A DNA stretch of 57,303 nt, from positions 1 through 57,303 of IMG/VR virus record IMGVR_UViG_3300005965_000006. One strand, written 5' to 3'. Below are positions 1-57,303 of this stretch, in pieces. The translations under genes were made by a program, and so were the position numbers. Position 1 is the stretch's first letter; each line of letters begins with the position of its first letter. The DNA comes from a virus. Under the pieces are notes generated by a model. The model was not told the DNA's origin, searched no databases, and was given only the letters and a program-made list of their open reading frames with translations.

Positions 1-72
1 AAGATCATCTCTAAAATCTACTAACATCTCACAACACTCTGAGAACTGGTTTATAACTCCTAACTTTTCCAT
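1..72 (-). CDS. Partial small protein, copy of the 57.0 kb repeat protein
   Basis: The 24 codons read from the ATG at 72 down to the window edge give a protein starting MEKLGVINQFSECCEMLVDF. It is nearly identical to the start of the protein at 56970-57203, so this is a further copy of that gene cut by the window edge. The ATG is preceded by GGAAGGACC and promoter cassette R1. Function is not recognised. The C-terminal part is missing. Confidence 0.6.
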   Translation of the reverse strand, partial: MEKLGVINQFSECCEMLVDFRDDL

Positions 73-229
73 GAGGTCCTTCCTTTCAAATGTTACTAAT
101 ACAAACTAATGGTTTCAATATTCATTATACTTATATTATAATTTAATAATTGTCAAAAGTGAATCTGCTTAGGAACACAATGCCTCATGTGTTGACAACT
201 CTAACAACGACCGTGCCTCATGACTGAGG
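63..229 (-). promoter_or_regulatory. Promoter cassette R1 (early, minus strand)
   Basis: On the minus strand this holds TTGACA (reverse complement at 151-156), an AT-rich stretch with TATAAG and TATAAT at spacings of 15 and 21, and a GGAAGGACC ribosome site before the ATG at 72. About 105 bp recur almost unchanged at 55.1, 56.7 and 57.2 kb. Homology with the 56.7 kb copy extends a further 55 bp upstream. It looks like a host sigma70-type promoter plus leader that was duplicated as a unit. Confidence 0.7.
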
Positions 230-238
230 TAGTGAATG

Positions 239-284
239 GGCTAGTTATAAAGGGTAGGTTAATAACTAGCCAGTTATAACTAGC
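239..284. repeat. AACTAGCC inverted/direct repeats
   Basis: GGCTAGTTAT (239-248) pairs with ATAACTAGCC (262-271), and a third half-site ATAACTAGCC follows at 275-284. The cluster lies between cassette R1 and the small gene at 386. No T-run follows, so an operator is more likely than a terminator. The protein that binds it is unknown. Confidence 0.5.
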
Positions 285-385
285 CTGTTGGGTGGTTAAA
301 TAAAATCAATATTAAATTATAATAATATTATAAGGTTGAATAATTAAACCTTATTATGTTATTATTTTATTATAGGAGATTTATC

Positions 386-526
386 ATGTTCAACAAAACT
401 TCGGACCTTATTAAACATGTTTTAGCCGATTTTGAACTTATTCGGAATAATCCGGATAACTATGAGGAAATAGTTGAAAGGTATGAAAACCTCTATAATT
501 ATTATCTTGAGGTTGAGGGGGATTAA
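386..526 (+). CDS. Small acidic protein, 46 aa, unknown
   Basis: An ATG preceded by AGGAGA at good spacing opens a 46-residue frame beginning MFNKTSDLIKHVLADFELIR and ending LEVEGD. It is acidic and predicted helical, without cysteines or membrane segment. The frame is followed 25 bases later by a perfect terminator hairpin. An AT-rich promoter-like stretch lies just upstream. The strong ribosome site and bounded transcription unit support a real gene; the function is unknown. Confidence 0.55.
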   Translation: MFNKTSDLIKHVLADFELIRNNPDNYEEIVERYENLYNYYLEVEGD

Positions 527-551
527 ACCCCCTCCCCTTATTAATTCAAAA

Positions 552-580
552 AAGACCTCTTGGCTAGTCCAAGAGGTCTT
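552..580. terminator. Perfect bidirectional terminator built from the ACCTCTTGG motif
   Basis: AAGACCTCTTGG (552-563), a five-base loop, and its exact complement CCAAGAGGTCTT (569-580) form a 12-bp stem. A T-rich tail follows on the plus strand, and six T's follow on the minus strand (read from 548-553). It separates the plus gene at 386 from the minus gene at 599. Both arms contain the genome's over-represented 9-mer. Confidence 0.8.
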
Positions 581-598
581 TGATTTTAGGGGAATTAA

Positions 599-688
599 CT
601 ATAAGGAATTAGCTATACCTCTTACTATACAAGTGAGTAATAGTAATGTTACTATTACCCAATAAGGGTCCATATTCTCTTCATTCAT
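599..688 (-). CDS. Small single-span membrane peptide, 29 aa
   Basis: An ATG preceded by GAAAGGAG opens a 29-residue frame starting MNEENMDPYW, followed by a hydrophobic stretch (WVIVTLLLLTCIV, residues 10-22) that fits one membrane span. It lies directly downstream (minus strand) of the WY-family gene at 757-1149 and just before the bidirectional terminator. A frameshifted relative is found at 56890-56967. Function is unknown; a role in early host membrane takeover would be a guess. Confidence 0.5.
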   Translation of the reverse strand: MNEENMDPYWVIVTLLLLTCIVRGIANSL

Positions 689-756
689 GATACTATTCTC
701 CTTTCTTAATTACACACAATTGAATACTAAACACATGACTATTAGACAATGGATTA

Positions 757-1149
757 CTAGCTAGCTGGCTGAGCTATTTTCATATCTTTTTCATTGAGTT
801 GTTTAAGTAATGTGTCTTGATACTTTGTGGCTAATTCTAACAAGATTTTGTCTCTAGATTTCTTGTCAAGACTATCAACATAGTTCTTGAATTGAACTCT
901 AATCTTAGACTTTGAGTCTTGTTGTTTCATTTTGTTCTTATACCAACTAATACATTGACTAGTAGTCTTAGTTGTCAATCCATATTTTTCAAATATCATT
1001 TGAACTAAGTCAGCCGCCTGGTTAGCAGTCAGCTTGACACCATCTTGATAGTCATCAAACATGTGATTGACTATGAGAGTCTCAGCAACTACTTTAACAG
1101 TACTATTGGCATTGAACTGTGAACTATACTTCTTTACTAATTTATCCAT
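757..1149 (-). CDS. WY-family protein, copy 1 (130 aa)
   Basis: This is one of four related minus-strand proteins (others at 48130, 49640 and 52420). The shared core is a helical segment followed by a motif of the form T-x(3-5)-I-x-W-Y-x(3)-M; here it reads CISWYKNKM near residue 95. It is closest to the 52420 copy: STVKVVAETLIVNH here corresponds to STVRSIATHLIVNK there, and similarity continues beyond the WY motif. The many basic residues and short helices suggest a nucleic-acid or partner-binding protein, but no known family was recognised. The ATG at 1149 follows a GCGAGGTAGC leader also seen before other minus-strand genes. Confidence 0.75.
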   Translation of the reverse strand: MDKLVKKYSSQFNANSTVKVVAETLIVNHMFDDYQDGVKLTANQAADLVQMIFEKYGLTTKTTSQCISWYKNKMKQQDSKSKIRVQFKNYVDSLDKKSRDKILLELATKYQDTLLKQLNEKDMKIAQPAS

Positions 1150-1452
1150 GTGGCTACCTCGCTTTCATTTATTGTACTAATACTAAAAGGAAAGTCTAAT
1201 AGCCATGTGTATAGTATTCAATACGTATTCAATTGTCAAGGTTCAAATTTGATTTGTTGTATTTTTGATTATATATGTATTATAGTCTTTGATTGAATGT
1301 TTTTAATCGCCTGTGTGACTAGTTCTAACTGTCTAATTAAAATATAATATCATAAACCACCAGGGTTAGTACACCTGTTCATTGTCTAAACAATTTTTCC
1401 CATGTGGGATTTAGCTAATGTAGATAGTAGTGATGCTAACTAGCTGTAGTGT

Positions 1453-1634
1453 TCGGTGGGCCGAAGGGCCTAGACAGGTTATTACAAGAATGCCTAGACA
1501 GGTTACTACAAGGTTGTAACAATCGGTGGGCCGAAGGGCCTAATACAGGTTATTACAAGAACCTAGTATAGGTTACTACAAGAACCTAGTATAGGTTACT
1601 ACAAGACTGTAACAATCGGTGGTCCGGAGGGCCT
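1453..1634. repeat. Mixed repeats: CGGTGGGCCGAAGGGCCTA and AGGTTAYTACAAG
   Basis: CGGTGGGCCGAAGGGCCTA occurs at 1453 and 1524, with a variant at 1617. Between these copies AGGTTAYTACAAG occurs five times, starting near 1476, 1499, 1547, 1570 and 1593, mostly 23 bp apart. The complementary word GTAACCTTACTA recurs in the neighbouring 48-bp repeat, so the two arrays are partly inverted relative to each other. Confidence 0.75.
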
Positions 1635-1656
1635 GGTGTCCGGACTGGCCTGGGAG

Positions 1657-1818
1657 CCAACCACCTGTGTGGCTTACAAACCTTCAGGTCTAGTAACCTT
1701 ACTACCAACCACCTGTGTGGCTTACAAACCTTCAGGTCTAGTAACCTTACTACCAACCACCTGTGTAGCCTGGGGGCCTAGGAGCCTAGTAACCTTACTA
1801 CCAACCAACAGGGCAGCC
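1657..1818. repeat. 48-bp tandem repeat, three and a third copies
   Basis: Units begin at 1657, 1705, 1753 and 1801 with CCAACCACCTGTGT or close variants. The first two are almost identical; the third diverges in its middle and the fourth is truncated. The period is a multiple of three, so an open frame runs through it, but no ribosome site precedes that frame. There are no unique spacers, so this is not a CRISPR array. Confidence 0.8.
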
Positions 1819-1950
1819 TAAGAGCCTTGGGACCTGGAAGCCTGGATACCAGACGGCAGGCTGGGGTACTAGCCTATGGACTACTGGTTGTGTGACTAGA
1901 GGGCCCGGGGGGCGAACCAGCCAGGTGGGCTAGGTCAGGTGGCCCGTAGC

Positions 1951-2077
1951 TAATAAAACACAGCCCATTTTTTGGTCTGGAAGGTTCCAACTACGGGAAT
2001 ATATAATACCGTAATAATAAAACACAGCCCATTTTTGGTCTGGAAGGTTCCAACTACGGGAATATATAATACCGTAA
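1951..2077. repeat. 64-bp direct repeat, two copies
   Basis: Two nearly identical units start at 1951 and 2015 and differ by one T in a T-run. Each contains CACAGCCC, the small dyad GGAAGGTTCC, and CGGGAATATATAATACCG, itself a dyad (CGG...CCG). The word TATAATACCGT is the reverse complement of ACGGTATTATA, which opens the iterons at 2381, so the elements are related. Confidence 0.8.
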
Positions 2078-2150
2078 TAATAAATTAGTAGCACGGCTGT
2101 ACGACACACCGATAAAACAACACGAATTTTTGCAATGTAAAAATATTACA

Positions 2151-2173
2151 GTGCCGTATGTGCCGTATGCGCC
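2151..2173. repeat. GTGCCGTATGTGC-type motif, origin-like
   Basis: Two overlapping copies of TGCCGTATGYGCC sit here, just after an AAAAATATT stretch. The same GTGCCGTATGTGC word occurs twice in the divergent region at 32998-33103, also beside AAAAATATT. Apart from these copies none was noticed elsewhere, which suggests a shared binding site in the two non-coding regions. Confidence 0.6.
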
Positions 2174-2221
2174 TGGTAGCTTAGAAGTGTTGCTATGACT
2201 GTATTTCGGCGGCACCGCGAG

Positions 2222-2255
2222 AGCACATAGTCTATGTATAGATATGTGCTTTTTT
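2222..2255 (+). terminator. Intrinsic terminator hairpin
   Basis: AGCACATA pairs with TATGTGCT, with inner pairs TCTA/TAGA and a four-base loop, directly followed by TTTTTT (2250-2255). This is a textbook plus-strand terminator. Since no protein gene lies upstream, either it ends a non-coding transcript from the repeat region or it insulates the late genes. Its arms carry the TATGTGC half-site found in the origin-like motifs. Confidence 0.7.
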
Positions 2256-2382
2256 ACTTAGTTATTGCCTACATATAGATAGTTCCATTGCTTAGGCTCG
2301 CCTACCCCTCGCGCGCAGGTATGTGCTAATTTTTCTTGGATTTCTCGGACAATGGGACAGAAAATTAATCAAATCCAATAAC

Positions 2383-2502
2383 GGTATTATACAAAATCTT
2401 TTGGTCGATGGACAAATAATGGTATTATATAAAATCTTTTGGTCGCCGATGGACAAATAACTGTATTATACAAAATCTTTTGGCCGATGTACAAATAAAA
2501 CT
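2383..2502. repeat. Three iterons of 38-42 bp
   Basis: The unit runs from GGTATTATAC through AAAATCTTTTGG and then TCGATGGACAAATA. It occurs at 2383-2420, 2421-2462 (with a CCG insertion) and 2463-2502. The array ends 48 bases before the first late gene, beside the AT-rich TATTATGATATTATATAAGC. It may be an iteron-type origin or a repeated operator controlling the late genes. The word GGACAAATAA also occurs at the start of the structured RNA near 34928. Confidence 0.8.
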
Positions 2503-2549
2503 TATTATGATATTATATAAGCATAATAAAGCAATACTTTGGGGTAAGC

Positions 2550-2852
2550 ATGAAACAGTGTAGTAAATGTAAAGAATATTATGAGGCTAACTTAAATAAT
2601 TTCCCTAGGGACAGTCGAACCAGAGATGGTCTTAGTAGTCATTGCAAGAACTGTGTTAGATTATATAATAGAAAGAATAGTCTTGCCTATTATGCGCGTA
2701 AAAAGGGAATGACTCTTATAGAATATTATAAATACCTTGAGGAAAAGTTTCCATATAAGAAAGAAGACTATATAGAGAAACGTGAAGAGTTAGAACATAA
2801 GGAACGATTAAAAGTAGAACCTAAATTAATAGTCAATGGAAGGATATTTTAA
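2550..2852 (+). CDS. Zinc-ribbon protein, HNH-endonuclease-like N-terminal domain (100 aa)
   Basis: The first 40 residues carry a CSKC knuckle and then HCKNC, with the RDGLSSHCKNC spacing typical of zinc-ribbon domains found with phage HNH/GIY-type nucleases. A catalytic HNH core is not visible in the remaining basic, helical 60 residues. It is the first gene of the late plus-strand run; its stop overlaps the next start (TAATG). It probably binds DNA. Nuclease activity is uncertain. Confidence 0.6.
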   Translation: MKQCSKCKEYYEANLNNFPRDSRTRDGLSSHCKNCVRLYNRKNSLAYYARKKGMTLIEYYKYLEEKFPYKKEDYIEKREELEHKERLKVEPKLIVNGRIF

Positions 2853-3190
2853 TGTATACAAAGGAACAGTTGAACCAAATAGCCACAGTTTTAGGTATAG
2901 ATATTGAGGACGTGAAAGGTGATATTGTAGAAAATCATTCTATTAGCCTTGATATAAAGAAAAGAATAAAGCGTATTGAGAAGAAAATACGTATTAGACA
3001 GATACGGATAAAATTAAACCAACAAAAATTAGATTTTGGAATAGAGCCCCATCGGGCCGCCCATCAACGGGCCCAAATTAAGTATGACCTTTATGACCTA
3101 CCATTACTAGAGAATGAGATTGAAGAAGCAAACAATGAGTTAGAGCGTGCAATGGAGAAATTATGTAATGAGCTTTTCCCAGGAGAATGA
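2852..3190 (+). CDS. Coiled-coil protein upstream of terminase (112 aa)
   Basis: Highly charged helical protein with a long heptad-like stretch (about residues 28-105) rich in Lys, Arg, Glu and Ile. It starts inside the stop of the preceding gene and overlaps the terminase small subunit start. Family not recognised. Position before the terminase suggests late expression, perhaps a packaging accessory, but that is inference. Confidence 0.6.
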   Translation: MYTKEQLNQIATVLGIDIEDVKGDIVENHSISLDIKKRIKRIEKKIRIRQIRIKLNQQKLDFGIEPHRAAHQRAQIKYDLYDLPLLENEIEEANNELERAMEKLCNELFPGE

Positions 3191-3803
3191 TAAGGACTTC
3201 ATTATAGATGATGAGAACATCATCGAGCCTGAAGAGGTCCTTGAGCAGACGGTCGAGAGGACGAAAGATGAGTTGGAAGCTCTACCCTATCAGCTTACGA
3301 AGACTCAGCTGACAGAAGGGCAGAAGGCCAACAGGTCCTTCCACCTCAAGAAGACAATGAAAGAGAAGTTTAATGTCCCGGAGTCCAAGTGGAAGAGGTT
3401 TCTCCACCCGAGTATCCGGGAGAAGTTTTTGCATTATGTCCGGGAGACCGGGAGCCTGACGGGTGCTGTGGTCAAGCTGAGGAAGAGGCAGGAGTTCGAT
3501 ATAGCAGCCAGCACTGTGAAGAATCTAATAAATAGATTCCCCACATTCGGTCTTATGTACGAGGAGGCCATTGAGGAATATAAGTTCTGCCTGGAAGAAG
3601 AGGCCAAACGACGGGCAGTAGATGGAGTAGACGAAGCAGTCTATTACCAGGGTGAAGTTTGTGGTTATCAGAAGAAATATAGTGATTCATTATTAAGCAA
3701 GCTCTTAGAGGCTAATGTTGGAAAGTATCAGAAGAAAAGTGCTGGTGGCAGCAACACATTTAATGGACCGATTCAGATTAATATAAAGAAGGATTTTGGA
3801 TGA
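3168..3803 (+). CDS. terS: Terminase small subunit (211 aa)
   Basis: It lies immediately upstream of the large terminase and has the usual small-subunit design: an acidic N-terminus, a helix-turn-helix-like DNA-recognition part (about residues 85-160, with FLHYVRETGSLTGAV resembling terminase/transposase HTH segments) and a basic tail. The ATG at 3168 was chosen over the GTG at 3147 because GGAGA precedes it. It would recognise the packaging site and load the large subunit. The region is clearly GC-richer than most of the genome. Confidence 0.7.
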   Translation: MSFSQENDKDFIIDDENIIEPEEVLEQTVERTKDELEALPYQLTKTQLTEGQKANRSFHLKKTMKEKFNVPESKWKRFLHPSIREKFLHYVRETGSLTGAVVKLRKRQEFDIAASTVKNLINRFPTFGLMYEEAIEEYKFCLEEEAKRRAVDGVDEAVYYQGEVCGYQKKYSDSLLSKLLEANVGKYQKKSAGGSNTFNGPIQINIKKDFG

Positions 3804-3873
3804 TGGAAAAATTAGCTTCTTGGACCTGTCTTCAAGTACGTGAGTTGAGGAGTCAACCTATGGGAGGATTGCT

Positions 3874-6309
3874 TTGTTAGTTCAGAATCAAGAGATTAAC
3901 TTACCTCACAACTGGGAACCTTGGGAACATCAGCTCCCGGGGTGGAATGCTATGATGAAGAGGAACATCAAGAGAGCTGTCTGGGTCTGGCACCGTCGGG
4001 CCGGGAAGGATTTGACCGCTTTGAATGTTCTCGTCTGCAAGGCGTTAGAGAGAGTCGGGGTCTATTGGTATGTGTTGCCTGAGTACGCGCAGGCTCGTAA
4101 GATTATCTGGGGCGGTCAGCGGGACGATGGTAAGAAGTTTATAGACCACATACCCGAGGAGCTCATTAAAAGGAAGCGTGACGACACTATGTTCCTGGAG
4201 CTCATTAACGGCTCTACTATCCACATGATTGGTTCCGATAAAGCTGACTCTCTTGTAGGAACTAACCCTGTGGGGGTTATATTTTCCGAGTACAGTATCC
4301 AGAATCCGAAGGCCTGGAACCTCGTTCGTCCTATTCTTAATGCGAACAATGGTTGGGCTATATTTGTTTATACACCTAGGGGATACAACCACGGGTTTGA
4401 CCTTTATGAAATGGCCAAGAAGCAGGAAGAAAAATTTCCCGAGAGATGGCACGTGCAGCTTCTCACAGTAGATGATACGGACAAGATACTTGTTGGGGAT
4501 GATGGTAATTGGTTAAAAGATGAAGATGGCAATTGGATTCGGGGGCCCATTGTTACTGAGGAGATGATGGATGAAGACAGGGCGACCGGTATGCCCGAGG
4601 AGATGGTTCAACAGGAATATTATTGCTTTAAGCCCGAGGCGCCTGTTGTTACTACAGTAGGCATCAAGCCTATCGGCCAGATAGAGCCTGGGGACCTTGT
4701 GCTTACTGACAAGAATAGGTATAAGCCAGTTAAAAATATTATCAGTAGACCGTATAGCGGGGAATTAGTAAGAATTAAATCTTACGGTAATAATGACGAT
4801 ATTATTTGCACACCAGAGCACCCGATTAAATTGGTAGACAAATCTACTCAAACGTATAGATGGGAACAAGCTCAGAATATACAGATAGGCGATAGGTTAA
4901 CTTTTCCACGAGTCAATCTTGGTAAAAATCCTATTGTCAAAAAAGAAATGGCCCAGTTAATTGGCTGGTTTATTGCTGAAGGCTCAATTAGTAATAATCA
5001 AGTTAACTTTACTTTAAATATTACTGAGGTATCTTACCAGCAAGAGATTCAAAATTTACTAACTTCTCTTGGCTATGCCAGTAAGGTATATCTAAACAAA
5101 AAAGGCAATAGTCAAAATATAGTAGTTAATTCTGTGGAGCTCCAACAATTTTTAATTTCTACTTGTGGTTGTGGTGCTAAGTATAAGAAAATACCCTTTG
5201 GGCTTATCTCTAGCTATGAGAAAGAAGTTTTTGATTGTTTAATGAAAGGCGATGGTTGTATAAAGACCGAGGCTAGTCACAAAAGGCAACATTTGCTTTC
5301 TTACGCAACTGTCTCTCAGTCTCTAGCCTATCAAGTACAGTTGTTAGCTCATTCTCTAGGTTATACTGCTGGAATATCTAAGCGAGTAAGCTCACCAAGT
5401 CAAATACAGGGAAGAGCAATAAAACCTGGTGAGTATTACACAATTCAGATAAATCAGCCGAAAGAAGCCACTAAAATGGGTATACATAAGTATAGTGTGT
5501 CAGGTTATGTAAAAGAAATTACTAGAGAACAGTATACAGGTAGAGTGTATAATTTGTCTGTCCTAGGCGATGAATCCTATGTGGTGTGCGGGCGTAGTGT
5601 ACATAATTGTTCCTTCGACGCCGCGATGGTGGGCTCCTATTACGGAGACCTGATGACGGCCGCCCGTAAAGAGGACCGTATTGGTGAGTTCCCTTATGAT
5701 GAACGGTTCCCTGTACATACTTGCTGGGACCTTGGTAAGGCTGACGCTACTTCTGTATGGTTCATGCAGATTATTAATAAGAAGTTATACTGGATTGATT
5801 ATCAGGAGTGGAAGGGTAAATCTTTCCAGGAGATTATTAAAGAAGTGAAGGAGAAGCCGTATGTATACGGAACGCACTTGGGACCGCATGACCTTAAGGT
5901 ATCTGACTATACTTCTCGCCAGTCTCGATGGGCTATTGCAAAAGGTCTGGGTATACGGTTCAGTATCGTTCCGAAGTTATCCATCCAGGACGGCATTGAT
6001 GCTGTTAGGAGAGTATTGCCGCGTTCTCATTTTGATAGAGAGAAGGCTGCTCAGGGGATTGCGTGCCTATGTCAATACCAGAAAACCTATGATGATGTAC
6101 GGAAGATTTATTCGGACAAACCACTCCATAACTGGTGTTCTCATGGCTCTGACGCCTTCAGAACCTATGCTGTGGGTGCTCATTTCATTCGCGAGAATAT
6201 TGAAGATGAGTTCAACTCTCCTGGAGTTGCTAAGGCAGATTACGACCTTTTCACACATGAGGGGGTTGACAAGAAATATATTGCTGGGTCGGATTATGAT
6301 ATAATGTAG
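3874..6309 (+). CDS. terL: Terminase large subunit with intein (811 aa precursor)
   Basis: ATP-driven DNA packaging motor and headful/terminus nuclease. The ATPase half is residues 1-250: Walker A-like HRRAGKD (40-46) and Walker B VIFSEY with catalytic Glu139. The intein occupies 251-578. The nuclease half follows (579-811), with acidic candidates in CWDLGKAD and HGSDAF. Splicing would join EYY to CSFDAA. Translation starts at TTG 3874, preceded by GGGAGGAT; no better ATG exists. The extein flanks are GC-rich, the intein AT-rich. Mature protein would be about 483 residues, somewhat short of T7 gp19 (about 586). Confidence 0.92.
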   Translation: MLVQNQEINLPHNWEPWEHQLPGWNAMMKRNIKRAVWVWHRRAGKDLTALNVLVCKALERVGVYWYVLPEYAQARKIIWGGQRDDGKKFIDHIPEELIKRKRDDTMFLELINGSTIHMIGSDKADSLVGTNPVGVIFSEYSIQNPKAWNLVRPILNANNGWAIFVYTPRGYNHGFDLYEMAKKQEEKFPERWHVQLLTVDDTDKILVGDDGNWLKDEDGNWIRGPIVTEEMMDEDRATGMPEEMVQQEYYCFKPEAPVVTTVGIKPIGQIEPGDLVLTDKNRYKPVKNIISRPYSGELVRIKSYGNNDDIICTPEHPIKLVDKSTQTYRWEQAQNIQIGDRLTFPRVNLGKNPIVKKEMAQLIGWFIAEGSISNNQVNFTLNITEVSYQQEIQNLLTSLGYASKVYLNKKGNSQNIVVNSVELQQFLISTCGCGAKYKKIPFGLISSYEKEVFDCLMKGDGCIKTEASHKRQHLLSYATVSQSLAYQVQLLAHSLGYTAGISKRVSSPSQIQGRAIKPGEYYTIQINQPKEATKMGIHKYSVSGYVKEITREQYTGRVYNLSVLGDESYVVCGRSVHNCSFDAAMVGSYYGDLMTAARKEDRIGEFPYDERFPVHTCWDLGKADATSVWFMQIINKKLYWIDYQEWKGKSFQEIIKEVKEKPYVYGTHLGPHDLKVSDYTSRQSRWAIAKGLGIRFSIVPKLSIQDGIDAVRRVLPRSHFDREKAAQGIACLCQYQKTYDDVRKIYSDKPLHNWCSHGSDAFRTYAVGAHFIRENIEDEFNSPGVAKADYDLFTHEGVDKKYIAGSDYDIM
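4624..5607 (+). other. Intein with LAGLIDADG homing endonuclease, in terL
   Basis: A 328-residue intein. Cys251 opens it, with block A features (ITTVG/GD-type sequence: GQIEPGDLV). LIGWFIAEGS (362-371) and FDCLMKGDGC (453-462) are the paired LAGLIDADG motifs with acidic residues Glu369 and Asp460. Block F (VYNLSVLGDESYVV) and block G (SVHN) precede Cys579 as the +1 residue. All splicing residues look intact (Cys1, terminal His-Asn, Cys+1), so the element should be able to splice and home. Confidence 0.92.
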
Positions 6310-6318
6310 CGGGTTAAG

Positions 6319-6618
6319 ATGGAAATACTTAATGGTAATAAAGATAATATAGTAAGGCTCCCTGAAAGATACCAAGTTGATGGTTTTCAAGATATTCATA
6401 GGGGTTTTATATTACCGTGGTCCGATATAGATAGGTCTGAGGTTAAGATATTCAATTTTACTGATGAGGATACAGGTGAAAATGTCTCTTATTATGTAGT
6501 ACGGGTAGACCTTAAAGGTGGCTCACGTATTTATATAAAGGCTGATACTGAGGACGAAGCTTATCTTATAGAACGTGACCTAAATAAGATTAGAATGAAT
6601 GAGCTTAACAGAGTATGA
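6319..6618 (+). CDS. Unknown late protein (99 aa)
   Basis: Acidic protein with alternating beta-like segments; no motif recognised. It lies 10 bases after terL and before the proline-rich protein. There is only a weak GGGTT-type ribosome site. Position suggests a head or packaging accessory, but nothing in the sequence proves it. Confidence 0.6.
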   Translation: MEILNGNKDNIVRLPERYQVDGFQDIHRGFILPWSDIDRSEVKIFNFTDEDTGENVSYYVVRVDLKGGSRIYIKADTEDEAYLIERDLNKIRMNELNRV

Positions 6619-6664
6619 TATTATAATATTATAGGTTAATTAGTTTGATTAAGGGAGATAAATA

Positions 6665-6877
6665 ATGGGTTCACCTAAACCTAAACCACAACCTTATCAG
6701 CCACCACCAGCTCCCAAACCTCCGAAGAAAGATACACAAGTCCAAGAGGAGGTTGCTGAAACTTCAAGGGTCGCTCGTCAAAAACGGCGTTTTGCAGGCG
6801 GTTATCGTTCCACTATACTTACAGGTGGACTCGGTGTATTAGATGAGGCTAGTACAAGGCGAAATACGTTAGGATAA
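6665..6877 (+). CDS. Proline-rich small protein preceding portal (70 aa)
   Basis: Residues 1-25 are Pro/Lys-rich (PKPKPQPYQPPPAPKPP). The C-terminus has GGYRSTILTGGLGVLDEAS, a signature seen in short proteins just upstream of the connector gene in many T7-like phages. Start follows AGGGAGAT. Probably a minor head-assembly or connector-associated protein. It contains one copy of CCAAGAGG. Confidence 0.7.
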   Translation: MGSPKPKPQPYQPPPAPKPPKKDTQVQEEVAETSRVARQKRRFAGGYRSTILTGGLGVLDEASTRRNTLG

Positions 6878-6881
6878 ATAT

Positions 6882-8585
6882 ATGATAAGTAATAAACAGC
6901 TTAAGTTCCATATAAAACGACAAAAGGAACTCCGTGCTGGTAGAAGTAACTGGGATACAAATTGGCAAGAACTCTCAACCTATCTAGCTCCGGGGCGTAT
7001 TACTGTTAATTATAAAAGGTCCCCTGGTTCAAAGACTAAGACATTATATGACCATACTGGAGCACTTGCTGCCCAGAGACTTGCTGCTGGATTATACTCT
7101 CGTACAGTTAACCCTGCATCAAAATGGTTCTTTCTTGGTCCTGACGAACAAAATCAAGAATTATTATATATTCCTCGTGTTGCTACCTGGCTGGATAATG
7201 CTCGGGATACGGCTCAAGCAACTATGAATAAAAAAGCTGCTGGGTCGTTTTATCAAATCTACTTAGACCTGGTTACCTTGGGCTCGGCTGTTCTGTTCAT
7301 TGACGAGGTTCCTCTTAAGGGGCCTCGTTATTTTACTTATCCTATTGACCAGATAGATATTGCTGAAAATGCTGAAGGTATAGTTGATACAGTTTATAGA
7401 AGTTACAAGATGGCTCTAAGGCAGATTGAGCAAGAGTTCCCTGATACAGTTGGACAAATTAAGAAGTATGCTGAGCTTATAGATAAGGAACCAGATAAGC
7501 AATATGATATTATGCACGCTGTATTTCCACGTACAGACCGTGACCCTGATAAGTATGATAATGTTAATATGCCTGTAGCCTCAGTTTATATATTAACTGA
7601 GGAAAATCTTGTACTTCAAGAATCAGGCTATCCTGAGATGCCTTATATAGTACCACGTTTAGAGGTCCTATCTGGTGAAAAATATGGTAGAGGTCCTGGA
7701 AATATCGCTCTTCCTGAAGTCAAATCTCTTAATGAGCTTCAAAAAGTCCGCTTAGATAATGCCCACCTTAAGAGCAGGCCACCTCTTGATGTACCTCTTC
7801 ATGCGTATGTCAACCCGCTTCACATGATTCCTGGTTATAAGAACCTTAACCAAGACGAGAGTGGCAAGATTGCGAAGCCTTTGCATGTGGCTGGTGACCT
7901 CAGCTATCAGACAGCTGATATTAAAGAATCCCGTGCGATTATTAAAGAGATGTTCTATAATGACCAGCTCTATCTCAGAGAAGGGCCTCAGATGACAGCT
8001 ACTGAAGTTAGAGAACGTATGGACCTCCAAATGCAACTTATGGGTCCATGGCAAGGTAGATTAGAACCTGAGTTCTTCGAGCCTGTTGTTGTACGTACCT
8101 TAGGCATATTGATGAGACAGGGAATTATACCTCCACCTCCTGAAGAACTTATCGAGGTTGAGTATGACCACATGGCTAAAGCTTGGACACCTACAGGTGA
8201 AACAAAGAATATCAAGGTTATTTATGACTCACCACTTGCTCGGGCACAGCGGCTTGCTGATGTAAGTGTCATAGATAATACGAAAAACTCCTTGGCCCTG
8301 ATTTCATCTGTTAATCCTGAAGAGGGAATGAGAATTTCTCAACACTTTAATCTAGCTCAAATGGAAATTGATAGAGCTCGCGCCCTCGGCTTACCTAACA
8401 AATATATCAAGCAACCAGAGCAAGTTCAGGCTGAAGAGGGTGCTGCTGCTCAGAAACAACAGCAAGCTGAAGCACTTACTGTAGCTAAAGAGGGTTCTGA
8501 AGCACTTAAAAATATTAAAGATGTTCCTGGTGGTGGTAAGGTAACAAAAGATATACTTGCTAAGTTGGCTGCAATGGGAACTTAA
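6882..8585 (+). CDS. Head-tail connector (portal) protein (567 aa)
   Basis: Matches T7 gp8-type connectors in length (T7: 536) and in sequence features: an early LSTYLAPGR segment, AAQRLAAGLYSRTVNPASKW, and the late SPLARAQRLADV stretch. Twelve copies would form the portal ring at the vertex through which DNA is packaged and ejected. The C-terminus is Ala/Gln/Lys-rich. It is followed by an intergenic gap carrying a possible late promoter (TTTACC, 17 bases, TATGAT at 8593-8621). Confidence 0.92.
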   Translation: MISNKQLKFHIKRQKELRAGRSNWDTNWQELSTYLAPGRITVNYKRSPGSKTKTLYDHTGALAAQRLAAGLYSRTVNPASKWFFLGPDEQNQELLYIPRVATWLDNARDTAQATMNKKAAGSFYQIYLDLVTLGSAVLFIDEVPLKGPRYFTYPIDQIDIAENAEGIVDTVYRSYKMALRQIEQEFPDTVGQIKKYAELIDKEPDKQYDIMHAVFPRTDRDPDKYDNVNMPVASVYILTEENLVLQESGYPEMPYIVPRLEVLSGEKYGRGPGNIALPEVKSLNELQKVRLDNAHLKSRPPLDVPLHAYVNPLHMIPGYKNLNQDESGKIAKPLHVAGDLSYQTADIKESRAIIKEMFYNDQLYLREGPQMTATEVRERMDLQMQLMGPWQGRLEPEFFEPVVVRTLGILMRQGIIPPPPEELIEVEYDHMAKAWTPTGETKNIKVIYDSPLARAQRLADVSVIDNTKNSLALISSVNPEEGMRISQHFNLAQMEIDRARALGLPNKYIKQPEQVQAEEGAAAQKQQQAEALTVAKEGSEALKNIKDVPGGGKVTKDILAKLAAMGT

Positions 8586-8650
8586 GAGCATATTTACCTT
8601 GTTGTACGGTTGCGTTATGATAAAAACGTACAATATTGAGGAAAGACTAT

Positions 8651-8944
8651 ATGGGATTTAAGATATTTGATTTTTTGAACAGAAATCAACAGGACAAGTA
8701 TGATAAGCGCATAGCTAGATTATATAAAGAAGTATTTAATTCTGATGCTGGTCAGGAAGTTTTAGCTGACCTTATTATGCACAGCCACGTATTAGAGTCC
8801 ACTGAAGGTGACCTTATTAAAGAAGGTTGTCGTAAAGGGACTTTACGTATATTAGGTATACTTAATTATGACCCTAAAAAACTTCAGAAAATGACAAAGA
8901 AAATGACTAGTGTAGAAGAAGAATTAGAAGATGAGGACGAATAA
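8651..8944 (+). CDS. Unknown protein between portal and scaffold (97 aa)
   Basis: ATG 8651 is preceded by GAGGAAAG and is better than the in-frame TTG at 8636. Acidic helical C-terminus (SVEEELEDEDE). Stop overlaps the scaffold start. Genes of this size often occur here in T7-like phages without known function. Confidence 0.65.
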   Translation: MGFKIFDFLNRNQQDKYDKRIARLYKEVFNSDAGQEVLADLIMHSHVLESTEGDLIKEGCRKGTLRILGILNYDPKKLQKMTKKMTSVEEELEDEDE

Positions 8945-9993
8945 TGAACTATGACGGAATTTTCAAAAGAAAAAGAGGTATGCTGCTCTGGGCCTATAAC
9001 AACCCTCCAGGTGATGGCAATAACCCTGGTGACGGTGGTGGCGGTACTGACCCTGGTAGTGGTGGCGGTGAGCCTAACCCACCTGGCGAAGGAGCTCCAG
9101 GAGACGGAAATACTCCTCCAGCAGACGATAAAGGAACTGGGGGAACTGGAGACAATAGCGATTCTGGAGACTCCGACGACTCGTTAAACATTAAATATGG
9201 AGATGATACTCCCATAGACAAGTTTCTTGAAGCCTATCCACAATTTAAGGATAATGGTTCTATTAAACGTTATAAGAATGTTGGTGAACTCCTTAAAGGC
9301 TTTACTGAGCTTGATTCTAAAATGGGTAATATGATTGCTCTTCCAGGCGAGGATGCTTCTGACGAAGAAAAGAATGCTGCTATGGATAAAATATTCCAGA
9401 AGCTTGGTAAGCCTGAGTCAGCTGACAAGTATGAACTTTCAAGTGATGTCCCAGATGGACTTCAGTTTAATGAAGAGTTACAAAAGGACTTTAAACAATT
9501 TGCTCATGAGAATAATTTCACTGCTGCTCAAGCCGCAGCAGCTCAGAAATTTTGGAATGATAAAATGGGCACTACACTTGAAGAGCATCAACGAAATCAA
9601 CGTATAGCTGAAGAAACCAATGCTCAAACTCAAGCTAAAGAACTTAAAGGTATGTGGGGTTCTGAATACAAAACTAGAACCCAGATAGCTATCAACACAG
9701 CAAAAAGTTTACTTTCTCAAGATATGCTTGATTACCTTGATGAAACAGGTCTTGGTAACAATGCAAAATTTATCAGAGATATGTATAATATAAGTAAGAA
9801 ATTCTCCGGCGACGGTCCACCTAAAGGACCCGGTGGCGGTGGTGGTGGAGAGGATTACGATTCTCTCACATCTGAAGCCATGTCAATTAAGAAAGAAAAA
9901 GATTGGCATCTTGACCCAGTCAAGAAAAAACGAGTCCAAGAGATAGACACGAAACGTGCGGAGTTAAGATTCGAGAAACCAAAACAACAGTAG
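8944..9993 (+). CDS. Capsid assembly (scaffolding) protein (349 aa)
   Basis: Gly/Pro/Asp-rich low-complexity N-terminus (residues 18-80), then an acidic helical body containing DKYELSSDVPDGLQFNEEL, a pattern typical of podovirus scaffolds, and a basic C-terminal tail with repeated Lys/Arg that would contact the coat protein. Lies directly before the coat gene, as in T7 (gp9 before gp10). The scaffold guides procapsid assembly and leaves before DNA packaging is complete. A second Gly-rich segment interrupts residues 290-300. Confidence 0.88.
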   Translation: MNYDGIFKRKRGMLLWAYNNPPGDGNNPGDGGGGTDPGSGGGEPNPPGEGAPGDGNTPPADDKGTGGTGDNSDSGDSDDSLNIKYGDDTPIDKFLEAYPQFKDNGSIKRYKNVGELLKGFTELDSKMGNMIALPGEDASDEEKNAAMDKIFQKLGKPESADKYELSSDVPDGLQFNEELQKDFKQFAHENNFTAAQAAAAQKFWNDKMGTTLEEHQRNQRIAEETNAQTQAKELKGMWGSEYKTRTQIAINTAKSLLSQDMLDYLDETGLGNNAKFIRDMYNISKKFSGDGPPKGPGGGGGGEDYDSLTSEAMSIKKEKDWHLDPVKKKRVQEIDTKRAELRFEKPKQQ

Positions 9994-10120
9994 TAGACGA
10001 GGCACCCGGGGTCACCGGTCTCAGACAGCTACTATCGTCACAGGAAGAGTCCGAAAGGGCACCTCGAACTGGTGACATAAGTATGGTGTACAGTTAGATG
10101 ATAGTAAAAGGAGACTCAAA
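9994..10120 (+). promoter_or_regulatory. Structured leader of the coat gene
   Basis: CGAGGCACCC (10009) can pair with GGGCACCTCG (10057), and GTCACCGG (about 10020) with CTGGTGAC (about 10068). The arms are interleaved, so a pseudoknot or two alternative folds are possible. A strong AAAGGAGA ribosome site follows. The word TGTACAGTTAGATGATAG resembles TGTACGGTTGCGTTATGA before the gene at 8651, perhaps a shared late promoter. Confidence 0.4.
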
Positions 10121-10987
10121 ATGTCTGATACAATTCCTAACAGTTTTAAGGTGGCCTTCGACGATGAGTGCAAACTTGTCTATCAAGACAGCGGCCAAAG
10201 AATGAAAAAGGTTGTTAGAACGGAAAAATCTGATGGTTCTACATATACCTTCCAACTCTTAGGTAAAGGTGAAGCTAGTCAAAAAGCTAGAGGAGCCCAA
10301 ATTCCTAGGATGAATTTAAACCACACCGCTCCAACAGCTACTCTCGGCAAATGGTATGCTTCTGAGCCTATCGATGACCTCGATAGATTAGTTCAATCTT
10401 ATGATGAGCTTAAGAAGCTAGCTAGTATTTGTACAATGGCTGTCGGTAGAGCTGAAGATACTATAATTAAGAATGCTATCGTTGCAGGTGCTGTGGGCGC
10501 TGGTAACACAATCGACCACAACTCACTTGGATGGACCTTAGTTAAAGCCAAAATGCTCCATAGGGCCTTTGGTCAAAACTTTATCTTTGATTCTGGTATG
10601 GGTAACAACGTTGTATTCGTCACTTCAATGGGTTTTGAAGACCTGTTAAGTATTGACGGATTCTCTAACGCTGATTACATGGGACAAGAAGAAATGCCTT
10701 TCAAAATGTCCGGTCTTCAAGGTAAGAGATGGATGGGATTTGAATGGTATACATGGGATTCACTAACCCATAACTCTTCAACTCACGTAACAACCAACGT
10801 CGCATTCAACTCAGAGTGTGTAGGTTATGCTCACGCGGCTGACATTATCACTAAAGTATACAATAATGATGATACTGATGAGACTGTTGCTATGGCAAAA
10901 ACCTACGGTGGTGCAACCGCTATTGATACAGATGGTCTGATGGTAATTTATACCTACGAACCAGACTTAACTGAATCAGGAACATAA
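10121..10987 (+). CDS. Major capsid protein (288 aa)
   Basis: Identified by position after the scaffold, a very strong ribosome site, size, and the HK97-fold-like pattern shared by T7-like coats: early basic N-arm, LGKWYASEPIDDLDRLVQSYDE, and later GFEWYTWDSLT. It would form the icosahedral shell. A GC-rich terminator follows directly, consistent with a strongly expressed gene. Alternative assignment is unlikely. Confidence 0.88.
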   Translation: MSDTIPNSFKVAFDDECKLVYQDSGQRMKKVVRTEKSDGSTYTFQLLGKGEASQKARGAQIPRMNLNHTAPTATLGKWYASEPIDDLDRLVQSYDELKKLASICTMAVGRAEDTIIKNAIVAGAVGAGNTIDHNSLGWTLVKAKMLHRAFGQNFIFDSGMGNNVVFVTSMGFEDLLSIDGFSNADYMGQEEMPFKMSGLQGKRWMGFEWYTWDSLTHNSSTHVTTNVAFNSECVGYAHAADIITKVYNNDDTDETVAMAKTYGGATAIDTDGLMVIYTYEPDLTESGT

Positions 10988-10993
10988 TGGGAT

Positions 10994-11016
10994 GGCCGGT
11001 AATCCCGGCCTTTTCC
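10994..11016 (+). terminator. Terminator after the capsid gene
   Basis: GGCCGG (10994-10999), a five-base loop, and CCGGCC (11005-11010) are followed by TTTT. Partial read-through would lower expression of the decoration protein relative to the coat. Confidence 0.75.
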
Positions 11017-11063
11017 CTTAACAAACAACAAGTAATAGTAGATAAGTAATAAAGGAGGCCCTC

Positions 11064-11768
11064 ATGGCTTTTAATATGGAAAAATTGGATATAATCAAAC
11101 AGTTCCATGGCGGTGAAGCATTGTGTCTTTATAGAAATGATTCTGACACACTTGCCACTATCATGGCATCTGGGTACTTTGATGATGCTGCAAATTACCT
11201 AGCTTCTGGAAGCTTGATTATAGCAACAGCATCAGACAACTATAGCATACTCAAGGTTACTAATACAGCTGATGTAATTACTACAGAGGGTGTTACAGCA
11301 ACTGTAGCAGAACTTAATGCAGTAGCGGATGTTTCTGGTAGAATAGTTAATGTCACAGACGACTTAACCATGACTGCTGCTCTTCACGGTGGAAGAATCA
11401 TAACTGTCAATAAAGATGACGGAGCTACAATCACTCTTCCCGCAGCTACCGGTTCCGGACAGAAGTATGAGATTTATGTAGGAACAACTATTACTTCTAG
11501 TAACCTGATAATAGAAGCTGCTTCAGCTGATGACAGCTTCACCGGATTTGCCTACGGCGTAGATACCGATGCTGAAGGCGATACAGGATATACCTGGAAC
11601 GCTGATGCTAATGATGACACTATCACTATGGATGGTGATTCTAGAGGCGGCGTAGCTGGTGACAGAGTAGAGATTATAGATATAGCGGACGGCATATTTG
11701 CTGTAACTGCTCATATAACTCAGTCTGGTGGCTCAGAAGTTACACCATTCAGCGCTGCTGTATCCTAA
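11064..11768 (+). CDS. Head decoration / capsid-associated protein (234 aa)
   Basis: Thr/Ala/Gly-rich beta protein. The segment GRIITVNKDDGATITLPAAT followed by SGQKYEIYVGTTITSSNLII resembles beta-rich modules found in phage capsid decoration or head-fibre proteins encoded next to the coat. The first 50 residues form a short helical anchor. It starts after AAAGGAGGCC and is closed by a strong terminator, so coat and decoration genes form their own pair of transcription segments. Confidence 0.7.
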   Translation: MAFNMEKLDIIKQFHGGEALCLYRNDSDTLATIMASGYFDDAANYLASGSLIIATASDNYSILKVTNTADVITTEGVTATVAELNAVADVSGRIVNVTDDLTMTAALHGGRIITVNKDDGATITLPAATGSGQKYEIYVGTTITSSNLIIEAASADDSFTGFAYGVDTDAEGDTGYTWNADANDDTITMDGDSRGGVAGDRVEIIDIADGIFAVTAHITQSGGSEVTPFSAAVS

Positions 11769-11792
11769 GATAACAGCTAGTTAATAATAGTA

Positions 11793-11832
11793 ATAAACCC
11801 CTGTCCGATTCGTACAGGGGTTTATTTATTAA
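11793..11832 (+). terminator. Strong terminator after the decoration gene
   Basis: AAACCCCTGT (11795-11804) pairs perfectly with ACAGGGGTTT (11814-11823) around a nine-base loop, followed by ATTTATT. It separates the head genes from the tail genes, which have their own promoter at 11838. Confidence 0.85.
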
Positions 11833-11837
11833 ACATA

Positions 11838-11866
11838 TTAACTGATTCGGTAGTCCGTGCTATAAT
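11838..11866 (+). promoter_or_regulatory. Sigma70-like promoter for the tail genes
   Basis: TTAACT (11838-11843), 17 bases, then TATAAT (11861-11866), just after the strong terminator and 27 bases before the next gene. The perfect -10 box and ideal spacing fit transcription by host RNA polymerase, in agreement with the lack of a phage polymerase gene. Confidence 0.6.
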
Positions 11867-11892
11867 AATATTAAGAAACAAGGATTATGGTA

Positions 11893-12480
11893 GTGAAAAT
11901 AGCGATAATAGGAAATCAAATCCTCAATAGTGGACCAATTCCTCCCGGCTATACAAAGTGGGGTTTTAATAGACAAATAAAAGAAGCTGATTATTGGTTT
12001 GATATTCATAGAAAAACCTGTGAGCATCTTACAGATAAGTCTGACTATGGAAAATTTATAAAAGAGAAAGGGAATAAGGCTTTTCTTTCTTTTGATAACC
12101 CTAATTTCCCGAAAGCTGAACATTTCCCTTGGGAGCAGTTGGTTTATAAGCATGGAGCTTTATTCACAAATTCAGTCGATTGGTTAATGGCTTATGCCAT
12201 CACATTAAAACCTAAGGTAATACTTCTTTACGGTATAACAATTCACCCAGAAGATAATCACGCTTTTTGCCGCCCTGGTAATGAATACTTTATAGGTTTC
12301 GCAAGAGGACAAGGTATTGAAGTAATAATTCCATCAACCTCTTGGCTCTGTCGACCTGAATATATTACCCCCGAGTATTATATAGGTCTTGACCATGGTA
12401 GGGGTATTTATGTTAGTGAGGATGCACTAGAACAGACAGTATTATTTAAAAATAAACAGTTATATGGAATAGAAAATTAA
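11893..12480 (+). CDS. Conserved phage protein of unknown function (195 aa)
   Basis: GTG 11893 gives MKIAIIGNQ and lies eight bases after AGGA; the ATG at 11887 lies too close to it. The layout (N-terminal AIIG, YTKWGFNRQ, WFDIHRKTCEH, then ILLYGITIHPEDNHAFCRPG and GIEVIIPS) matches a conserved phage protein type usually found near tail genes, with a Rossmann-like alternation. No enzymatic activity can be assigned from sequence. It contains one ACCTCTTGG copy. Confidence 0.7.
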   Translation: MKIAIIGNQILNSGPIPPGYTKWGFNRQIKEADYWFDIHRKTCEHLTDKSDYGKFIKEKGNKAFLSFDNPNFPKAEHFPWEQLVYKHGALFTNSVDWLMAYAITLKPKVILLYGITIHPEDNHAFCRPGNEYFIGFARGQGIEVIIPSTSWLCRPEYITPEYYIGLDHGRGIYVSEDALEQTVLFKNKQLYGIEN

Positions 12481-12490
12481 GGAGAAAATT

Positions 12491-12931
12491 ATGGTATTAC
12501 AGAATGCAAGAAAAGTAGCTAATCCAACACATCTTATTTCAGTAGCACAAAATACTCATTATGGAGTATATTCAATTCAAACTACTCAGCCTGAGGAAAT
12601 TATTGATGACCCTAGGTTTTTAGGCAAATGTTATCAATTTTTAAAACCTCTTGATAGAGTACAAGTTATAGATAGGGATGCTCAAGTAATATATGAGTAT
12701 ATTATGAAGAGCTTTGACTCTGTTAAGCTTTTAGCTGAAAAAATAAAATTATCTAAAATAGATTTAATGAGGGGCGAAGTTACTTATTATACTAATATGG
12801 CAGTTGGTCCTCAATATGTTCAAACAGGTGAAGAATATTCACAGGCGCCTGAATCATTAAAACTTCCTCCTGTAAGTAAACTTGCCAAGGTTAATGAAGA
12901 CGAAGATGAAGAAGATGAAGGTAACGAATAA
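12491..12931 (+). CDS. Unknown structural-region protein (146 aa)
   Basis: Follows AGGAGAAAATT and ends in an acidic tail (NEDEDEEDEGNE) that overlaps the start of the tail tubular protein A gene. Mixed alpha/beta composition, no known motif. Position between head and tail genes suggests a head-completion or small virion protein. Confidence 0.6.
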   Translation: MVLQNARKVANPTHLISVAQNTHYGVYSIQTTQPEEIIDDPRFLGKCYQFLKPLDRVQVIDRDAQVIYEYIMKSFDSVKLLAEKIKLSKIDLMRGEVTYYTNMAVGPQYVQTGEEYSQAPESLKLPPVSKLAKVNEDEDEEDEGNE

Positions 12932-13650
12932 TGGTTGTAGACGTTAGCTCAAGCTTAGATATAATGAATAATGCGCTTATCCTTTTGGACCAGTCGCCAA
13001 TGGATTCAGCTGAGCTTACGGCTAATACAACGAAGACAGCTAAGGCTTGTAACATTAAATGGCCCACAACAAGGAACAGTTTGCTTAGACTTCATCCCTG
13101 GAATTGTGTTCGTGATAGGCAAGTACTTACTGTAGATGAGACAGCTCCAGCTTTTGGTTATTCCTATAGATATGAGCTACCTGATGGTACAGGTACGCCA
13201 CCAAAATGTATTAGACCATTAGCTATTCAATATGAACAAGATGGGCATTATTTTCCTTTTGCATCAGGAACATTTGGTGGAGATATTCCTCTTAAGTATT
13301 CTTTTGTAATTGAAAACAGTTATCTTCTTACCAATACTCAAGGTACCACACTTAATAGAGATGAAACTGAAGGAATAAATCTTGTTTATACTTTTTTACC
13401 TAAAAGTGATGCTGTAGCTGATTATGATGATACACTTATAGAACTTATGTATTATAAATTAGCCTCTGAGATTGCTTTTACTGTAACAGGTAGCAGAAAT
13501 CTCGGTTTAACTTTTAAAAAGGATTTTAAAGAGTTATTAAAAGAGGCTAGAGCTATTAATGCTCAAGAGATTGCTCCGGGTATTCCAGTAGGTGCTGTTC
13601 TTGGAGCATATTCTGGTTTATCTTATACAGGCGCTTCGGAGACTTGGTAA
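12931..13650 (+). CDS. Tail tubular protein A, gp11-like (239 aa)
   Basis: Adaptor ring below the portal. The N-terminus has the family's pattern: IMNNALILLDQSPMDS, then CNIKWPTTRNSLLRLHPWNC, matching T7 gp11-type proteins in length (T7: 196). Its stop abuts the ATG of the tail tubular protein B gene. Confidence 0.9.
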   Translation: MVVDVSSSLDIMNNALILLDQSPMDSAELTANTTKTAKACNIKWPTTRNSLLRLHPWNCVRDRQVLTVDETAPAFGYSYRYELPDGTGTPPKCIRPLAIQYEQDGHYFPFASGTFGGDIPLKYSFVIENSYLLTNTQGTTLNRDETEGINLVYTFLPKSDAVADYDDTLIELMYYKLASEIAFTVTGSRNLGLTFKKDFKELLKEARAINAQEIAPGIPVGAVLGAYSGLSYTGASETW

Positions 13651-16056
13651 ATGAGAATACATCCTGGAATAAATATATTTAATACAGGAGAAGTTACTCC
13701 ATTAATGTATCATAGAAGAGACTTTAAAAAGTTTCCTTCTTCTTGTGCTGTGATGGAAAATTGTATACCACTTATTTATGGCCCTTTTATGAAACGTTCA
13801 GGAACTAAATATGTAGCTGGCGCTAAAAGTGATACAACTGATGCTTTATTAATTCCTTTTGTTTTTAGTGAGACACAATCCTATATAATTGAACTTGGTC
13901 ACTATTATGTTCGTTTTTATACTAATGAGGGTCAAGTGGTAAAGACTCTTGCAACCACGGATGCTTGGGTTACTGGAACAAATTATATTAATGGTTACAG
14001 CTATGTAAAAGAAAGCGGAACTATTTATAGATGTGCTGAAACACATACATCTGGTACTTTTGCTGATGACCTTGCTGCAGGTAAATGGACAGAACAGTCT
14101 ATTTATGAAATACCTTCTCCTTATGCTGCTGCAAATTTAACTGATTTAGATTTTGAACAGAATAATGATATTTTATTTATAACTTATAGTGGTTATAGAC
14201 CAATGAAGCTTTCTCGCTATAATCATACTAAGTGGGTTATGGAAGAGGTTGCTTTTAAAGATGGACCATATATGCCAGAAAATACAAATGATAGTTATAA
14301 GCTAGCTGCTTCTGCCGCTACAGGTAATATTACTATTCAGGCTACTGGTCATGGACCATTTACATCAAGTGATGTAGGTAGACATGTATGGATTAGTGAT
14401 GGAGGCTCACCACCAACTATTGGTTGGGCTAAAATTACAGCATATAATGATTCTGGTAATGTTGACGCAACAGTACAGAGAACAATGCCTATAGGTAATC
14501 AAACTAAATGGCGTCTTGGACATTATTCTGATGGGCGTGGTTGGCCTTATACAAATGGTTTTCATAGTGGTAGACATTATTATGGTGGAACAGATTCTGA
14601 CCCAGGTAGAGTTGATGGTAGTGTTCCAGATGATTATGAAACATTTTCACCTGTAGACCAAGTTACTGGAGACCAAACCGATGCTTCAGCAATTCAAGCA
14701 CCAATTTCAACAGGTAAATCTAATATAATTAAATGGCTTCTATCTATGGAAACATTGTTTGTTGGAACACTAGGTAATGAGGTTGCCTTTGAAGCTGAGG
14801 GTGGTGATACTGCTTTTACACCTACTAACTATGTTGTTAAAGAGATTTCTCAACATGGCTCAAAGAAACTTAAACCAATTAAACTAAATAATACTGGAAT
14901 CTTTTTGCAAAAAGCTGGACGTAAATTAAGAGAAATTACTTATTCCTTTACAGACGATAAATATATTTTCCCAGACTTATCTGTATTTGCTGAGCATCTT
15001 ACTTATGGTGGAATTAAACAAATTGCTTATCAAGAAGAACCTATTTCTATGTTTTGGATAGTAAAAGAAAATGGAGAACTAGTTTCCTTTGCTTATGATA
15101 AAAGGCAAGAAGTTATTGCTTGGGGTAGACATCAATTAGGTGGTAATTTTGTAAAGGTCCTCTCTGCTGCCGCAATACCTCATCCTACTGAAAATAGGGA
15201 TAGAGTCTGGTTATTGGTTGAAAGATATATCGACGGTGGACTTAAACGCTATGTAGAATATTTTGAGTCTGAATTTGATACTAACACAGACCAAGAAGAT
15301 GGTTATTTTGTTGATTGTGGAGCTACAAGAGATGTAACACAAGATATTGAAGATATTGAATGGGATGCTATTAATAGCGTTACAAATATAACAATTACCG
15401 GGCATGGCTTATCTACAGGCGATACTGTTATATTTAGAGATATTCTTACTTATGTAGGTACAGACTATTCTGAGTTAAATGGAAATAGTTATGAGATTAC
15501 TAAAGTAAATAATGATACTTTTTCTATAGAAGTAGATTCTAGTAGTTATACAGAGTATAACACAAATCAAAATGGTACTATAAGCTCATTTATTTCTGAG
15601 ATAACTAGTGGCTTAGACCATCTTGAAGGCGAGACTGTTGATGTAGTAGTTGATGGTGTACCTCAAACACAGAAAACCGTAACAAATGGTGAAGTAGAAT
15701 TAGATAGTGCTGGAGCAACTATACATATTGGACTACCTTTCTCAGCCTATTGGAAATCTTTAAGAATGATGAAAGATATGGGGGATGGTTCTCACTCAGG
15801 AGCACGCCACCAAAAAATACATGCTATAGATATAGATATATACAAAACAAGCTATGCTAAATATGGTACAGAAATAAATGGTGTAGAAGAATTAGTTGAA
15901 TTACCTATTGGAAATTCAAATTATGCTTTATCAACTAAAAAAGTAACAACTGATTTTGGCGGTCGTTGGGGTAAAGAACCACAAGTTATTATTAAAAGTG
16001 ATAAGCCAACACCTTTATGTATTCAAGAAGTAACCCCGTTAGTGAGTGTGAATTAA
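13651..16056 (+). CDS. Tail tubular protein B, gp12-like nozzle (801 aa)
   Basis: Length equals T7 gp12 (794). The beginning, with FNTGEVTPLMYHRRDFKKF and NCIPLIYGPFMKRSGTKYV, is diagnostic for this family, as is the middle segment FAEHLTYGGIKQIAYQ. Six copies form the tail nozzle that channels DNA out of the head. Beta-rich throughout, with an Ig-like insert around residues 560-640. Confidence 0.92.
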   Translation: MRIHPGINIFNTGEVTPLMYHRRDFKKFPSSCAVMENCIPLIYGPFMKRSGTKYVAGAKSDTTDALLIPFVFSETQSYIIELGHYYVRFYTNEGQVVKTLATTDAWVTGTNYINGYSYVKESGTIYRCAETHTSGTFADDLAAGKWTEQSIYEIPSPYAAANLTDLDFEQNNDILFITYSGYRPMKLSRYNHTKWVMEEVAFKDGPYMPENTNDSYKLAASAATGNITIQATGHGPFTSSDVGRHVWISDGGSPPTIGWAKITAYNDSGNVDATVQRTMPIGNQTKWRLGHYSDGRGWPYTNGFHSGRHYYGGTDSDPGRVDGSVPDDYETFSPVDQVTGDQTDASAIQAPISTGKSNIIKWLLSMETLFVGTLGNEVAFEAEGGDTAFTPTNYVVKEISQHGSKKLKPIKLNNTGIFLQKAGRKLREITYSFTDDKYIFPDLSVFAEHLTYGGIKQIAYQEEPISMFWIVKENGELVSFAYDKRQEVIAWGRHQLGGNFVKVLSAAAIPHPTENRDRVWLLVERYIDGGLKRYVEYFESEFDTNTDQEDGYFVDCGATRDVTQDIEDIEWDAINSVTNITITGHGLSTGDTVIFRDILTYVGTDYSELNGNSYEITKVNNDTFSIEVDSSSYTEYNTNQNGTISSFISEITSGLDHLEGETVDVVVDGVPQTQKTVTNGEVELDSAGATIHIGLPFSAYWKSLRMMKDMGDGSHSGARHQKIHAIDIDIYKTSYAKYGTEINGVEELVELPIGNSNYALSTKKVTTDFGGRWGKEPQVIIKSDKPTPLCIQEVTPLVSVN

Positions 16057-16057
16057 T

Positions 16058-16531
16058 ATGAAAAAGAAATTAGAGATAGTCAAAACAATTCCACAACATT
16101 TTAAAGATATTGAAATACAAGAAGCTCAAGCATTTTGCAGAGAACCATTCGAAACTAATCCTAATTATGCTATACTATTGTGCGAGCAAGGTTTTACACG
16201 TACAGGTATAGCTGAAGATGGAACAATAGTAGGTATTATGGGCTTATTATTTAATCATGCTAATAGTGCTAGTGGTTGGGGTATATTAAGTCCTCATTTT
16301 AAAAAGTATATTAGACAAGCAATCCCTGCAGTAAAAGAAGTTCTTGCGAGCTATTCACACATAAACCGTATTGAAGTAAGCGCCTCAGTAAAATTTCCAG
16401 AAGCTCACAAACTTCTCACAAAATCTTTTGGTTTTAAACCAGAAGCTATATTGGAAAAATATGATATATTAGGTCATGACCATATTCTATATACCCGTAT
16501 AGCTAATTCAATTGAATGGGAAATGAAATAA
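16058..16531 (+). CDS. GNAT-fold acetyltransferase-like virion protein (157 aa)
   Basis: The order of short motifs (GTIVGIMGLLF, then a helix, IEVSASVKFPEAHKLLTKSFGFKPEA) matches GNAT-like proteins located at the T7 gp13 position in many podoviruses. The acetyl-CoA loop is degenerate, so catalytic activity is doubtful. It probably acts in assembling the internal virion proteins. Its stop overlaps the next start (TAATG). Confidence 0.75.
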   Translation: MKKKLEIVKTIPQHFKDIEIQEAQAFCREPFETNPNYAILLCEQGFTRTGIAEDGTIVGIMGLLFNHANSASGWGILSPHFKKYIRQAIPAVKEVLASYSHINRIEVSASVKFPEAHKLLTKSFGFKPEAILEKYDILGHDHILYTRIANSIEWEMK

Positions 16532-16707
16532 TGAAAGTATGTTCTAAGTGTAAAATTGAATATCCTGAATATAGTAAAGTAAAAGATGTTCTTCGCAATA
16601 AACGTGTTAAAAACGTCACACCTTGTGATATAATAATTAAAGAGCAAATATTGGAAATACTTACTATAGAAGAGCATAAAGAAAAGCATAAATTGAGGTA
16701 TAACTAG
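16531..16707 (+). CDS. Small CxxC protein (58 aa)
   Basis: ATG 16531 lies inside the stop of the GNAT-like gene. Begins with a CSKCKIEYPE knuckle like that of the 2550 gene, but the second Cys pair is missing (only one further Cys), so the zinc site would be incomplete. The rest is basic and helical. It may be a decayed zinc-ribbon/HNH remnant. Confidence 0.5.
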   Translation: MKVCSKCKIEYPEYSKVKDVLRNKRVKNVTPCDIIIKEQILEILTIEEHKEKHKLRYN

Positions 16708-17283
16708 ATGGCCGACCCTCTTACCTTGTTAATTATAGGCGGCATTCTCGCTGTAACAGGAACCGCAGTATCAACTGGGGTTGTTGCTCATCAAGCAAAT
16801 GAAAGTCGCAAATATCAGCAAGAGGTTCTTGACAAACAAAGACTTGTTGCTGAAGAGAATGCTGCATTAGCTAGGCAACAAGCAGATGTTAAAGCTTGGG
16901 AAGTCAAACGTCAAGCACATAGGTTTAGAGCCACCCAACTTACGAAAATGGGGGCTTCTGGCGTAGGTATGGAAGGCAACTTCTTGGACTTAGTAGGTCA
17001 ATCTGCTGCAGACCAAGAATGGGATATTTTAAATACTAAATATGAAGGTAAATTAACAGCTCGTCAACATATGATACAAGCAATGGGTGCTCAAGACCAA
17101 ATAGATTTACTTGATAAGCAAATGCAGAATCCATGGCTTGAGAGTGGTATTGCGGGAGCAACTACTGCAGGCTCAACGATGTTCTCTATTGCTGGTTCCG
17201 GCGTTGGTAGCGGCTCAGGCGGCTCAGGCGGTGGTTCCGGTGGAGGCGGCTCAGGCGGTGGTTCCGGTGGAGGCGGTAGCTAA
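16708..17283 (+). CDS. Internal virion protein B, gp14-like (191 aa)
   Basis: Hydrophobic N-terminus (LTLLIIGGILAVTGTAVSTGVV), then a long Gln/Ala-rich helix with GASGVGMEGNFLDLVGQSAADQ, the design of T7 gp14 (196 aa), which forms the outer-membrane part of the ejection channel. The C-terminus is a run of about 30 Gly/Ser residues in GGSGGGS-like repeats, encoded by short DNA repeats. This flexible tail is unusual for the family. Confidence 0.8.
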   Translation: MADPLTLLIIGGILAVTGTAVSTGVVAHQANESRKYQQEVLDKQRLVAEENAALARQQADVKAWEVKRQAHRFRATQLTKMGASGVGMEGNFLDLVGQSAADQEWDILNTKYEGKLTARQHMIQAMGAQDQIDLLDKQMQNPWLESGIAGATTAGSTMFSIAGSGVGSGSGGSGGGSGGGGSGGGSGGGGS

Positions 17284-20159
17284 TGGGAATTAAATATTAT
17301 ACTCCTCAAACAACAGTAGGTATAGGACAAGGTGCTGCTACCTATCCTACAACAAGAAAAGGTGTCTCAGGTTCAGCGGTTGCTATGGGTCATTTAGCTC
17401 AAGGTTTTGCGGCCTTGGGTAAATCTGCTGCTCAATATGGAGCTCAATTAGAAAAACGCAGAAATTTAGAAGAAACATCTAATGCTCAAGTAGAATTTAT
17501 GACTCAGCTAGATAAACAAACAGCTAATTATCTTAGTGATACAGAATTTGAGGATTTCGAGACTTATACAGGACAGGCTAAAGACCAATTTGACAATCTT
17601 TTAACAACTACCTCACAAAGAATAACAAACCCTCAAATAAGGCAAGAATTTGTCAATAAAATGAGACTAGCTAAAGAAGCGCAGTATGTAGATAAAATTG
17701 CTTCACAAGGTAGACAATTATCTGAATCTCATTTTAAAGCTAGTGCTCAGAGAGATATAAATCAAATAAATTCTCTTTTACAGAACCCTGATTCTATGCT
17801 TTCTTATGAAGAGGCTGTTACAAACCTTGCTGATAAGATAGAGCAATATTCAGAAGGCCAAGAGGTTTCCGAGGAAGTTAAGGAACAGTTCTATAAAGAA
17901 GAGCAATTAAAGATGATTTTGTCCCATTCCTATGGGCAAATAGAGAAAGACCCAATTGCTTATAAAAAAGCCTTACTAGGCGATTATAATACTTTCTTAC
18001 AAGAACGAGGTTATGATATTGAAGGTCAACCTGATGAGGAAGTTCTAAAGGAATTTTTTGAATCTGAGCATGCCCCTAATTTTGCCCGTGAGATGCCTCA
18101 GCATATTAGAGCTCGTTTATTAGGCGCTGCTGATAATAAGATTGCTGCCCTTCGTAAAAAAGCTGAGAAAGCTATGAAAGAGCAAGCCGTTATTGATAGG
18201 GCCCTGTTTGATAAGAACAATGAGCTTCATCTTATGAGTATAGAAAATGAAGGTAAACCTATACAACCCAATTATATTCCTCGGGTCATGGGTGATACTT
18301 CTAATATACTTGGAGAAAAATACAACCTTATTAATAAAGTAGCTAACGAGGCAGGAATAGACCCTATTCTATTTCTTTCTATGCTTGAACAGGAATCTGG
18401 TGCTTCTCATATTACTAAAGATGGTAAAATTATTACTTCTAAGGTTGGGGCTCTTGGTATAGGACAATTAATGCCGGCTACAGCCAAAGGTTTAGGGGTA
18501 GACCCTCATGATGAAGAAGATAACCTCCGAGGCGCTGCTAAGTATTTAAAACAACAATTGGCAACTTTTGGTGGCGATGTTTCCAAAGCTATTGCTGCTT
18601 ATAATGCTGGACCAGGCGCCGTTAAAAAATACAAAGGTATTCCTCCATATGAGGAAACTCAGAAACACGTGAAAAGTATAATGGCTAAGTATAAAAAGAA
18701 CTTAGCTGAGTACACACCTGAATTAGCTGGCACATCTATGCAAGAACAAGCTTATAATATTACTTTAGCTGAAACGGGTTCTGAAGCTCAAGCAAAAGTT
18801 GCTGCAATGAAACAACGAGACAAAGAAGTAAAAGCTGAATTAACTTATCAAATAAAGCAAGAAATAGGTGCCTTATTTACTGAAGGTGACCTAAGAGGCT
18901 TCCTAGAACAATACAAAGCCGAAGTAGCTCAGATTCCTGCTAATGACCCAAGAAAGGCCGTCTTCTCGGACAAGTTGAAATTAGCTGAAGCTCAAGTTGA
19001 GTCAAAAATAAAAGAAATGAAAAAGGACCCTGCTGCTTATATTGATAAGTATGCAAATGTAGTTGATGGTTTAGAAGGTGCTACTCGTTTTGAAGCTCGT
19101 CGAGTTGGACAACGCGCAATGGGTATTCCTGACGGTGGGGTTAAAGTTCTTACTAAAGCGGAACAAAACTTTTTTACACAAAACATCCTTGAACAAGATA
19201 ATCCTGAAGCACGTATAGAAACTATAAGAGGATTACAACAAATAGTTGGACCAGAAAACTATGGCTTAGCTATTAGACAACTAGCTAATGAAGAAGACGC
19301 TCTTCATTCAGCTTATTGGATGCTTCCTCAGTTAGATGCTATTGGTAGTTCTGCCTCAAATCAAATAGCTAAGGCTTTGACTTATTTTGATACTAAAGAA
19401 CTTAAGAAGATAAATACAGAAAATGAATTTGTAGATAGAGATTTATTAAATAAGCTCAATAGTAAATTAGCACCATTGCTAGGTTCTAATATGCTTACTA
19501 GCGACCCTAGAGCAGCTAAGATGTTTAGGGACACAGCTTATTTATTGGGTAGATATTATATAGCTACTAGTAATGCTAGTGACAATGAAGTAGCTGATTT
19601 AGTAAAAAAACAATTAATGGATGATTCTTACCATATAGTAGATTCTGGTTTTTGGACTGACAAGAATATTCTTATTTCAAAAAATCAAGAGGATAACTTA
19701 GACCCAGTTCCTATACAAAAACTATTATCAAAATATAGGGAAGTGCCTTTCCAAAAAGAAGATTTACTTTTTTTAGATGATGTTATTCAAGCTGAATTAG
19801 AAATAGGTCAAGATATTTATGAAGAGTATAGGGATATGTATAATGAGAACTTTTTAGATATAGTTAATGAGAATATTACCTATATCCCTACTGTTACAGG
19901 AACAGGTGTTTATGTTGGATACAAAAGCCCTACTATGTTAGATAAAACTATCCTCCTTTACGATAAGAATAAAAAACCTATCTATATAGATTTTAATAAG
20001 GGTCAAAAAGTTATTCAGGAAGCTGACGCTTATACCCCACCTACTCATAAAGAAGTAACTACTATGGTAGGCAAAAAATCGAAAACATTAACTAGTCAAT
20101 TAGATAAGCATAAAATGAGAGAAGATTATTTTTCTCAAGCAATACAGGATTTTAGATAA
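17283..20159 (+). CDS. Internal virion protein with lytic transglycosylase domain (958 aa)
   Basis: A long helical ejection protein. Residues about 345-470 form an SLT-type peptidoglycan lyase: catalytic Glu371 in LEQESG, then GALGIGQLMPATA and AIAAYNAGPGAVKKY. The enzyme would open a local hole in peptidoglycan for the DNA channel. In T7 this domain sits on gp16; here it is within the gp15-like protein. Start and stop overlap the neighbouring genes (TAATG), so the cluster is translationally coupled. Confidence 0.9.
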   Translation: MGIKYYTPQTTVGIGQGAATYPTTRKGVSGSAVAMGHLAQGFAALGKSAAQYGAQLEKRRNLEETSNAQVEFMTQLDKQTANYLSDTEFEDFETYTGQAKDQFDNLLTTTSQRITNPQIRQEFVNKMRLAKEAQYVDKIASQGRQLSESHFKASAQRDINQINSLLQNPDSMLSYEEAVTNLADKIEQYSEGQEVSEEVKEQFYKEEQLKMILSHSYGQIEKDPIAYKKALLGDYNTFLQERGYDIEGQPDEEVLKEFFESEHAPNFAREMPQHIRARLLGAADNKIAALRKKAEKAMKEQAVIDRALFDKNNELHLMSIENEGKPIQPNYIPRVMGDTSNILGEKYNLINKVANEAGIDPILFLSMLEQESGASHITKDGKIITSKVGALGIGQLMPATAKGLGVDPHDEEDNLRGAAKYLKQQLATFGGDVSKAIAAYNAGPGAVKKYKGIPPYEETQKHVKSIMAKYKKNLAEYTPELAGTSMQEQAYNITLAETGSEAQAKVAAMKQRDKEVKAELTYQIKQEIGALFTEGDLRGFLEQYKAEVAQIPANDPRKAVFSDKLKLAEAQVESKIKEMKKDPAAYIDKYANVVDGLEGATRFEARRVGQRAMGIPDGGVKVLTKAEQNFFTQNILEQDNPEARIETIRGLQQIVGPENYGLAIRQLANEEDALHSAYWMLPQLDAIGSSASNQIAKALTYFDTKELKKINTENEFVDRDLLNKLNSKLAPLLGSNMLTSDPRAAKMFRDTAYLLGRYYIATSNASDNEVADLVKKQLMDDSYHIVDSGFWTDKNILISKNQEDNLDPVPIQKLLSKYREVPFQKEDLLFLDDVIQAELEIGQDIYEEYRDMYNENFLDIVNENITYIPTVTGTGVYVGYKSPTMLDKTILLYDKNKKPIYIDFNKGQKVIQEADAYTPPTHKEVTTMVGKKSKTLTSQLDKHKMREDYFSQAIQDFR

Positions 20160-22183
20160 TGCCTTCATTATTCCCAGAAACAAATATAGAAAATGTGTTT
20201 TCCCCTTCTGGCTATTTAAAGCAACAGGAAGAGGAGCCACTTACTAAAGGTAGATTATTTGATATTTCTGCTGATGAAGCACAGTTAGATTCCCCTACTG
20301 CTTCATTATTTAGGATGCATGATATGGCTGAAATAAGTCGTATTGCTCAAGGTACTGAAACTTATGAGCCAGCTAAAGCTAATGAATTATATAAGAAGTA
20401 TGGTCTTAACTTTAATGAGCCTATAACAAAAATTGAAGCTGATTATATGGCAAGACAGAAAATGCGTGAGTATCAAGCAAGACAGGCACTTGCTCGGAGT
20501 GAGGGGGATTTTATGAGCGGGGCAGCATCTTTTGGTGGGTCTATTTTTGGTTCATTTATGGACCCTATAAACATTGCTGCCTCTGCTATTCCTATTACAA
20601 AATTATTTCCAGGAATGAAAGCTATGCACGCTACGGGTTCAGCTTTTAATAAAATGAAACTAGGCTTTGTAGATGCTGCTATAGGTAATGCCATAGTTGA
20701 GCCACTTGCTGTAGGTGCTGCAACTATGGACCAACGGGATTATACTGTAACAGATGCCATGACAAATATATTTATTGGCGGCTTACTTGGTGTAGGTATT
20801 ACAGGTCTTGGTGAAGGTGTTCGTTATTTATCTCGAGCAAATAAATTCAATGCCTTAGCTACTGGTTTAAAAGAATATTCCAATAGCCAAATACCTACAG
20901 CAAAAGACGGAATTATAGACACTAGTCCTCAGGCCTCGCGCTTCACTTTCGAAGATTTAGTGAATTTAAGTGATGATATGTTACAGGTTAATAAATCGGA
21001 TGCTGCTGAATATAGGGTTCAATTAAAAGATGATGGTCCGTTAGGTAAACTTATTGGTATAGGCGATGATTTGCAATCAGCTAAACAGGACCTTAAACAG
21101 CAATATGGTGTTTTATTGGATAATGATATTCTTTCTAAAGGCTACGACACTAATACAGTTGCTACTAAGATAGAGTCTACTTTATTTGAACACTTCCCTA
21201 ATTTAGACTCTGAAGATTTAACTAGAATGTTAGATACATTAGGTCCAAGAGAAGATTTATTAGACTTTGTTTATAGAGAAACTAATGGACTTAAAGACTT
21301 GGATACCTATGTTAAAAATCTTAAAGTCAAAGAAGGCGCTAGAGCTAAAACAACAGTTAAGAGAATAGCAAGGGCCTTAGAAGAAAGAATTGAAGATAAA
21401 GTCCAAGAGGTCGCGGTTCGAACTGAGGCCCGTAAGTTACTTTTGCAACGTAGTAAGCGAGGTAGTGTAAAAGAATTACTTCGTATGGCTAGAGGAGAAG
21501 AAAAAGAATTATTTACACCTGAAGTAAGGCAACAACGTCTCGAAGAGCTTCAAACTAAACGTGACAAAGCTTCTGGAGCTCTTGAGGACTTAAATGCTCA
21601 AATGCGTCAACTTGAGGAAGATTTTGCTCTTAAACAAAAACAGCTAGATAAAACTAATAAATTAGCTCGCCGCGAAAAATTAAAGTCTGAAATAACTGAC
21701 ATAAGTCGCGCCATTAATACGCTACAAAACGATATTACTACGGCCCGAAACTTATCGAACTTAGACCCAGAGGCTACACTTAAATCTAGGCAAGATAGAA
21801 TAGGTGCTATGAAGTCTGTTCTGGAAGACTTGCAAAAAGATGCCCGGACAGTCGATGATATTCGTAATATAATAGAAGGTAAGAAAAAGCCGCGGCATGA
21901 ATTAAATCAACCTGAGACTGTTGCTGAATTTAATGATTATTTATCTCAGGCACAGGAAACAATAGAGGTTGAGAGTGCTGAAGTAACTGAGTTAGCTAAT
22001 AATATCCAACGACAAGTAGAAGATATTAAGGAAGATAATATCTATAGTAAACTTGGTGCTGAACTTGAAAAAGAAGTTAACGAGATAAATGAGGAATTTG
22101 ATAAAGTAAGTAAGGACCTTAAGAAAGATTATCAAGATTACCTCGATTGTAGAATTGTAGAAGGAATAAGTAATGCCAATTAG
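20159..22183 (+). CDS. DNA ejection protein, N-terminal gp16-like part (674 aa)
   Basis: Residues 110-225 are Gly/Ala-rich and amphipathic (SGAASFGGSIFGSFMDPINI and GGLLGVGITGLGEGV), fitting membrane insertion during DNA ejection. The second half is charged coiled coil (about 400-660). It ends 11 bases after the start of the next gene. Together the two reading frames have about the size of one T7 gp16 (1318 aa) or a little more, so they may be halves of a split ejection protein. Confidence 0.75.
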   Translation: MPSLFPETNIENVFSPSGYLKQQEEEPLTKGRLFDISADEAQLDSPTASLFRMHDMAEISRIAQGTETYEPAKANELYKKYGLNFNEPITKIEADYMARQKMREYQARQALARSEGDFMSGAASFGGSIFGSFMDPINIAASAIPITKLFPGMKAMHATGSAFNKMKLGFVDAAIGNAIVEPLAVGAATMDQRDYTVTDAMTNIFIGGLLGVGITGLGEGVRYLSRANKFNALATGLKEYSNSQIPTAKDGIIDTSPQASRFTFEDLVNLSDDMLQVNKSDAAEYRVQLKDDGPLGKLIGIGDDLQSAKQDLKQQYGVLLDNDILSKGYDTNTVATKIESTLFEHFPNLDSEDLTRMLDTLGPREDLLDFVYRETNGLKDLDTYVKNLKVKEGARAKTTVKRIARALEERIEDKVQEVAVRTEARKLLLQRSKRGSVKELLRMARGEEKELFTPEVRQQRLEELQTKRDKASGALEDLNAQMRQLEEDFALKQKQLDKTNKLARREKLKSEITDISRAINTLQNDITTARNLSNLDPEATLKSRQDRIGAMKSVLEDLQKDARTVDDIRNIIEGKKKPRHELNQPETVAEFNDYLSQAQETIEVESAEVTELANNIQRQVEDIKEDNIYSKLGAELEKEVNEINEEFDKVSKDLKKDYQDYLDCRIVEGISNAN

Positions 22184-24701
22184 TAAAAAGAATTGTTATA
22201 CCTCATTTAAAGCAATTGCTGCTAAGTATATGGCGCCTGAAGATGTTGGCTCTTTCATACAAGAACACGCTATGCTGGTTAAAAAATTACAGAAGGAAAA
22301 TAGCTCCCTTAACCTCGAGCGTGCTGAAGCAAAAGCAGGTGAACAACTACTTAATAAGATAGAACAACAAGCATTACAAATAAAGAAAAACAAACTTTTC
22401 AGCATGCAGAAAAAACTAGAAATAATTAAGTATGTTACTGAAACATATAAAGATAGTCCTATAGAAGGTATAAATGCTTTTCTTGCAGGTGCTGGCGGGG
22501 ATATAAATGCTATGTTTAAAGGTTCTAAAGGTTATGTAGAAGGTTCTATGAACTCCCTAGCTTCCGAAGTAGACTTACAACAAAGTAAAGCAGTAGGAGC
22601 TTATTATACAGAATTAAAAGATGCTAATGTATTCCAAGAATATGTTTCTGGTAAACTAGACAAACATATTATAGATGAGTTAATTGCCCTACAAAAAAAT
22701 AGACCTCTTGGACAATCAGGTTCTCAGAGTGCTCGGAAAATAGCTGAAGTTCTTAATAAACACAGTGAAATATGGAGAAATAAATTAAATGAATATGGTG
22801 CTGGTTTAGAGCCCGAATTTACTTCTATATTAACTATATCTCATGATGTACCTAAACTTGAATTAAAAGGTTCAACTAAAGCTGAATCTAGGCAACACTG
22901 GATAAATTTTGTTAAACCTTTACTTGACTGGGATAATATGATTGGTGCTGAAACACCTGATGAATTTCTCTCTGGTATGTTTGATACACTATTATCCGGT
23001 AAACATCTTGATTATGAAAATCCTTTAAGTGAAAGATTAACCACAACTCTGGCTGAAAGAATGAGATCCAAGAGGTTTTTAAAATTTAAGGATGCTGATA
23101 GTTATATGAAATATAATAAGGAATATGGCTATCATAACTTAAGAGAATCTTTCCACTATGGGCTGATGAATATTTCAAGTAATTTTGCTTTAACTAAGAG
23201 ACTTGGGGTTAGTGCTAGACATACGTTATTATCTGCCATTAAAGATATAGCTCAATTATACTCTCGTAGTGATGATTTAAAGGCCATTAGAGCTTTTAGA
23301 AATACTGGGCCGGAAGGTATACCTGAATCAAGTAAACATCTTATAGCAGAGATTTTTGGTGATACTAAACGTCCAGTTAACCACGCATTATCTAAATGGG
23401 CTGCTACATTGAGAAATATAGAAAGTATGGCTAAATTAGGTATGGCTACAATTTCTTCTTTCTCCGATATTCATAATGTAGCCTATGAAGCAGTATTCCA
23501 AGGTAGAAATTATCATCAACAATTATTCGGTACAGTAAATAATTTAGTTAAGAATCTTGCGGGAGTTAAATCAGCTGAAAGGCGTAGGATTCTTAATTCC
23601 ATAGGTATATTTTCTGATTCAATTCCAGGCCTTATTGTGGAACGTTATGGGATGGATAGTTCTACTCCAGGCTTTTTATCTAAACAGCTTAGAACCTTTT
23701 TTAATATAAATGGTTTAAGATGGTGGGCTGATGGTATAAGAGAGTCTTCAGCAATGGGTTTACTTAATTATCTAGGCCAGCACGCGTCAGAAAAAACCTC
23801 TTGGCTAGGTCTTCCTGAACCAACACGTCAATTATTAAAATCCTATAGTATCAATAAAAAAGAGTGGGATATATTATTACAAGCAGGTGTAGATACTCTT
23901 GAAGGTAAAACTTTTCTTACTATAGAAAAATTACAAGAGCTTGGTGATGATTTGTTTGTAGATATAAAAAAAGAAGATTTTCTTGATAACTATAGAAGAT
24001 TAATATTAGATAGGTCTAATAATGCTGCTATTTTACCAGGTGCTCATGAGAGAGCTTTATTTCGTAGAAGTACAAAACCTGGAACATATGACGGCGAATT
24101 TTTTAGAATGCTTGCACAATTCAAATCTTTTCCTGTAGCTATAATAAATAAAAATCTCAATAAGATGTTATATGCTAAAGGAGGAGCAAATAATGCAATA
24201 GACGCTTTTATGAATGGAAGTGCTGATAAATTAGGTCTTATAAATACTATATTAACTATGACTACTATAGGTTATGCGTCTATGACAATTAAGGACTATT
24301 TTAAAGGTAGAAACCCTAGAGAATTTAGTGCTGAGACATTAGGTGCTGCTATGATTCAAGGTGGTGCATTAGGTTTATATGGTGATTTACTTTTATCAGA
24401 TGCCACTAAGTATGGAGGTAGATTTACAGATAATTTTGCTGATACACCTGTCGCAGGGCTTATAAATGATATTTATTCTGTAGCTCGTTCTGGCGAAGAT
24501 TTTATGCCTACATTAGTAAAGCGAGGTAAAAACCATATTCCATATAGTAATTTATTCTGGACTAAGCCTATTGTAGATTATATGTTATTATATAGACTAC
24601 AAGAAGAACTTGACCCTGGTTATCTTAGACGTATGGAGCGGAGGATTGAACGAGATAATAAACAGTCTTTTTGGCTTCAACCATCAGATGCAGTAAAGTA
24701 G
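22173..24701 (+). CDS. DNA ejection protein, C-terminal gp16-like part (842 aa)
   Basis: Helical, with the segments MAKLGMATISSFSDIHNVAY and LNYLGQHASEKTSWLGLP and later FFRMLAQFKSFPVAIINKNL, which are characteristic of C-terminal regions of large podovirus ejection proteins. Frame starts at ATG 22173 with only a weak ribosome site inside the preceding gene, so it is probably expressed by coupling. The gene contains two CCAAGAGGT-type words. Confidence 0.75.
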   Translation: MPISKKNCYTSFKAIAAKYMAPEDVGSFIQEHAMLVKKLQKENSSLNLERAEAKAGEQLLNKIEQQALQIKKNKLFSMQKKLEIIKYVTETYKDSPIEGINAFLAGAGGDINAMFKGSKGYVEGSMNSLASEVDLQQSKAVGAYYTELKDANVFQEYVSGKLDKHIIDELIALQKNRPLGQSGSQSARKIAEVLNKHSEIWRNKLNEYGAGLEPEFTSILTISHDVPKLELKGSTKAESRQHWINFVKPLLDWDNMIGAETPDEFLSGMFDTLLSGKHLDYENPLSERLTTTLAERMRSKRFLKFKDADSYMKYNKEYGYHNLRESFHYGLMNISSNFALTKRLGVSARHTLLSAIKDIAQLYSRSDDLKAIRAFRNTGPEGIPESSKHLIAEIFGDTKRPVNHALSKWAATLRNIESMAKLGMATISSFSDIHNVAYEAVFQGRNYHQQLFGTVNNLVKNLAGVKSAERRRILNSIGIFSDSIPGLIVERYGMDSSTPGFLSKQLRTFFNINGLRWWADGIRESSAMGLLNYLGQHASEKTSWLGLPEPTRQLLKSYSINKKEWDILLQAGVDTLEGKTFLTIEKLQELGDDLFVDIKKEDFLDNYRRLILDRSNNAAILPGAHERALFRRSTKPGTYDGEFFRMLAQFKSFPVAIINKNLNKMLYAKGGANNAIDAFMNGSADKLGLINTILTMTTIGYASMTIKDYFKGRNPREFSAETLGAAMIQGGALGLYGDLLLSDATKYGGRFTDNFADTPVAGLINDIYSVARSGEDFMPTLVKRGKNHIPYSNLFWTKPIVDYMLLYRLQEELDPGYLRRMERRIERDNKQSFWLQPSDAVK

Positions 24702-24764
24702 CTAATGTAATGTAAACTTTATTTAACTTATGATAGTATTAGTTAAGTAGTAAAAAGGTTTACT

Positions 24765-25022
24765 ATGTCTGAGTTAAGAAATAAAATATGGGATATGCAC
24801 GGAAAAGTTTCATCTTTGGAGACTTGGGCTCAAGGTATGGATGAAAAGCTAGATACTGTTATTAAGGCTGCAGCTAATCCAAGTCGAAAGTGTAATGGTC
24901 TTCAGAAAGTGGAAAAGATTCTCATAGGATTGGAAGTCTTAGTTATTATTTCATTACTTTTAAACCCTACCACAGCTGCATTAACTAAACAGGTAATAGA
25001 TTTAGTAAAGGCAGTTTCATAA
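24765..25022 (+). CDS. Holin-like single-span membrane protein (85 aa)
   Basis: A coiled N-terminus (MHGKVSSLETWAQGMDEKLD) precedes a basic stretch and one hydrophobic segment (ILIGLEVLVIISLLLNP, about residues 50-66). Size, topology and position directly before a peptidase-type endolysin suggest a holin or spanin-like lysis partner. A possible promoter (TGTAAT, 17 bases, TATGAT at 24706-24734) stands upstream. Start of the endolysin overlaps its stop. Confidence 0.6.
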   Translation: MSELRNKIWDMHGKVSSLETWAQGMDEKLDTVIKAAANPSRKCNGLQKVEKILIGLEVLVIISLLLNPTTAALTKQVIDLVKAVS

Positions 25023-25495
25023 TGACTTTGATTTATGTACCAAAATATTACAATATTAAAGAGCTTGTTAGTCCAGTAGTATATAATAAATATGGAAATA
25101 GTGCTTGGATGTTTTTTCAAGGTGACCCTGAGTATCTTATGGACCTTGATTTTTTAAGAGAAGAATGGGGTTCGGGTATTTATCTTAATACTTGGGCTTT
25201 TCCTGGAGTAAAACCTTATAGAGATGAGGCGGCTTACAGATGTAATGTTGATGATATAGTACGTAAGAAACGTGGCCCTTATTGTAGTGGGCATACTATG
25301 TGTAAGGCTTTTGACCCAATGCCCGCAAATGGTCAGTATGAAAAATTTTGGCATTTTATATGGGCTTTAATAACAAATGGAAAATTTAAAAGGTTTAATC
25401 GTATAGAACATCATAAACATACAGTAGCTAAAGGTTATGTTCATATAGATAGTTTTAGTCCAAGTGGTAAGCCTGAAGTGTTTACAATTAAGTAA
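25022..25495 (+). CDS. M15-type peptidase, probable endolysin (157 aa)
   Basis: The N-terminus (YYNIKELVSPVVYNKYG) and LDFLREEWGSGIYLNTW match the phage/peptidase M15 fold. Zinc ligands are visible as SGHTMCKAFD (His91, Asp98) and HID (His141-Asp143). It would cut peptide cross-links in the cell wall at lysis, or act as a virion peptidase. Coupled to the holin-like gene. Confidence 0.75.
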   Translation: MTLIYVPKYYNIKELVSPVVYNKYGNSAWMFFQGDPEYLMDLDFLREEWGSGIYLNTWAFPGVKPYRDEAAYRCNVDDIVRKKRGPYCSGHTMCKAFDPMPANGQYEKFWHFIWALITNGKFKRFNRIEHHKHTVAKGYVHIDSFSPSGKPEVFTIK

Positions 25496-25531
25496 GGTCG
25501 AGTTATAATAAAAATAAAAGGAGGTAACATC

Positions 25532-25858
25532 ATGGGATTTAATTTACAGGTAATTGCAAACTTATTAACAGCTGCTTATCCTATACTTAAATTAGCCGTA
25601 GACAAAATCTTTAATTCAACTACAGTAGATGAAAAAGCTAAAGAGGTCTTTGGTAAATTTGCCGAAGCTAGCAATGAAGCTATTGATAAAACTATGGAAG
25701 CTATCAAAATTGCAGAAGAAAATAGAAACCCTGTAACTGATGGTTTAGTTTTTAAATTTGGTAGAATGCTAAAAGCCTTTACAACAAAAGCAAATGGTAT
25801 TGTTGCTTATATTGAAGAAAACTTCGGTGAAATTGATTTAGACCCATCTAAGTATTAA
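25532..25858 (+). CDS. Unknown helical protein after lysis genes (108 aa)
   Basis: Starts after AAAGGAGGTAAC, a very strong ribosome site. Predicted helices with a hydrophobic N-terminal segment (VIANLLTAAYPILKLAV) that could touch the membrane. A TATAAT-like box occurs near 25505. Possibly another lysis or tail-assembly factor. No family recognised. Confidence 0.6.
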   Translation: MGFNLQVIANLLTAAYPILKLAVDKIFNSTTVDEKAKEVFGKFAEASNEAIDKTMEAIKIAEENRNPVTDGLVFKFGRMLKAFTTKANGIVAYIEENFGEIDLDPSKY

Positions 25859-25870
25859 TAAGGAGACGTC

Positions 25871-28021
25871 ATGGGACGTATTATAGACCAAGACACTCTA
25901 GCATTACAAACACTTCAAGACTATATAATTATAGCTAATACAGCTAAAGATTATAAGATGAGTATTGAAGATTTTATTGATGTTATACAGCAAAAAATGG
26001 ACTTTTCTATACCTACTGGTGTAGGAGTTACTATTAATGGGCAAAGTTACACAACAACTCAATTAGATAATGCTCGGGATATATTCTGTGATATAGTGCG
26101 TTTTGACCTTAAATGGGATGTAGTTGAGACAACAGCAGGAGTATATGATTGGACTACTTATGATACTCTCATAGATGAATTAAAATCAAGAGGACTTATA
26201 CCATTTGCTATTCTTGATTATAATAATACGATAGCTCCTTATAGTGCTACTTCTGCAATGCATGGTATTGAAAATGCTACTCAACAAGCGGGGTTTGTGG
26301 CATTTGCTGTGGCGGCTGCTGATAGGTATAAAGATACTTTAATGATATTTGAAATCTGGAACGAACCTAACTTAGCTGCATTCTGGGCACCCGCTCCAGA
26401 TGTTGATGCTTACTGTGATTTAGTTAAGGCGGTAGTCCCAGCTATGAAAGCTGCTGACCCTTATTGTATTTGTGTAGGACCTGCGGTAGCCTTTGTTGCT
26501 AATACCCACAGTTTTATACAATCCTGTGGAGATAACGGAATCTTTGATATACTAGATGCGTGCAGTGTTCACCCTTATAAAGACGCTGAACCAGAGGCAG
26601 GGGACGCTGAATATATTTACTGGATGTGCCAAACTGAAATTGATGATTCAGCTAAGCCTAACATGCCTATCATAGCAAGTGAAATGGGATACTCTGTCAA
26701 TTGGACTAACGTGGACAATGAGACTAATAGAAAGAACTGGCTTGCTCGTAAGGTTCTTTATAATATGAAAATGAAAGATATATGGCCTTATAGTACAGTT
26801 CAGAATCAGATAATTTATTCTTTATGGAATAGTGAAGCTCTTCCAGGAGACCTTACTCACAATGGATTTGGTCTTTATGACTACGAGGGAAACATCTACG
26901 ATTCTGGAACCTTCTTATCATGGGTACTGTATAATCTTCAAGGTTATACTTATTCAACTGATGTAAGTAATCATCTTTATTGTTTATCTTATGGGCCATT
27001 TGCAGAAAGTACATCTTATACTTGGAGAGGTGTAGGAAGCGCTACTTGGATTAAAGTGGAAAAAGAAAGTGGTACCTTTGATATTACTTCTGTTAAAATT
27101 ACAGGTCCTGCTGACACAGAGGAAGCTCCTAAAGACTTTACTATTAAAGACGAGAGTGATAGTGTATTAGCTACATTTACTAGTGAGTCTTTTACTTCAG
27201 GGGAAGAACGAGAATTTACTTGTGTAGCTAATGGAATCTCTGCTATTAAAATAGATATTACAGATAATAATGGTGCTAATAACACAAGGATTGCCAAGAT
27301 TGAATTAATGGATGGCACAACTTCTCTTGTTGGAGATAAGACTGAAGATGATGGGTCAGCTTCCGGTGATGAATCTGGATGGACCTCTTCTGCCAAAGAC
27401 CAGACTAAGAATGACTACCACCTTAAGTTTACAGACGGACAGGGTGGTATTAAATATTGGTCATGGACTACAGGAGATGGACATTATGCTACCTTTGATG
27501 GTAACACAGAATATATTTATGAAACACCTCTCCTTACTCAATTAGCTACACCTGTTACAACTACAGGTAATCAAAGTATTTCTGGAACCAAAACATTTAC
27601 AGGTACTGTAAAAATAGATGCTGAAAATGACGCTGTATTAGAAGGACAACCCATACATCTTACAATTCCTGTAGTCCTTTTAAATGATACTATAGTAGCT
27701 GGTAATTCAGAAGCTTTTTACATAGCACCCTTTAATATGACTGTTACAGGGGTAAGAGCTGCCTTAGCCGTAGCACAATCTAGTGGAGATATTGTTACTA
27801 TCGATGTTAATGTAGGTGGAACATCTATACTATCCACTGAAATAACTATAGATAATGGAGAGAAAACAAGTGATACAGCAGAAACAGAACCAGTTATAGA
27901 TACTTCAGAGGATACTATATCTGCTGGGGATGAGATTACTATAGACGTAGACCAAATTGGTGATGGAACAGCCAAAGGACTCTATGTACAACTAACAGGT
28001 TATATAACACCTTCAACATAA
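25871..28021 (+). CDS. Tail spike with glycoside hydrolase (clan GH-A) domain (716 aa)
   Basis: Residues about 70-370 form a (beta/alpha)8-type glycosidase: DIVRFDLKWDVVETTAG, EIWNEPN with acid/base Glu165, and IIASEMGYS with nucleophile Glu271, the GH5/GH39 pattern. Residues 395-490 look like a carbohydrate-binding beta domain. The C-terminus (about 560-716) is Thr/Val-rich beta, as in trimeric fibres. The first 70 residues are the virion anchor. It probably degrades a host surface polysaccharide on attachment. The active-site residues look complete. Confidence 0.8.
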   Translation: MGRIIDQDTLALQTLQDYIIIANTAKDYKMSIEDFIDVIQQKMDFSIPTGVGVTINGQSYTTTQLDNARDIFCDIVRFDLKWDVVETTAGVYDWTTYDTLIDELKSRGLIPFAILDYNNTIAPYSATSAMHGIENATQQAGFVAFAVAAADRYKDTLMIFEIWNEPNLAAFWAPAPDVDAYCDLVKAVVPAMKAADPYCICVGPAVAFVANTHSFIQSCGDNGIFDILDACSVHPYKDAEPEAGDAEYIYWMCQTEIDDSAKPNMPIIASEMGYSVNWTNVDNETNRKNWLARKVLYNMKMKDIWPYSTVQNQIIYSLWNSEALPGDLTHNGFGLYDYEGNIYDSGTFLSWVLYNLQGYTYSTDVSNHLYCLSYGPFAESTSYTWRGVGSATWIKVEKESGTFDITSVKITGPADTEEAPKDFTIKDESDSVLATFTSESFTSGEEREFTCVANGISAIKIDITDNNGANNTRIAKIELMDGTTSLVGDKTEDDGSASGDESGWTSSAKDQTKNDYHLKFTDGQGGIKYWSWTTGDGHYATFDGNTEYIYETPLLTQLATPVTTTGNQSISGTKTFTGTVKIDAENDAVLEGQPIHLTIPVVLLNDTIVAGNSEAFYIAPFNMTVTGVRAALAVAQSSGDIVTIDVNVGGTSILSTEITIDNGEKTSDTAETEPVIDTSEDTISAGDEITIDVDQIGDGTAKGLYVQLTGYITPST

Positions 28022-28031
28022 GGAGAATAAA

Positions 28032-28373
28032 ATGAGCGGTAAAGGACGCAACCAAACTGAAACAGAGTTCATGAATCAAGGAGCAAATCCTATAGCTAAT
28101 GCACTGGCCGAGGTTCTTCAACCTGATACACAAGAAGATATAGATGTAACAACAGAAGATTTTGATTGCCCTAGTGATGCTCCTTGGGGTTTTAAAATCT
28201 ATATACCAGAAGATTTTGGTGGTGGGAATATTGTAGCCACACCTTTTGGTAATGATGCTGCTGTAACTTATCCAGATACAGCATACACAAAAGGAACCTA
28301 CTTGAGAGAAGGTCGATTCAAGAAGGTAACAACTAGTACAGCAACTAAAACAGGTTTGGAGGCCTGGTACTAA
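28032..28373 (+). CDS. Unknown tail-region protein (113 aa)
   Basis: Starts after AAGGAGAAT. The N-terminus is polar (MSGKGRNQTETEFMNQGANP); the rest is beta-prone, with KIYIPEDFGGGNIVATPFG. It may be a small tail or fibre-associated protein. Its stop overlaps the start of the next small gene. Confidence 0.6.
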   Translation: MSGKGRNQTETEFMNQGANPIANALAEVLQPDTQEDIDVTTEDFDCPSDAPWGFKIYIPEDFGGGNIVATPFGNDAAVTYPDTAYTKGTYLREGRFKKVTTSTATKTGLEAWY

Positions 28374-28531
28374 TGGGACAAGGATTTGGACTAGGTATTG
28401 GAATAGGTGTAGCTGTAAAAAAATTAGTCAACTATGTTGAAAGTCTATTCAATGCCTGGACCGACCATACAGGACAAGAATATGAAGACCACGAAGGAAA
28501 TACTTATGAGCTACTCGCCACAGATGAATAA
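28373..28531 (+). CDS. Small Gly-rich protein (52 aa)
   Basis: ATG 28373 sits inside the preceding stop (TAATG). Protein begins MGQGFGLGIGIGVAVKKLVN: a glycine-zipper-like hydrophobic segment, then an acidic tail (HTGQEYEDHEG). It ends within the start region of the next gene. Tight coupling on both sides supports a real gene. Function unknown. Confidence 0.55.
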   Translation: MGQGFGLGIGIGVAVKKLVNYVESLFNAWTDHTGQEYEDHEGNTYELLATDE

Positions 28532-29120
28532 ATTTCAAAAATATTTTCCCACAATCTATAACCTCTTGGACAAGTTAATTGAAAAAACCCTTAATCCTAT
28601 TATAGATAAGAAAGTAGATAAACGACTTGAGGAACGTACTAATGATATAGTAGTAGCTGTTGATGCCACTATTAGAAAAATGATGGATGATAGAACTATC
28701 AAAATTAAATCTAATGTAGAAGACCTTTTTAAACAACTTATGTGGGAAAAACTTAAGCAAGCTGACGGTAGCCTAAAAGAAAAATTTGAAAAGGATATTG
28801 CTGAAGTTAATGCTTATGCAGAAAAGAAAATCCAAGAGGTTGATGATAAACTAGAAATATTGAAACAAAAACCTGAATACCAAGCCTCTACTGAGTTAGA
28901 GAAACTTGTGACAGATATTTGTTATGATATGGAAAAGAAATATCCGCAAAAAGGTATGGGTAAAGTAAAGAAACATAGAGCTTGTCTTGAGATTGATACT
29001 GTACCGTATCTCCCCGATAAAAGAGTTCAATGGCTTAGACAATCTACTCGCAAAATTGATAATGCTGAATTTAGGGCTATAATGTATTCTATGATAGATA
29101 AAATAGGTGGTGGTCTCTAA
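28506..29120 (+). CDS. Coiled-coil tail-region protein (204 aa)
   Basis: ATG 28506 has AAGGAA upstream; the longer frame from 28434 would overlap the preceding gene. Long charged helices (residues 20-130) with heptads suggest an elongated oligomer such as a fibre stalk. Two ACCTCTTGG-type words occur, in LLDKL and IQEVD contexts. Stop abuts the next ATG. Confidence 0.6.
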   Translation: MSYSPQMNKFQKYFPTIYNLLDKLIEKTLNPIIDKKVDKRLEERTNDIVVAVDATIRKMMDDRTIKIKSNVEDLFKQLMWEKLKQADGSLKEKFEKDIAEVNAYAEKKIQEVDDKLEILKQKPEYQASTELEKLVTDICYDMEKKYPQKGMGKVKKHRACLEIDTVPYLPDKRVQWLRQSTRKIDNAEFRAIMYSMIDKIGGGL

Positions 29121-29389
29121 TGGTCCGTTTGATAAATCAAAATGCAAAACTTGCTTTAGACTTTGATGACGTTACAGGTTATTATACTTCTACTGAAGAC
29201 TTTAAAATTACCTGGCAGGTTATTTATGATGCCTTTGTGTCCCAATTATCTACTGATAATGATTTTATAGAAAGTGATACAAGTGCTGTGTCAGGCTCTA
29301 CTCAAGTTAGGAATATTCTTATTGTAACTCAGGCTCAATATGATGCAATAACACCTGATGCCAATACTGTGTATCATATAGTGGGGTAA
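29120..29389 (+). CDS. Tail appendage-type protein (89 aa)
   Basis: The C-terminus ILIVTQAQYDAITPDANTVY is a recurring motif in phage tail fibre and appendage proteins, normally near the fibre tip or a receptor-binding region. It lies directly before the LamG-like fibre. Probably a small fibre connector. Confidence 0.6.
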   Translation: MVRLINQNAKLALDFDDVTGYYTSTEDFKITWQVIYDAFVSQLSTDNDFIESDTSAVSGSTQVRNILIVTQAQYDAITPDANTVYHIVG

Positions 29390-29392
29390 CTT

Positions 29393-31027
29393 ATGACACA
29401 AATAGGTTCAAATGACGTAGATAAAATATTGGCTGGAAGTGCGCCTATAGAAAAATCTTTTAATGGGGATAATCTTATATATAGTAGAGATTGGTTACCT
29501 ACTGATTTATTTTATTTACTTGTTTGGTATGATTTTTTAGATACAGATACTGTGTCTGTTGATGGCTCTAATGGTCTTACAGATATACTAGATAAAAGTG
29601 GTAATGATTATCATGGAAGTCAGAATGATGCTGAAAAAAGACCTGTTTATACTGATAATAATAAAGTTGTTTTCAGCGGTAATGAGTATATAGATATGAA
29701 GCCTACTGTGCCAGGACTTGTTAGGGCCACTTCAGTATTTAATTGTTTTACCTTGTGCCAATTTTCTTCTACAGCAGAAAATCAATATATAGCCGCATTC
29801 AGTATAGCAACAGCTACAGCAGTAAGATTTGGTCTAAGTTCTACAAGCGGAGCATTCAGTACAACAGGAAGAAGACAAGATATTGACGCTTTTACAGCGG
29901 TATCAGGAAGTGCTATAGATACAAATCTACATTTATTCCACGGGCAACATGACCATACTGTAGGTACAGCAACTGTATGGAAAGATGGTGTACAAGATGC
30001 CTATGACCCTGCTTTTAATGGTATAGGAACTACATATAACTCAGACTCTGCTTATGTAGGTTTAGGTAGTTTAAATGAAACTAGTTCTGGTTATTTCTAT
30101 AATGGTAATCTCTATGAAGTAGTTATAGCTAATGCTATGACTAAAAAAGAAAGACAAAAATTAGAAGGTTGGTGCGCTCATTATACAAATAATACGTCAT
30201 TATTAAATGTAAATCATCGTTATAAATCAAATAAACCTAAAAAATATGAGCCTTGTATCCTAGATGATTATGATGATATTTTAGTCGCTGCTGGATTAGA
30301 ACGCATGAGGTCTAATTATAATGGATATTGTATTAGAGTACAACGGGCCTCCGATTCTCAAGAACAAGATATAGGTTTTTCTGGTGATGAGATAGATAGA
30401 GTAGCTCTTGAGACCTTCTGCTCTGGCACTAATGGAGTAATTACTCGTATTTACCTACAGAATATGCCTAGCCTCTATTTTACCCCAGATTCAGACCCAC
30501 CTGTTATAGTAGAGAGTGGTATAATGGTAACAGACCCTGATGGTAATCCTGCAGCTAAAATGGTAGATAAAGCAGTTGATATGGAATATACACCTGGTTT
30601 ACCGGGAGATAGCTATAGTGTTTATGTTGATTACACTGTAATAGATTCTACTGATGATGGTAGAGCTTATACACACGGTTGGAACGGTGGAAATAATAAA
30701 GGTTTCTATATAGGTAATGATGGTTCAGGTAACTTCTCTCAATATTGGGGTGGAACTAGTTATTCAGAGGCTGGAGTAATTTCAGACAATACACGATACC
30801 AAATAGCTGTAGTAGTAGATGGAACACCTTCCTTTAAAACATACAATGAAACAACTAAATGGTTTGACGTGTGGTCAGGAGCTAGAGAATTAAATGATGA
30901 TTGGTTAATGATTGGAACACAGTGGGGCGCTGAAGTACCTAATTGTAATATGTATTTCAGAAAACTAGCTATACTCAATCACGCTATTAATGAAACTGAA
31001 CTAAGTCAATTAACTAGTTTTTCTTAA
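29393..31027 (+). CDS. Tail fibre with LamG/concanavalin-like domains (544 aa)
   Basis: Two jelly-roll-like modules: residues about 40-255 (VWYDFLDTDTV, then DILDKSGNDYHGSQ, then LYEVVIANAMTKKERQKLEG) and about 375-544 (YSVYVDYTVID, YFRKLAILNHAINETELSQ). Such modules bind sugars. A short linker with YDDILVAAGLERMR joins them. It would act as a receptor-binding fibre next to the glycosidase spike. Its 3' end overlaps the 3' end of the opposing helicase gene by 14 bases. Confidence 0.75.
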   Translation: MTQIGSNDVDKILAGSAPIEKSFNGDNLIYSRDWLPTDLFYLLVWYDFLDTDTVSVDGSNGLTDILDKSGNDYHGSQNDAEKRPVYTDNNKVVFSGNEYIDMKPTVPGLVRATSVFNCFTLCQFSSTAENQYIAAFSIATATAVRFGLSSTSGAFSTTGRRQDIDAFTAVSGSAIDTNLHLFHGQHDHTVGTATVWKDGVQDAYDPAFNGIGTTYNSDSAYVGLGSLNETSSGYFYNGNLYEVVIANAMTKKERQKLEGWCAHYTNNTSLLNVNHRYKSNKPKKYEPCILDDYDDILVAAGLERMRSNYNGYCIRVQRASDSQEQDIGFSGDEIDRVALETFCSGTNGVITRIYLQNMPSLYFTPDSDPPVIVESGIMVTDPDGNPAAKMVDKAVDMEYTPGLPGDSYSVYVDYTVIDSTDDGRAYTHGWNGGNNKGFYIGNDGSGNFSQYWGGTSYSEAGVISDNTRYQIAVVVDGTPSFKTYNETTKWFDVWSGARELNDDWLMIGTQWGAEVPNCNMYFRKLAILNHAINETELSQLTSFS

Positions 31028-32588
31028 GCCAATCTAATATATGGTCTTTAAGTACCTTAGCGGATATATGATACTTATTTACAAGTGCTTCAACAATCTT
31101 TTCTTCAATAGTTCCTTTAGTAATTAAATCAATATATGTAACTTTATTCTTTTGTCCTATACGATAGTTCCGAGTTTCTGACTGTTGCCGCTTTTCTAAA
31201 TCGTAGTCTGAGTCGTAATATATGACATAACTAGCTGCATTAAGTGTTAAGCCCATTCCACCTACTGCCGGGTTAGCTATAAAGAACCTACACTCTGGGT
31301 CATTTTCAAACTTTTCTAATGGAGTCTCCCGGTCCTTCGTACCACCGTAGTATGTAACATAAGAGTCAGGACCATAAATCTTCTCAATCATTTCAGCAAT
31401 CTTAAGTATTCCCTTTTCAACAAAGTGAGACCAGATAATAACCTTCCCATTAATTTCCTCGAGAGTTTCCTCAAGTTCCTTCATCTTATTACACTTAATA
31501 TCTATAAACTTTCCACTATCTGTCTTAAGGAACCCATCACATATCTGTCTGAATCTAAGAAGTTGTGTCAACACAATAGTCACTGATACTTCATCATCTT
31601 CTAATACTATAAGAGCTTCCTTCTTAAGTTGCTCGTAATACTTCTTCTGCTCGGGGGTTAACTCAACCTGACGTGTAAGGTATTGTTTATCTGGAAGGTC
31701 CAAGCACTGTTCTTTAATAAGACGTATAGAAAATGTTTGAAGTTTAGCTGAGAGCTCTTCCTCATTTTGATAATCAACAATTTTCTTATATGATTGCCCA
31801 CCAAATGTAGTACAATCCTCTAGGATAGCATAGCGATTACGGAAAGCATAGAAATTACCGAAGCCTAAAAGGTCCTTAGATAAAAAGGCGCATTGAGCAT
31901 ATACATCAAGTGGAGCCTTAGTTATAGGTGACCCAGTAAGTATCCTACGAAACTTAGCTAGCTTTCCTACATCATATGCAGCAATCGACCTAATAGCCTT
32001 AGGGTTCTTTATCTTTGTAGACTCATCAATTACCATCAAACTGTTATGAACTTTAAGGAAGTTCTTCGCTAGCCGGTTCCCTTTACCCGAGGATGATTTA
32101 CCCTCAGGCATAAGAGCATCAATATTCATTACAAGAATATCTAAAAACGGCTCCGACTTCTTGGACAACATTTTCTTGTACTCTTCCATCTTAGTATTAG
32201 TAGGCCTACTTCCAGTCCACTTTGTTATCTTATAAGGTATATTATCTGGAATATGTTTTGGTATTTCTTTGTTAACCCAGTTTCCGTAAACACCTTTTGG
32301 AGCTATAATTAATAAACCTGTTATCTGATTATTAAGAAAAAGAAGCCCAGCAGTATCAAGAGTGACTTTTGATTTGCCGAGACCCATATCTAAGAACAGA
32401 GCAGCAGTTGTATAATCCCAAGTAGCGTATAGGGAAGCACGTTGATAATCATATGGTTTATATGTATATTGGTACATATCTGGAGTATGAAAACGGGTCC
32501 AAGAAGTATCTTTGTCGATTTCAAGAGTGAGTACTTCTACTCGCTCTTTCAGTGCATCAAAATAAGTATATGGATTAACAGACATCAT
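31014..32588 (-). CDS. SNF2-family (SF2) DNA helicase/translocase (524 aa)
   Basis: Motifs in order: DMGLGKSK (Walker A), VIDESTKI (Walker B, DExx type), RILTGSPI (motif III), IIWSHFVEKG (motif IV), GGMGLTLNAASYVIYYD (motif V) and RNYRIGQKNKVTYIDLIT (motif VI). This is an ATP-driven dsDNA translocase, perhaps clearing proteins or assisting recombination. It is on the strand opposite to both neighbours and starts from the divergent region at 32.8 kb with the small gene 32575-32784. The start overlaps that gene's end. Confidence 0.92.
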   Translation of the reverse strand: MMSVNPYTYFDALKERVEVLTLEIDKDTSWTRFHTPDMYQYTYKPYDYQRASLYATWDYTTAALFLDMGLGKSKVTLDTAGLLFLNNQITGLLIIAPKGVYGNWVNKEIPKHIPDNIPYKITKWTGSRPTNTKMEEYKKMLSKKSEPFLDILVMNIDALMPEGKSSSGKGNRLAKNFLKVHNSLMVIDESTKIKNPKAIRSIAAYDVGKLAKFRRILTGSPITKAPLDVYAQCAFLSKDLLGFGNFYAFRNRYAILEDCTTFGGQSYKKIVDYQNEEELSAKLQTFSIRLIKEQCLDLPDKQYLTRQVELTPEQKKYYEQLKKEALIVLEDDEVSVTIVLTQLLRFRQICDGFLKTDSGKFIDIKCNKMKELEETLEEINGKVIIWSHFVEKGILKIAEMIEKIYGPDSYVTYYGGTKDRETPLEKFENDPECRFFIANPAVGGMGLTLNAASYVIYYDSDYDLEKRQQSETRNYRIGQKNKVTYIDLITKGTIEEKIVEALVNKYHISAKVLKDHILDWLKKN

Positions 32589-32784
32589 AAACTTCCTCCG
32601 CTCTACCTTTAGTAATATAATAAAGAATCATACACTCTCTATAAACTACTGTTGTTGAGGTATAGCAAGGAACTATTTTTACAATCTTTGCCCCTTTTTC
32701 ATGTAATTCTTTTAAAGCTTTATTAATATCTTCCTGAAATTTTTGGTATGTATCAGTACTACTACATACAATTTTTACCTGCAT
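32575..32784 (-). CDS. Small protein upstream of SNF2 helicase (69 aa)
   Basis: Starts after AGGAGTTTGAATT. The pattern MQVKIVCSSTDTYQKFQEDI, IVKIVP, and ECMILYYI resembles short Cse60-like proteins that recur in phages, an assignment made by eye only. It overlaps the helicase start by 14 bases and so is co-translated with it. Confidence 0.6.
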   Translation of the reverse strand: MQVKIVCSSTDTYQKFQEDINKALKELHEKGAKIVKIVPCYTSTTVVYRECMILYYITKGRAEEVYDVC

Positions 32785-33308
32785 AATTCAAACTCCTAAT
32801 TTAATCTAACATTTATATAATATCGCGGAATCGACTGCTTGAGAATATGTTTCTAAATTATTTCTATAGTTGTAAATATACGTAGTGCTTTTTCAAAAAC
32901 AGAATAAAGAATATATAATATATAATATATAATATAAAAGCCTATAGCACGATGCAAAAATATTTTTTATTGACAGTCGATAAAAATCGAAAAATCGCTA
33001 TGTGCCGTATGTGCCGACGGCTCGAAAGTATTATTATAACTGCAATTGAGAAGCACTACCTCAATAACATTGAACTATGTGCTCTAATAGTGCCGTATGT
33101 GCTGGCGATAAAATTCTCGCGCGGTAATATATTCTAAACTACTTCTTCTTGCACATATACGCATATAATAGAAATTCAATTTCAATTCAAGCCATTCGTT
33201 CGATATATCTCTTGGCTTAGTTAGTGTTTACCGGTCAGCCGACGCTACATATTCTCTAGCCGATTGTTTTATGTTATACTATAATTACAAGTTAAACAGG
33301 AGATTATT
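32785..33308. promoter_or_regulatory. Divergent promoter / origin-like region
   Basis: A 524-base gap between the leftward SNF2 unit and the rightward replication genes. It holds an alternating AT block (ATATAATATATAATATAT near 32912-32934), two GTGCCGTATGTGC words (33001 and 33090), further TATGTGC half-sites (33077, and GCACATA at 33150), CTCGCGCG (33117) and AAAAATATT. Rightward TATACT/TATAAT boxes lie at 33275-33285, and a leftward TATTATATAA box near 32815. Several of these words also occur at 2.1-2.3 kb. Confidence 0.6.
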
Positions 33309-33950
33309 ATGACGGACCAATTTAATAAGTTTCTCGATAAAATGGAAGGTATCGATGGAGCTTTAGACGCAGCAGCCCCAAAGGCAGAAAACTTAGCTGA
33401 AATGAATGATTTAGTCCAAGATAAGTTGGACCTTGAAAAAGAGATTGCTGAAATGGAAGCAGAACTCAATAGTAAGAAAAAGGATTTAACAGACCTCGAT
33501 AGAGAAAAAATTCCTAACAAAATGATAGAGCTTGGCTTGAGTAAACTGGTAACAAAATCTGGCGCAGAGTTGTCTATAAATAAAGTTTATAGAGGAAACA
33601 TTTCAGAGAAGTATGCTGAGCATGCCTTAGATTGGTTTATAGAAACTAATCAAGCAGACAGTATAAAAAACGCTTATACTGTAACTCTAGGAGTAGGTAA
33701 GTCTGAGGAAGCTAGAAAGTTAGAACAGGCTCTAATAAATGAAGGTTTCGACTTTAAGAATAAGAAAGATATTGCTTGGAATACACTTGCTAGTATTATA
33801 AAGGATTTAGACCAATCAGAAGAGCTTTCAGATAATGAGGCTTGGAATAAATTACAAGAACAAGGTAAAGTGCCAAAAGGTCTTACTCTTAAAGATGCTT
33901 TAGGTGTCTATGATTATTATGAAACAAAGGTTAAGTTTAAGAAAAAATAG
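33309..33950 (+). CDS. Conserved early phage protein with coiled coil (213 aa)
   Basis: First gene of the replication unit, after AACAGGAGATT. Residues 28-65 are a coiled coil (EKEIAEMEAELNSKKKDL). It continues with IPNKMIELGLSKLVTKSGAE and a DWFIETNQADSIK segment, a combination seen in uncharacterised phage proteins located next to replication genes. A role in ssDNA handling or recombination is possible but unproven. Confidence 0.6.
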   Translation: MTDQFNKFLDKMEGIDGALDAAAPKAENLAEMNDLVQDKLDLEKEIAEMEAELNSKKKDLTDLDREKIPNKMIELGLSKLVTKSGAELSINKVYRGNISEKYAEHALDWFIETNQADSIKNAYTVTLGVGKSEEARKLEQALINEGFDFKNKKDIAWNTLASIIKDLDQSEELSDNEAWNKLQEQGKVPKGLTLKDALGVYDYYETKVKFKKK

Positions 33951-33997
33951 GGCTAATTGTCAATTAGTCCTGGTATACTAAAGAAAAGGAGATTAAC

Positions 33998-34876
33998 ATG
34001 ACAAAAAAAGAACAGACCGAAGAAAAGAAAAACGAGGTAGTAACAACTAAATCAACAAGTTTATCTGCAGGCTTTAGTCAGTATGCAGGTGCTGGGGCTG
34101 AAAATATCACAAGAGACGATATTAAAATGCCTCATCTCAAAATTATCGAAGGTGGTTCTGATTATGTAAAGCAAGGCTCAGATGATTATATCGACGAAGC
34201 TAAGGTTGGTGATATAATCAATACAGCCACAAAAGAACTTTACACTAATAAAACAGATGGAGTTCTTATTATCCCTGTTATCAATAAGAAACTTTTTACT
34301 GAGTGGGCTCCACGTGGTTCAGAAGAGAGTACTGGTAGACCAGTAGCTTATCATGAATTACCACCAGCGGATGCTAAAGAAGTAGAAGTTTCTACTGAGA
34401 TTGGTACTAAAAAAGTACTTAAAAGAGAAAATGGTAATGAGATAGTAGAAACTCAATACTACTTTGTAATTATTTTAGATAAAGATAATAATCCTATACC
34501 TGGTATTATTGATATGTCAAGTACCCGTTTATCTAGCGCAAGGGAACTTAATACTTGCATATATAATTATACTCAAAAAGGTCTTCCAGCTTTTGCTGCA
34601 ATAATCAAACTAAAAACAGTATTTAAACAAAAGGGTGGAAAATCTTGGAATATTTACACTGTCAGTAAAGTTAAAGAACATGCTCTTTTAAAAGATGGCT
34701 TTTTAGATATTGAAGGTAGTGCAAAAGAATTATTTGAATATACCGCTAACCAATATAATATAGCTTTAAAAGATAAAAACTTCTTTATCAATGTTGCTAC
34801 AACTGATTCAGATAACCAAGGCGAAGGTAAAAAAGGTTCAGATACTAAATCTGAAGCTGTAAAAGGGATACTTTGA
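33998..34876 (+). CDS. Conserved phage protein, possibly ssDNA-binding (292 aa)
   Basis: Starts after AAAGGAG. Contains ITRDDIKMPHLKIIEGGSDY, VGDIINTATKELY and VLIIPVINKKLFTEWAPRG, a layout shared by widespread phage proteins in replication/recombination clusters. The beta-rich core fits an OB-like fold, and the last 30 residues are polar/acidic, as in ssDNA-binding proteins. No experimental family name is recalled. Confidence 0.6.
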   Translation: MTKKEQTEEKKNEVVTTKSTSLSAGFSQYAGAGAENITRDDIKMPHLKIIEGGSDYVKQGSDDYIDEAKVGDIINTATKELYTNKTDGVLIIPVINKKLFTEWAPRGSEESTGRPVAYHELPPADAKEVEVSTEIGTKKVLKRENGNEIVETQYYFVIILDKDNNPIPGIIDMSSTRLSSARELNTCIYNYTQKGLPAFAAIIKLKTVFKQKGGKSWNIYTVSKVKEHALLKDGFLDIEGSAKELFEYTANQYNIALKDKNFFINVATTDSDNQGEGKKGSDTKSEAVKGIL

Positions 34877-34917
34877 GAATATAGGCCCGTATTCCCTGGT
34901 GGTTAAGACCTATATTC
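34877..34917 (+). repeat. Hairpin directly after a stop codon
   Basis: GAATATAGG (34877-34885) pairs exactly with CCTATATTC (34909-34917) around a 23-base loop. It begins at the first base after the TGA of the preceding gene. No T-run follows, so it is more likely an RNA-protecting or processing hairpin than a terminator. Confidence 0.6.
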
Positions 34918-35071
34918 AATAGTCCGTGGACAAATAAAAGACAGTAATGTCAATGTCGAGGAGAGGCTGAAGACTCCCAAACCGGCAAGCAGGTGGAAAG
35001 CCTGCATTATGGGGTTATTATTTTCCTGGTTTAGTGTTCCCCTGCAAAACCCCAAACCAGGGCCTTTTTTG
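34918..35071 (+). ncRNA. Structured RNA with intrinsic terminator
   Basis: Between two coding genes lie small stems GTCC/GGAC (34922), GAC/GTC (34940), GGAG/CTCC (34960) and GCAGG/CCTGC (34989-35005). The terminator stem is CCTGGTTT (35025-35032) with AAACCAGG (35054-35061), followed by TTTTTT. GGGGTT (35011) can pair with AACCCC inside the terminator loop, giving a pseudoknot or an antiterminator-like switch. It was not matched to a known riboswitch or ribozyme. Either a phage small RNA or an attenuator for the primase gene. Confidence 0.5.
35025..35071 (+). terminator. Terminator ending the structured RNA
   Basis: The eight-base stem CCTGGTTT/AAACCAGG with a 21-base loop is followed by GCC and six T's. 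It lies 24 bases before the primase start, so read-through or antitermination would be needed for downstream expression unless a promoter lies within. Confidence 0.75.
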
Positions 35072-35094
35072 TCAGCGCAGAATTAGGAAGAGCT

Positions 35095-36660
35095 ATGAAT
35101 ATAGAACAGATTGCAAAGGAGCTAATGGAACTCTTTAGCGGGCTGGAAAATGGTCATGGGACATATAATCCACAGGTTACTGATGCCAAGGGTAAGTTAG
35201 TTGGACATGCTGAATTTATTCACGAACCTGCTACACTTACTACCTGGATTAATCATGTTAAAGGTGACCTTGGGGTAGGAATGGGTCCTATAAACAATTC
35301 AAGCCAGTGTCGTTGGGGGGCTATAGATATTGATGACTACAATATTAACCATTCAAAACTTATAAAGAAAATAATAGAATTAAAGTTTCCACTAATCTGT
35401 GTAAAGTCTAAATCAGGTGGCGCTCACTTGATGATGTTTATGACAGATTGGGTTCCAGCAGAGCTTGTTAAAGATAGATTAACTGAGATGGCTGCTGCTT
35501 TAGGGCATGCTTATGGTAAGAATAATAAGCCGACAGAGGTTTTTCCTAGGCAGTCGACTATCCTCTCGGACAGAGGCGATTGTGGTAACTGGTTGAATAT
35601 TCCTTATTTTGGTGGGGATGATTCAAATAGATATGCTCTTGATGAGAATGCTGAAAGATTGTCTACAGAGAAGTTTATAGAGGTCGCTAATAAGAGCAAG
35701 ATAACAGAAGACCAATTAAAAGCATTGGATGTTGCTGCTGTTCAATTAACCAAGTCTGAGTTTGCTGACGCCCCTTTTTGTTTAGGACAAATTTGTGAAG
35801 AAGGAAGTGTTTTAGAAGGTAACAGGAATATTTTTATGTATAATATGGGTGTATTGGCTCAAAAGATACATCCACACAATAGAGAAGAACGAAATGCTCT
35901 TATGGAGCGTTGGAATCAAGAACTATGCGACCCAGCTCTTTCAGCTAAAGAAATATGTGACTTACAATCCTCGCTAGATAAACACCCTGATTATAAGTAT
36001 CAATGTAAAGAATCTTTACTGCGGAGCTATTGTAATAATGCTATTTGTAAAACAAGGAAGCATGGTTTAAGTGGTGCTTGCCACATGCCTGCTCTTGCAG
36101 ACTTAACTAGATTGAATAGTAGTCCAGCAATATTTTTCTTACAGGTGAATAATGTTAGAGTAGAATTTGCTGATGTTAATGAATTAATTCAACAACCTAG
36201 ATTTCAAGCTTGTTGTGTAGAACAGGCAAACGTGATGCCTCCAACACTAAAGAAGTCAGAATGGACAGACCTTATAAATCAATTACTTGAAGATGTTAGA
36301 ATAATAGAGGCTTCACCAGATGCTTCTATAGAGGCTAAGTTAGAAGAGTTACTTGAATCTTTTGCTGAACAAATGTCTGCAGGATTAGACAGACAAGATA
36401 TTACAAGAGGATTACCGTGGTTTGATAAGAAAACACAGAAAACTGTATTTAAACTTCATGCCCTTGAGTCATTCCTTGCAAATAACAAATTTAGACAAAT
36501 GTCCAGGGGCCAATTAATAAATAAATTAAAATCCTGGGGCGGAGAGAGCAAACAAATAAAGATAAACGGTAAGAACCATAATGTATGGCAACTAACTATA
36601 GATAACATAGCTAATAAAGTATTTGATATTGAATTGAAAACGGAGAAAGATATATTGTGA
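35095..36660 (+). CDS. Archaeo-eukaryotic-type (AEP) primase (521 aa)
   Basis: Catalytic signature of AEP primases as in TOTE-type and phage primases: RWGAIDIDDY (metal-binding Asp pair near residue 83), KSKSGGAHLMMF (SxGxH-like motif) and EVFPRQ with GNWLNIPYFGG. A Cys cluster (CKESLLRSYCNNAICKTR) around residues 303-320 may bind zinc. It would make primers, or act as primase-polymerase, at the fork. The C-terminus (about 430-515) is basic and may bind DNA or a helicase. There is no DnaB-type domain. Confidence 0.82.
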   Translation: MNIEQIAKELMELFSGLENGHGTYNPQVTDAKGKLVGHAEFIHEPATLTTWINHVKGDLGVGMGPINNSSQCRWGAIDIDDYNINHSKLIKKIIELKFPLICVKSKSGGAHLMMFMTDWVPAELVKDRLTEMAAALGHAYGKNNKPTEVFPRQSTILSDRGDCGNWLNIPYFGGDDSNRYALDENAERLSTEKFIEVANKSKITEDQLKALDVAAVQLTKSEFADAPFCLGQICEEGSVLEGNRNIFMYNMGVLAQKIHPHNREERNALMERWNQELCDPALSAKEICDLQSSLDKHPDYKYQCKESLLRSYCNNAICKTRKHGLSGACHMPALADLTRLNSSPAIFFLQVNNVRVEFADVNELIQQPRFQACCVEQANVMPPTLKKSEWTDLINQLLEDVRIIEASPDASIEAKLEELLESFAEQMSAGLDRQDITRGLPWFDKKTQKTVFKLHALESFLANNKFRQMSRGQLINKLKSWGGESKQIKINGKNHNVWQLTIDNIANKVFDIELKTEKDIL

Positions 36661-36860
36661 TGGGAAAACAAATGAAAATAATACCAATATATAAATGTTG
36701 GCTTATAGGGTATAAAGGCCAAAGACAAAAAGTTGAATGGGAAACATCTAATAAAGAATACGCAGAAGAATTTGCTCGTGTAAAAAATGAATATTATAAA
36801 GAGCAAGGTTTTGGCTTACATATAGAAATTGAAGAGGTTACTCATGAAGAAATCAGTTAA
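36660..36860 (+). CDS. Small unknown protein (66 aa)
   Basis: ATG 36660 overlaps the TGA of the primase gene. Contains IYKCWLIGYKGQRQKVEW. It overlaps the 5' end of the helicase gene and thus couples primase and helicase translation. No family recognised. Confidence 0.55.
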   Translation: MGKQMKIIPIYKCWLIGYKGQRQKVEWETSNKEYAEEFARVKNEYYKEQGFGLHIEIEEVTHEEIS

Positions 36861-38379
36861 GGTCTTAGGTCCTCCGGGCACAGGGAAAACTACTCATTTA
36901 TTAAATCTTGTAGGAGAAGCTTTAAATGAAGGGGTTCAACCCACAGATATATGTTTTACAACATTCTCAAGGGCAGGTGTTATAGAAGCTAAAGAGAGAG
37001 CAAGAGAAAAATTTGGTCTCTCCCGAGATGATATGAGATATTTCACTACTATTCATGCAATGTGTTTCAGAGCGCTTAATCTCTCCAGGGATAAAGTATT
37101 CGGTGGGAAACTGCTCGGAGCTTTCGCTAAACAATTGGGCCTAAAGCTCACGTGGGAAACTGAAGAAGGAATCTTTGCTGCCACTAAGGATGATAGGATT
37201 ATTAATATAATCAATTATGCAGAGGTTACAAGGCAAAATGTACGGGAAGTCTGGGAGCAGCATAAAGATATAGTTCCTTGGTACGAGCTTGTACGGGTAA
37301 TTGATGCTATGAAGATATTTAAAGAACAGAATAAGTTAACCTCATACAATGATATGATTATAGAAGTAGCTGAGAACCCACATATACAGTTACCTAAGTT
37401 CAAGTACTTGTTCATTGACGAAGCGCAAGATTCCTCTACCATTCAATGGAGCGTCATCAAAAATAAACTTCTTGGACAAGCTGAAAATGTTTACTTTGCT
37501 GGAGATGATGACCAAGCTATATTTGCCTGGGCCGGGGCTGATGTTAATGAGTTCATAGATATAAAGACTGATGAGACCACTGTCCTTGGTCAATCTTACC
37601 GTTGCCCTAAGACAGTGCAGACAATAGCTGATAGGGTCACTAACCGCATATCCAAGAGGTTGCCGAAAGAGTGGGCACCTGTTGAAGATGAGGGTGAGAT
37701 ACAAATTATCCGTAGTATTCACGAGGCTCCGCTAGAGAAAGGTAAGTGGTTGTTTTTAGGTAGGAATAGGAGTGTATTAAAGAATTTTGAGAAGGACCTT
37801 AGACTCAAGGGCTTTTATTATGAGACTAAAAATAATACAGCAACAGACCGCGCTTGGAAACCTTCTATGGAATATGCTCTGTATGAGCTTGCTCGGAAGT
37901 ACTGGTATTTTCAGGAATATAAAATGACAGATAAGAAAAGTCTCCTTCACGTTCTAGAAAATACTGCGCTCGCCCCTAATCTAAATAAGTATAAGAAGGA
38001 GTTACCTGATTTCATTAAGATGTCAAGTGCTCCTTCCGAGATTAGGGATTATTTCAATAATAGAAGTTGGGCAGAAGGAATAGTTACACATTCCTTTAAA
38101 GCTAAAGGCTATATTCAGGCTATGATAATGAGAGGAGAACAGCTTAATGAGACACCTCGTTTAAGACTTTCTACTATACATTCAATAAAAGGAGGGGAGA
38201 GCGAAAATGTTATTATTAGTTTGGACCTATCGGAATCTAGCTATAATGCTTTACAGAACAGTAAGTTTAGAGATGAAGAACTGCGGGTATTATATGTTGG
38301 TCTTACCCGCGCTAGTAAGAGACTTTATCTTTTGTATCCAGAGACTGACATGAACTATTTAGAGTACTTAAGAAAATAG
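36844..38379 (+). CDS. UvrD/Rep-type SF1 helicase (511 aa)
   Basis: Motifs in order: GPPGTGKTT (Walker A), FTTFSRAGV, FIDEAQDSS (Walker B), AGDDDQAIFAWAGAD (motif III), LGQSYRCPKTVQ (motif IV), LSTIHSIKGGESENVII (motif V) and VLYVGLTRASKRLYLL (motif VI). ATP-dependent 3'-5' unwinding is expected; it may be the replicative helicase, as no DnaB homologue was found. ATG 36844 with GAGG upstream is preferred to 36829. Confidence 0.92.
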   Translation: MKKSVKVLGPPGTGKTTHLLNLVGEALNEGVQPTDICFTTFSRAGVIEAKERAREKFGLSRDDMRYFTTIHAMCFRALNLSRDKVFGGKLLGAFAKQLGLKLTWETEEGIFAATKDDRIINIINYAEVTRQNVREVWEQHKDIVPWYELVRVIDAMKIFKEQNKLTSYNDMIIEVAENPHIQLPKFKYLFIDEAQDSSTIQWSVIKNKLLGQAENVYFAGDDDQAIFAWAGADVNEFIDIKTDETTVLGQSYRCPKTVQTIADRVTNRISKRLPKEWAPVEDEGEIQIIRSIHEAPLEKGKWLFLGRNRSVLKNFEKDLRLKGFYYETKNNTATDRAWKPSMEYALYELARKYWYFQEYKMTDKKSLLHVLENTALAPNLNKYKKELPDFIKMSSAPSEIRDYFNNRSWAEGIVTHSFKAKGYIQAMIMRGEQLNETPRLRLSTIHSIKGGESENVIISLDLSESSYNALQNSKFRDEELRVLYVGLTRASKRLYLLYPETDMNYLEYLRK

Positions 38380-38389
38380 GAGACACAGT

Positions 38390-38740
38390 ATGGAAATCTT
38401 TGTAGAAAGCCTATGTAAAGGTAAAAAATTTGAACCTGTAAAATTGGTAGTTCGTGCTGACCAATTAGTGAAAAAGGAAAATCTTGCAGCACTTAAAGAC
38501 CAGGTTATTGATGTATTAGAAAAAAATAGCCAGACTTATGTTGATAAGTTTATACCTGGTAAATTTGGAAAAGGTGAGAAGTATGCTCTTGTGTTTGTCT
38601 ATAGTATTATAGATACTTATAACTTTGAGAAGGATGAGTGGACTGACCCGCAAGCAAGTATAGATTTGTTTGAAGTAAGAGCTTTTCAATCTACTCCAAT
38701 TATACAGACAGCAGGAGGTATGCCGCCCCAAAAAGGATAG
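38390..38740 (+). CDS. Unknown replication-region protein (116 aa)
   Basis: Starts after AGGAGACACAGT. Beta-rich with KFEPVKLVVRADQLV and YALVFVYSIIDTYNF; size fits a small ssDNA-binding protein, but aromatic and basic OB-fold markers are not clear. The C-terminus ends in Gly/Pro (QTAGGMPPQKG) rather than an acidic tail. Co-transcribed with the helicase. Confidence 0.55.
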   Translation: MEIFVESLCKGKKFEPVKLVVRADQLVKKENLAALKDQVIDVLEKNSQTYVDKFIPGKFGKGEKYALVFVYSIIDTYNFEKDEWTDPQASIDLFEVRAFQSTPIIQTAGGMPPQKG

Positions 38741-38753
38741 AAAAACAAGCCGA

Positions 38754-38782
38754 TTCTATCATCAGCTAGAAAAATGTATAAT
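38754..38782 (+). promoter_or_regulatory. Possible promoter for the 38.9 kb genes
   Basis: TTCTAT (38754), 17 bases, TATAAT (38777-38782) inside a 132-base gap. A six-codon frame (MEKKQL) with its own GAAAGGA follows at 38833 and might be a leader peptide. Both assignments are weak. Confidence 0.35.
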
Positions 38783-38872
38783 AAATTTGTAGACAGTTAG
38801 TTGTAAATTAAAGTAGACGAAAGGATTAAATCATGGAAAAAAAACAATTATAAAAATACAGGTGGTAACAAC

Positions 38873-39232
38873 ATGAATATAAGAGATGTACAAGAACAAG
38901 TAAAACGAGAACTTGAGGATGCTCATTTCAGGCGTCGTGTTGAAATGGAAAAGAAAAGACTATTATCTAAACAAACATTTAAAGGGTTTATAGATAACTT
39001 AATCCCTTTTACACTTATCTCTAAATTAACTATAGACGGTTATAGAGAGATAATAAAACATCAAAGAGATAAAATAAAAGAACTTACTTTTGATAAAGAA
39101 CCTCTTCAACAACGTATCTTAACACTCCAAGAAGAGAACTTTAAATTAAAACATGGTGAAGAGGTTCTTTCTCTCACTGAACAACAAATTATAGATGATA
39201 TGAAGAAGTTGAATCCGAAAGGTTGGGACTAA
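38873..39232 (+). CDS. Coiled-coil protein (119 aa)
   Basis: Highly basic N-terminus (VQEQVKRELEDAHFRRRVEM) followed by helices with heptads up to residue 110. Start after CAGGTGGTAACAAC. Its stop overlaps the next start (TAATG). Possibly an oligomeric partner of the nucleotidyltransferase-like protein. Confidence 0.55.
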   Translation: MNIRDVQEQVKRELEDAHFRRRVEMEKKRLLSKQTFKGFIDNLIPFTLISKLTIDGYREIIKHQRDKIKELTFDKEPLQQRILTLQEENFKLKHGEEVLSLTEQQIIDDMKKLNPKGWD

Positions 39233-40143
39233 TGAATAGAAAAAATATAAAAGCTGTATTATCTAAAAAGTTTAATGCTTTTGTGGATAGTATAGAAGAT
39301 GAGAAAGTTAAGAAGTTGGTTAAGAAAAATTCCATGATAACGGGAGGGGCAATAGTCTCCATGTTAATGAAGGAGAAGATTAATGACTTCGATATATACT
39401 TTACTAATAAGGAGACAGCTCTTGCTGTAGCTGAATACTATGTTGCTAAGTTCAGAGAAGCACATAAAAATAAGTTCAATGATGTCAATTTAAAAGTTAT
39501 AGATATGACACAAAATGAAAAGAACCCTCAGGAACGTATAAAAATATTCATACGTTCTGATGGAGTAATAGAAGAAGATGATAGCGGAATAACTGATGAA
39601 ACAGAACCAAATGAACCTGACGCTATGGAATATATGTTGGATGACGAAGTAAAGGAGAAAGAGGATGCGCAAGAAAAACCAAAATACAGACCAATCTGGT
39701 TATCTGCCAATGCTATATCCTTATCCGAGAAGGTTCAACTCATCGTTAGATTCTACGGGGACCCTGAGACTATCCACAGTAACTATGATTTTGTGCATTG
39801 CACTAGCTACTGGCTTTCTGGCACCAGCGAGCTTGTCCTTCGTCCAGAAGCATTGGAAGCAATTATTGCCAGGGAACTACGGTATATTGGTTCCAAGTAC
39901 CCAGTCTGTTCACTCATTAGAACAAGAAAGTTTATCAAAAGAGGTTTCACAATCAATGCAGGACAATATCTAAAGATGTGTCTTCAAGTTTCGCAATTAA
40001 ACCTCTTGGACCTGCAAACCTTAGAAGACCAGCTTATAGGTGTTGATTCAGCTTATTTCAATCAGGTAATAAACTACTTTAATGAGAACCCTGATAAATT
40101 AGATGCCTCTTATTTAGTAGAAGTAATTAATAGAATTTTTTAA
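39232..40143 (+). CDS. Nucleotidyltransferase-fold protein (303 aa)
   Basis: The signature ITGGAIVSMLMKEKINDFDIYF matches the GG...D-x-D core of the polymerase-beta-like nucleotidyltransferase superfamily (GG near residue 40, DFDIYF near 53-58). Residues 110-150 form an acidic insert (DDSGITDETEPNEPD). This protein type recurs in phage genomes; its substrate is not known. Could modify an RNA, tRNA or protein. Contains one ACCTCTTGG copy (in NLLDLQ). Confidence 0.7.
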   Translation: MNRKNIKAVLSKKFNAFVDSIEDEKVKKLVKKNSMITGGAIVSMLMKEKINDFDIYFTNKETALAVAEYYVAKFREAHKNKFNDVNLKVIDMTQNEKNPQERIKIFIRSDGVIEEDDSGITDETEPNEPDAMEYMLDDEVKEKEDAQEKPKYRPIWLSANAISLSEKVQLIVRFYGDPETIHSNYDFVHCTSYWLSGTSELVLRPEALEAIIARELRYIGSKYPVCSLIRTRKFIKRGFTINAGQYLKMCLQVSQLNLLDLQTLEDQLIGVDSAYFNQVINYFNENPDKLDASYLVEVINRIF

Positions 40144-40200
40144 CTTGGTAGCGTTGAGAGTCAGCGGCCAAGGGTAGTAGACAAAAGAGGGAGACAAATT

Positions 40201-40488
40201 ATGTCAATGCTAAAAACAACAAAACGAGTAAGAAGAGAAACTACTTTCAGGTATATTGTTTGCGATGATTGTGGTAAAAAGTTGACGAAAGATTTCGAAG
40301 ACTGGCAAAAAGTAGTCGATGATTTCAACAACAAAAAAGATTCTCACGATTACTCCATAGCCCGTACGAACCAAGGGTGGAAACATTCTTGTTGTTCTAC
40401 TCAACAGGAACTCTTAGATAAACACAATAGGAAAGTCGAAAAATTACCAGCTTGTGTAGCTGATGCTATGAAAGTAGTAACAGCCTAG
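40201..40488 (+). CDS. Zinc-binding protein (95 aa)
   Basis: Begins after AGGGAGACAAATT. Two Cys pairs, CDDCGKKLT (residues 22-25) and SCCS (around 64), flank a helical segment (FEDWQKVVDDFNNK). The next gene encodes a shorter relative with the same CDxC...W-x(2-3)-C layout, so the two form a tandem duplication. Likely nucleic-acid or protein binding. Confidence 0.6.
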   Translation: MSMLKTTKRVRRETTFRYIVCDDCGKKLTKDFEDWQKVVDDFNNKKDSHDYSIARTNQGWKHSCCSTQQELLDKHNRKVEKLPACVADAMKVVTA

Positions 40489-40511
40489 GCTATTGGGAAA
40501 GGAGTTCTATA

Positions 40512-40700
40512 GTGAGTATTCATACGAAGTATGGGGAAACTATAGTCGTATGCGACAGCTGCCAATCTGAGGCAGCTGTTGGCATCGATTTTGAAACCGC
40601 CCTACAAAACTTTAAATCCCTTGATGGAAAGTTTCATAAAGAAGACGGTACTTGGTACCATTATTGTAGTCAAATATGCAAGGATAATGAAAGGGTATAG
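40512..40700 (+). CDS. Zinc-binding protein, GTG start (62 aa)
   Basis: GTG 40512 is preceded by AAAGGAG. CDSCQSEAAVG and YHYCSQIC provide four Cys ligands, spaced as in the 40201 gene: FETALQNFKSLDGK corresponds to FEDWQKVVDDFNNK. Separated by two bases from the MazG-like gene, so probably co-translated. Confidence 0.6.
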   Translation: MSIHTKYGETIVVCDSCQSEAAVGIDFETALQNFKSLDGKFHKEDGTWYHYCSQICKDNERV

Positions 40701-40702
40701 TT

Positions 40703-41677
40703 ATGGAAGAAAAGAAATTCACTGATAATTCAGCTTTAAAGGCAATACTTTATGCTGATGTTATTCAATTTAACAGGGATGTTATTGGAACACCTGTAAG
40801 AATGGATACAGGTTGTTTATCAGAGCCTAGATTAGAATTTGCTAAGAAAGTTTTAACAGAGGAAATAAGTGAGTTTGAGGAGGCTCATACAATGAACGAT
40901 AGCTCTGAGGCTCTAGACGCTATGATAGATTTAATCTACTATGCTTTTGGTAGGCTTTATGAAATGGGTGTTTCAGCTTTAGATTTTGTTAAAGCTTGGG
41001 ATGCTGTGCATGAAGCTAATATGAAGAAAGTCAAAGGAGATAAAGGTAGAGGCTCTGACCAGGATGCTATTAAACCCGAAGGTTGGAAGAAACCTGAAAT
41101 AAAACAGATAGTGGAAACTTATTCTGTTCCTACAGATAATCTTTCAGTAGAACAACAAGCTTATATACGTGGTCTTGAGGAAGAGAATCAAAGACTATTG
41201 CAAGAACAAAATAAACCTGGTGTTAAATTTACACTTGAAAGTTGGACTGAAGCAGTAAATGTAGCAGCTGAAGCTAAGCTTAGGGAGGGTGGTTATACCC
41301 ATCATACAGCAAAGGAAGCTCATGGAACTTGTACAGGAAGATTCTCTCATAAAAAACCTAATATGTCTGATACCTCAGAAGTACTAGATTATCAAAATTA
41401 TTTAGGTGAATTAGATATTGCACAACCTTTTATAGAATGTGCAGAACTCCGTAAAAAGAAGGGTGCCGATTACAGGGGGTCTGATATAGAAATGAAGGAC
41501 TACTTTCCCTTCGGATTATTATCTTACACACAAATGCTCCATACTAAAAACCTCAGGCTCAGGAGCCTTGTGGCAAATGGTAGAACCCCCAAGAATGAAT
41601 CAGTTCGGGATACGCTCCTCGATATGATAAACTATGCTTGTTTTGCAATCGAGGCAATTGACAAAGGAGAAGTGTAA
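40703..41677 (+). CDS. MazG-like NTP pyrophosphohydrolase fused to DUF1599-like domain (324 aa)
   Basis: Residues 10-115 have the all-alpha pyrophosphohydrolase pattern: KKVLTEEISEFEEAH (ExxE) and EALDAMIDLIYYAFG (metal-binding ExxxD). Residues 245-324 (GADYRGSDIEMKDYFPFG, LLSYTQMLHTKNLRL, RDTLLDMINYACFAIEAI) look like DUF1599, often linked to nucleotide metabolism. It may hydrolyse a non-canonical or unwanted dNTP. The next gene starts inside its stop, placing it in the pyrimidine cluster. Confidence 0.75.
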   Translation: MEEKKFTDNSALKAILYADVIQFNRDVIGTPVRMDTGCLSEPRLEFAKKVLTEEISEFEEAHTMNDSSEALDAMIDLIYYAFGRLYEMGVSALDFVKAWDAVHEANMKKVKGDKGRGSDQDAIKPEGWKKPEIKQIVETYSVPTDNLSVEQQAYIRGLEEENQRLLQEQNKPGVKFTLESWTEAVNVAAEAKLREGGYTHHTAKEAHGTCTGRFSHKKPNMSDTSEVLDYQNYLGELDIAQPFIECAELRKKKGADYRGSDIEMKDYFPFGLLSYTQMLHTKNLRLRSLVANGRTPKNESVRDTLLDMINYACFAIEAIDKGEV

Positions 41678-42567
41678 TGCCAACATATCTCAATTCATTT
41701 AATGCACAATACCATCATTTACTTCATAGAGTAATGGAGCATGGAATAGAAGAAGTTAATGAGAGAACAGGAGCAAGAAGTAAAGCTCTTCCTCACATGG
41801 TGCTATCTTCTCCAATACAACGACATATTGAAGTAGTTGGAGCCCGGAGAGTATTTCCTAAATCTGCAGCAGCTGAACTTGCTTGGTGTTTATCAGGAGA
41901 TAAAAATATTGAATGGCTTCAACAGCATACTCCCATGTGGAACCAATTTACTAATGAACATAATGAAATAGATTGTGCTTATGGATGGAGATGGCAAACA
42001 GCTTTCAACCGAGACCAGTTACAAATGGCAATTGATGCTCTCAAGAAAGACACAACAGACAGGCAAATTGTAGTTATGGCATGGGACCCAAGAGTCGATG
42101 GGCTGGGGAATCGTTGGTCAAAGAACGTTCCCTGCCCCATTGGCTTCATGGTTAATATTATTGACAATAAATTAAACCTCACTATGTTGATGAGAAGCTC
42201 CGATGTAGTTGTGGGATTGGTATATGATTCCATTTTTTACGAACTCCTCTTGGTCGCGCTGGCTAATGAACTTGGTGTTGGTTATGGAATGTTTACTGCT
42301 TTTCTTAATCACGCTCATATATATAAAAGTCATTGGGGTATAGCTGAGCAGATGATTAGAAATCTTGATGATTACCTCTGTACTGGAATACCTAAACAAG
42401 ATATGTATATTCCACAAGATTTTCTTATCTCAGGTCTTATAGAAGCCTGGGGTATTACAGAGATTAAAAAGGACCCAGATTCTTATGTGGATTATATTAA
42501 AAGTTTAACTACAAAACCTAAAAGTAGTCCTAAGGCAATGTTAGTAAAACCAGAGGTAATAGAATGA
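41677..42567 (+). CDS. Thymidylate synthase-family enzyme, probable dCMP hydroxymethylase (296 aa)
   Basis: Aligns by eye with ThyA: VPCPIGF holds the nucleophile Cys153; MRSSDVVVGL carries the phosphate-binding Arg-Ser and conserved Asp; NHAHIYKSH matches the His-x-Tyr motif. Where thymidylate synthases have Asn for uracil recognition (GLPFNIASY), this protein has Asp184 (GLVYDSIFY). The same Asn-to-Asp change marks T4-type dCMP hydroxymethylase and switches laboratory thymidylate synthase to dCMP. So it may make hydroxymethyl-dCMP rather than dTMP. It overlaps the dCMP deaminase by four bases. Confidence 0.82.
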   Translation: MPTYLNSFNAQYHHLLHRVMEHGIEEVNERTGARSKALPHMVLSSPIQRHIEVVGARRVFPKSAAAELAWCLSGDKNIEWLQQHTPMWNQFTNEHNEIDCAYGWRWQTAFNRDQLQMAIDALKKDTTDRQIVVMAWDPRVDGLGNRWSKNVPCPIGFMVNIIDNKLNLTMLMRSSDVVVGLVYDSIFYELLLVALANELGVGYGMFTAFLNHAHIYKSHWGIAEQMIRNLDDYLCTGIPKQDMYIPQDFLISGLIEAWGITEIKKDPDSYVDYIKSLTTKPKSSPKAMLVKPEVIE

Positions 42568-43124
42568 AAAGAAAAGAGATTGAGTTAATACGTACTTTCC
42601 CCGATAAAATAGCTAAAGAAGTCTATTATATGAATTTAGCAATTGCAGTGTCCAAGAGGTCGACTTGTTTAGATAAGCAAGTTGGCGCTGTCCTAGTAGA
42701 CAACTACGGTAAAATTATAAGTTCAGGTTTTAACGGGGCTCCTTCTGGTTTTATTCATTGTACTGATACTAATCACTGTCATAAAGATAACGGTGATGCC
42801 TGTATAGCAGTACACGCTGAAGCTAATGCTATAGCCCAAGCAGGACGAGAGGCTACAGGTTGCACCTTATATGTAACACATTCTCCTTGTCTTGAATGTA
42901 CAAAGTTGATACTTAATGCTAAGATACTTCAAGTAGTAGCTTTAGAAATGTATTCAAAACATAAGAAGTATCCTAAATTATGTCCTGATATGCTATTTAA
43001 TGATACAAAGACAAATTTACTTTACCTTAAACCTATGTTAAACAATACACCAAAACAACCTTGTTTTAGGGACCCAATACAAGAATGTACTGGTTGCTAT
43101 GAACGTTGTTACGAAGACAGCTAG
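42564..43124 (+). CDS. dCMP/CMP deaminase (186 aa)
   Basis: Zinc-dependent cytidine/deoxycytidylate deaminase: VHAEANAIAQAG supplies the His-Ala-Glu site and SPCLECTKLIL the two Cys ligands; an additional Cys/His cluster (CTDTNHCHKDNGDAC) matches the extra zinc site of dCMP deaminases. It would supply dUMP from dCMP. Start ATG overlaps the preceding stop. One CCAAGAGGT copy lies near its 5' end. Confidence 0.9.
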   Translation: MKRKEIELIRTFPDKIAKEVYYMNLAIAVSKRSTCLDKQVGAVLVDNYGKIISSGFNGAPSGFIHCTDTNHCHKDNGDACIAVHAEANAIAQAGREATGCTLYVTHSPCLECTKLILNAKILQVVALEMYSKHKKYPKLCPDMLFNDTKTNLLYLKPMLNNTPKQPCFRDPIQECTGCYERCYEDS

Positions 43125-43206
43125 TTAACGGCTATAAGTTAATATATAACTATATATTTTAGAAGCAAAAAATTCGACTGTATAAACTTCAACTGGAGCC
43201 TATTTT

Positions 43207-43479
43207 ATGTATTATAGTTTTTATTTAAACGATAAACAAGAACTCTTTAAAATAAAGCCTTTAGGACAAAATTTTGAAATGGCTATTTATAGATTTAGAG
43301 AAGATGTAAAAGCTTTTAAAGGATTATTCCCAGTAGAAAGTGATTCAAAGTTTAGAACAGTATTTCCTACATTTGAAATGAGATTCATAAACACTAAGAA
43401 TAAAGGAGCAACAAAAGGCCATAAACCTAAGAAATCAATAGAAAGAGAATATATGAGGATAAGTGCATTATATGACTAA
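43207..43479 (+). CDS. Unknown protein (90 aa)
   Basis: Follows an 82-base gap with an AT-rich stretch and the word TTCGACTGTATAAAC, a possible promoter. Basic C-terminus (NKGATKGHKPKKS). No family recognised. Its stop overlaps the next start. Confidence 0.55.
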   Translation: MYYSFYLNDKQELFKIKPLGQNFEMAIYRFREDVKAFKGLFPVESDSKFRTVFPTFEMRFINTKNKGATKGHKPKKSIEREYMRISALYD

Positions 43480-43645
43480 TCAATTAATACTATCAAATAG
43501 TACAGATAAATGGGTAACTTTTGCTGTATTCTATGAGGAAGGTTATAGACCAAATAATACACCACTTATTATAGAAGTACCTCCTCACATACAACCAAAA
43601 GTTAATGGACCAGTAATAGAAGTGAGGATATTAAAAAATGAGTAA
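43472..43645 (+). CDS. Unknown beta-rich protein (57 aa)
   Basis: ATG 43472 overlaps the preceding TAA by the ATGA-like arrangement. Sequence VTFAVFYEEGYRPNNTPLII suggests a small beta domain. Ends eight bases after the start of the disrupted frame that follows. Confidence 0.5.
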   Translation: MTNQLILSNSTDKWVTFAVFYEEGYRPNNTPLIIEVPPHIQPKVNGPVIEVRILKNE

Positions 43646-43897
43646 TTGGAATGAGATATTACTAATACCCCAAATAGAAAAAAGATAGCAATACTTCAAG
43701 AAGCAAAATTTAAACCAGTTTTGTTACTTATACCTGATGCCACTATGGCACGGCTTAGAAGAGAAATAGAAAATGTTGCTGGTTTTAGAGGCTTAGAGGA
43801 AGTAGAAGAGTTCAAGGGCCTTCGGGTTAAAGTACTTAATGAGTATGCTCTTGAAAAGAAAACTACAGAGTTCACCTTCTGGATAGGAGTAGACTAA
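43638..43897 (+). pseudogene. Frameshifted small gene
   Basis: ATG 43638 (MSNWNEILLIPQIEKR) stops after 16 codons, but a different frame stays open from about 43655 to the TAA at 43895-43897, encoding ILQEAKFKPVLLLIPDATM and ending TTEFTFWIGVD. A one-base shift near 43655 would join them into a protein of about 85 residues. The downstream frame has no good start of its own, and its stop overlaps the next ATG as in intact neighbours. Recent mutation, sequencing error or programmed frameshift are all possible. Confidence 0.45.
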
Positions 43898-44169
43898 TGA
43901 GAGACTACACTAAGTATGTAGGAAAATTTTCTCATGCTATGATAGAGACACTTATAACTAATGAGAAATATAGAAATAAACGTGGATGGGAAAATCTTTC
44001 TAATGAGCATATACTCAAAAGAATAAAAGAGGAAACAGCCGAAATAGAGACGGCACTAATAAATCAAGCTCCGACACGTGATATAATAAAAGAGTGCACA
44101 GACGTTGCAAACTTTTGCATGATGTTAGCTGATAACCTGGAGAGACGAGATGAAGGAGATAAGAAATGA
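43897..44169 (+). CDS. MazG-like protein (90 aa)
   Basis: KEETAEIETALINQ and IIKECTDVANFCMMLADNL carry the ExxE...ExxD pattern of single-domain MazG-like pyrophosphohydrolases in phages. It is the second such protein in the nucleotide cluster. The next gene starts four bases before its end. Confidence 0.7.
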   Translation: MRDYTKYVGKFSHAMIETLITNEKYRNKRGWENLSNEHILKRIKEETAEIETALINQAPTRDIIKECTDVANFCMMLADNLERRDEGDKK

Positions 44170-44645
44170 AATTCATGTGCGCAGTCAGTCCAGAGGGCTA
44201 CATGGCCCAGGGACCGGAGGACGATATGGTATGGACTCCCCAAATAGACAAACAAATTTTTCAGATTGTGTCAGCCCTGGACGGAGGAATCTGTCTGGTG
44301 TCAAAACAGACACTTTCGAATATGCCAAGGTTCCTGACCGGAAGGACTCTAATTCCAATATCAAGCAACGGGTTAACTTTGGAGCAAGCCTACGAAAAGT
44401 TTCCAAACGCCTTATTAGTTTCGGGGCCAACATTGCTAAAGGATGCCAACCGCTTATCAGATTATGACACACCAATAATACAGGACCTAATAATTAACCA
44501 GGTCGATATACAACTTCTTGGACAAGATATTCCTGAAGAGTATCGTTTTCCTTTTGATATTCTAACAAATTACCATAAAGTAATTGAAGTACAATTCCAG
44601 GATATGAAAACTACTATATATAGACATAGCTTAAGGAGTGAATAA
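44166..44645 (+). CDS. Dihydrofolate reductase-like protein (159 aa)
   Basis: Order of elements matches DHFR: AVSPEGYMAQ (substrate loop), DMVWTPQIDKQIF (the W-x-P-x-D-x-x-x-F stretch), CLVSKQTLSNMPRFLTGRTL (NADPH-binding segment), and ALLVSGPTLLKDA in place of VIGGGEIY. Reduced folate would be needed by the thymidylate synthase/hydroxymethylase homologue. Similarity is partial, so a related reductase is possible. The 5' half is GC-richer than its neighbours. Confidence 0.6.
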   Translation: MKFMCAVSPEGYMAQGPEDDMVWTPQIDKQIFQIVSALDGGICLVSKQTLSNMPRFLTGRTLIPISSNGLTLEQAYEKFPNALLVSGPTLLKDANRLSDYDTPIIQDLIINQVDIQLLGQDIPEEYRFPFDILTNYHKVIEVQFQDMKTTIYRHSLRSE

Positions 44646-44650
44646 TTATA

Positions 44651-44881
44651 ATGCAGTACCCGGATGGAACAGCTATATGGAAAAAAGAATCTTATAAAAG
44701 TAGAGCTAATGGAGAAATAACTCCTTATTTAAAAAGGCGAATAGATAGATTATTTATGTATAAACCTAATTTATCTTTTGAACAAAAAATGGCATATATT
44801 TTTGCTTGGTTAAATATAGAGAAAGATTCTGATTTAGATGCTTTTAGAGAATTCTATGGAATAAATATACATATAAAGTAA
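44651..44881 (+). CDS. Unknown helical protein (76 aa)
   Basis: Lies between the DHFR-like and polymerase genes; weak ribosome site (AAGGAGTGAATAATT). Sequence has SFEQKMAYIFAWLNIEKDSD. No family recognised. Confidence 0.5.
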   Translation: MQYPDGTAIWKKESYKSRANGEITPYLKRRIDRLFMYKPNLSFEQKMAYIFAWLNIEKDSDLDAFREFYGINIHIK

Positions 44882-44891
44882 GGAGTTAAAT

Positions 44892-46961
44892 ATGAAAAAA
44901 GATGATAGCTGGCGAGTGAAGGAAACTATTAAATTTGAGGACCTTCACAGTGATTGGGAATACCCAACAGAATTTCCCGAACTTAGTAAGGCAGATATAA
45001 TATCAATAGATACAGAGACTTGTGACCCGGGTCTTTCTGAGTTTGGACCAGGGTGGACTAGGGGAGAAGGAAATGTAGCTGGTATATCTATTGCTGCTCG
45101 TTTTGGTACAGAAGTATTTTCAGGGTATTATCCTATAGGTCATGGTGTTCATGGGCGAGATGGTAATATGGACCGAGCAATGGTAACTGATTGGCTAAGG
45201 AGAGAATTAAAAAGTAATACCCATAAAGTATATGCCAATGCTAATTATGATATGGGTTGGCTTTCTACTGAGAATATAGAAACAGTGGACTATGGTAGAA
45301 CAGAAGATATTCAGATAATGGCTCCCTTGATTAATGAACACATGTGGAGCTATTCTCTTGATACTCTTGGTAAATATTACCTTAAAGAATCTAAAGATGA
45401 GGCCTTGCTTAATTTGGCTATAGGTAAATATGGTTTAAAGCATCCTAAGAAAGAAATGTGGAAACTTCATCCTAAGTTTGTAGGACCTTATGCAGAGCAA
45501 GATGCTATTCTTACTTTGAAGCTATATGAGCACTTTAACCCACTTATAGATAAAGACCCTGTAAGTGGCCAATCGTTAAGACAGGTTTATGACCTTGAAA
45601 CTAAGTTAATTCCAATTCTCTTTAAAATGCAAAGACGTGGTATAAGAGTTGATGTTGGTAGAGCTGAAAAAGTAAAAGAAGAATTTCAAAAGCAAATAGC
45701 AGAGAGACAAAAGTGGTTAAATACTAAGGCTGGTTTTGAGATAAATGTTAACTCTGGAGATGATTTAGGTAGAGCTTGTGATGATTTAGGAATAGAGTAT
45801 CCGAGAACAGCTAAGACTAATAAACCATCTTTCACTAAAGACTTTATTGAATTTCATGATGCTGAGTTCCTCCGAGAGGTCCGTAAAGTTAGACAAATGA
45901 TGAAAGCTCAATCAACCTTTATTGAAAGTGCTATATTAAATAAAGTACATAATGGAAGAGTTCACCCACAATTCCACCAGTTACGTAGAAGTGATGACCA
46001 GAATGATGCTCTTAAAGGGACTATATCAGGTAGATTCTCTTGTACTACACCTAATATTCAACAAGTTAGCTCAAGAGATGAGGTTGTGGCTCCTCTTATA
46101 CGTCAGATATTCCTTCCTGAGGAAGATACGTTATGGGGTTCTTTTGACTATAGTTCTCAGGAGCCTAGGCACACGGTTCATAAAGCAGCTCAGCTATATA
46201 GAGCAGGCGTTACTACCTATTGGTTAGACCATTTAGCTAAATCTGAGGACGCTGTAAGGAAATATCACGAGGATCCAAAGACCGATTACCACCAGATGGT
46301 TGCAGACCTTTGTGGAATATCTCGTAAAGAAGCTAAGACTATCAACCTCGGTATTGCTTATGGAATGGGTGGAGCAAAGCTCTGTAAGTCCTTGGGCCTT
46401 CCAACTGAGATGCGAAGGATGTTTGGGAAGATGATTGAAATGGCCGGTCCCGAAGGGCAAGAGATTCTTGATAAGTATCACGCTGGGGCAGCATATATTA
46501 AAGGTCTTTCAAAGTTCTGTGAAAAATTTGCTAAGGATAACGGTTATATAAGAACCGAGCTTGGTAGACACGCTAGATTCAATGATTGGACTTCCACAGA
46601 CTTTGATACAGCACGAAAGACTAAACCTGAACCATTTGAAACTATGAGAGCCTATACCCGCGACCCTGAGAACCCTCTTTATGGTCATAGTATAGAAAGA
46701 GCAAAAACCTATGTAGCAATGAACAGGGTAGTCCAGGGTTCATCTGCAGACCAAACAAAATTAGCTATGCTTCAATGTTATGAAGCAGGTTATCTACCTT
46801 TAGCTCAAGTGCATGATGAACTCGCTATTCCAATATCTATTGTTAATAAAGAACAACAAGGCCAAGAGGTTAAAGAAATTATGGAAAACTGTATGCCTTT
46901 AATTGTACCTTCTCTAGTAGATTACGGCTTAGGTAGAACTTGGGGAGATGCTAAAGGATAA
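44892..46961 (+). CDS. polA: Family A DNA polymerase with proofreading domain (689 aa)
   Basis: 3'-5' exonuclease in residues 1-210: SIDTET (Asp40, Glu42), NANYDMGWL and YAEQDA. Polymerase: motif A FDYSSQEPR (Asp419), motif B RKEAKTINLGIAYG (Arg478, Leu486), motif C VHDE (641-643). Replicates phage DNA. Leu486 corresponds to E. coli Phe762, giving the Leu variant common in environmental phages. No 5'-nuclease domain. Start ATG follows AAGGAGTTAAAT. Confidence 0.95.
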   Translation: MKKDDSWRVKETIKFEDLHSDWEYPTEFPELSKADIISIDTETCDPGLSEFGPGWTRGEGNVAGISIAARFGTEVFSGYYPIGHGVHGRDGNMDRAMVTDWLRRELKSNTHKVYANANYDMGWLSTENIETVDYGRTEDIQIMAPLINEHMWSYSLDTLGKYYLKESKDEALLNLAIGKYGLKHPKKEMWKLHPKFVGPYAEQDAILTLKLYEHFNPLIDKDPVSGQSLRQVYDLETKLIPILFKMQRRGIRVDVGRAEKVKEEFQKQIAERQKWLNTKAGFEINVNSGDDLGRACDDLGIEYPRTAKTNKPSFTKDFIEFHDAEFLREVRKVRQMMKAQSTFIESAILNKVHNGRVHPQFHQLRRSDDQNDALKGTISGRFSCTTPNIQQVSSRDEVVAPLIRQIFLPEEDTLWGSFDYSSQEPRHTVHKAAQLYRAGVTTYWLDHLAKSEDAVRKYHEDPKTDYHQMVADLCGISRKEAKTINLGIAYGMGGAKLCKSLGLPTEMRRMFGKMIEMAGPEGQEILDKYHAGAAYIKGLSKFCEKFAKDNGYIRTELGRHARFNDWTSTDFDTARKTKPEPFETMRAYTRDPENPLYGHSIERAKTYVAMNRVVQGSSADQTKLAMLQCYEAGYLPLAQVHDELAIPISIVNKEQQGQEVKEIMENCMPLIVPSLVDYGLGRTWGDAKG

Positions 46962-46994
46962 AGGATAAAGGATAAAGGATAAAGGATAAAGGAA
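46953..46994 (+). repeat. AAAGGAT heptamer array
   Basis: Five perfect and one imperfect copies of the 7-mer AAAGGAT cover the end and stop codon of the polymerase gene and the ribosome-binding region of the HNH gene. Each copy carries a Shine-Dalgarno-like AAGGA. Slippage would alter the number of ribosome sites and their distance to ATG 47002 without changing the polymerase. Confidence 0.85.
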
Positions 46995-47001
46995 GAAGAT
47001 T

Positions 47002-47244
47002 ATGCCATTGAGAAAAGATACACCTAACTACAAGAAAGCTGATGCTAATGAGCGTCTTAAACGTTACCATGCTCGTCAGGCCGCAATTAAGAAGTATGGG
47101 GCTGATGCTGTTAAAGGAAAAACTGTCCATCACAAAGACCACAACAACAAGAACAATAGCCCTTCGAACCTGGAGCTAAAGACTCGTAGTGCACATGGTA
47201 AGGAACATGGTAGAGGAAATGGAAAACGAGGTAAGAAAAAATAG
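47002..47244 (+). CDS. HNH endonuclease (80 aa)
   Basis: KTVHHKDHNNKNNSPSNLEL is the His-His...Asn-x-x-x-Asn-Leu core of HNH nucleases, with a His near the end (HGKEHG). Short, without a separate DNA-binding domain. It could be a free-standing homing nuclease or a recombination/packaging nuclease. Sits behind the heptamer array. Confidence 0.85.
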   Translation: MPLRKDTPNYKKADANERLKRYHARQAAIKKYGADAVKGKTVHHKDHNNKNNSPSNLELKTRSAHGKEHGRGNGKRGKKK

Positions 47245-47632
47245 ATACTGGCGGCCTGAGGTTAAAGAGTATAAGAGACGTCAGCTAGAAAACCATGAGC
47301 ATATAGCTCAGAAAGTTAAAAATATTAAAGATAATGGACGCGTGGCTTTTTATGTAAATAAAGAGCGTTCTATTGAAAGACACAAATATATACTCAGAGT
47401 ATTCAAAAGATGGAGCGATGATTATGTAGAAGGTAAGACGGACCAATTACCGCATATACCTACTATAGCCAATTATTGTGAAGTATCTTGTAAACTTGCC
47501 AGGAAAGTCCTTGCTCCTTATTATAAGCAGTATCTTACTTATAATACTATATCTAAGGAAGAGATAGACAATTATGGTTTATCTGACGAAGAGTATGAAC
47601 AAATATGGATGGGAGAGTGGATAGATGAGTGA
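47219..47632 (+). CDS. Unknown protein (137 aa)
   Basis: Starts inside the HNH gene; ATG 47219 is preceded by GAGGAA, and ATG 47207 is an alternative. The basic N-terminus (NEVRKNRYWRPEVKEYKRR) is followed by ANYCEVSCKLARKVLAPYY, which could be a helix-turn-helix. Ends in the start of the nuclease gene. Possibly a small DNA-binding regulator. Confidence 0.55.
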   Translation: MENEVRKNRYWRPEVKEYKRRQLENHEHIAQKVKNIKDNGRVAFYVNKERSIERHKYILRVFKRWSDDYVEGKTDQLPHIPTIANYCEVSCKLARKVLAPYYKQYLTYNTISKEEIDNYGLSDEEYEQIWMGEWIDE

Positions 47633-48059
47633 AGCCTTATTTAGAAAACGAATACAAGATTTTTCAAAGCATTGTAATTATCCTTCACATTGGCAGTCAA
47701 TAGAATCCTCAGCCACCGGTCAGGGTATTCCTGATTTAAACGGTTGTTATGCGGGAATAGATGTTTGGATTGAAACAAAATACACAGAGCACCACCGGAC
47801 AAAGAATATAGGACTTAAGCCTATGCAGATTGCGTGGCTATATAAAAGAGCAAAAGCTGGTGGCAATGTGTGGATTGCTCTTTATATGAAGTCTAAGATG
47901 AGGAATGTAGGTTTTATTTATATTTGGCATGGAAAAGATGTTCGGAAGGTCAATGAATTAGGAACTTTCTTTCCTCCTTTCAGGCTCCTTCGAGTAGAAA
48001 AACTTAAGGATTGGGAAGATTTCTATGAAACAATATTTAAACAGCTAGATAACGTATAA
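47625..48059 (+). CDS. PD-(D/E)XK nuclease, VRR-NUC-like (144 aa)
   Basis: GIPDLNGCYAGIDVWIETKY holds the Asp...Glu-x-Lys active site; SSATGQGIPD is typical of VRR-NUC/resolvase-like phage nucleases. It would cut branched DNA or debris during replication and packaging, the role of T7 endonuclease I. Last plus-strand gene before the bidirectional terminator. Confidence 0.8.
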   Translation: MSEALFRKRIQDFSKHCNYPSHWQSIESSATGQGIPDLNGCYAGIDVWIETKYTEHHRTKNIGLKPMQIAWLYKRAKAGGNVWIALYMKSKMRNVGFIYIWHGKDVRKVNELGTFFPPFRLLRVEKLKDWEDFYETIFKQLDNV

Positions 48060-48069
48060 TAATTAATAA

Positions 48070-48112
48070 GTAAGCTCGATTTAAAGTTTAAAATCGAGCT
48101 TACTGTTTTATT
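48070..48112. terminator. Bidirectional terminator between convergent units
   Basis: GTAAGCTCGATTT (48070-48082) pairs with AAATCGAGCTTAC (48091-48103). TGTTTTATT follows on the plus strand and a TTATTAATT tract on the minus strand. It separates the rightward replication genes from the leftward small-gene block. Confidence 0.85.
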
Positions 48113-48129
48113 CTATTTGCTATCTATTT

Positions 48130-48654
48130 TTAATTATTTTCGAACATTTGTTCATAATTATTCTGGTCTACTACTTCCATGCCCAAGTTAGTTAGAAAAG
48201 CAACCGCGGTAGGTACTGAATAAATAGATTCTTGGGCAATCTGTCTATCCCCACCGTCGCGGATAAGAGCTTTGCGCGCATAGGTTATCAGCTTCTTAGC
48301 TGATAATACTTCAATCTCACCATCCGGGTCAATAACTTCATAAGAGAGTTCAGAGGCATATCTTCTTGCTGCTCGCGGTTTCGCAGGCTCTAGGATTCCT
48401 TCTTCTCTCATTTTATGTCTATACCATTGAATTGCTTTAACAGAAGTTGCTCCTCCAAACTTAGCTACTACCATCGCGGCAATCTCTTTATCATTGGCCT
48501 GAAGGTCCCCATCAGCATGCTTTTTAATAAGAGAGCGAGCATAAGTAGCAACATCTCCTCGTTTATATGAGTTTTTAATACCAGTTTTCATATATTCGTT
48601 AACTGTTCCTTTAAAAGCATTTTCTTTGGTTTTAGTGCTAGTTCTTTTTTGCAT
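48130..48654 (-). CDS. WY-family protein, copy 2 (174 aa)
   Basis: Core: NDKEIAAMVVAKFGGATS followed by VKAIQWYRHKMREEG, aligned with the other three copies. It has an extra C-terminal domain (about residues 100-174) with SYEVIDPDGEIEVLSAKK and a basic linker (PAKPRAARR). ATG 48654 follows AGGAGAATAAAG and overlaps the end of the glycosylase gene. Last gene of the leftward block. Confidence 0.7.
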   Translation of the reverse strand: MQKRTSTKTKENAFKGTVNEYMKTGIKNSYKRGDVATYARSLIKKHADGDLQANDKEIAAMVVAKFGGATSVKAIQWYRHKMREEGILEPAKPRAARRYASELSYEVIDPDGEIEVLSAKKLITYARKALIRDGGDRQIAQESIYSVPTAVAFLTNLGMEVVDQNNYEQMFENN

Positions 48655-49285
48655 CTTTATTCTCCTCGCATATATCTCTTAATGGACATTTTTTACAATC
48701 ACCTCTCTTGGACCCGCAGATTAAAGACCCAAAGTCCAAGAGGTGGTAGTTAAATTCCACATAGTTCTCATTGGGTAGTAATTTATTTAGGATATATTCA
48801 ACTTCAGTCTTACCCTCAATACCAAAAACCCTCCTAACAAATTTCTTTGTATTGGTATCATATATAATACGTCTCTCTTTATGGAAGAAGCAAGCTACGG
48901 CATTTGCACAATAGTCTCCACAACCAGGAAGGAATATTAAATCATTAAAGCCTATTGGGAGTGTTTGGTTTAAAAATGTTTCAGCTGCTTTCTTGAGAAC
49001 TGAGGCTCTATTGTGTTCAAGACCTAAAGAGAATAAATCTTTAGCTAATTCAGCTTCAGTAGTAGCATAAATATCCCAGAAGTTTTCATACTTAGCTAAA
49101 AAGAAATCTAATACATTTTCAACAGCTTCAGCTTTAGTCCGTGAAAGCAATATCTCCGCAATCAATATCCGCCAAAAAGTTGAGTTGGGCTGGCGCCAAG
49201 AGAAGAGCCGGAAGTTCTTCTGGCCCCATGATTTTAATCTCTTCCTCACTTCCTTTATCCTCTGTTGTTCCTGCTGTATATTCAT
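48638..49285 (-). CDS. MutY/endonuclease III-like DNA glycosylase with Fe-S cluster (215 aa)
   Basis: Helix-hairpin-helix glycosylase: FWRILIAEILLSRT has Glu44, the MutY catalytic position; FLPGCGDYCANAV is the HhH with Tyr125 where endonuclease III has its Lys; IYDTNTKKFVRR gives Asp143. C-terminal Cys ligands are C-x6-C-x2-C-x5-C (CGSKRGDCKKCPLRDIC). The Tyr implies a monofunctional enzyme of MutY or Mig type (mismatched A, or T/U opposite G). ATG 49285 after AAAGGAGGAAG was chosen; 49324 lacks a ribosome site. Confidence 0.88.
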   Translation of the reverse strand: MNIQQEQQRIKEVRKRLKSWGQKNFRLFSWRQPNSTFWRILIAEILLSRTKAEAVENVLDFFLAKYENFWDIYATTEAELAKDLFSLGLEHNRASVLKKAAETFLNQTLPIGFNDLIFLPGCGDYCANAVACFFHKERRIIYDTNTKKFVRRVFGIEGKTEVEYILNKLLPNENYVEFNYHLLDFGSLICGSKRGDCKKCPLRDICEENKDAKKN

Positions 49286-49508
49286 TATCTTCCTCCTTTG
49301 GAGCGTGCTCCTTTTTAAGTACACCTACTTCAATAAGTTTTTCTTCAAGACATTTACTACATAAGTTCCAACCATTAAAACACCCAAACTTCCAGTCTAA
49401 TCTACTACACTTCCAGCAACGTGCAAAGAAGAGTGGTCCACTATAAGGAACTTGTTCTAATTGAAAAGCTTGTAAACCATATACCGTAATTGGAAACTGT
49501 GCGGGCAT
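49134..49508 (-). CDS. Zinc-ribbon protein overlapping the glycosylase gene (124 aa)
   Basis: CWKCSRLDWKFGC and CSKCLEEK provide zinc ligands (residues 32-54). An acidic, probably disordered tail follows (KEEDNEYTAGTTEDKGSEEE). The last 50 codons overlap the glycosylase gene in another frame, which is unusually long for this genome. Starts after CGAGAGGATAATT. Confidence 0.6.
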   Translation of the reverse strand: MPAQFPITVYGLQAFQLEQVPYSGPLFFARCWKCSRLDWKFGCFNGWNLCSKCLEEKLIEVGVLKKEHAPKEEDNEYTAGTTEDKGSEEEIKIMGPEELPALLLAPAQLNFLADIDCGDIAFTD

Positions 49509-49574
49509 AATTATCCTCTCGTTTAATTATCTATATATCTATTATAATATAAAAGTATCTGCTCGTAAATCAGT

Positions 49575-49604
49575 ATAAAAAATCCTAGCCGGTTGACTAG
49601 GATT
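49575..49604 (-). terminator. Minus-strand terminator
   Basis: AATCCTAG (49581-49588) pairs with CTAGGATT (49597-49604). On the minus strand the stem is followed by TTTTTT (from 49577-49582). It lies downstream of the WY gene at 49640. Confidence 0.8.
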
Positions 49605-49639
49605 ATTATTTTGGGAGGAGATTTGGGGGTTGTTTGTAA

Positions 49640-50155
49640 TTACTCCCCGAAAGGAGCAACTTCAGGTTGTTGTCCTTCTGCAACTGGTGCTTCAGGAGCT
49701 GTTTCAGCTTCAGCTTTTTTACCTTTACCTTTTTTAGCTTTAGGTTCTTTAGGCTCTTTAGGAGCTTTCTCAGGAGCTTTAGGAAGTAAATCTTCAGGAA
49801 TATATACTTTAAGGTCTTCAACAGGAATTTTCTGAATAAAGCTGTCAAAGTACTTTTGAACTAATTCAAGAACAACTTCAACTCTTTTCTCATCTGTCAT
49901 ACCATTAAGTGCTTCTCTGAATGCTGAATGAATCTCTGCTTTTTTAACTGACGTAGTTCTAGGACGTCCAGTAAGCTGCGGGTCTTGGTATCTGTACCAT
50001 CTTATACAGTTAATTTTTCCAGCGCCTTCACCGAACACTTCATCAAGTTTAGCTGCAATTTCCTGATCAGTTAAACCATCTCTAATACCTTGCCTTGTAA
50101 TCTCGGCGATGGTTGGTTTTTTAAACTTTTCCTTGTTTTCCTTTTGTTCTGCCAT
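49640..50155 (-). CDS. WY-family protein, copy 3 (171 aa)
   Basis: ATG 50155 follows AAAAGGAGAAGCAC. Core: TDQEIAAKLDEVFGEGAGK then INCIRWYRYQDPQ. This is followed by helices and a Pro/Lys/Ala-rich tail (KAPEKAPKEPKEPKAKKGKG), ending in EVAPFGE; the 52420 copy ends in a similar EVAP-containing tail. The basic tail suggests nucleic-acid binding. Confidence 0.72.
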   Translation of the reverse strand: MAEQKENKEKFKKPTIAEITRQGIRDGLTDQEIAAKLDEVFGEGAGKINCIRWYRYQDPQLTGRPRTTSVKKAEIHSAFREALNGMTDEKRVEVVLELVQKYFDSFIQKIPVEDLKVYIPEDLLPKAPEKAPKEPKEPKAKKGKGKKAEAETAPEAPVAEGQQPEVAPFGE

Positions 50156-50270
50156 GTGCTTCTCCTTTTGGCTTCTCTTACTTAACACGAATCATTGAAC
50201 TGATTTCTATAATTATAATATCTTAAAAAGATAAAATGTACATAGGTATATAGAACGAGATTTTATCTAG

Positions 50271-50369
50271 CTATTCACAACTTTTTGAGCCACACCTTGG
50301 ACACTGTGCACAATAAGTTGGTTTCTCGTCAAGAAACTGGGAACTCCAATTTCTTGTTTTATCAGACAT
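50271..50369 (-). CDS. Small zinc-knuckle protein (32 aa)
   Basis: ATG after GGAAAAGGAATGGT, overlapping the end of the preceding gene by eight bases. Sequence ends TYCAQCPRCGSKSCE, giving five Cys residues in C-x2-C-x2-C-x4-C spacing. Probably a minimal zinc binder. Translational coupling supports it. Confidence 0.5.
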   Translation of the reverse strand: MSDKTRNWSSQFLDEKPTYCAQCPRCGSKSCE

Positions 50370-50670
50370 ACCATTCCTTTTCCAAATAATGATAATAACT
50401 ATCGCCCGCCACGAACACGTTATTAAATACCCTTATGACCTCCTGCTCGGCGAGCTTATTAGTAGCAGGGTCGAATATATATTGTTTTAAAAAGAATACC
50501 CAATTATATCTCTTCCAAATATCTGACTCTTCGGGCCGGAAGCCCAGGACCCCGAGTATAAAATGAATAGCATTCTGGTCTCCCATTATCCTAAATAAAA
50601 TTTCGAGGTCCTTGACTTTAGCCGGTTTGCCCTTAGGCCAGACTAGTGCTTGTCTATTAATTACTTGCAC
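50362..50670 (-). CDS. Unknown protein, GTG start (102 aa)
   Basis: The GTG at 50670 overlaps the TAG of the preceding gene (TAGTG), so expression is by coupling. Helical, aromatic-rich (NWVFFLKQYIF). No family recognised. Confidence 0.55.
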   Translation of the reverse strand: MQVINRQALVWPKGKPAKVKDLEILFRIMGDQNAIHFILGVLGFRPEESDIWKRYNWVFFLKQYIFDPATNKLAEQEVIRVFNNVFVAGDSYYHYLEKEWYV

Positions 50671-51056
50671 TAGTTACCTACCATACCTTTTACTGATGCG
50701 TCCATAGTAGGAACGCCCGCTTCTCTATAGATTTCTTCAACTTTAGCCTTAGCTTCAGTGGCCATCTCATTAAAGCGTTCCTCGGTTATTTGCTCTCTAG
50801 TTATGCGCTCACTTTTCATAAGAGCATCAGTAATATTTACAAGCAGAAGAGCAGGAGGTATTTCCATCTTATCTGCCAATGTCTGAATAATTGCTGCTAC
50901 CATAAACATGTGGACCTGGGGATGCCCTTTCATGCTTACAGCGATACCTTTGTTGGGGATTTGTTGAATGTTGATATGGGCGGACCCATTACATACATTA
51001 CAGTTACTGCAATCATCGCAGTTTTGTTCCATGTTCTGTTCATTTTTGTTTTCCAT
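50670..51056 (-). CDS. Cys-rich early protein (128 aa)
   Basis: ATG 51056 follows AAGAGGAGACACCTT; the longer frame from 51215 has no ribosome site and overlaps its neighbour. N-terminus has NCDDCSNCNVCNG (C-x2-C-x2-C-x2-C), a compact metal-binding motif, then HINIQQIPNKGIAVSMKGHP and a helical C-terminus. Function unknown. Confidence 0.6.
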   Translation of the reverse strand: MENKNEQNMEQNCDDCSNCNVCNGSAHINIQQIPNKGIAVSMKGHPQVHMFMVAAIIQTLADKMEIPPALLLVNITDALMKSERITREQITEERFNEMATEAKAKVEEIYREAGVPTMDASVKGMVGN

Positions 51057-51069
51057 AAGGTGTCTCCTC

Positions 51070-51360
51070 TTAATTATTCTCTGGTCGCTCTGGACACGGT
51101 GGAATATTCCGTACCACATTTCTAATATACTTGTCCAAGAAGTCAGACCCCTTGGACTCGAAGCCTGATTCAATTTTCTGTATCTCATCAGGTGCACCTT
51201 GAAGCAAATCCTCAAGAAATGCTTTAGGTGATATTTTTCTTTTCATGGACAGCGTTACTATAATCATTTGTAAGAGTGTCATGAGATTGTCATTAGTACC
51301 ATCTGTATTTATTTGTACTTGGTCATTTGGAAACATTCTAGCGCATAATTCAGCAATCAT
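51070..51360 (-). CDS. Unknown helical protein (96 aa)
   Basis: ATG 51360 has AAAGGAAGAAGAAG upstream. It contains LMTLLQMIIVTLSMKRKISP and a CCAAGAAGT-type word. It shares a short design with the preceding protein (N-terminal part, then a helix around a hydrophobic centre). Overlaps the next upstream gene by 11 bases. Confidence 0.55.
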   Translation of the reverse strand: MIAELCARMFPNDQVQINTDGTNDNLMTLLQMIIVTLSMKRKISPKAFLEDLLQGAPDEIQKIESGFESKGSDFLDKYIRNVVRNIPPCPERPENN

Positions 51361-51697
51361 CTTCTTCTTCCTTTTGTTCGCTGAATAAAGCATCTATTTG
51401 TTCTTTTTTCATATCTGTCTTATCGTCTACTAAACAGAAGCAATAATCATTCTGCCATTGAACATTGTGGCATTTATAGTGACCAAGCATTTCCTCTTCA
51501 ACATTCAGATAACCATACTCAGACTCGAATAAGGTTAAATCCTCACTAGTAACAGTAATTACCTTACCATCAATCATCTGAATGATGTCACACTCGCCGG
51601 CTCCAGGAATCTTTTGAGCCAGTCTAATTGTGCCTATATTCGAGGGTTTGAATGCAGGGTATACCTTCTTCAAGTGGCTTATCTTTACCGTAAACAT
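51350..51697 (-). CDS. Unknown beta-rich protein (115 aa)
   Basis: ATG 51697 follows GAAAGGAGAGCGATAT. Contains MFTVKISHLKKVYPAF and DIIQMIDGKVITVTSEDL; the end is acidic. Its start lies inside the end of the membrane protein gene. Family not recognised. Confidence 0.55.
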   Translation of the reverse strand: MFTVKISHLKKVYPAFKPSNIGTIRLAQKIPGAGECDIIQMIDGKVITVTSEDLTLFESEYGYLNVEEEMLGHYKCHNVQWQNDYCFCLVDDKTDMKKEQIDALFSEQKEEEDDC

Positions 51698-51857
51698 ATA
51701 TCGCTCTCCTTTCATATTTCAACTCTTTTACTGGTTCTTGCTCTGGTTGTAAATAATAATATAACCATGTACCTGTCGTATATAATCCTACACAGAACAT
51801 TAAAAATACCCAAGCAATTGTGCAACCTATTAATGCTGATAAAATTTTAGTATCCAT
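51624..51857 (-). CDS. Single-span membrane protein (77 aa)
   Basis: LSALIGCTIAWVFLMFCVGL (residues 7-26) forms one membrane span, followed by an aromatic/polar segment and a charged tail with KYERRAIYVYGKDK. Starts after AAAGGAGAGTCAAC. Possibly acts at the host membrane early in infection. Confidence 0.6.
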   Translation of the reverse strand: MDTKILSALIGCTIAWVFLMFCVGLYTTGTWLYYYLQPEQEPVKELKYERRAIYVYGKDKPLEEGIPCIQTLEYRHN

Positions 51858-52047
51858 GTTGACTCTCCTTTACTGTATCTATCACTACTTTGGCTATCAT
51901 ACTTAATTGGAATGCTTCGTTTAAATCTATAGCCTCTGGTAATTCTCCATCATATAATTCTATTTCTATCATTTTCAAGAGATGACTAGTATTTGTTATA
52001 TTTGTCATATTAACCAATGTATCGGGAGCTTCAATTTTATCCGTCAT
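51847..52047 (-). CDS. Unknown acidic protein (66 aa)
   Basis: ATG 52047 follows GAAAGCGAGCGCACT, the leader style of this block. The longer frame to 52203 would overlap the Cys-rich gene. Acidic, helical (IEIELYDGELPEAIDLNEAF). Overlaps both neighbours by about 11 bases. Confidence 0.55.
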   Translation of the reverse strand: MTDKIEAPDTLVNMTNITNTSHLLKMIEIELYDGELPEAIDLNEAFQLSMIAKVVIDTVKESQHGY

Positions 52048-52339
52048 AGTGCGCTCGCTTTCTACATTTACTAGAGCCAAGAAAACTACAGGCAACGTAA
52101 TTATCAGTAATAGCAAACCTACCTGGGTCAAAAGTTCCACGAGGTTCATGTAAAAGCCAATTAGGGACATTCGACGTGTACTCCACATTATTAATTCCAG
52201 CATCCATCAATATTTGCTTCCTATTTATACAGTATTCAAACTCGGGACAAGACCAACATTTACCTACATCTAATTCTTTGTGTGGGCATCTATATTCTTT
52301 CTTAAAATCCATGTTGATATATTTAGTGTAATCCTTCAT
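52037..52339 (-). CDS. Cys-rich protein (100 aa)
   Basis: CPHKELDVGKCWSCPEFEYC (residues 18-37) suggests an iron-sulphur or zinc site. It is followed by VPNWLLHEPRGTFDPGRFAI and a second, smaller Cys pair (CSFLGSSKC). Start follows GAAAGGGTGAGAGG. Unknown function. Confidence 0.6.
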   Translation of the reverse strand: MKDYTKYINMDFKKEYRCPHKELDVGKCWSCPEFEYCINRKQILMDAGINNVEYTSNVPNWLLHEPRGTFDPGRFAITDNYVACSFLGSSKCRKRAHYDG

Positions 52340-52371
52340 CCTCTCACCCTTTCATTCAGCTATCAGGTTAA

Positions 52372-52410
52372 TCCTAGGACCGAGGATATTGTAGTCCCCG
52401 GTCCCTAGGA
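52372..52410 (-). terminator. GC-rich hairpin after the WY gene
   Basis: TCCTAGGACCG (52372-52382) pairs with CGGTCCCTAGGA (52399-52410) with one bulge. It lies directly downstream of the minus-strand gene ending at 52420. No T-run follows, so termination may be inefficient. Confidence 0.55.
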
Positions 52411-52419
52411 ACCTTAGAG

Positions 52420-52980
52420 TTATTTAGCTTTAGCGCTCTTTCCTCCTTTAGTAAGCGGGGCAACTTCGGCTGGCTCTTCATTTTTCTTGGGCTCAGTTTC
52501 TTTTGCTTTACCTTTGTTCCGTCTAGCAGCAGCCACTTGTGCCTCCGAAGGTTTCTTTTCAGGTTTATCTTCTACAGGAATGTATTGCTCAAGGTCTTCT
52601 ACATCAGCTGCCTTAACTAAGTCAATTATATTTTTCTTAGCTAAGTCTATTAGAATTTGTTCTCTCTCATCGGGTGCAAGAGTCTGGAGATGAGCAGCAA
52701 ATGTTGACCTGAGTTCCTCGTGATTGCCTTTCTTTTTCATGTCCTGTTTGTACCAAGCAATTGAACTTCCTGTTGTTTTAGCTTGTTGCCCGAATAGATG
52801 TTTAACATAAACAACTACATCAGCTATTTGGTCGTGAGTCAATTCATCGCACCAAGGTTTGTTAACTATTAGGTGTGTAGCTATAGACCTGACTGTTGAT
52901 TGTGGAGTAAAGTTGTCTTTAATTTGTTCCGCTACTACTTTGGGGTCCCACTTTTCTTGGGGGTTTTGGTTGTTTGTCAT
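52420..52980 (-). CDS. WY-family protein, copy 4 (186 aa)
   Basis: ATG 52980 follows AGAAGGAGAACTATC. Core: STVRSIATHLIVNK, LTHDQIADVVVYVKHLFGQQ, then SSIAWYKQDMKKKG, continuing into LAPDEREQILIDLAKK; this is the closest match to copy 1 at 757. The C-terminal 55 residues are Lys/Ala/Pro-rich (AAARRNKGKAKETEPKKNEE), ending PLTKGGKSAKAK. Domain order fits a small DNA-binding or nucleoid-type protein. Confidence 0.75.
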   Translation of the reverse strand: MTNNQNPQEKWDPKVVAEQIKDNFTPQSTVRSIATHLIVNKPWCDELTHDQIADVVVYVKHLFGQQAKTTGSSIAWYKQDMKKKGNHEELRSTFAAHLQTLAPDEREQILIDLAKKNIIDLVKAADVEDLEQYIPVEDKPEKKPSEAQVAAARRNKGKAKETEPKKNEEPAEVAPLTKGGKSAKAK

Positions 52981-53095
52981 GATAGTTCTCCTTCTGTTCT
53001 GTTCTAATACGCTCTGTTCGTTAAATTGTTTTTTAACCATTAAAAATATAATATCAAATAAAATGTGTTTTGCGAATATGCTTTGTTCTTCTAAC

Positions 53096-53314
53096 CTATA
53101 TTAGTTCGATAACTACTTCCTCCTTTCCTTCTGTTATCTTGAGAGATTGAGTTGTAACTAACTCTGTACTAGCAACACTTGGATTAGTGAATCCAAATAT
53201 AAGGTTCTTATTCTCAAGCTGGTCCCTCTTCATAATCGCATATAATTGACTTACAAACTCATCCACGGTCGCTACTTCAACTACTTGCTGGTTTTTGATT
53301 GTGTTGTTTGTCAT
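53096..53314 (-). CDS. Unknown small protein (72 aa)
   Basis: Starts after AAAAGGAGAATCACT. Begins MTNNTIKNQQVVEVATVDEF, similar in opening to the WY copy at 52420 (MTNNQNPQ). Mixed alpha/beta, no Cys. Function unknown. Confidence 0.55.
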   Translation of the reverse strand: MTNNTIKNQQVVEVATVDEFVSQLYAIMKRDQLENKNLIFGFTNPSVASTELVTTQSLKITEGKEEVVIELI

Positions 53315-53378
53315 AGTGATTCTCCTTTTCTATTATATATACTCGGTCCTTAGGTAGAGGGCTCAACGGTGAATCCTC

Positions 53379-53419
53379 TAAGAAAAGACCTGAGTGAAAG
53401 CGTGGTAAACGCTCAGGTC
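53379..53419 (-). terminator. Minus-strand terminator
   Basis: GACCTGAG (53387-53394) pairs with CTCAGGTC (53412-53419), with an inner AGCG/CGCT stem. On the minus strand it is followed by TTTTCTT. It lies downstream of the gene ending at 53434. Confidence 0.8.
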
Positions 53420-53433
53420 AATGAAGGCCTCAA

Positions 53434-53739
53434 TTAACCGCATTCATTCTCTTCTTCCGCGACTTTAAACATATAAGCAGCTTGACCACCAGGAATATCT
53501 TCTATTTTTACTTTCCATTTTTGACCACAATTTTTACATATCTCAATGGCTTCATGTTGATTACCAGCACAATCACTAGTACTGAAATGTAATGAATAAT
53601 CAAAGGTATTCTCATCAAAATAAAGCGGTTCAGGTGCACATGGGCAATAAGCACTAATACTAGTTATACCTTTAGCGTGGTAATGTTTTTTCCCATTAAT
53701 CTTTTCTCCTTTTCTTCTTCCTTTTACTTTCACTTTCAC
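53434..53739 (-). CDS. Zinc-binding early protein (101 aa)
   Basis: Very basic N-terminus (MKVKVKGRRKGEKINGKKHY), then YCPCAPEP and ICKNCGQKW, which give two Cys pairs about 35 residues apart. Starts just after AAAGAAAGTGAAAGTG repeats. Seven bases separate it from the upstream gene. Probably binds nucleic acid or protein. Confidence 0.6.
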   Translation of the reverse strand: MKVKVKGRRKGEKINGKKHYHAKGITSISAYCPCAPEPLYFDENTFDYSLHFSTSDCAGNQHEAIEICKNCGQKWKVKIEDIPGGQAAYMFKVAEEENECG

Positions 53740-53745
53740 TTTCTT

Positions 53746-54078
53746 TTACTTAACAAATGCAGGACTTTCAAAAATCTCTTCCAAGAAGTTTATTTGTGCT
53801 ATTCTCTTCGCTATCTCGTATTGCACATACTCCATATAGACTGGATTAATTGAGTCTATAGTTATCTCTATCTGGTATCCATCACTACAGAATGGCTCAT
53901 AGTCATAGATAACATAACTATTATACTTGCTTCGCCATTCCATCTTAAGTATGATACAATTATTTTCTAATATCAGAGCTTTTATCCATTCACGAAGCTC
54001 TTGTGTACAAGGTCCGCTATCATGTATTATTATCATATTAGCTGGTTTATCTGGTGCCTTAGGTACTTGTAGTTTCAT
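53746..54078 (-). CDS. Unknown protein (110 aa)
   Basis: Starts after AGGAGTTGATTA within the end of the 54059 gene. Contains ANMIIIHDSGPCTQELREWI and later MEYVQYEIAKRIAQINFLEE. Alpha/beta pattern. No family recognised. It carries one CCAAGAAGT word. Confidence 0.55.
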   Translation of the reverse strand: MKLQVPKAPDKPANMIIIHDSGPCTQELREWIKALILENNCIILKMEWRSKYNSYVIYDYEPFCSDGYQIEITIDSINPVYMEYVQYEIAKRIAQINFLEEIFESPAFVK

Positions 54079-54241
54079 TAATCAACTCCTGTCTTTTCTT
54101 AAACTTCTCGCACTTTATTATGTACTCTTTAGTGTAAGATGAGGAAGTCCAATCATGCAGTTGAGCACTCCAATTAGTCATCTTTCTGTATCGAGTACAA
54201 GACTTCTTGGACTTACAGTTCCAGTTACTGCATAGTATCAT
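54059..54241 (-). CDS. Small Cys-rich protein (60 aa)
   Basis: ATG 54241 overlaps the TGA of the preceding membrane protein (ATGA). N-terminus MILCSNWNCKSKKSCTRYRK gives a Cys cluster; the remainder is polar and helical. The longer frame from 54310 has no ribosome site and would overlap the upstream gene. Unknown function. Confidence 0.55.
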   Translation of the reverse strand: MILCSNWNCKSKKSCTRYRKMTNWSAQLHDWTSSSYTKEYIIKCEKFKKRQELINETTST

Positions 54242-54390
54242 TGATTCAACTCCCTTACAAATATAGTTAGTATCAATATCCCCGGTCCCGCTACTACAGG
54301 ATGTATCCATCCATTATGGATACAAAATCCTGTAGCAAAGACCAGTGTCACGCATATAAGATTAAACAACCCTCTACCCCAACGACTCAT
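54238..54390 (-). CDS. Two-span small membrane protein (50 aa)
   Basis: ATG 54390 overlaps the preceding TGA (ATGA). MSRWGRGLFNLICVTLVFAT and later VVAGPGILILTIFV form two hydrophobic segments, with a short HNGWIH turn between. The coupling on both sides (ATGA at start and end) is strong evidence. Function unknown, likely in the host inner membrane. Confidence 0.65.
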   Translation of the reverse strand: MSRWGRGLFNLICVTLVFATGFCIHNGWIHPVVAGPGILILTIFVRELNQ

Positions 54391-54662
54391 CCGCATTCAT
54401 GCTTACCCTCAACACAAGCACTATCAAGAGAAAGACAGTGCTCTAGAAATACTTCCATCTTAATATTCTTAGGTCTTATCATAATAGGTTCAGACATTAA
54501 ACCTTCTTTGCGATATCTAGCATAACCCTTTTGAAGCATATCCTTAGCTTCTTTCATGGTCAAATGCTTTCTGTCCGCCAACATCTTTACAGTATTATCT
54601 TCATCATTAGGCCTATCTAAGAAGCTATATACTTCAGCTTCCATAATATCGAATTTATCCAT
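54387..54662 (-). CDS. Unknown early protein (91 aa)
   Basis: ATG 54662 follows GAGGAGAAACACT. Helical segment MLADRKHLTMKEAKDMLQKG could be a helix-turn-helix-like element. C-terminus has Cys/His (HCLSLDSACVEGKHECG). Family not recognised. Confidence 0.55.
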   Translation of the reverse strand: MDKFDIMEAEVYSFLDRPNDEDNTVKMLADRKHLTMKEAKDMLQKGYARYRKEGLMSEPIMIRPKNIKMEVFLEHCLSLDSACVEGKHECG

Positions 54663-54741
54663 AGTGTTTCTCCTCAACAATTTTCATTCATACATACATA
54701 CATATTAACATAAAATGTTCAGCTGGTGAATAAGATTAGTT

Positions 54742-54993
54742 TCATCTTTCCTTATTAGGTTCGACTGCAAATAGGACCTGAGAATGTTCACCATCATCGC
54801 CATTATTGCATTCTATATAGTGTACATTCTCAAATGACCCCAAAAAATTACATACATCTTGAATAATATCTGCTGCACAGTCATCATCATCTAACCTGTC
54901 ATAGGTTGTTACAGTGACAGAGAGACCGTCGGTCAGGGAGTCCCCGAATTTTTGCATAAACTCTTGGCCTAGTGTTTGAAATTGTATCTGCAT
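54742..54993 (-). CDS. Unknown acidic protein (83 aa)
   Basis: ATG 54993 after AAAGGAGGAAAG, immediately after the stop of the small membrane peptide gene. Acidic alpha/beta protein with YDRLDDDDCAADIIQDVCNF. The acidic surface could mimic DNA, as in several phage anti-restriction proteins, but that is only speculation. Confidence 0.6.
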   Translation of the reverse strand: MQIQFQTLGQEFMQKFGDSLTDGLSVTVTTYDRLDDDDCAADIIQDVCNFLGSFENVHYIECNNGDDGEHSQVLFAVEPNKER

Positions 54994-55003
54994 CTTTCCT
55001 CCT

Positions 55004-55102
55004 TTATTCTCCAAATAATTGCTTCCATACTAAGTTAGCTAATGGGTATAATACAAACTTGAAGATTAATACCCATAACAAGATTGCAATAAATTGTTCC
55101 AT
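55004..55102 (-). CDS. Small membrane peptide (32 aa)
   Basis: ATG 55102 follows GAAAGGAGAATAGT and promoter cassette R2. Sequence FIAILLWVLIFKFVLYPLAN (residues 4-23) is a membrane span with positive residues on the C-terminal side. It is the first gene behind R2. Function unknown. Confidence 0.6.
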   Translation of the reverse strand: MEQFIAILLWVLIFKFVLYPLANLVWKQLFGE

Positions 55103-55107
55103 ACTAT

Positions 55108-55216
55108 TCTCCTTTCAAATGTTACTAATACAAACTAATGGTTTCAATATTCATTATACTTATATTATAATTTAATAATTGTCAAAAGTGAATCTGCTTA
55201 GGAACACAATGCCTCA
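55108..55216 (-). promoter_or_regulatory. Promoter cassette R2 (early, minus strand)
   Basis: Almost identical to R1 over about 105 bp, with TTGACA on the minus strand (complement at 55180-55185). It ends at GCCTCA, where R1 and R3 continue with TGTGTTGACAAC but this copy changes to unrelated sequence. It drives the membrane peptide gene at 55102 and the genes below it. Confidence 0.7.
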
Positions 55217-55278
55217 GCTTCTCCACGGCCAAAGACCCTCATAAAATCATGGTCAAGTACTTGAAAATATATGTGCAT
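55198..55278 (-). CDS. Small peptide reading into cassette R2 (26 aa)
   Basis: ATG 55278 with AAAGGAGGAAGACTG upstream encodes MHIYFQVLDHDFMRVFGRGE plus six residues; its last eight codons lie inside the R2 repeat. The excellent ribosome site suggests translation. The gene may be a truncated remnant whose 3' end was replaced when the cassette inserted. Confidence 0.4.
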   Translation of the reverse strand: MHIYFQVLDHDFMRVFGRGEAEALCS

Positions 55279-55400
55279 CAGTCTTCCTCCTTTCTGATGA
55301 CTGTATCTAACCATCTTGGTATGCCTGAATAATAAACAAACCAGATAATACCTATAAATAAGAGTAGTGTATATGGGAAAGGTATGTGTTCATTTACGAT
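55278..55400 (-). CDS. Possible membrane peptide with non-standard start (40 aa)
   Basis: An open frame encodes FPYTLLLFIGIIWFVYYSGI, a clear membrane-span pattern, and its TGA overlaps the ATG of the next gene (TGATG). The only start near AGGAAGG is ATC at 55400 (or GTA), so either a non-canonical start is used or the start was lost. It overlaps the end of the XRE-type gene by seven bases. Confidence 0.3.
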   Translation of the reverse strand: MVNEHIPFPYTLLLFIGIIWFVYYSGIPRWLDTVIRKEED

Positions 55401-56071
55401 GTATACCCGTACCTTCCTGTTATTATTTGTTCTATTTGCTCATCAATAAGAGAGTCCATATCCTTACGGAGTTGATACTTGATAAAGTATTTGAGACGTT
55501 CATTTTTTTCTTTAAGCTGAGTTACTTGTTCATCCAAGTTTTGTGTCAAAGCTTTCGCTGCTTCTATTCTTTTAACCATATCTATATTAGCCCCTACTTG
55601 TAGAGATTGAAGGTCTACAGTATCTTCACCAAATTTATTATTCCAAGCATTTATCTCAATCTTGGGTATCTCGACAATTGGACCCTCGGGCCCGGAGCCG
55701 TAGACCTTGCGCTCAACACCGAATACCTTCATAAGTGGTTGGCCATCTTTGTGCTTAGTTCTTTTCATACCTTTGACTTTAGGTGCTTTGTAGCCGAAGC
55801 TTTTGTTTTTCTTGCCTCTGTCCCGCCAATCAGTCTCTTCATAAACATCTGCTAGAGTCTTGCCAAACTCCGCTGCAATGGCTGTCATCAGCTTCTTGGC
55901 TGGATGATATGGCTGCTTTTCAGGGCCAACAGGATAGCCTCTCTCGATACTCTCAAGAGTAGTCTTAGTGCAACCAACGCGGTTGGCTAGTTCTTTAATT
56001 GTTAAGGGTGGCTCGAGAAATGTTTCTCTGTGCTTACGCACCCATTTGCCTAGTTTCATTTTCTCTGTCAT
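55394..56071 (-). CDS. XRE-type helix-turn-helix regulator (225 aa)
   Basis: Residues 5-65: LGKWVRKHRETFLEPPLTIK, ELANRVGCTKTTLESIERG, then AKKLMTAIAAEFGKTLADVY, the five-helix XRE/lambda-repressor fold. Residues 70-110 form a basic linker, and 165-205 a coiled coil (VKRIEAAKALTQNLDEQVTQ). It is probably the phage's early transcription regulator. Its start overlaps the end of the Cys-rich gene (ATATGA). Confidence 0.82.
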   Translation of the reverse strand: MTEKMKLGKWVRKHRETFLEPPLTIKELANRVGCTKTTLESIERGYPVGPEKQPYHPAKKLMTAIAAEFGKTLADVYEETDWRDRGKKNKSFGYKAPKVKGMKRTKHKDGQPLMKVFGVERKVYGSGPEGPIVEIPKIEINAWNNKFGEDTVDLQSLQVGANIDMVKRIEAAKALTQNLDEQVTQLKEKNERLKYFIKYQLRKDMDSLIDEQIEQIITGRYGYTS

Positions 56072-56220
56072 ATTGCTACCTCGCTTTCATATTCACATTC
56101 TAAACATATACTTTCATGCAACTCTGATGTACATTGTGGACACACTGTAGCTCCACAAAACACACATTCAAAGAGTGTCTGGTCTTTTTGTTTGCAATGC
56201 TCGCAGGTTCCTTTAGCCAT
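56068..56220 (-). CDS. Small double zinc-knuckle protein (50 aa)
   Basis: MAKGTCEHCKQKDQTLFECV, then FCGATVCPQC and ICLEC give eight Cys in four pairs (residues 6/9, 19/22, 27/30, 39/42), enough for two zinc ions in a RING/B-box-like cross-brace. ATG follows GAAAGCGAGGTATAGCT. Stop overlaps the regulator's start. Probably a protein-interaction module. Confidence 0.65.
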   Translation of the reverse strand: MAKGTCEHCKQKDQTLFECVFCGATVCPQCTSELHESICLECEYESEVAI

Positions 56221-56250
56221 AGCTATACCTCGCTTTCATTATTATCTCTA

Positions 56251-56296
56251 CATGGTAGTACATGGAGCCTGCTGGTCGGACTTTGCCACTACCATG
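56251..56296 (-). repeat. Hairpin in the 56.25 kb gap
   Basis: CATGGTAGT (56251-56259) pairs with ACTACCATG (56288-56296) around a 28-base loop, between the genes ending at 56329 and starting at 56220. No T-run, so an RNA-processing or weak termination element. Confidence 0.5.
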
Positions 56297-56328
56297 TTTC
56301 GCCCAACTTTCATGGGCTCATCAGGAGG

Positions 56329-56667
56329 TTATAGTACCTGTAAGGTCATGGATACATTAGTTCCATCAGGCATATCTAAAGTTATGACTTTGATATAATC
56401 ATCAGATATGAACCAGTTAGCTTTGGCAATCATCTTCTCTACATCACTAAATTCAATATCAGCATCTATTGGTTTAATATCTTTATATATCAATACATTA
56501 TATATGTTCTTGTCTTTCCAATCGGGAAAAACTTCCTCATCAATAGGTTCTATCTCTACTTTAAGGTCGCCACATTTTGCCACACATTCATCTTTATTAA
56601 GTGTTGGTACAAAGTCCACACCGGTTCCACAGCTACTTGCCTTTAAGATTTCAATTAACTTTTCCAT
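56329..56667 (-). CDS. Unknown early protein behind cassette R3 (112 aa)
   Basis: Begins MEKLIEILKASSCGTGVDFV; the first four residues and the GGAAGGACC leader equal those of the 57203 and 72 genes, because the cassette includes the start codon. Remaining sequence is alpha/beta and acidic, with a C-terminal VITLDMPDGTNVSMTLQVL. Function unknown. First gene of the block driven by R3. Confidence 0.65.
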   Translation of the reverse strand: MEKLIEILKASSCGTGVDFVPTLNKDECVAKCGDLKVEIEPIDEEVFPDWKDKNIYNVLIYKDIKPIDADIEFSDVEKMIAKANWFISDDYIKVITLDMPDGTNVSMTLQVL

Positions 56668-56825
56668 GAGGTCCTTCCTTTCAAATGTTACTAATACAAA
56701 CTAATGGTTTCAATATTCATTATACTTATATTATAATTTAATAATTGTCAAAAGTGAATCTGTTTAGGAATACAATGCCTCATGTGTTGACAACTCTAAC
56801 AACGACCATACCTTAAGGCTGAGGT
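56658..56825 (-). promoter_or_regulatory. Promoter cassette R3 (early, minus strand)
   Basis: Longest match to R1: about 160 bp including TTGACA (complement at 56746-56751), the AT-rich -10 region, ribosome site and an upstream segment with TTGTCAACACATGAGGCATT. Small differences (for instance GTTTAGGAATAC against GCTTAGGAACAC) show it diverged after duplication. Confidence 0.7.
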
Positions 56826-56832
56826 GATGCAT

Positions 56833-56888
56833 AAGAACAGACCTCCTAGACTAGCCTAGACAGACAGGTCCAAGAGGTCTGTGTTCTT
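56833..56888 (-). terminator. Hairpin containing a CCAAGAGGT word
   Basis: AAGAACAGACCTC (56833-56845) pairs with GAGGTCTGTGTTCTT (56874-56888) with a two-base bulge. The loop includes CTAGACTAGCCTAGAC. It lies just after the small minus-strand frame at 56890 and resembles the perfect hairpin at 552-580 in sequence and position relative to the related peptide gene. Confidence 0.6.
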
Positions 56889-56889
56889 A

Positions 56890-56967
56890 GTTAAGGGTTA
56901 CTACTAGACACATAAGTAGTAGGGTTACTACTAGTATCCATTTCCCGTCATTGTATTCTTCATTCAT
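56890..56967 (-). pseudogene. Frameshifted relative of the 29-aa membrane peptide
   Basis: The frame starts MNEEYNDGK two bases after the preceding stop and then reads a polar tail. If one A of the AAAA run is removed it would read WILVVTLLLMCLVV, matching WVIVTLLLLTCIV of the gene at 599-688 (which starts MNEENMDP). So it is a paralogue with a one-base insertion, or an assembly error in a homopolymer. Confidence 0.45.
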
Positions 56968-56969
56968 AA

Positions 56970-57203
56970 CTATTCTTTTATATGTTTTTCTAAGTCATTG
57001 AATGATATGATTAGTTTAAGATTCTCTTTTTGTTGTGGAGTAAGATCATCTCTAAAATCTACTAACATCTCACAACACACTGAGAACTGGTTTATAACAC
57101 CATCTAAGACCGTCTCTTTTTGTTGTGGAGTAAGATCATCTCTAAAATCTACTAACATCTCACAACACTCTGAGAACTGGTGTATAACATCTAACTTTTC
57201 CAT
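56970..57203 (-). CDS. Internal-repeat early protein (77 aa)
   Basis: Two almost identical 30-residue units, each with QFS-x-CCEMLVDFRDDLTPQQKE, come from a 90-bp direct repeat in the DNA (57024-57113 and 57114-57203). Promoter cassette R4 and GGAAGGACC precede ATG 57203. A third unit, cut off, is the partial gene at 1-72. Unknown function; the repeats and duplicated genes suggest recent expansion. Confidence 0.7.
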   Translation of the reverse strand: MEKLDVIHQFSECCEMLVDFRDDLTPQQKETVLDGVINQFSVCCEMLVDFRDDLTPQQKENLKLIISFNDLEKHIKE

Positions 57204-57303
57204 GAGGTCCTTCCTTTCAAATGTTACTAATACAAACTAATGGTTTCAATATTCATTATACTTATATTATAATTTAATAATTGTCAAAAGTGAATCTGCT
57301 TAG
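57192..57303 (-). promoter_or_regulatory. Promoter cassette R4, at the window edge
   Basis: Same cassette as R1-R3, with TTGACA on the minus strand (complement at 57282-57287). The segment 57132-57303 equals 1-172 except for mismatches at three positions (51, 58 and 59 of the window), so the ends are diverged copies rather than an exact overlap. Confidence 0.75.

What the first reader, a model, noticed from the sequence alone, without database searches (positions are those of the whole stretch)
34877..35094. Unidentified structured RNA between two replication genes
A 218-base gap holds a 9-bp hairpin starting at the first base after a stop codon, several small stems, a near-perfect GCAGG/CCTGC hairpin and an intrinsic terminator with six T's, just before the primase gene. 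GGGGTT upstream can pair with AACCCC in the terminator loop, forming a pseudoknot or a mutually exclusive fold. This looks like a phage small RNA or an attenuator controlling primase and helicase expression. It did not match riboswitch or ribozyme cores I know (hammerhead, c-di-GMP, THF, glnA).
Basis: partly seen in the sequence, partly recalled or inferred. Interest (0 to 1): 0.62.

Follow-up and report, generated by a model that had tools for sequence, protein, structure and literature searches.

The report
Undescribed structured RNA widespread in phages
The gap before the primase gene holds a folded RNA whose structure, though not its sequence, is kept in dozens of unrelated bacteriophages, often beside their tRNA genes; it matches no catalogued RNA family, so it appears to be a new class of phage noncoding RNA whose function is not yet known.

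Summary
Window 34874-35006 is one member of a phage RNA class that matches none of the 4,227 Rfam families. Motif searches plus a covariance model found it at 57 loci at E<=4e-7: phages of Sinorhizobium, Acinetobacter, Eggerthella, Aeromonas, Vibrio, Klebsiella, huge-phage contigs and, as a variant, Ackermannviridae. Almost every record holds one copy. A strict pattern hit only 2 contigs in 84,980 prokaryote species genomes. Compensatory change proves the structure: 122 double-changed cells against 35 shuffled in the seed, 205 against 55 in 23 sequences not used for the model. The 3' hairpin is a tRNA-like T-arm (5 bp, UGGAAAG loop) with covarying tertiary contacts. In tRNA-bearing phages it lies close to tRNA genes (12 of 20 within 700 nt, at most 2.5 expected). 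The attenuator idea is not supported in general: downstream genes are unrelated, most relatives lack a terminator, and the GGGGTT/AACCCC pairing lies outside the conserved core. Most likely it is a processed, trans-acting RNA linked to tRNA or translation. The class is firm; its function is inferred.

The parts
34874..35006 (+). Whole conserved RNA (member of the phage RNA class)
   Evidence: Covariance model R1 hit, 105 bits, E 2e-26 (this sequence is one of the 15 seeds). Seed found by pattern and blastn.
34874..34876 (+). TGA: stop codon of the upstream ORF and at the same time the conserved UGAG at the 5' edge of the RNA
   Evidence: UGA is at this place in nearly all members; also the upstream stop codon in L036, L047, L076 and L088.
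34877..34917 (+). P1 hairpin: 34877-34885 pairs with 34909-34917 (9 bp)
   Evidence: All 9 pairs change on both sides across 39 members, 96% paired.
34886..34908 (+). P1 loop with near-invariant signature (consensus CCCGNAUCCC-n5-GGUYAAGA); apical covarying pair 34896-34899
   Evidence: Conservation; apical pair UA30 CG14 GC10 AU2.
34918..34923 (+). Near-invariant junction AAUAGU between P1 and P2
   Evidence: replaced in the Ackermannviridae variant.
34924..34926 (+). P2 5' strand, pairs with 34983-34985 (3 bp here, 4 in most members)
   Evidence: 4 of 4 pairs change on both sides, 99% paired.
34940..34951 (+). P5 hairpin GACA-GUAA-UGUC with a GNRA tetraloop
   Evidence: 4 of 4 pairs change on both sides; GNRA-type loop in most members.
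34960..34977 (+). P4 hairpin GGAG 34960-34963 with CUCC 34974-34977
   Evidence: Helix covaries in relatives; window pairing read from the sequence.
34978..34988 (+). Junction CAAAC, P2 3' strand (34983-34985) and C34986; 34981 and 34986 covary with the P3 loop
   Evidence: 34981 with 34996: CG39 GC5 UA2; 34986 with 35000: CG51 UA3.
34989..35005 (+). P3: T-arm-like hairpin, 5-bp stem 34989-34993 with 35001-35005, 7-nt loop UGGAAAG
   Evidence: Loop U1 37/38, A4 38/38, A5 38/38, closing G-C; stem covaries.
35025..35070 (+). Terminator-like hairpin 35025-35061 and T-run 35065-35070, outside the conserved core
   Evidence: Sequence; hairpin -9.3 kcal/mol, stem probability 0.36 in context.
35011..35053 (+). 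GGGGTT 35011-35016 and AACCCC 35048-35053, possible alternative pairing; window-only, untested
   Evidence: 3.7% of shuffles have such a match.
33998..34876 (+). Upstream gene, Pam3 gp34-like (PHROG 2402)
35095..36660 (+). Downstream gene, AEP/TOTE-type primase

Best explanation
Shown: this is one member of a phage-specific structured RNA class. It has a 9-bp P1 whose loop carries a near-invariant signature, a long-range P2 enclosing a GNRA hairpin (P5) and a second hairpin (P4), and a 3' T-arm-like hairpin (P3) whose loop covaries with nucleotides flanking P2. It lies inside operons or tRNA clusters on their sense strand, almost always once per genome, and its neighbouring genes differ from phage to phage. 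Inferred: the RNA is transcribed with its neighbours and released by processing, as tRNAs are, with a terminator supplying the 3' end in some phages. It then acts in trans as a compact RNA or RNA-protein particle. The T-arm mimic and the tRNA-gene linkage suggest that it engages tRNA-handling or translation machinery during infection, for example as a decoy or scaffold for a tRNA-elbow-binding factor. My estimates: class real, above 0.97; acts in trans, about 0.6; target related to tRNA or translation given trans action, about 0.4.
For: Covariation: seed, from an alignment not fitted to the structure, 122 double-changed cells against 35 shuffled; 39 members, 366 against 101; 23 non-seed members, 205 against 55. 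57 loci at E<=4e-7. One copy in 26 of 26 records and in most, up to 447 kb. Two hits in 84,980 species genomes, one on a phage-like contig. T-loop consensus and tertiary covariation. tRNA proximity: 12 of 20 tRNA-bearing records within 700 nt, at most 2.5 expected, P 8e-8; 6 within 100 nt against 0.64. Downstream genes show no homology among 25, upstream genes little among 26. Terminators 1-6 nt behind the RNA in six loci.
Against: No transcript was seen; expression and processing are unproven. The window phage and three other carriers have no detected tRNA gene, so a tRNA role cannot be obligatory. The RNA often lies 16-40 nt before an ORF, which a cis element would also show. T-loops occur in many RNAs unrelated to tRNA function.
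Confidence: 0.58

Rival explanations
1. A cis-acting element of the nascent transcript, for example a put-like antitermination element or an insulator against Rho or RNases that helps polymerase or mRNA pass through long operons and untranslated tRNA arrays.
For: It always sits inside transcription units, often before tRNA arrays; in the window a terminator-like hairpin follows with no room for a promoter before primase; the neighbours do not matter, as expected of a general element.
Against: Almost always a single copy, also in genomes of 150-450 kb with many operons. It is not confined to operon starts: in the window it follows two genes. In a group of related phages it ends right at a terminator.
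Confidence: 0.24
2. An attenuator or riboswitch leader that controls the primase and helicase operon through the GGGGTT/AACCCC switch and the terminator.
For: Terminator-like hairpin and alternative pairing of nearly equal energy (-13.0 with the stem enforced against -13.7), 24 nt before primase.
Against: The same RNA precedes unrelated genes elsewhere and most members have no terminator. The switch sequences lie outside the conserved core and a match as good arises in 3.7% of shuffles. Primase relatives in other phages have only 24-52 nt before them and their genomes have no match to the model.
Confidence: 0.08
3. A self-cleaving or self-splicing ribozyme, or the remnant of one.
For: A compact fold with strongly conserved loops and tertiary contacts, in mobile phage contexts.
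Against: No Rfam ribozyme or intron family at E<=10 in the window or E<=5 in relatives. Positions are intergenic, with no split gene noticed.
Confidence: 0.04
4. A homo-oligomeric scaffold RNA (as pRNA, GOLLD or ROOL are), with the self-complementary P1 apex as kissing loop.
For: The four-base apex X-NN-X' pairs first with fourth base in nearly all members, and in most of 65 members the whole tetranucleotide is self-complementary when G-U is allowed (TGTA, GGTC, GATC, TATA, CATG, CGTG).
Against: TTTA, CTTG, GAAC and TCAA occur, which are not fully self-complementary; a CUUG-like hairpin with a two-base loop explains the first-fourth pair without any dimer.
Confidence: 0.06

Closest known systems
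Phage T4 stable RNAs C and D (rnaC, rnaD)
   Same: Small phage RNAs of unknown function next to a tRNA cluster (annotated at NC_000866 70908-71171).
   Different: Neither matches the model; no hit in the whole T4 genome, and the P1 signature and CAAUAGUC are absent.
GOLLD and ROOL ornate RNAs
   Same: Structured noncoding RNAs, some of them phage-borne; a library search ties them to phage and tRNA (PMC12286853).
   Different: They are several hundred nucleotides long; no Rfam match of this RNA to either. Length here is 130-310 nt and the helix plan differs.
T-loop modules (tRNA T-arm, cobalamin riboswitch loops, RNase P)
   Same: P3 has 5 bp and a 7-nt U-N-N-A-A-N-N loop closed by G-C, with loop bases covarying with a distant strand. 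The resemblance to the cobalamin riboswitch GGUGCAAAUCC hairpin is from memory.
   Different: A motif, not homology: no tRNA, tmRNA or cobalamin match in the window.
put antitermination RNA of phage HK022
   Same: A phage RNA element inside transcription units, possibly upstream of terminators.
   Different: put is shorter, promoter-proximal and present in two early operons (from memory); not compared by sequence here.
phi29 packaging RNA (pRNA)
   Same: A phage RNA with a possible four-base loop contact.
   Different: Present in Rfam, no match; not tied to packaging genes here.

Membership tests
Any family of Rfam 15 | Score above a curated threshold, or at least E<=10, over the RNA | tested here: not met
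   Searches (window; eight relatives, E<=5): no hit overlaps the RNA.
Phage RNA class defined here | P1, P2, P3, P4 and P5 with covariation, P1-loop signature, T-loop P3 | tested here: met
T4 RNA C/D | Match of T4 rnaC or rnaD to the model | tested here: not met
   record W01: no match.
Transcription attenuator of primase | Mutually exclusive terminator and antiterminator, conserved with the regulated gene | tested here: not met
   Core found before unrelated genes; switch outside the core; terminator absent in most relatives.
Riboswitch | Association with genes of one pathway | tested here: not met
   25 downstream proteins without a homologous pair.
Riboswitch | Ligand binding | not testable with these tools
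   Needs in-line probing.
T-loop motif | 7-nt loop, U at position 1, purine-A at positions 4-5, closing G-C | tested here: met
tRNA / tmRNA | ARAGORN or Rfam tRNA/tmRNA match | tested here: not met
   none in the window.
put-like antitermination element | Polymerase read-through of downstream terminators | not testable with these tools
   Needs a reporter assay.
Self-cleaving ribozyme | Catalysis | not testable with these tools
   Only the absence of Rfam ribozyme matches was tested.

The most novel reading that the evidence does not exclude
A previously undescribed, phage-specific RNA class that uses a tRNA-like T-arm and a conserved P1 loop to bind tRNA-elbow-recognising machinery (host RNase P, ribosome or tRNA-targeting defence nucleases) in trans, carried once per genome by phages of very different hosts and sizes.
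Probability: 0.22. Interest if true: 0.88.

Novelty: categorically new. Interest (0 to 1): 0.74.

Why it matters
An RNA shape kept by strong selection in phages of Proteobacteria, Actinobacteria and unknown hosts, in records from about 40 kb to 448 kb, points to a common task in infection that nobody has catalogued. Members or close variants sit, unannotated or overlaid by 'hypothetical protein' ORFs, in cultivable phages (Ackermannviridae, Sinorhizobium phiM12), so the function can be tested at once. The T-arm-like hairpin beside phage tRNA genes may help with the old question of what the extra stable RNAs in phage tRNA clusters do.

Tried and rejected
(1) Relatives by neighbouring proteins in viral contigs: none found, so I switched to the RNA motif. 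(2) tRNA, tmRNA, introns, ribozymes and all other Rfam families: no match. (3) T4 RNA C/D homology: no model match. (4) A GAC/GUC pseudoknot between the P1 loop and the CAAUAGUC junction: no covariation, both sides being nearly invariant. (5) Riboswitch by pathway linkage: rejected. (6) Dhillonvirus portal-gene blast hits: a short match inside a coding gene, taken as chance. (7) Pattern hits without the 3' half (L016, L019, L022, L025, L029-L032, L037, L038, L052, L054) are chance matches, mostly in coding DNA, and were left out. (9) Ten paper searches found no description of this RNA; subscription papers and preprints were not searchable. (10) Local folding energy is uninformative.

Full report
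Observation. Energy alone would not have justified attention: z = -0.52 for the gap and -1.85 for the core. Rfam 15 gives nothing in the window at gathering thresholds, or at E<=10 around the gap.

Relatives. A blastn of the gap against 50,697 phage genomes gave one telling 29-nt match, at the start of the Ochrobactrum phage ZX86 record, under an ORF called hypothetical. Used as a degenerate pattern, that stretch hit seven unrelated viral contigs. Reading their flanks showed a second shared element upstream, GGUUAAGAC-7 nt-CAAUAGUC. Patterns for each element found dozens more contigs. Most contigs found only by the 5' element also carry the 3' element, and the reverse.

Structure. From 15 compact members I wrote a five-helix structure and built covariance model R1. 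In the seed, 122 cells change on both sides with pairing kept, against 35 in shuffles; the covariation score falls from 0.83 to 0.06-0.16 when the partners are slid by 1-3 columns. In 39 members 25 of 26 pairs vary on both sides and 96.7% of cells pair. In the 23 sequences fetched later by the 5' pattern, none used in the model, 97.5% of cells pair, with 205 double changes against 55. The last two alignments were fitted to the structure, so the seed result, from an ordinary MAFFT alignment, is the cleaner test; it points the same way. Fifty-seven loci match at E<=4e-7. Long-insert members extend one internal region, to about 310 nt in all.

Tertiary features. Mutual information on 57 members recovers the helices and three further pairs: 34896-34899 in the P1 apex (UA30, CG14, GC10, AU2), 34981 with the third nucleotide of the P3 loop (CG39, GC5, UA2), and 34986 with its seventh (CG51, UA3). 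The P3 loop UGGAAAG is seven nucleotides closed by G-C, with U1, A4 and A5 essentially invariant. This is the T-loop consensus known from tRNA T-arms (general knowledge). That it docks locally is supported by the covariation; that it mimics a tRNA elbow for a protein is inference.

Distribution. Named carriers are Sinorhizobium phages phiM12, phiM7, phiM19 and phiN3, Acinetobacter fJoAci04, Eggerthella LE2-3, Vibrio YC, Aeromonas phiA8-29 and TSW001 and Klebsiella KP13-26; model scores are. Ackermannviridae such as AG3, LIMEstone1, phiMAM1 and 0507-KN2-1 carry a variant that keeps the P1 hairpin and loop, lacks CAAUAGUC and adds an outer stem of the type CCAACC/GGUUGG that by eye also varies compensatorily. 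Well over a hundred further phage records match the 25-nt P1 loop; that match alone is weaker evidence. Almost every record has one copy; the few with two or three rows are mostly split matches of long-insert members. In 84,980 bacterial and archaeal species genomes a strict pattern hit two contigs; I read the ORFs of one as those of a T4-like phage, and the other is an 8-kb fragment.

Context. In 20 tRNA-bearing records the RNA lies within 700 nt of a tRNA gene in 12, against at most 2.5 expected; 6 lie within 100 nt against 0.64 (the tRNA list printed was cut, which can only hide nearer tRNAs). The nearby tRNAs are on the same strand. The window phage has no tRNA. The RNA often begins on or just after an upstream stop codon: its conserved UGA is the stop codon itself in the window, L036, L047, L076 and L088. 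In many loci an ORF follows 16-40 nt later. Twenty-five downstream proteins share no homologous pair, and among 26 upstream ones there are four small groups. Identified neighbours include DNA polymerase, terminase, ThyX, dUTPase, SSB and helicase loader. Primase relatives in DSL-LC04, ct3Et533 and 023Pt_psg01 have only 24-52 nt before them, and no match in their genomes. The RNA is therefore not a fixture of the primase gene.

Interpretation. One copy per genome, changing neighbours and strong tertiary conservation argue for a trans-acting RNA released from longer transcripts. tRNA-gene linkage and the T-arm argue, with moderate weight, for a target related to tRNA or translation. A cis-acting antitermination or insulating role is the main rival. 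The terminator hairpin is moderate (-9.3 kcal/mol; stem probability 0.36 in context). Six other loci have a comparable hairpin 1-6 nt after the RNA, and about 50 do not (my own simple scan).

Novelty. No Rfam family, and no paper found in the searchable open-access library, describes it. The closest biological analogues, T4 RNAs C and D, do not match the model. I file it as a new RNA class, with the caveat that subscription papers and preprints could not be searched and that no expression data were available.

Noticed in passing
L002 60-760 and L097 (Ochrobactrum phage ZX86, PV394112, across the record start): The RNA spans the start of the circular record: CAAUAGUCUGUGG at the end, the P3 half at the beginning, with an altered P1 loop; the 3' half is annotated as a hypothetical protein. 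A further 700 nt beside it hold a tRNA and look noncoding and structured.
   Followed up: partly
L091, L092, L096, L066 around 1440-1700: Ackermannviridae variant: conserved P1 loop, no CAAUAGUC, outer stem of the type CCAACC/GGUUGG, upstream of tRNA genes; probably deserves its own covariance model.
   Followed up: partly
L042, L076, L086, L088, 1-4 nt after the RNA: A near-identical terminator-like hairpin (GAAGACC-4 nt-GGUC-T7 or longer) follows the RNA in a group of phage contigs of about 150-190 kb, giving a clean 3' end for a separate transcript.
   Followed up: partly
L021 6629-6764 (minus strand): A weak second match (15.7 bits) beside the main copy, perhaps a decayed duplicate.
   Followed up: no
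L078 8025-8381 (minus strand): A tmRNA gene (tag ANDNALPMAA) and many tRNAs in a 358-kb phage contig that also carries this RNA.
   Followed up: no
window 31014-36660: Replication module with SNF2 helicase (minus strand), Pam3 gp33-like and gp34-like genes and an AEP/TOTE-type primase; the same gene order occurs in phage DSL-LC04, without the RNA.
   Followed up: no
L069 570-749 (8-kb contig of a Flavobacteriaceae MAG): One of two copies found in prokaryote assemblies; whether this contig is phage was not tested.
   Followed up: no
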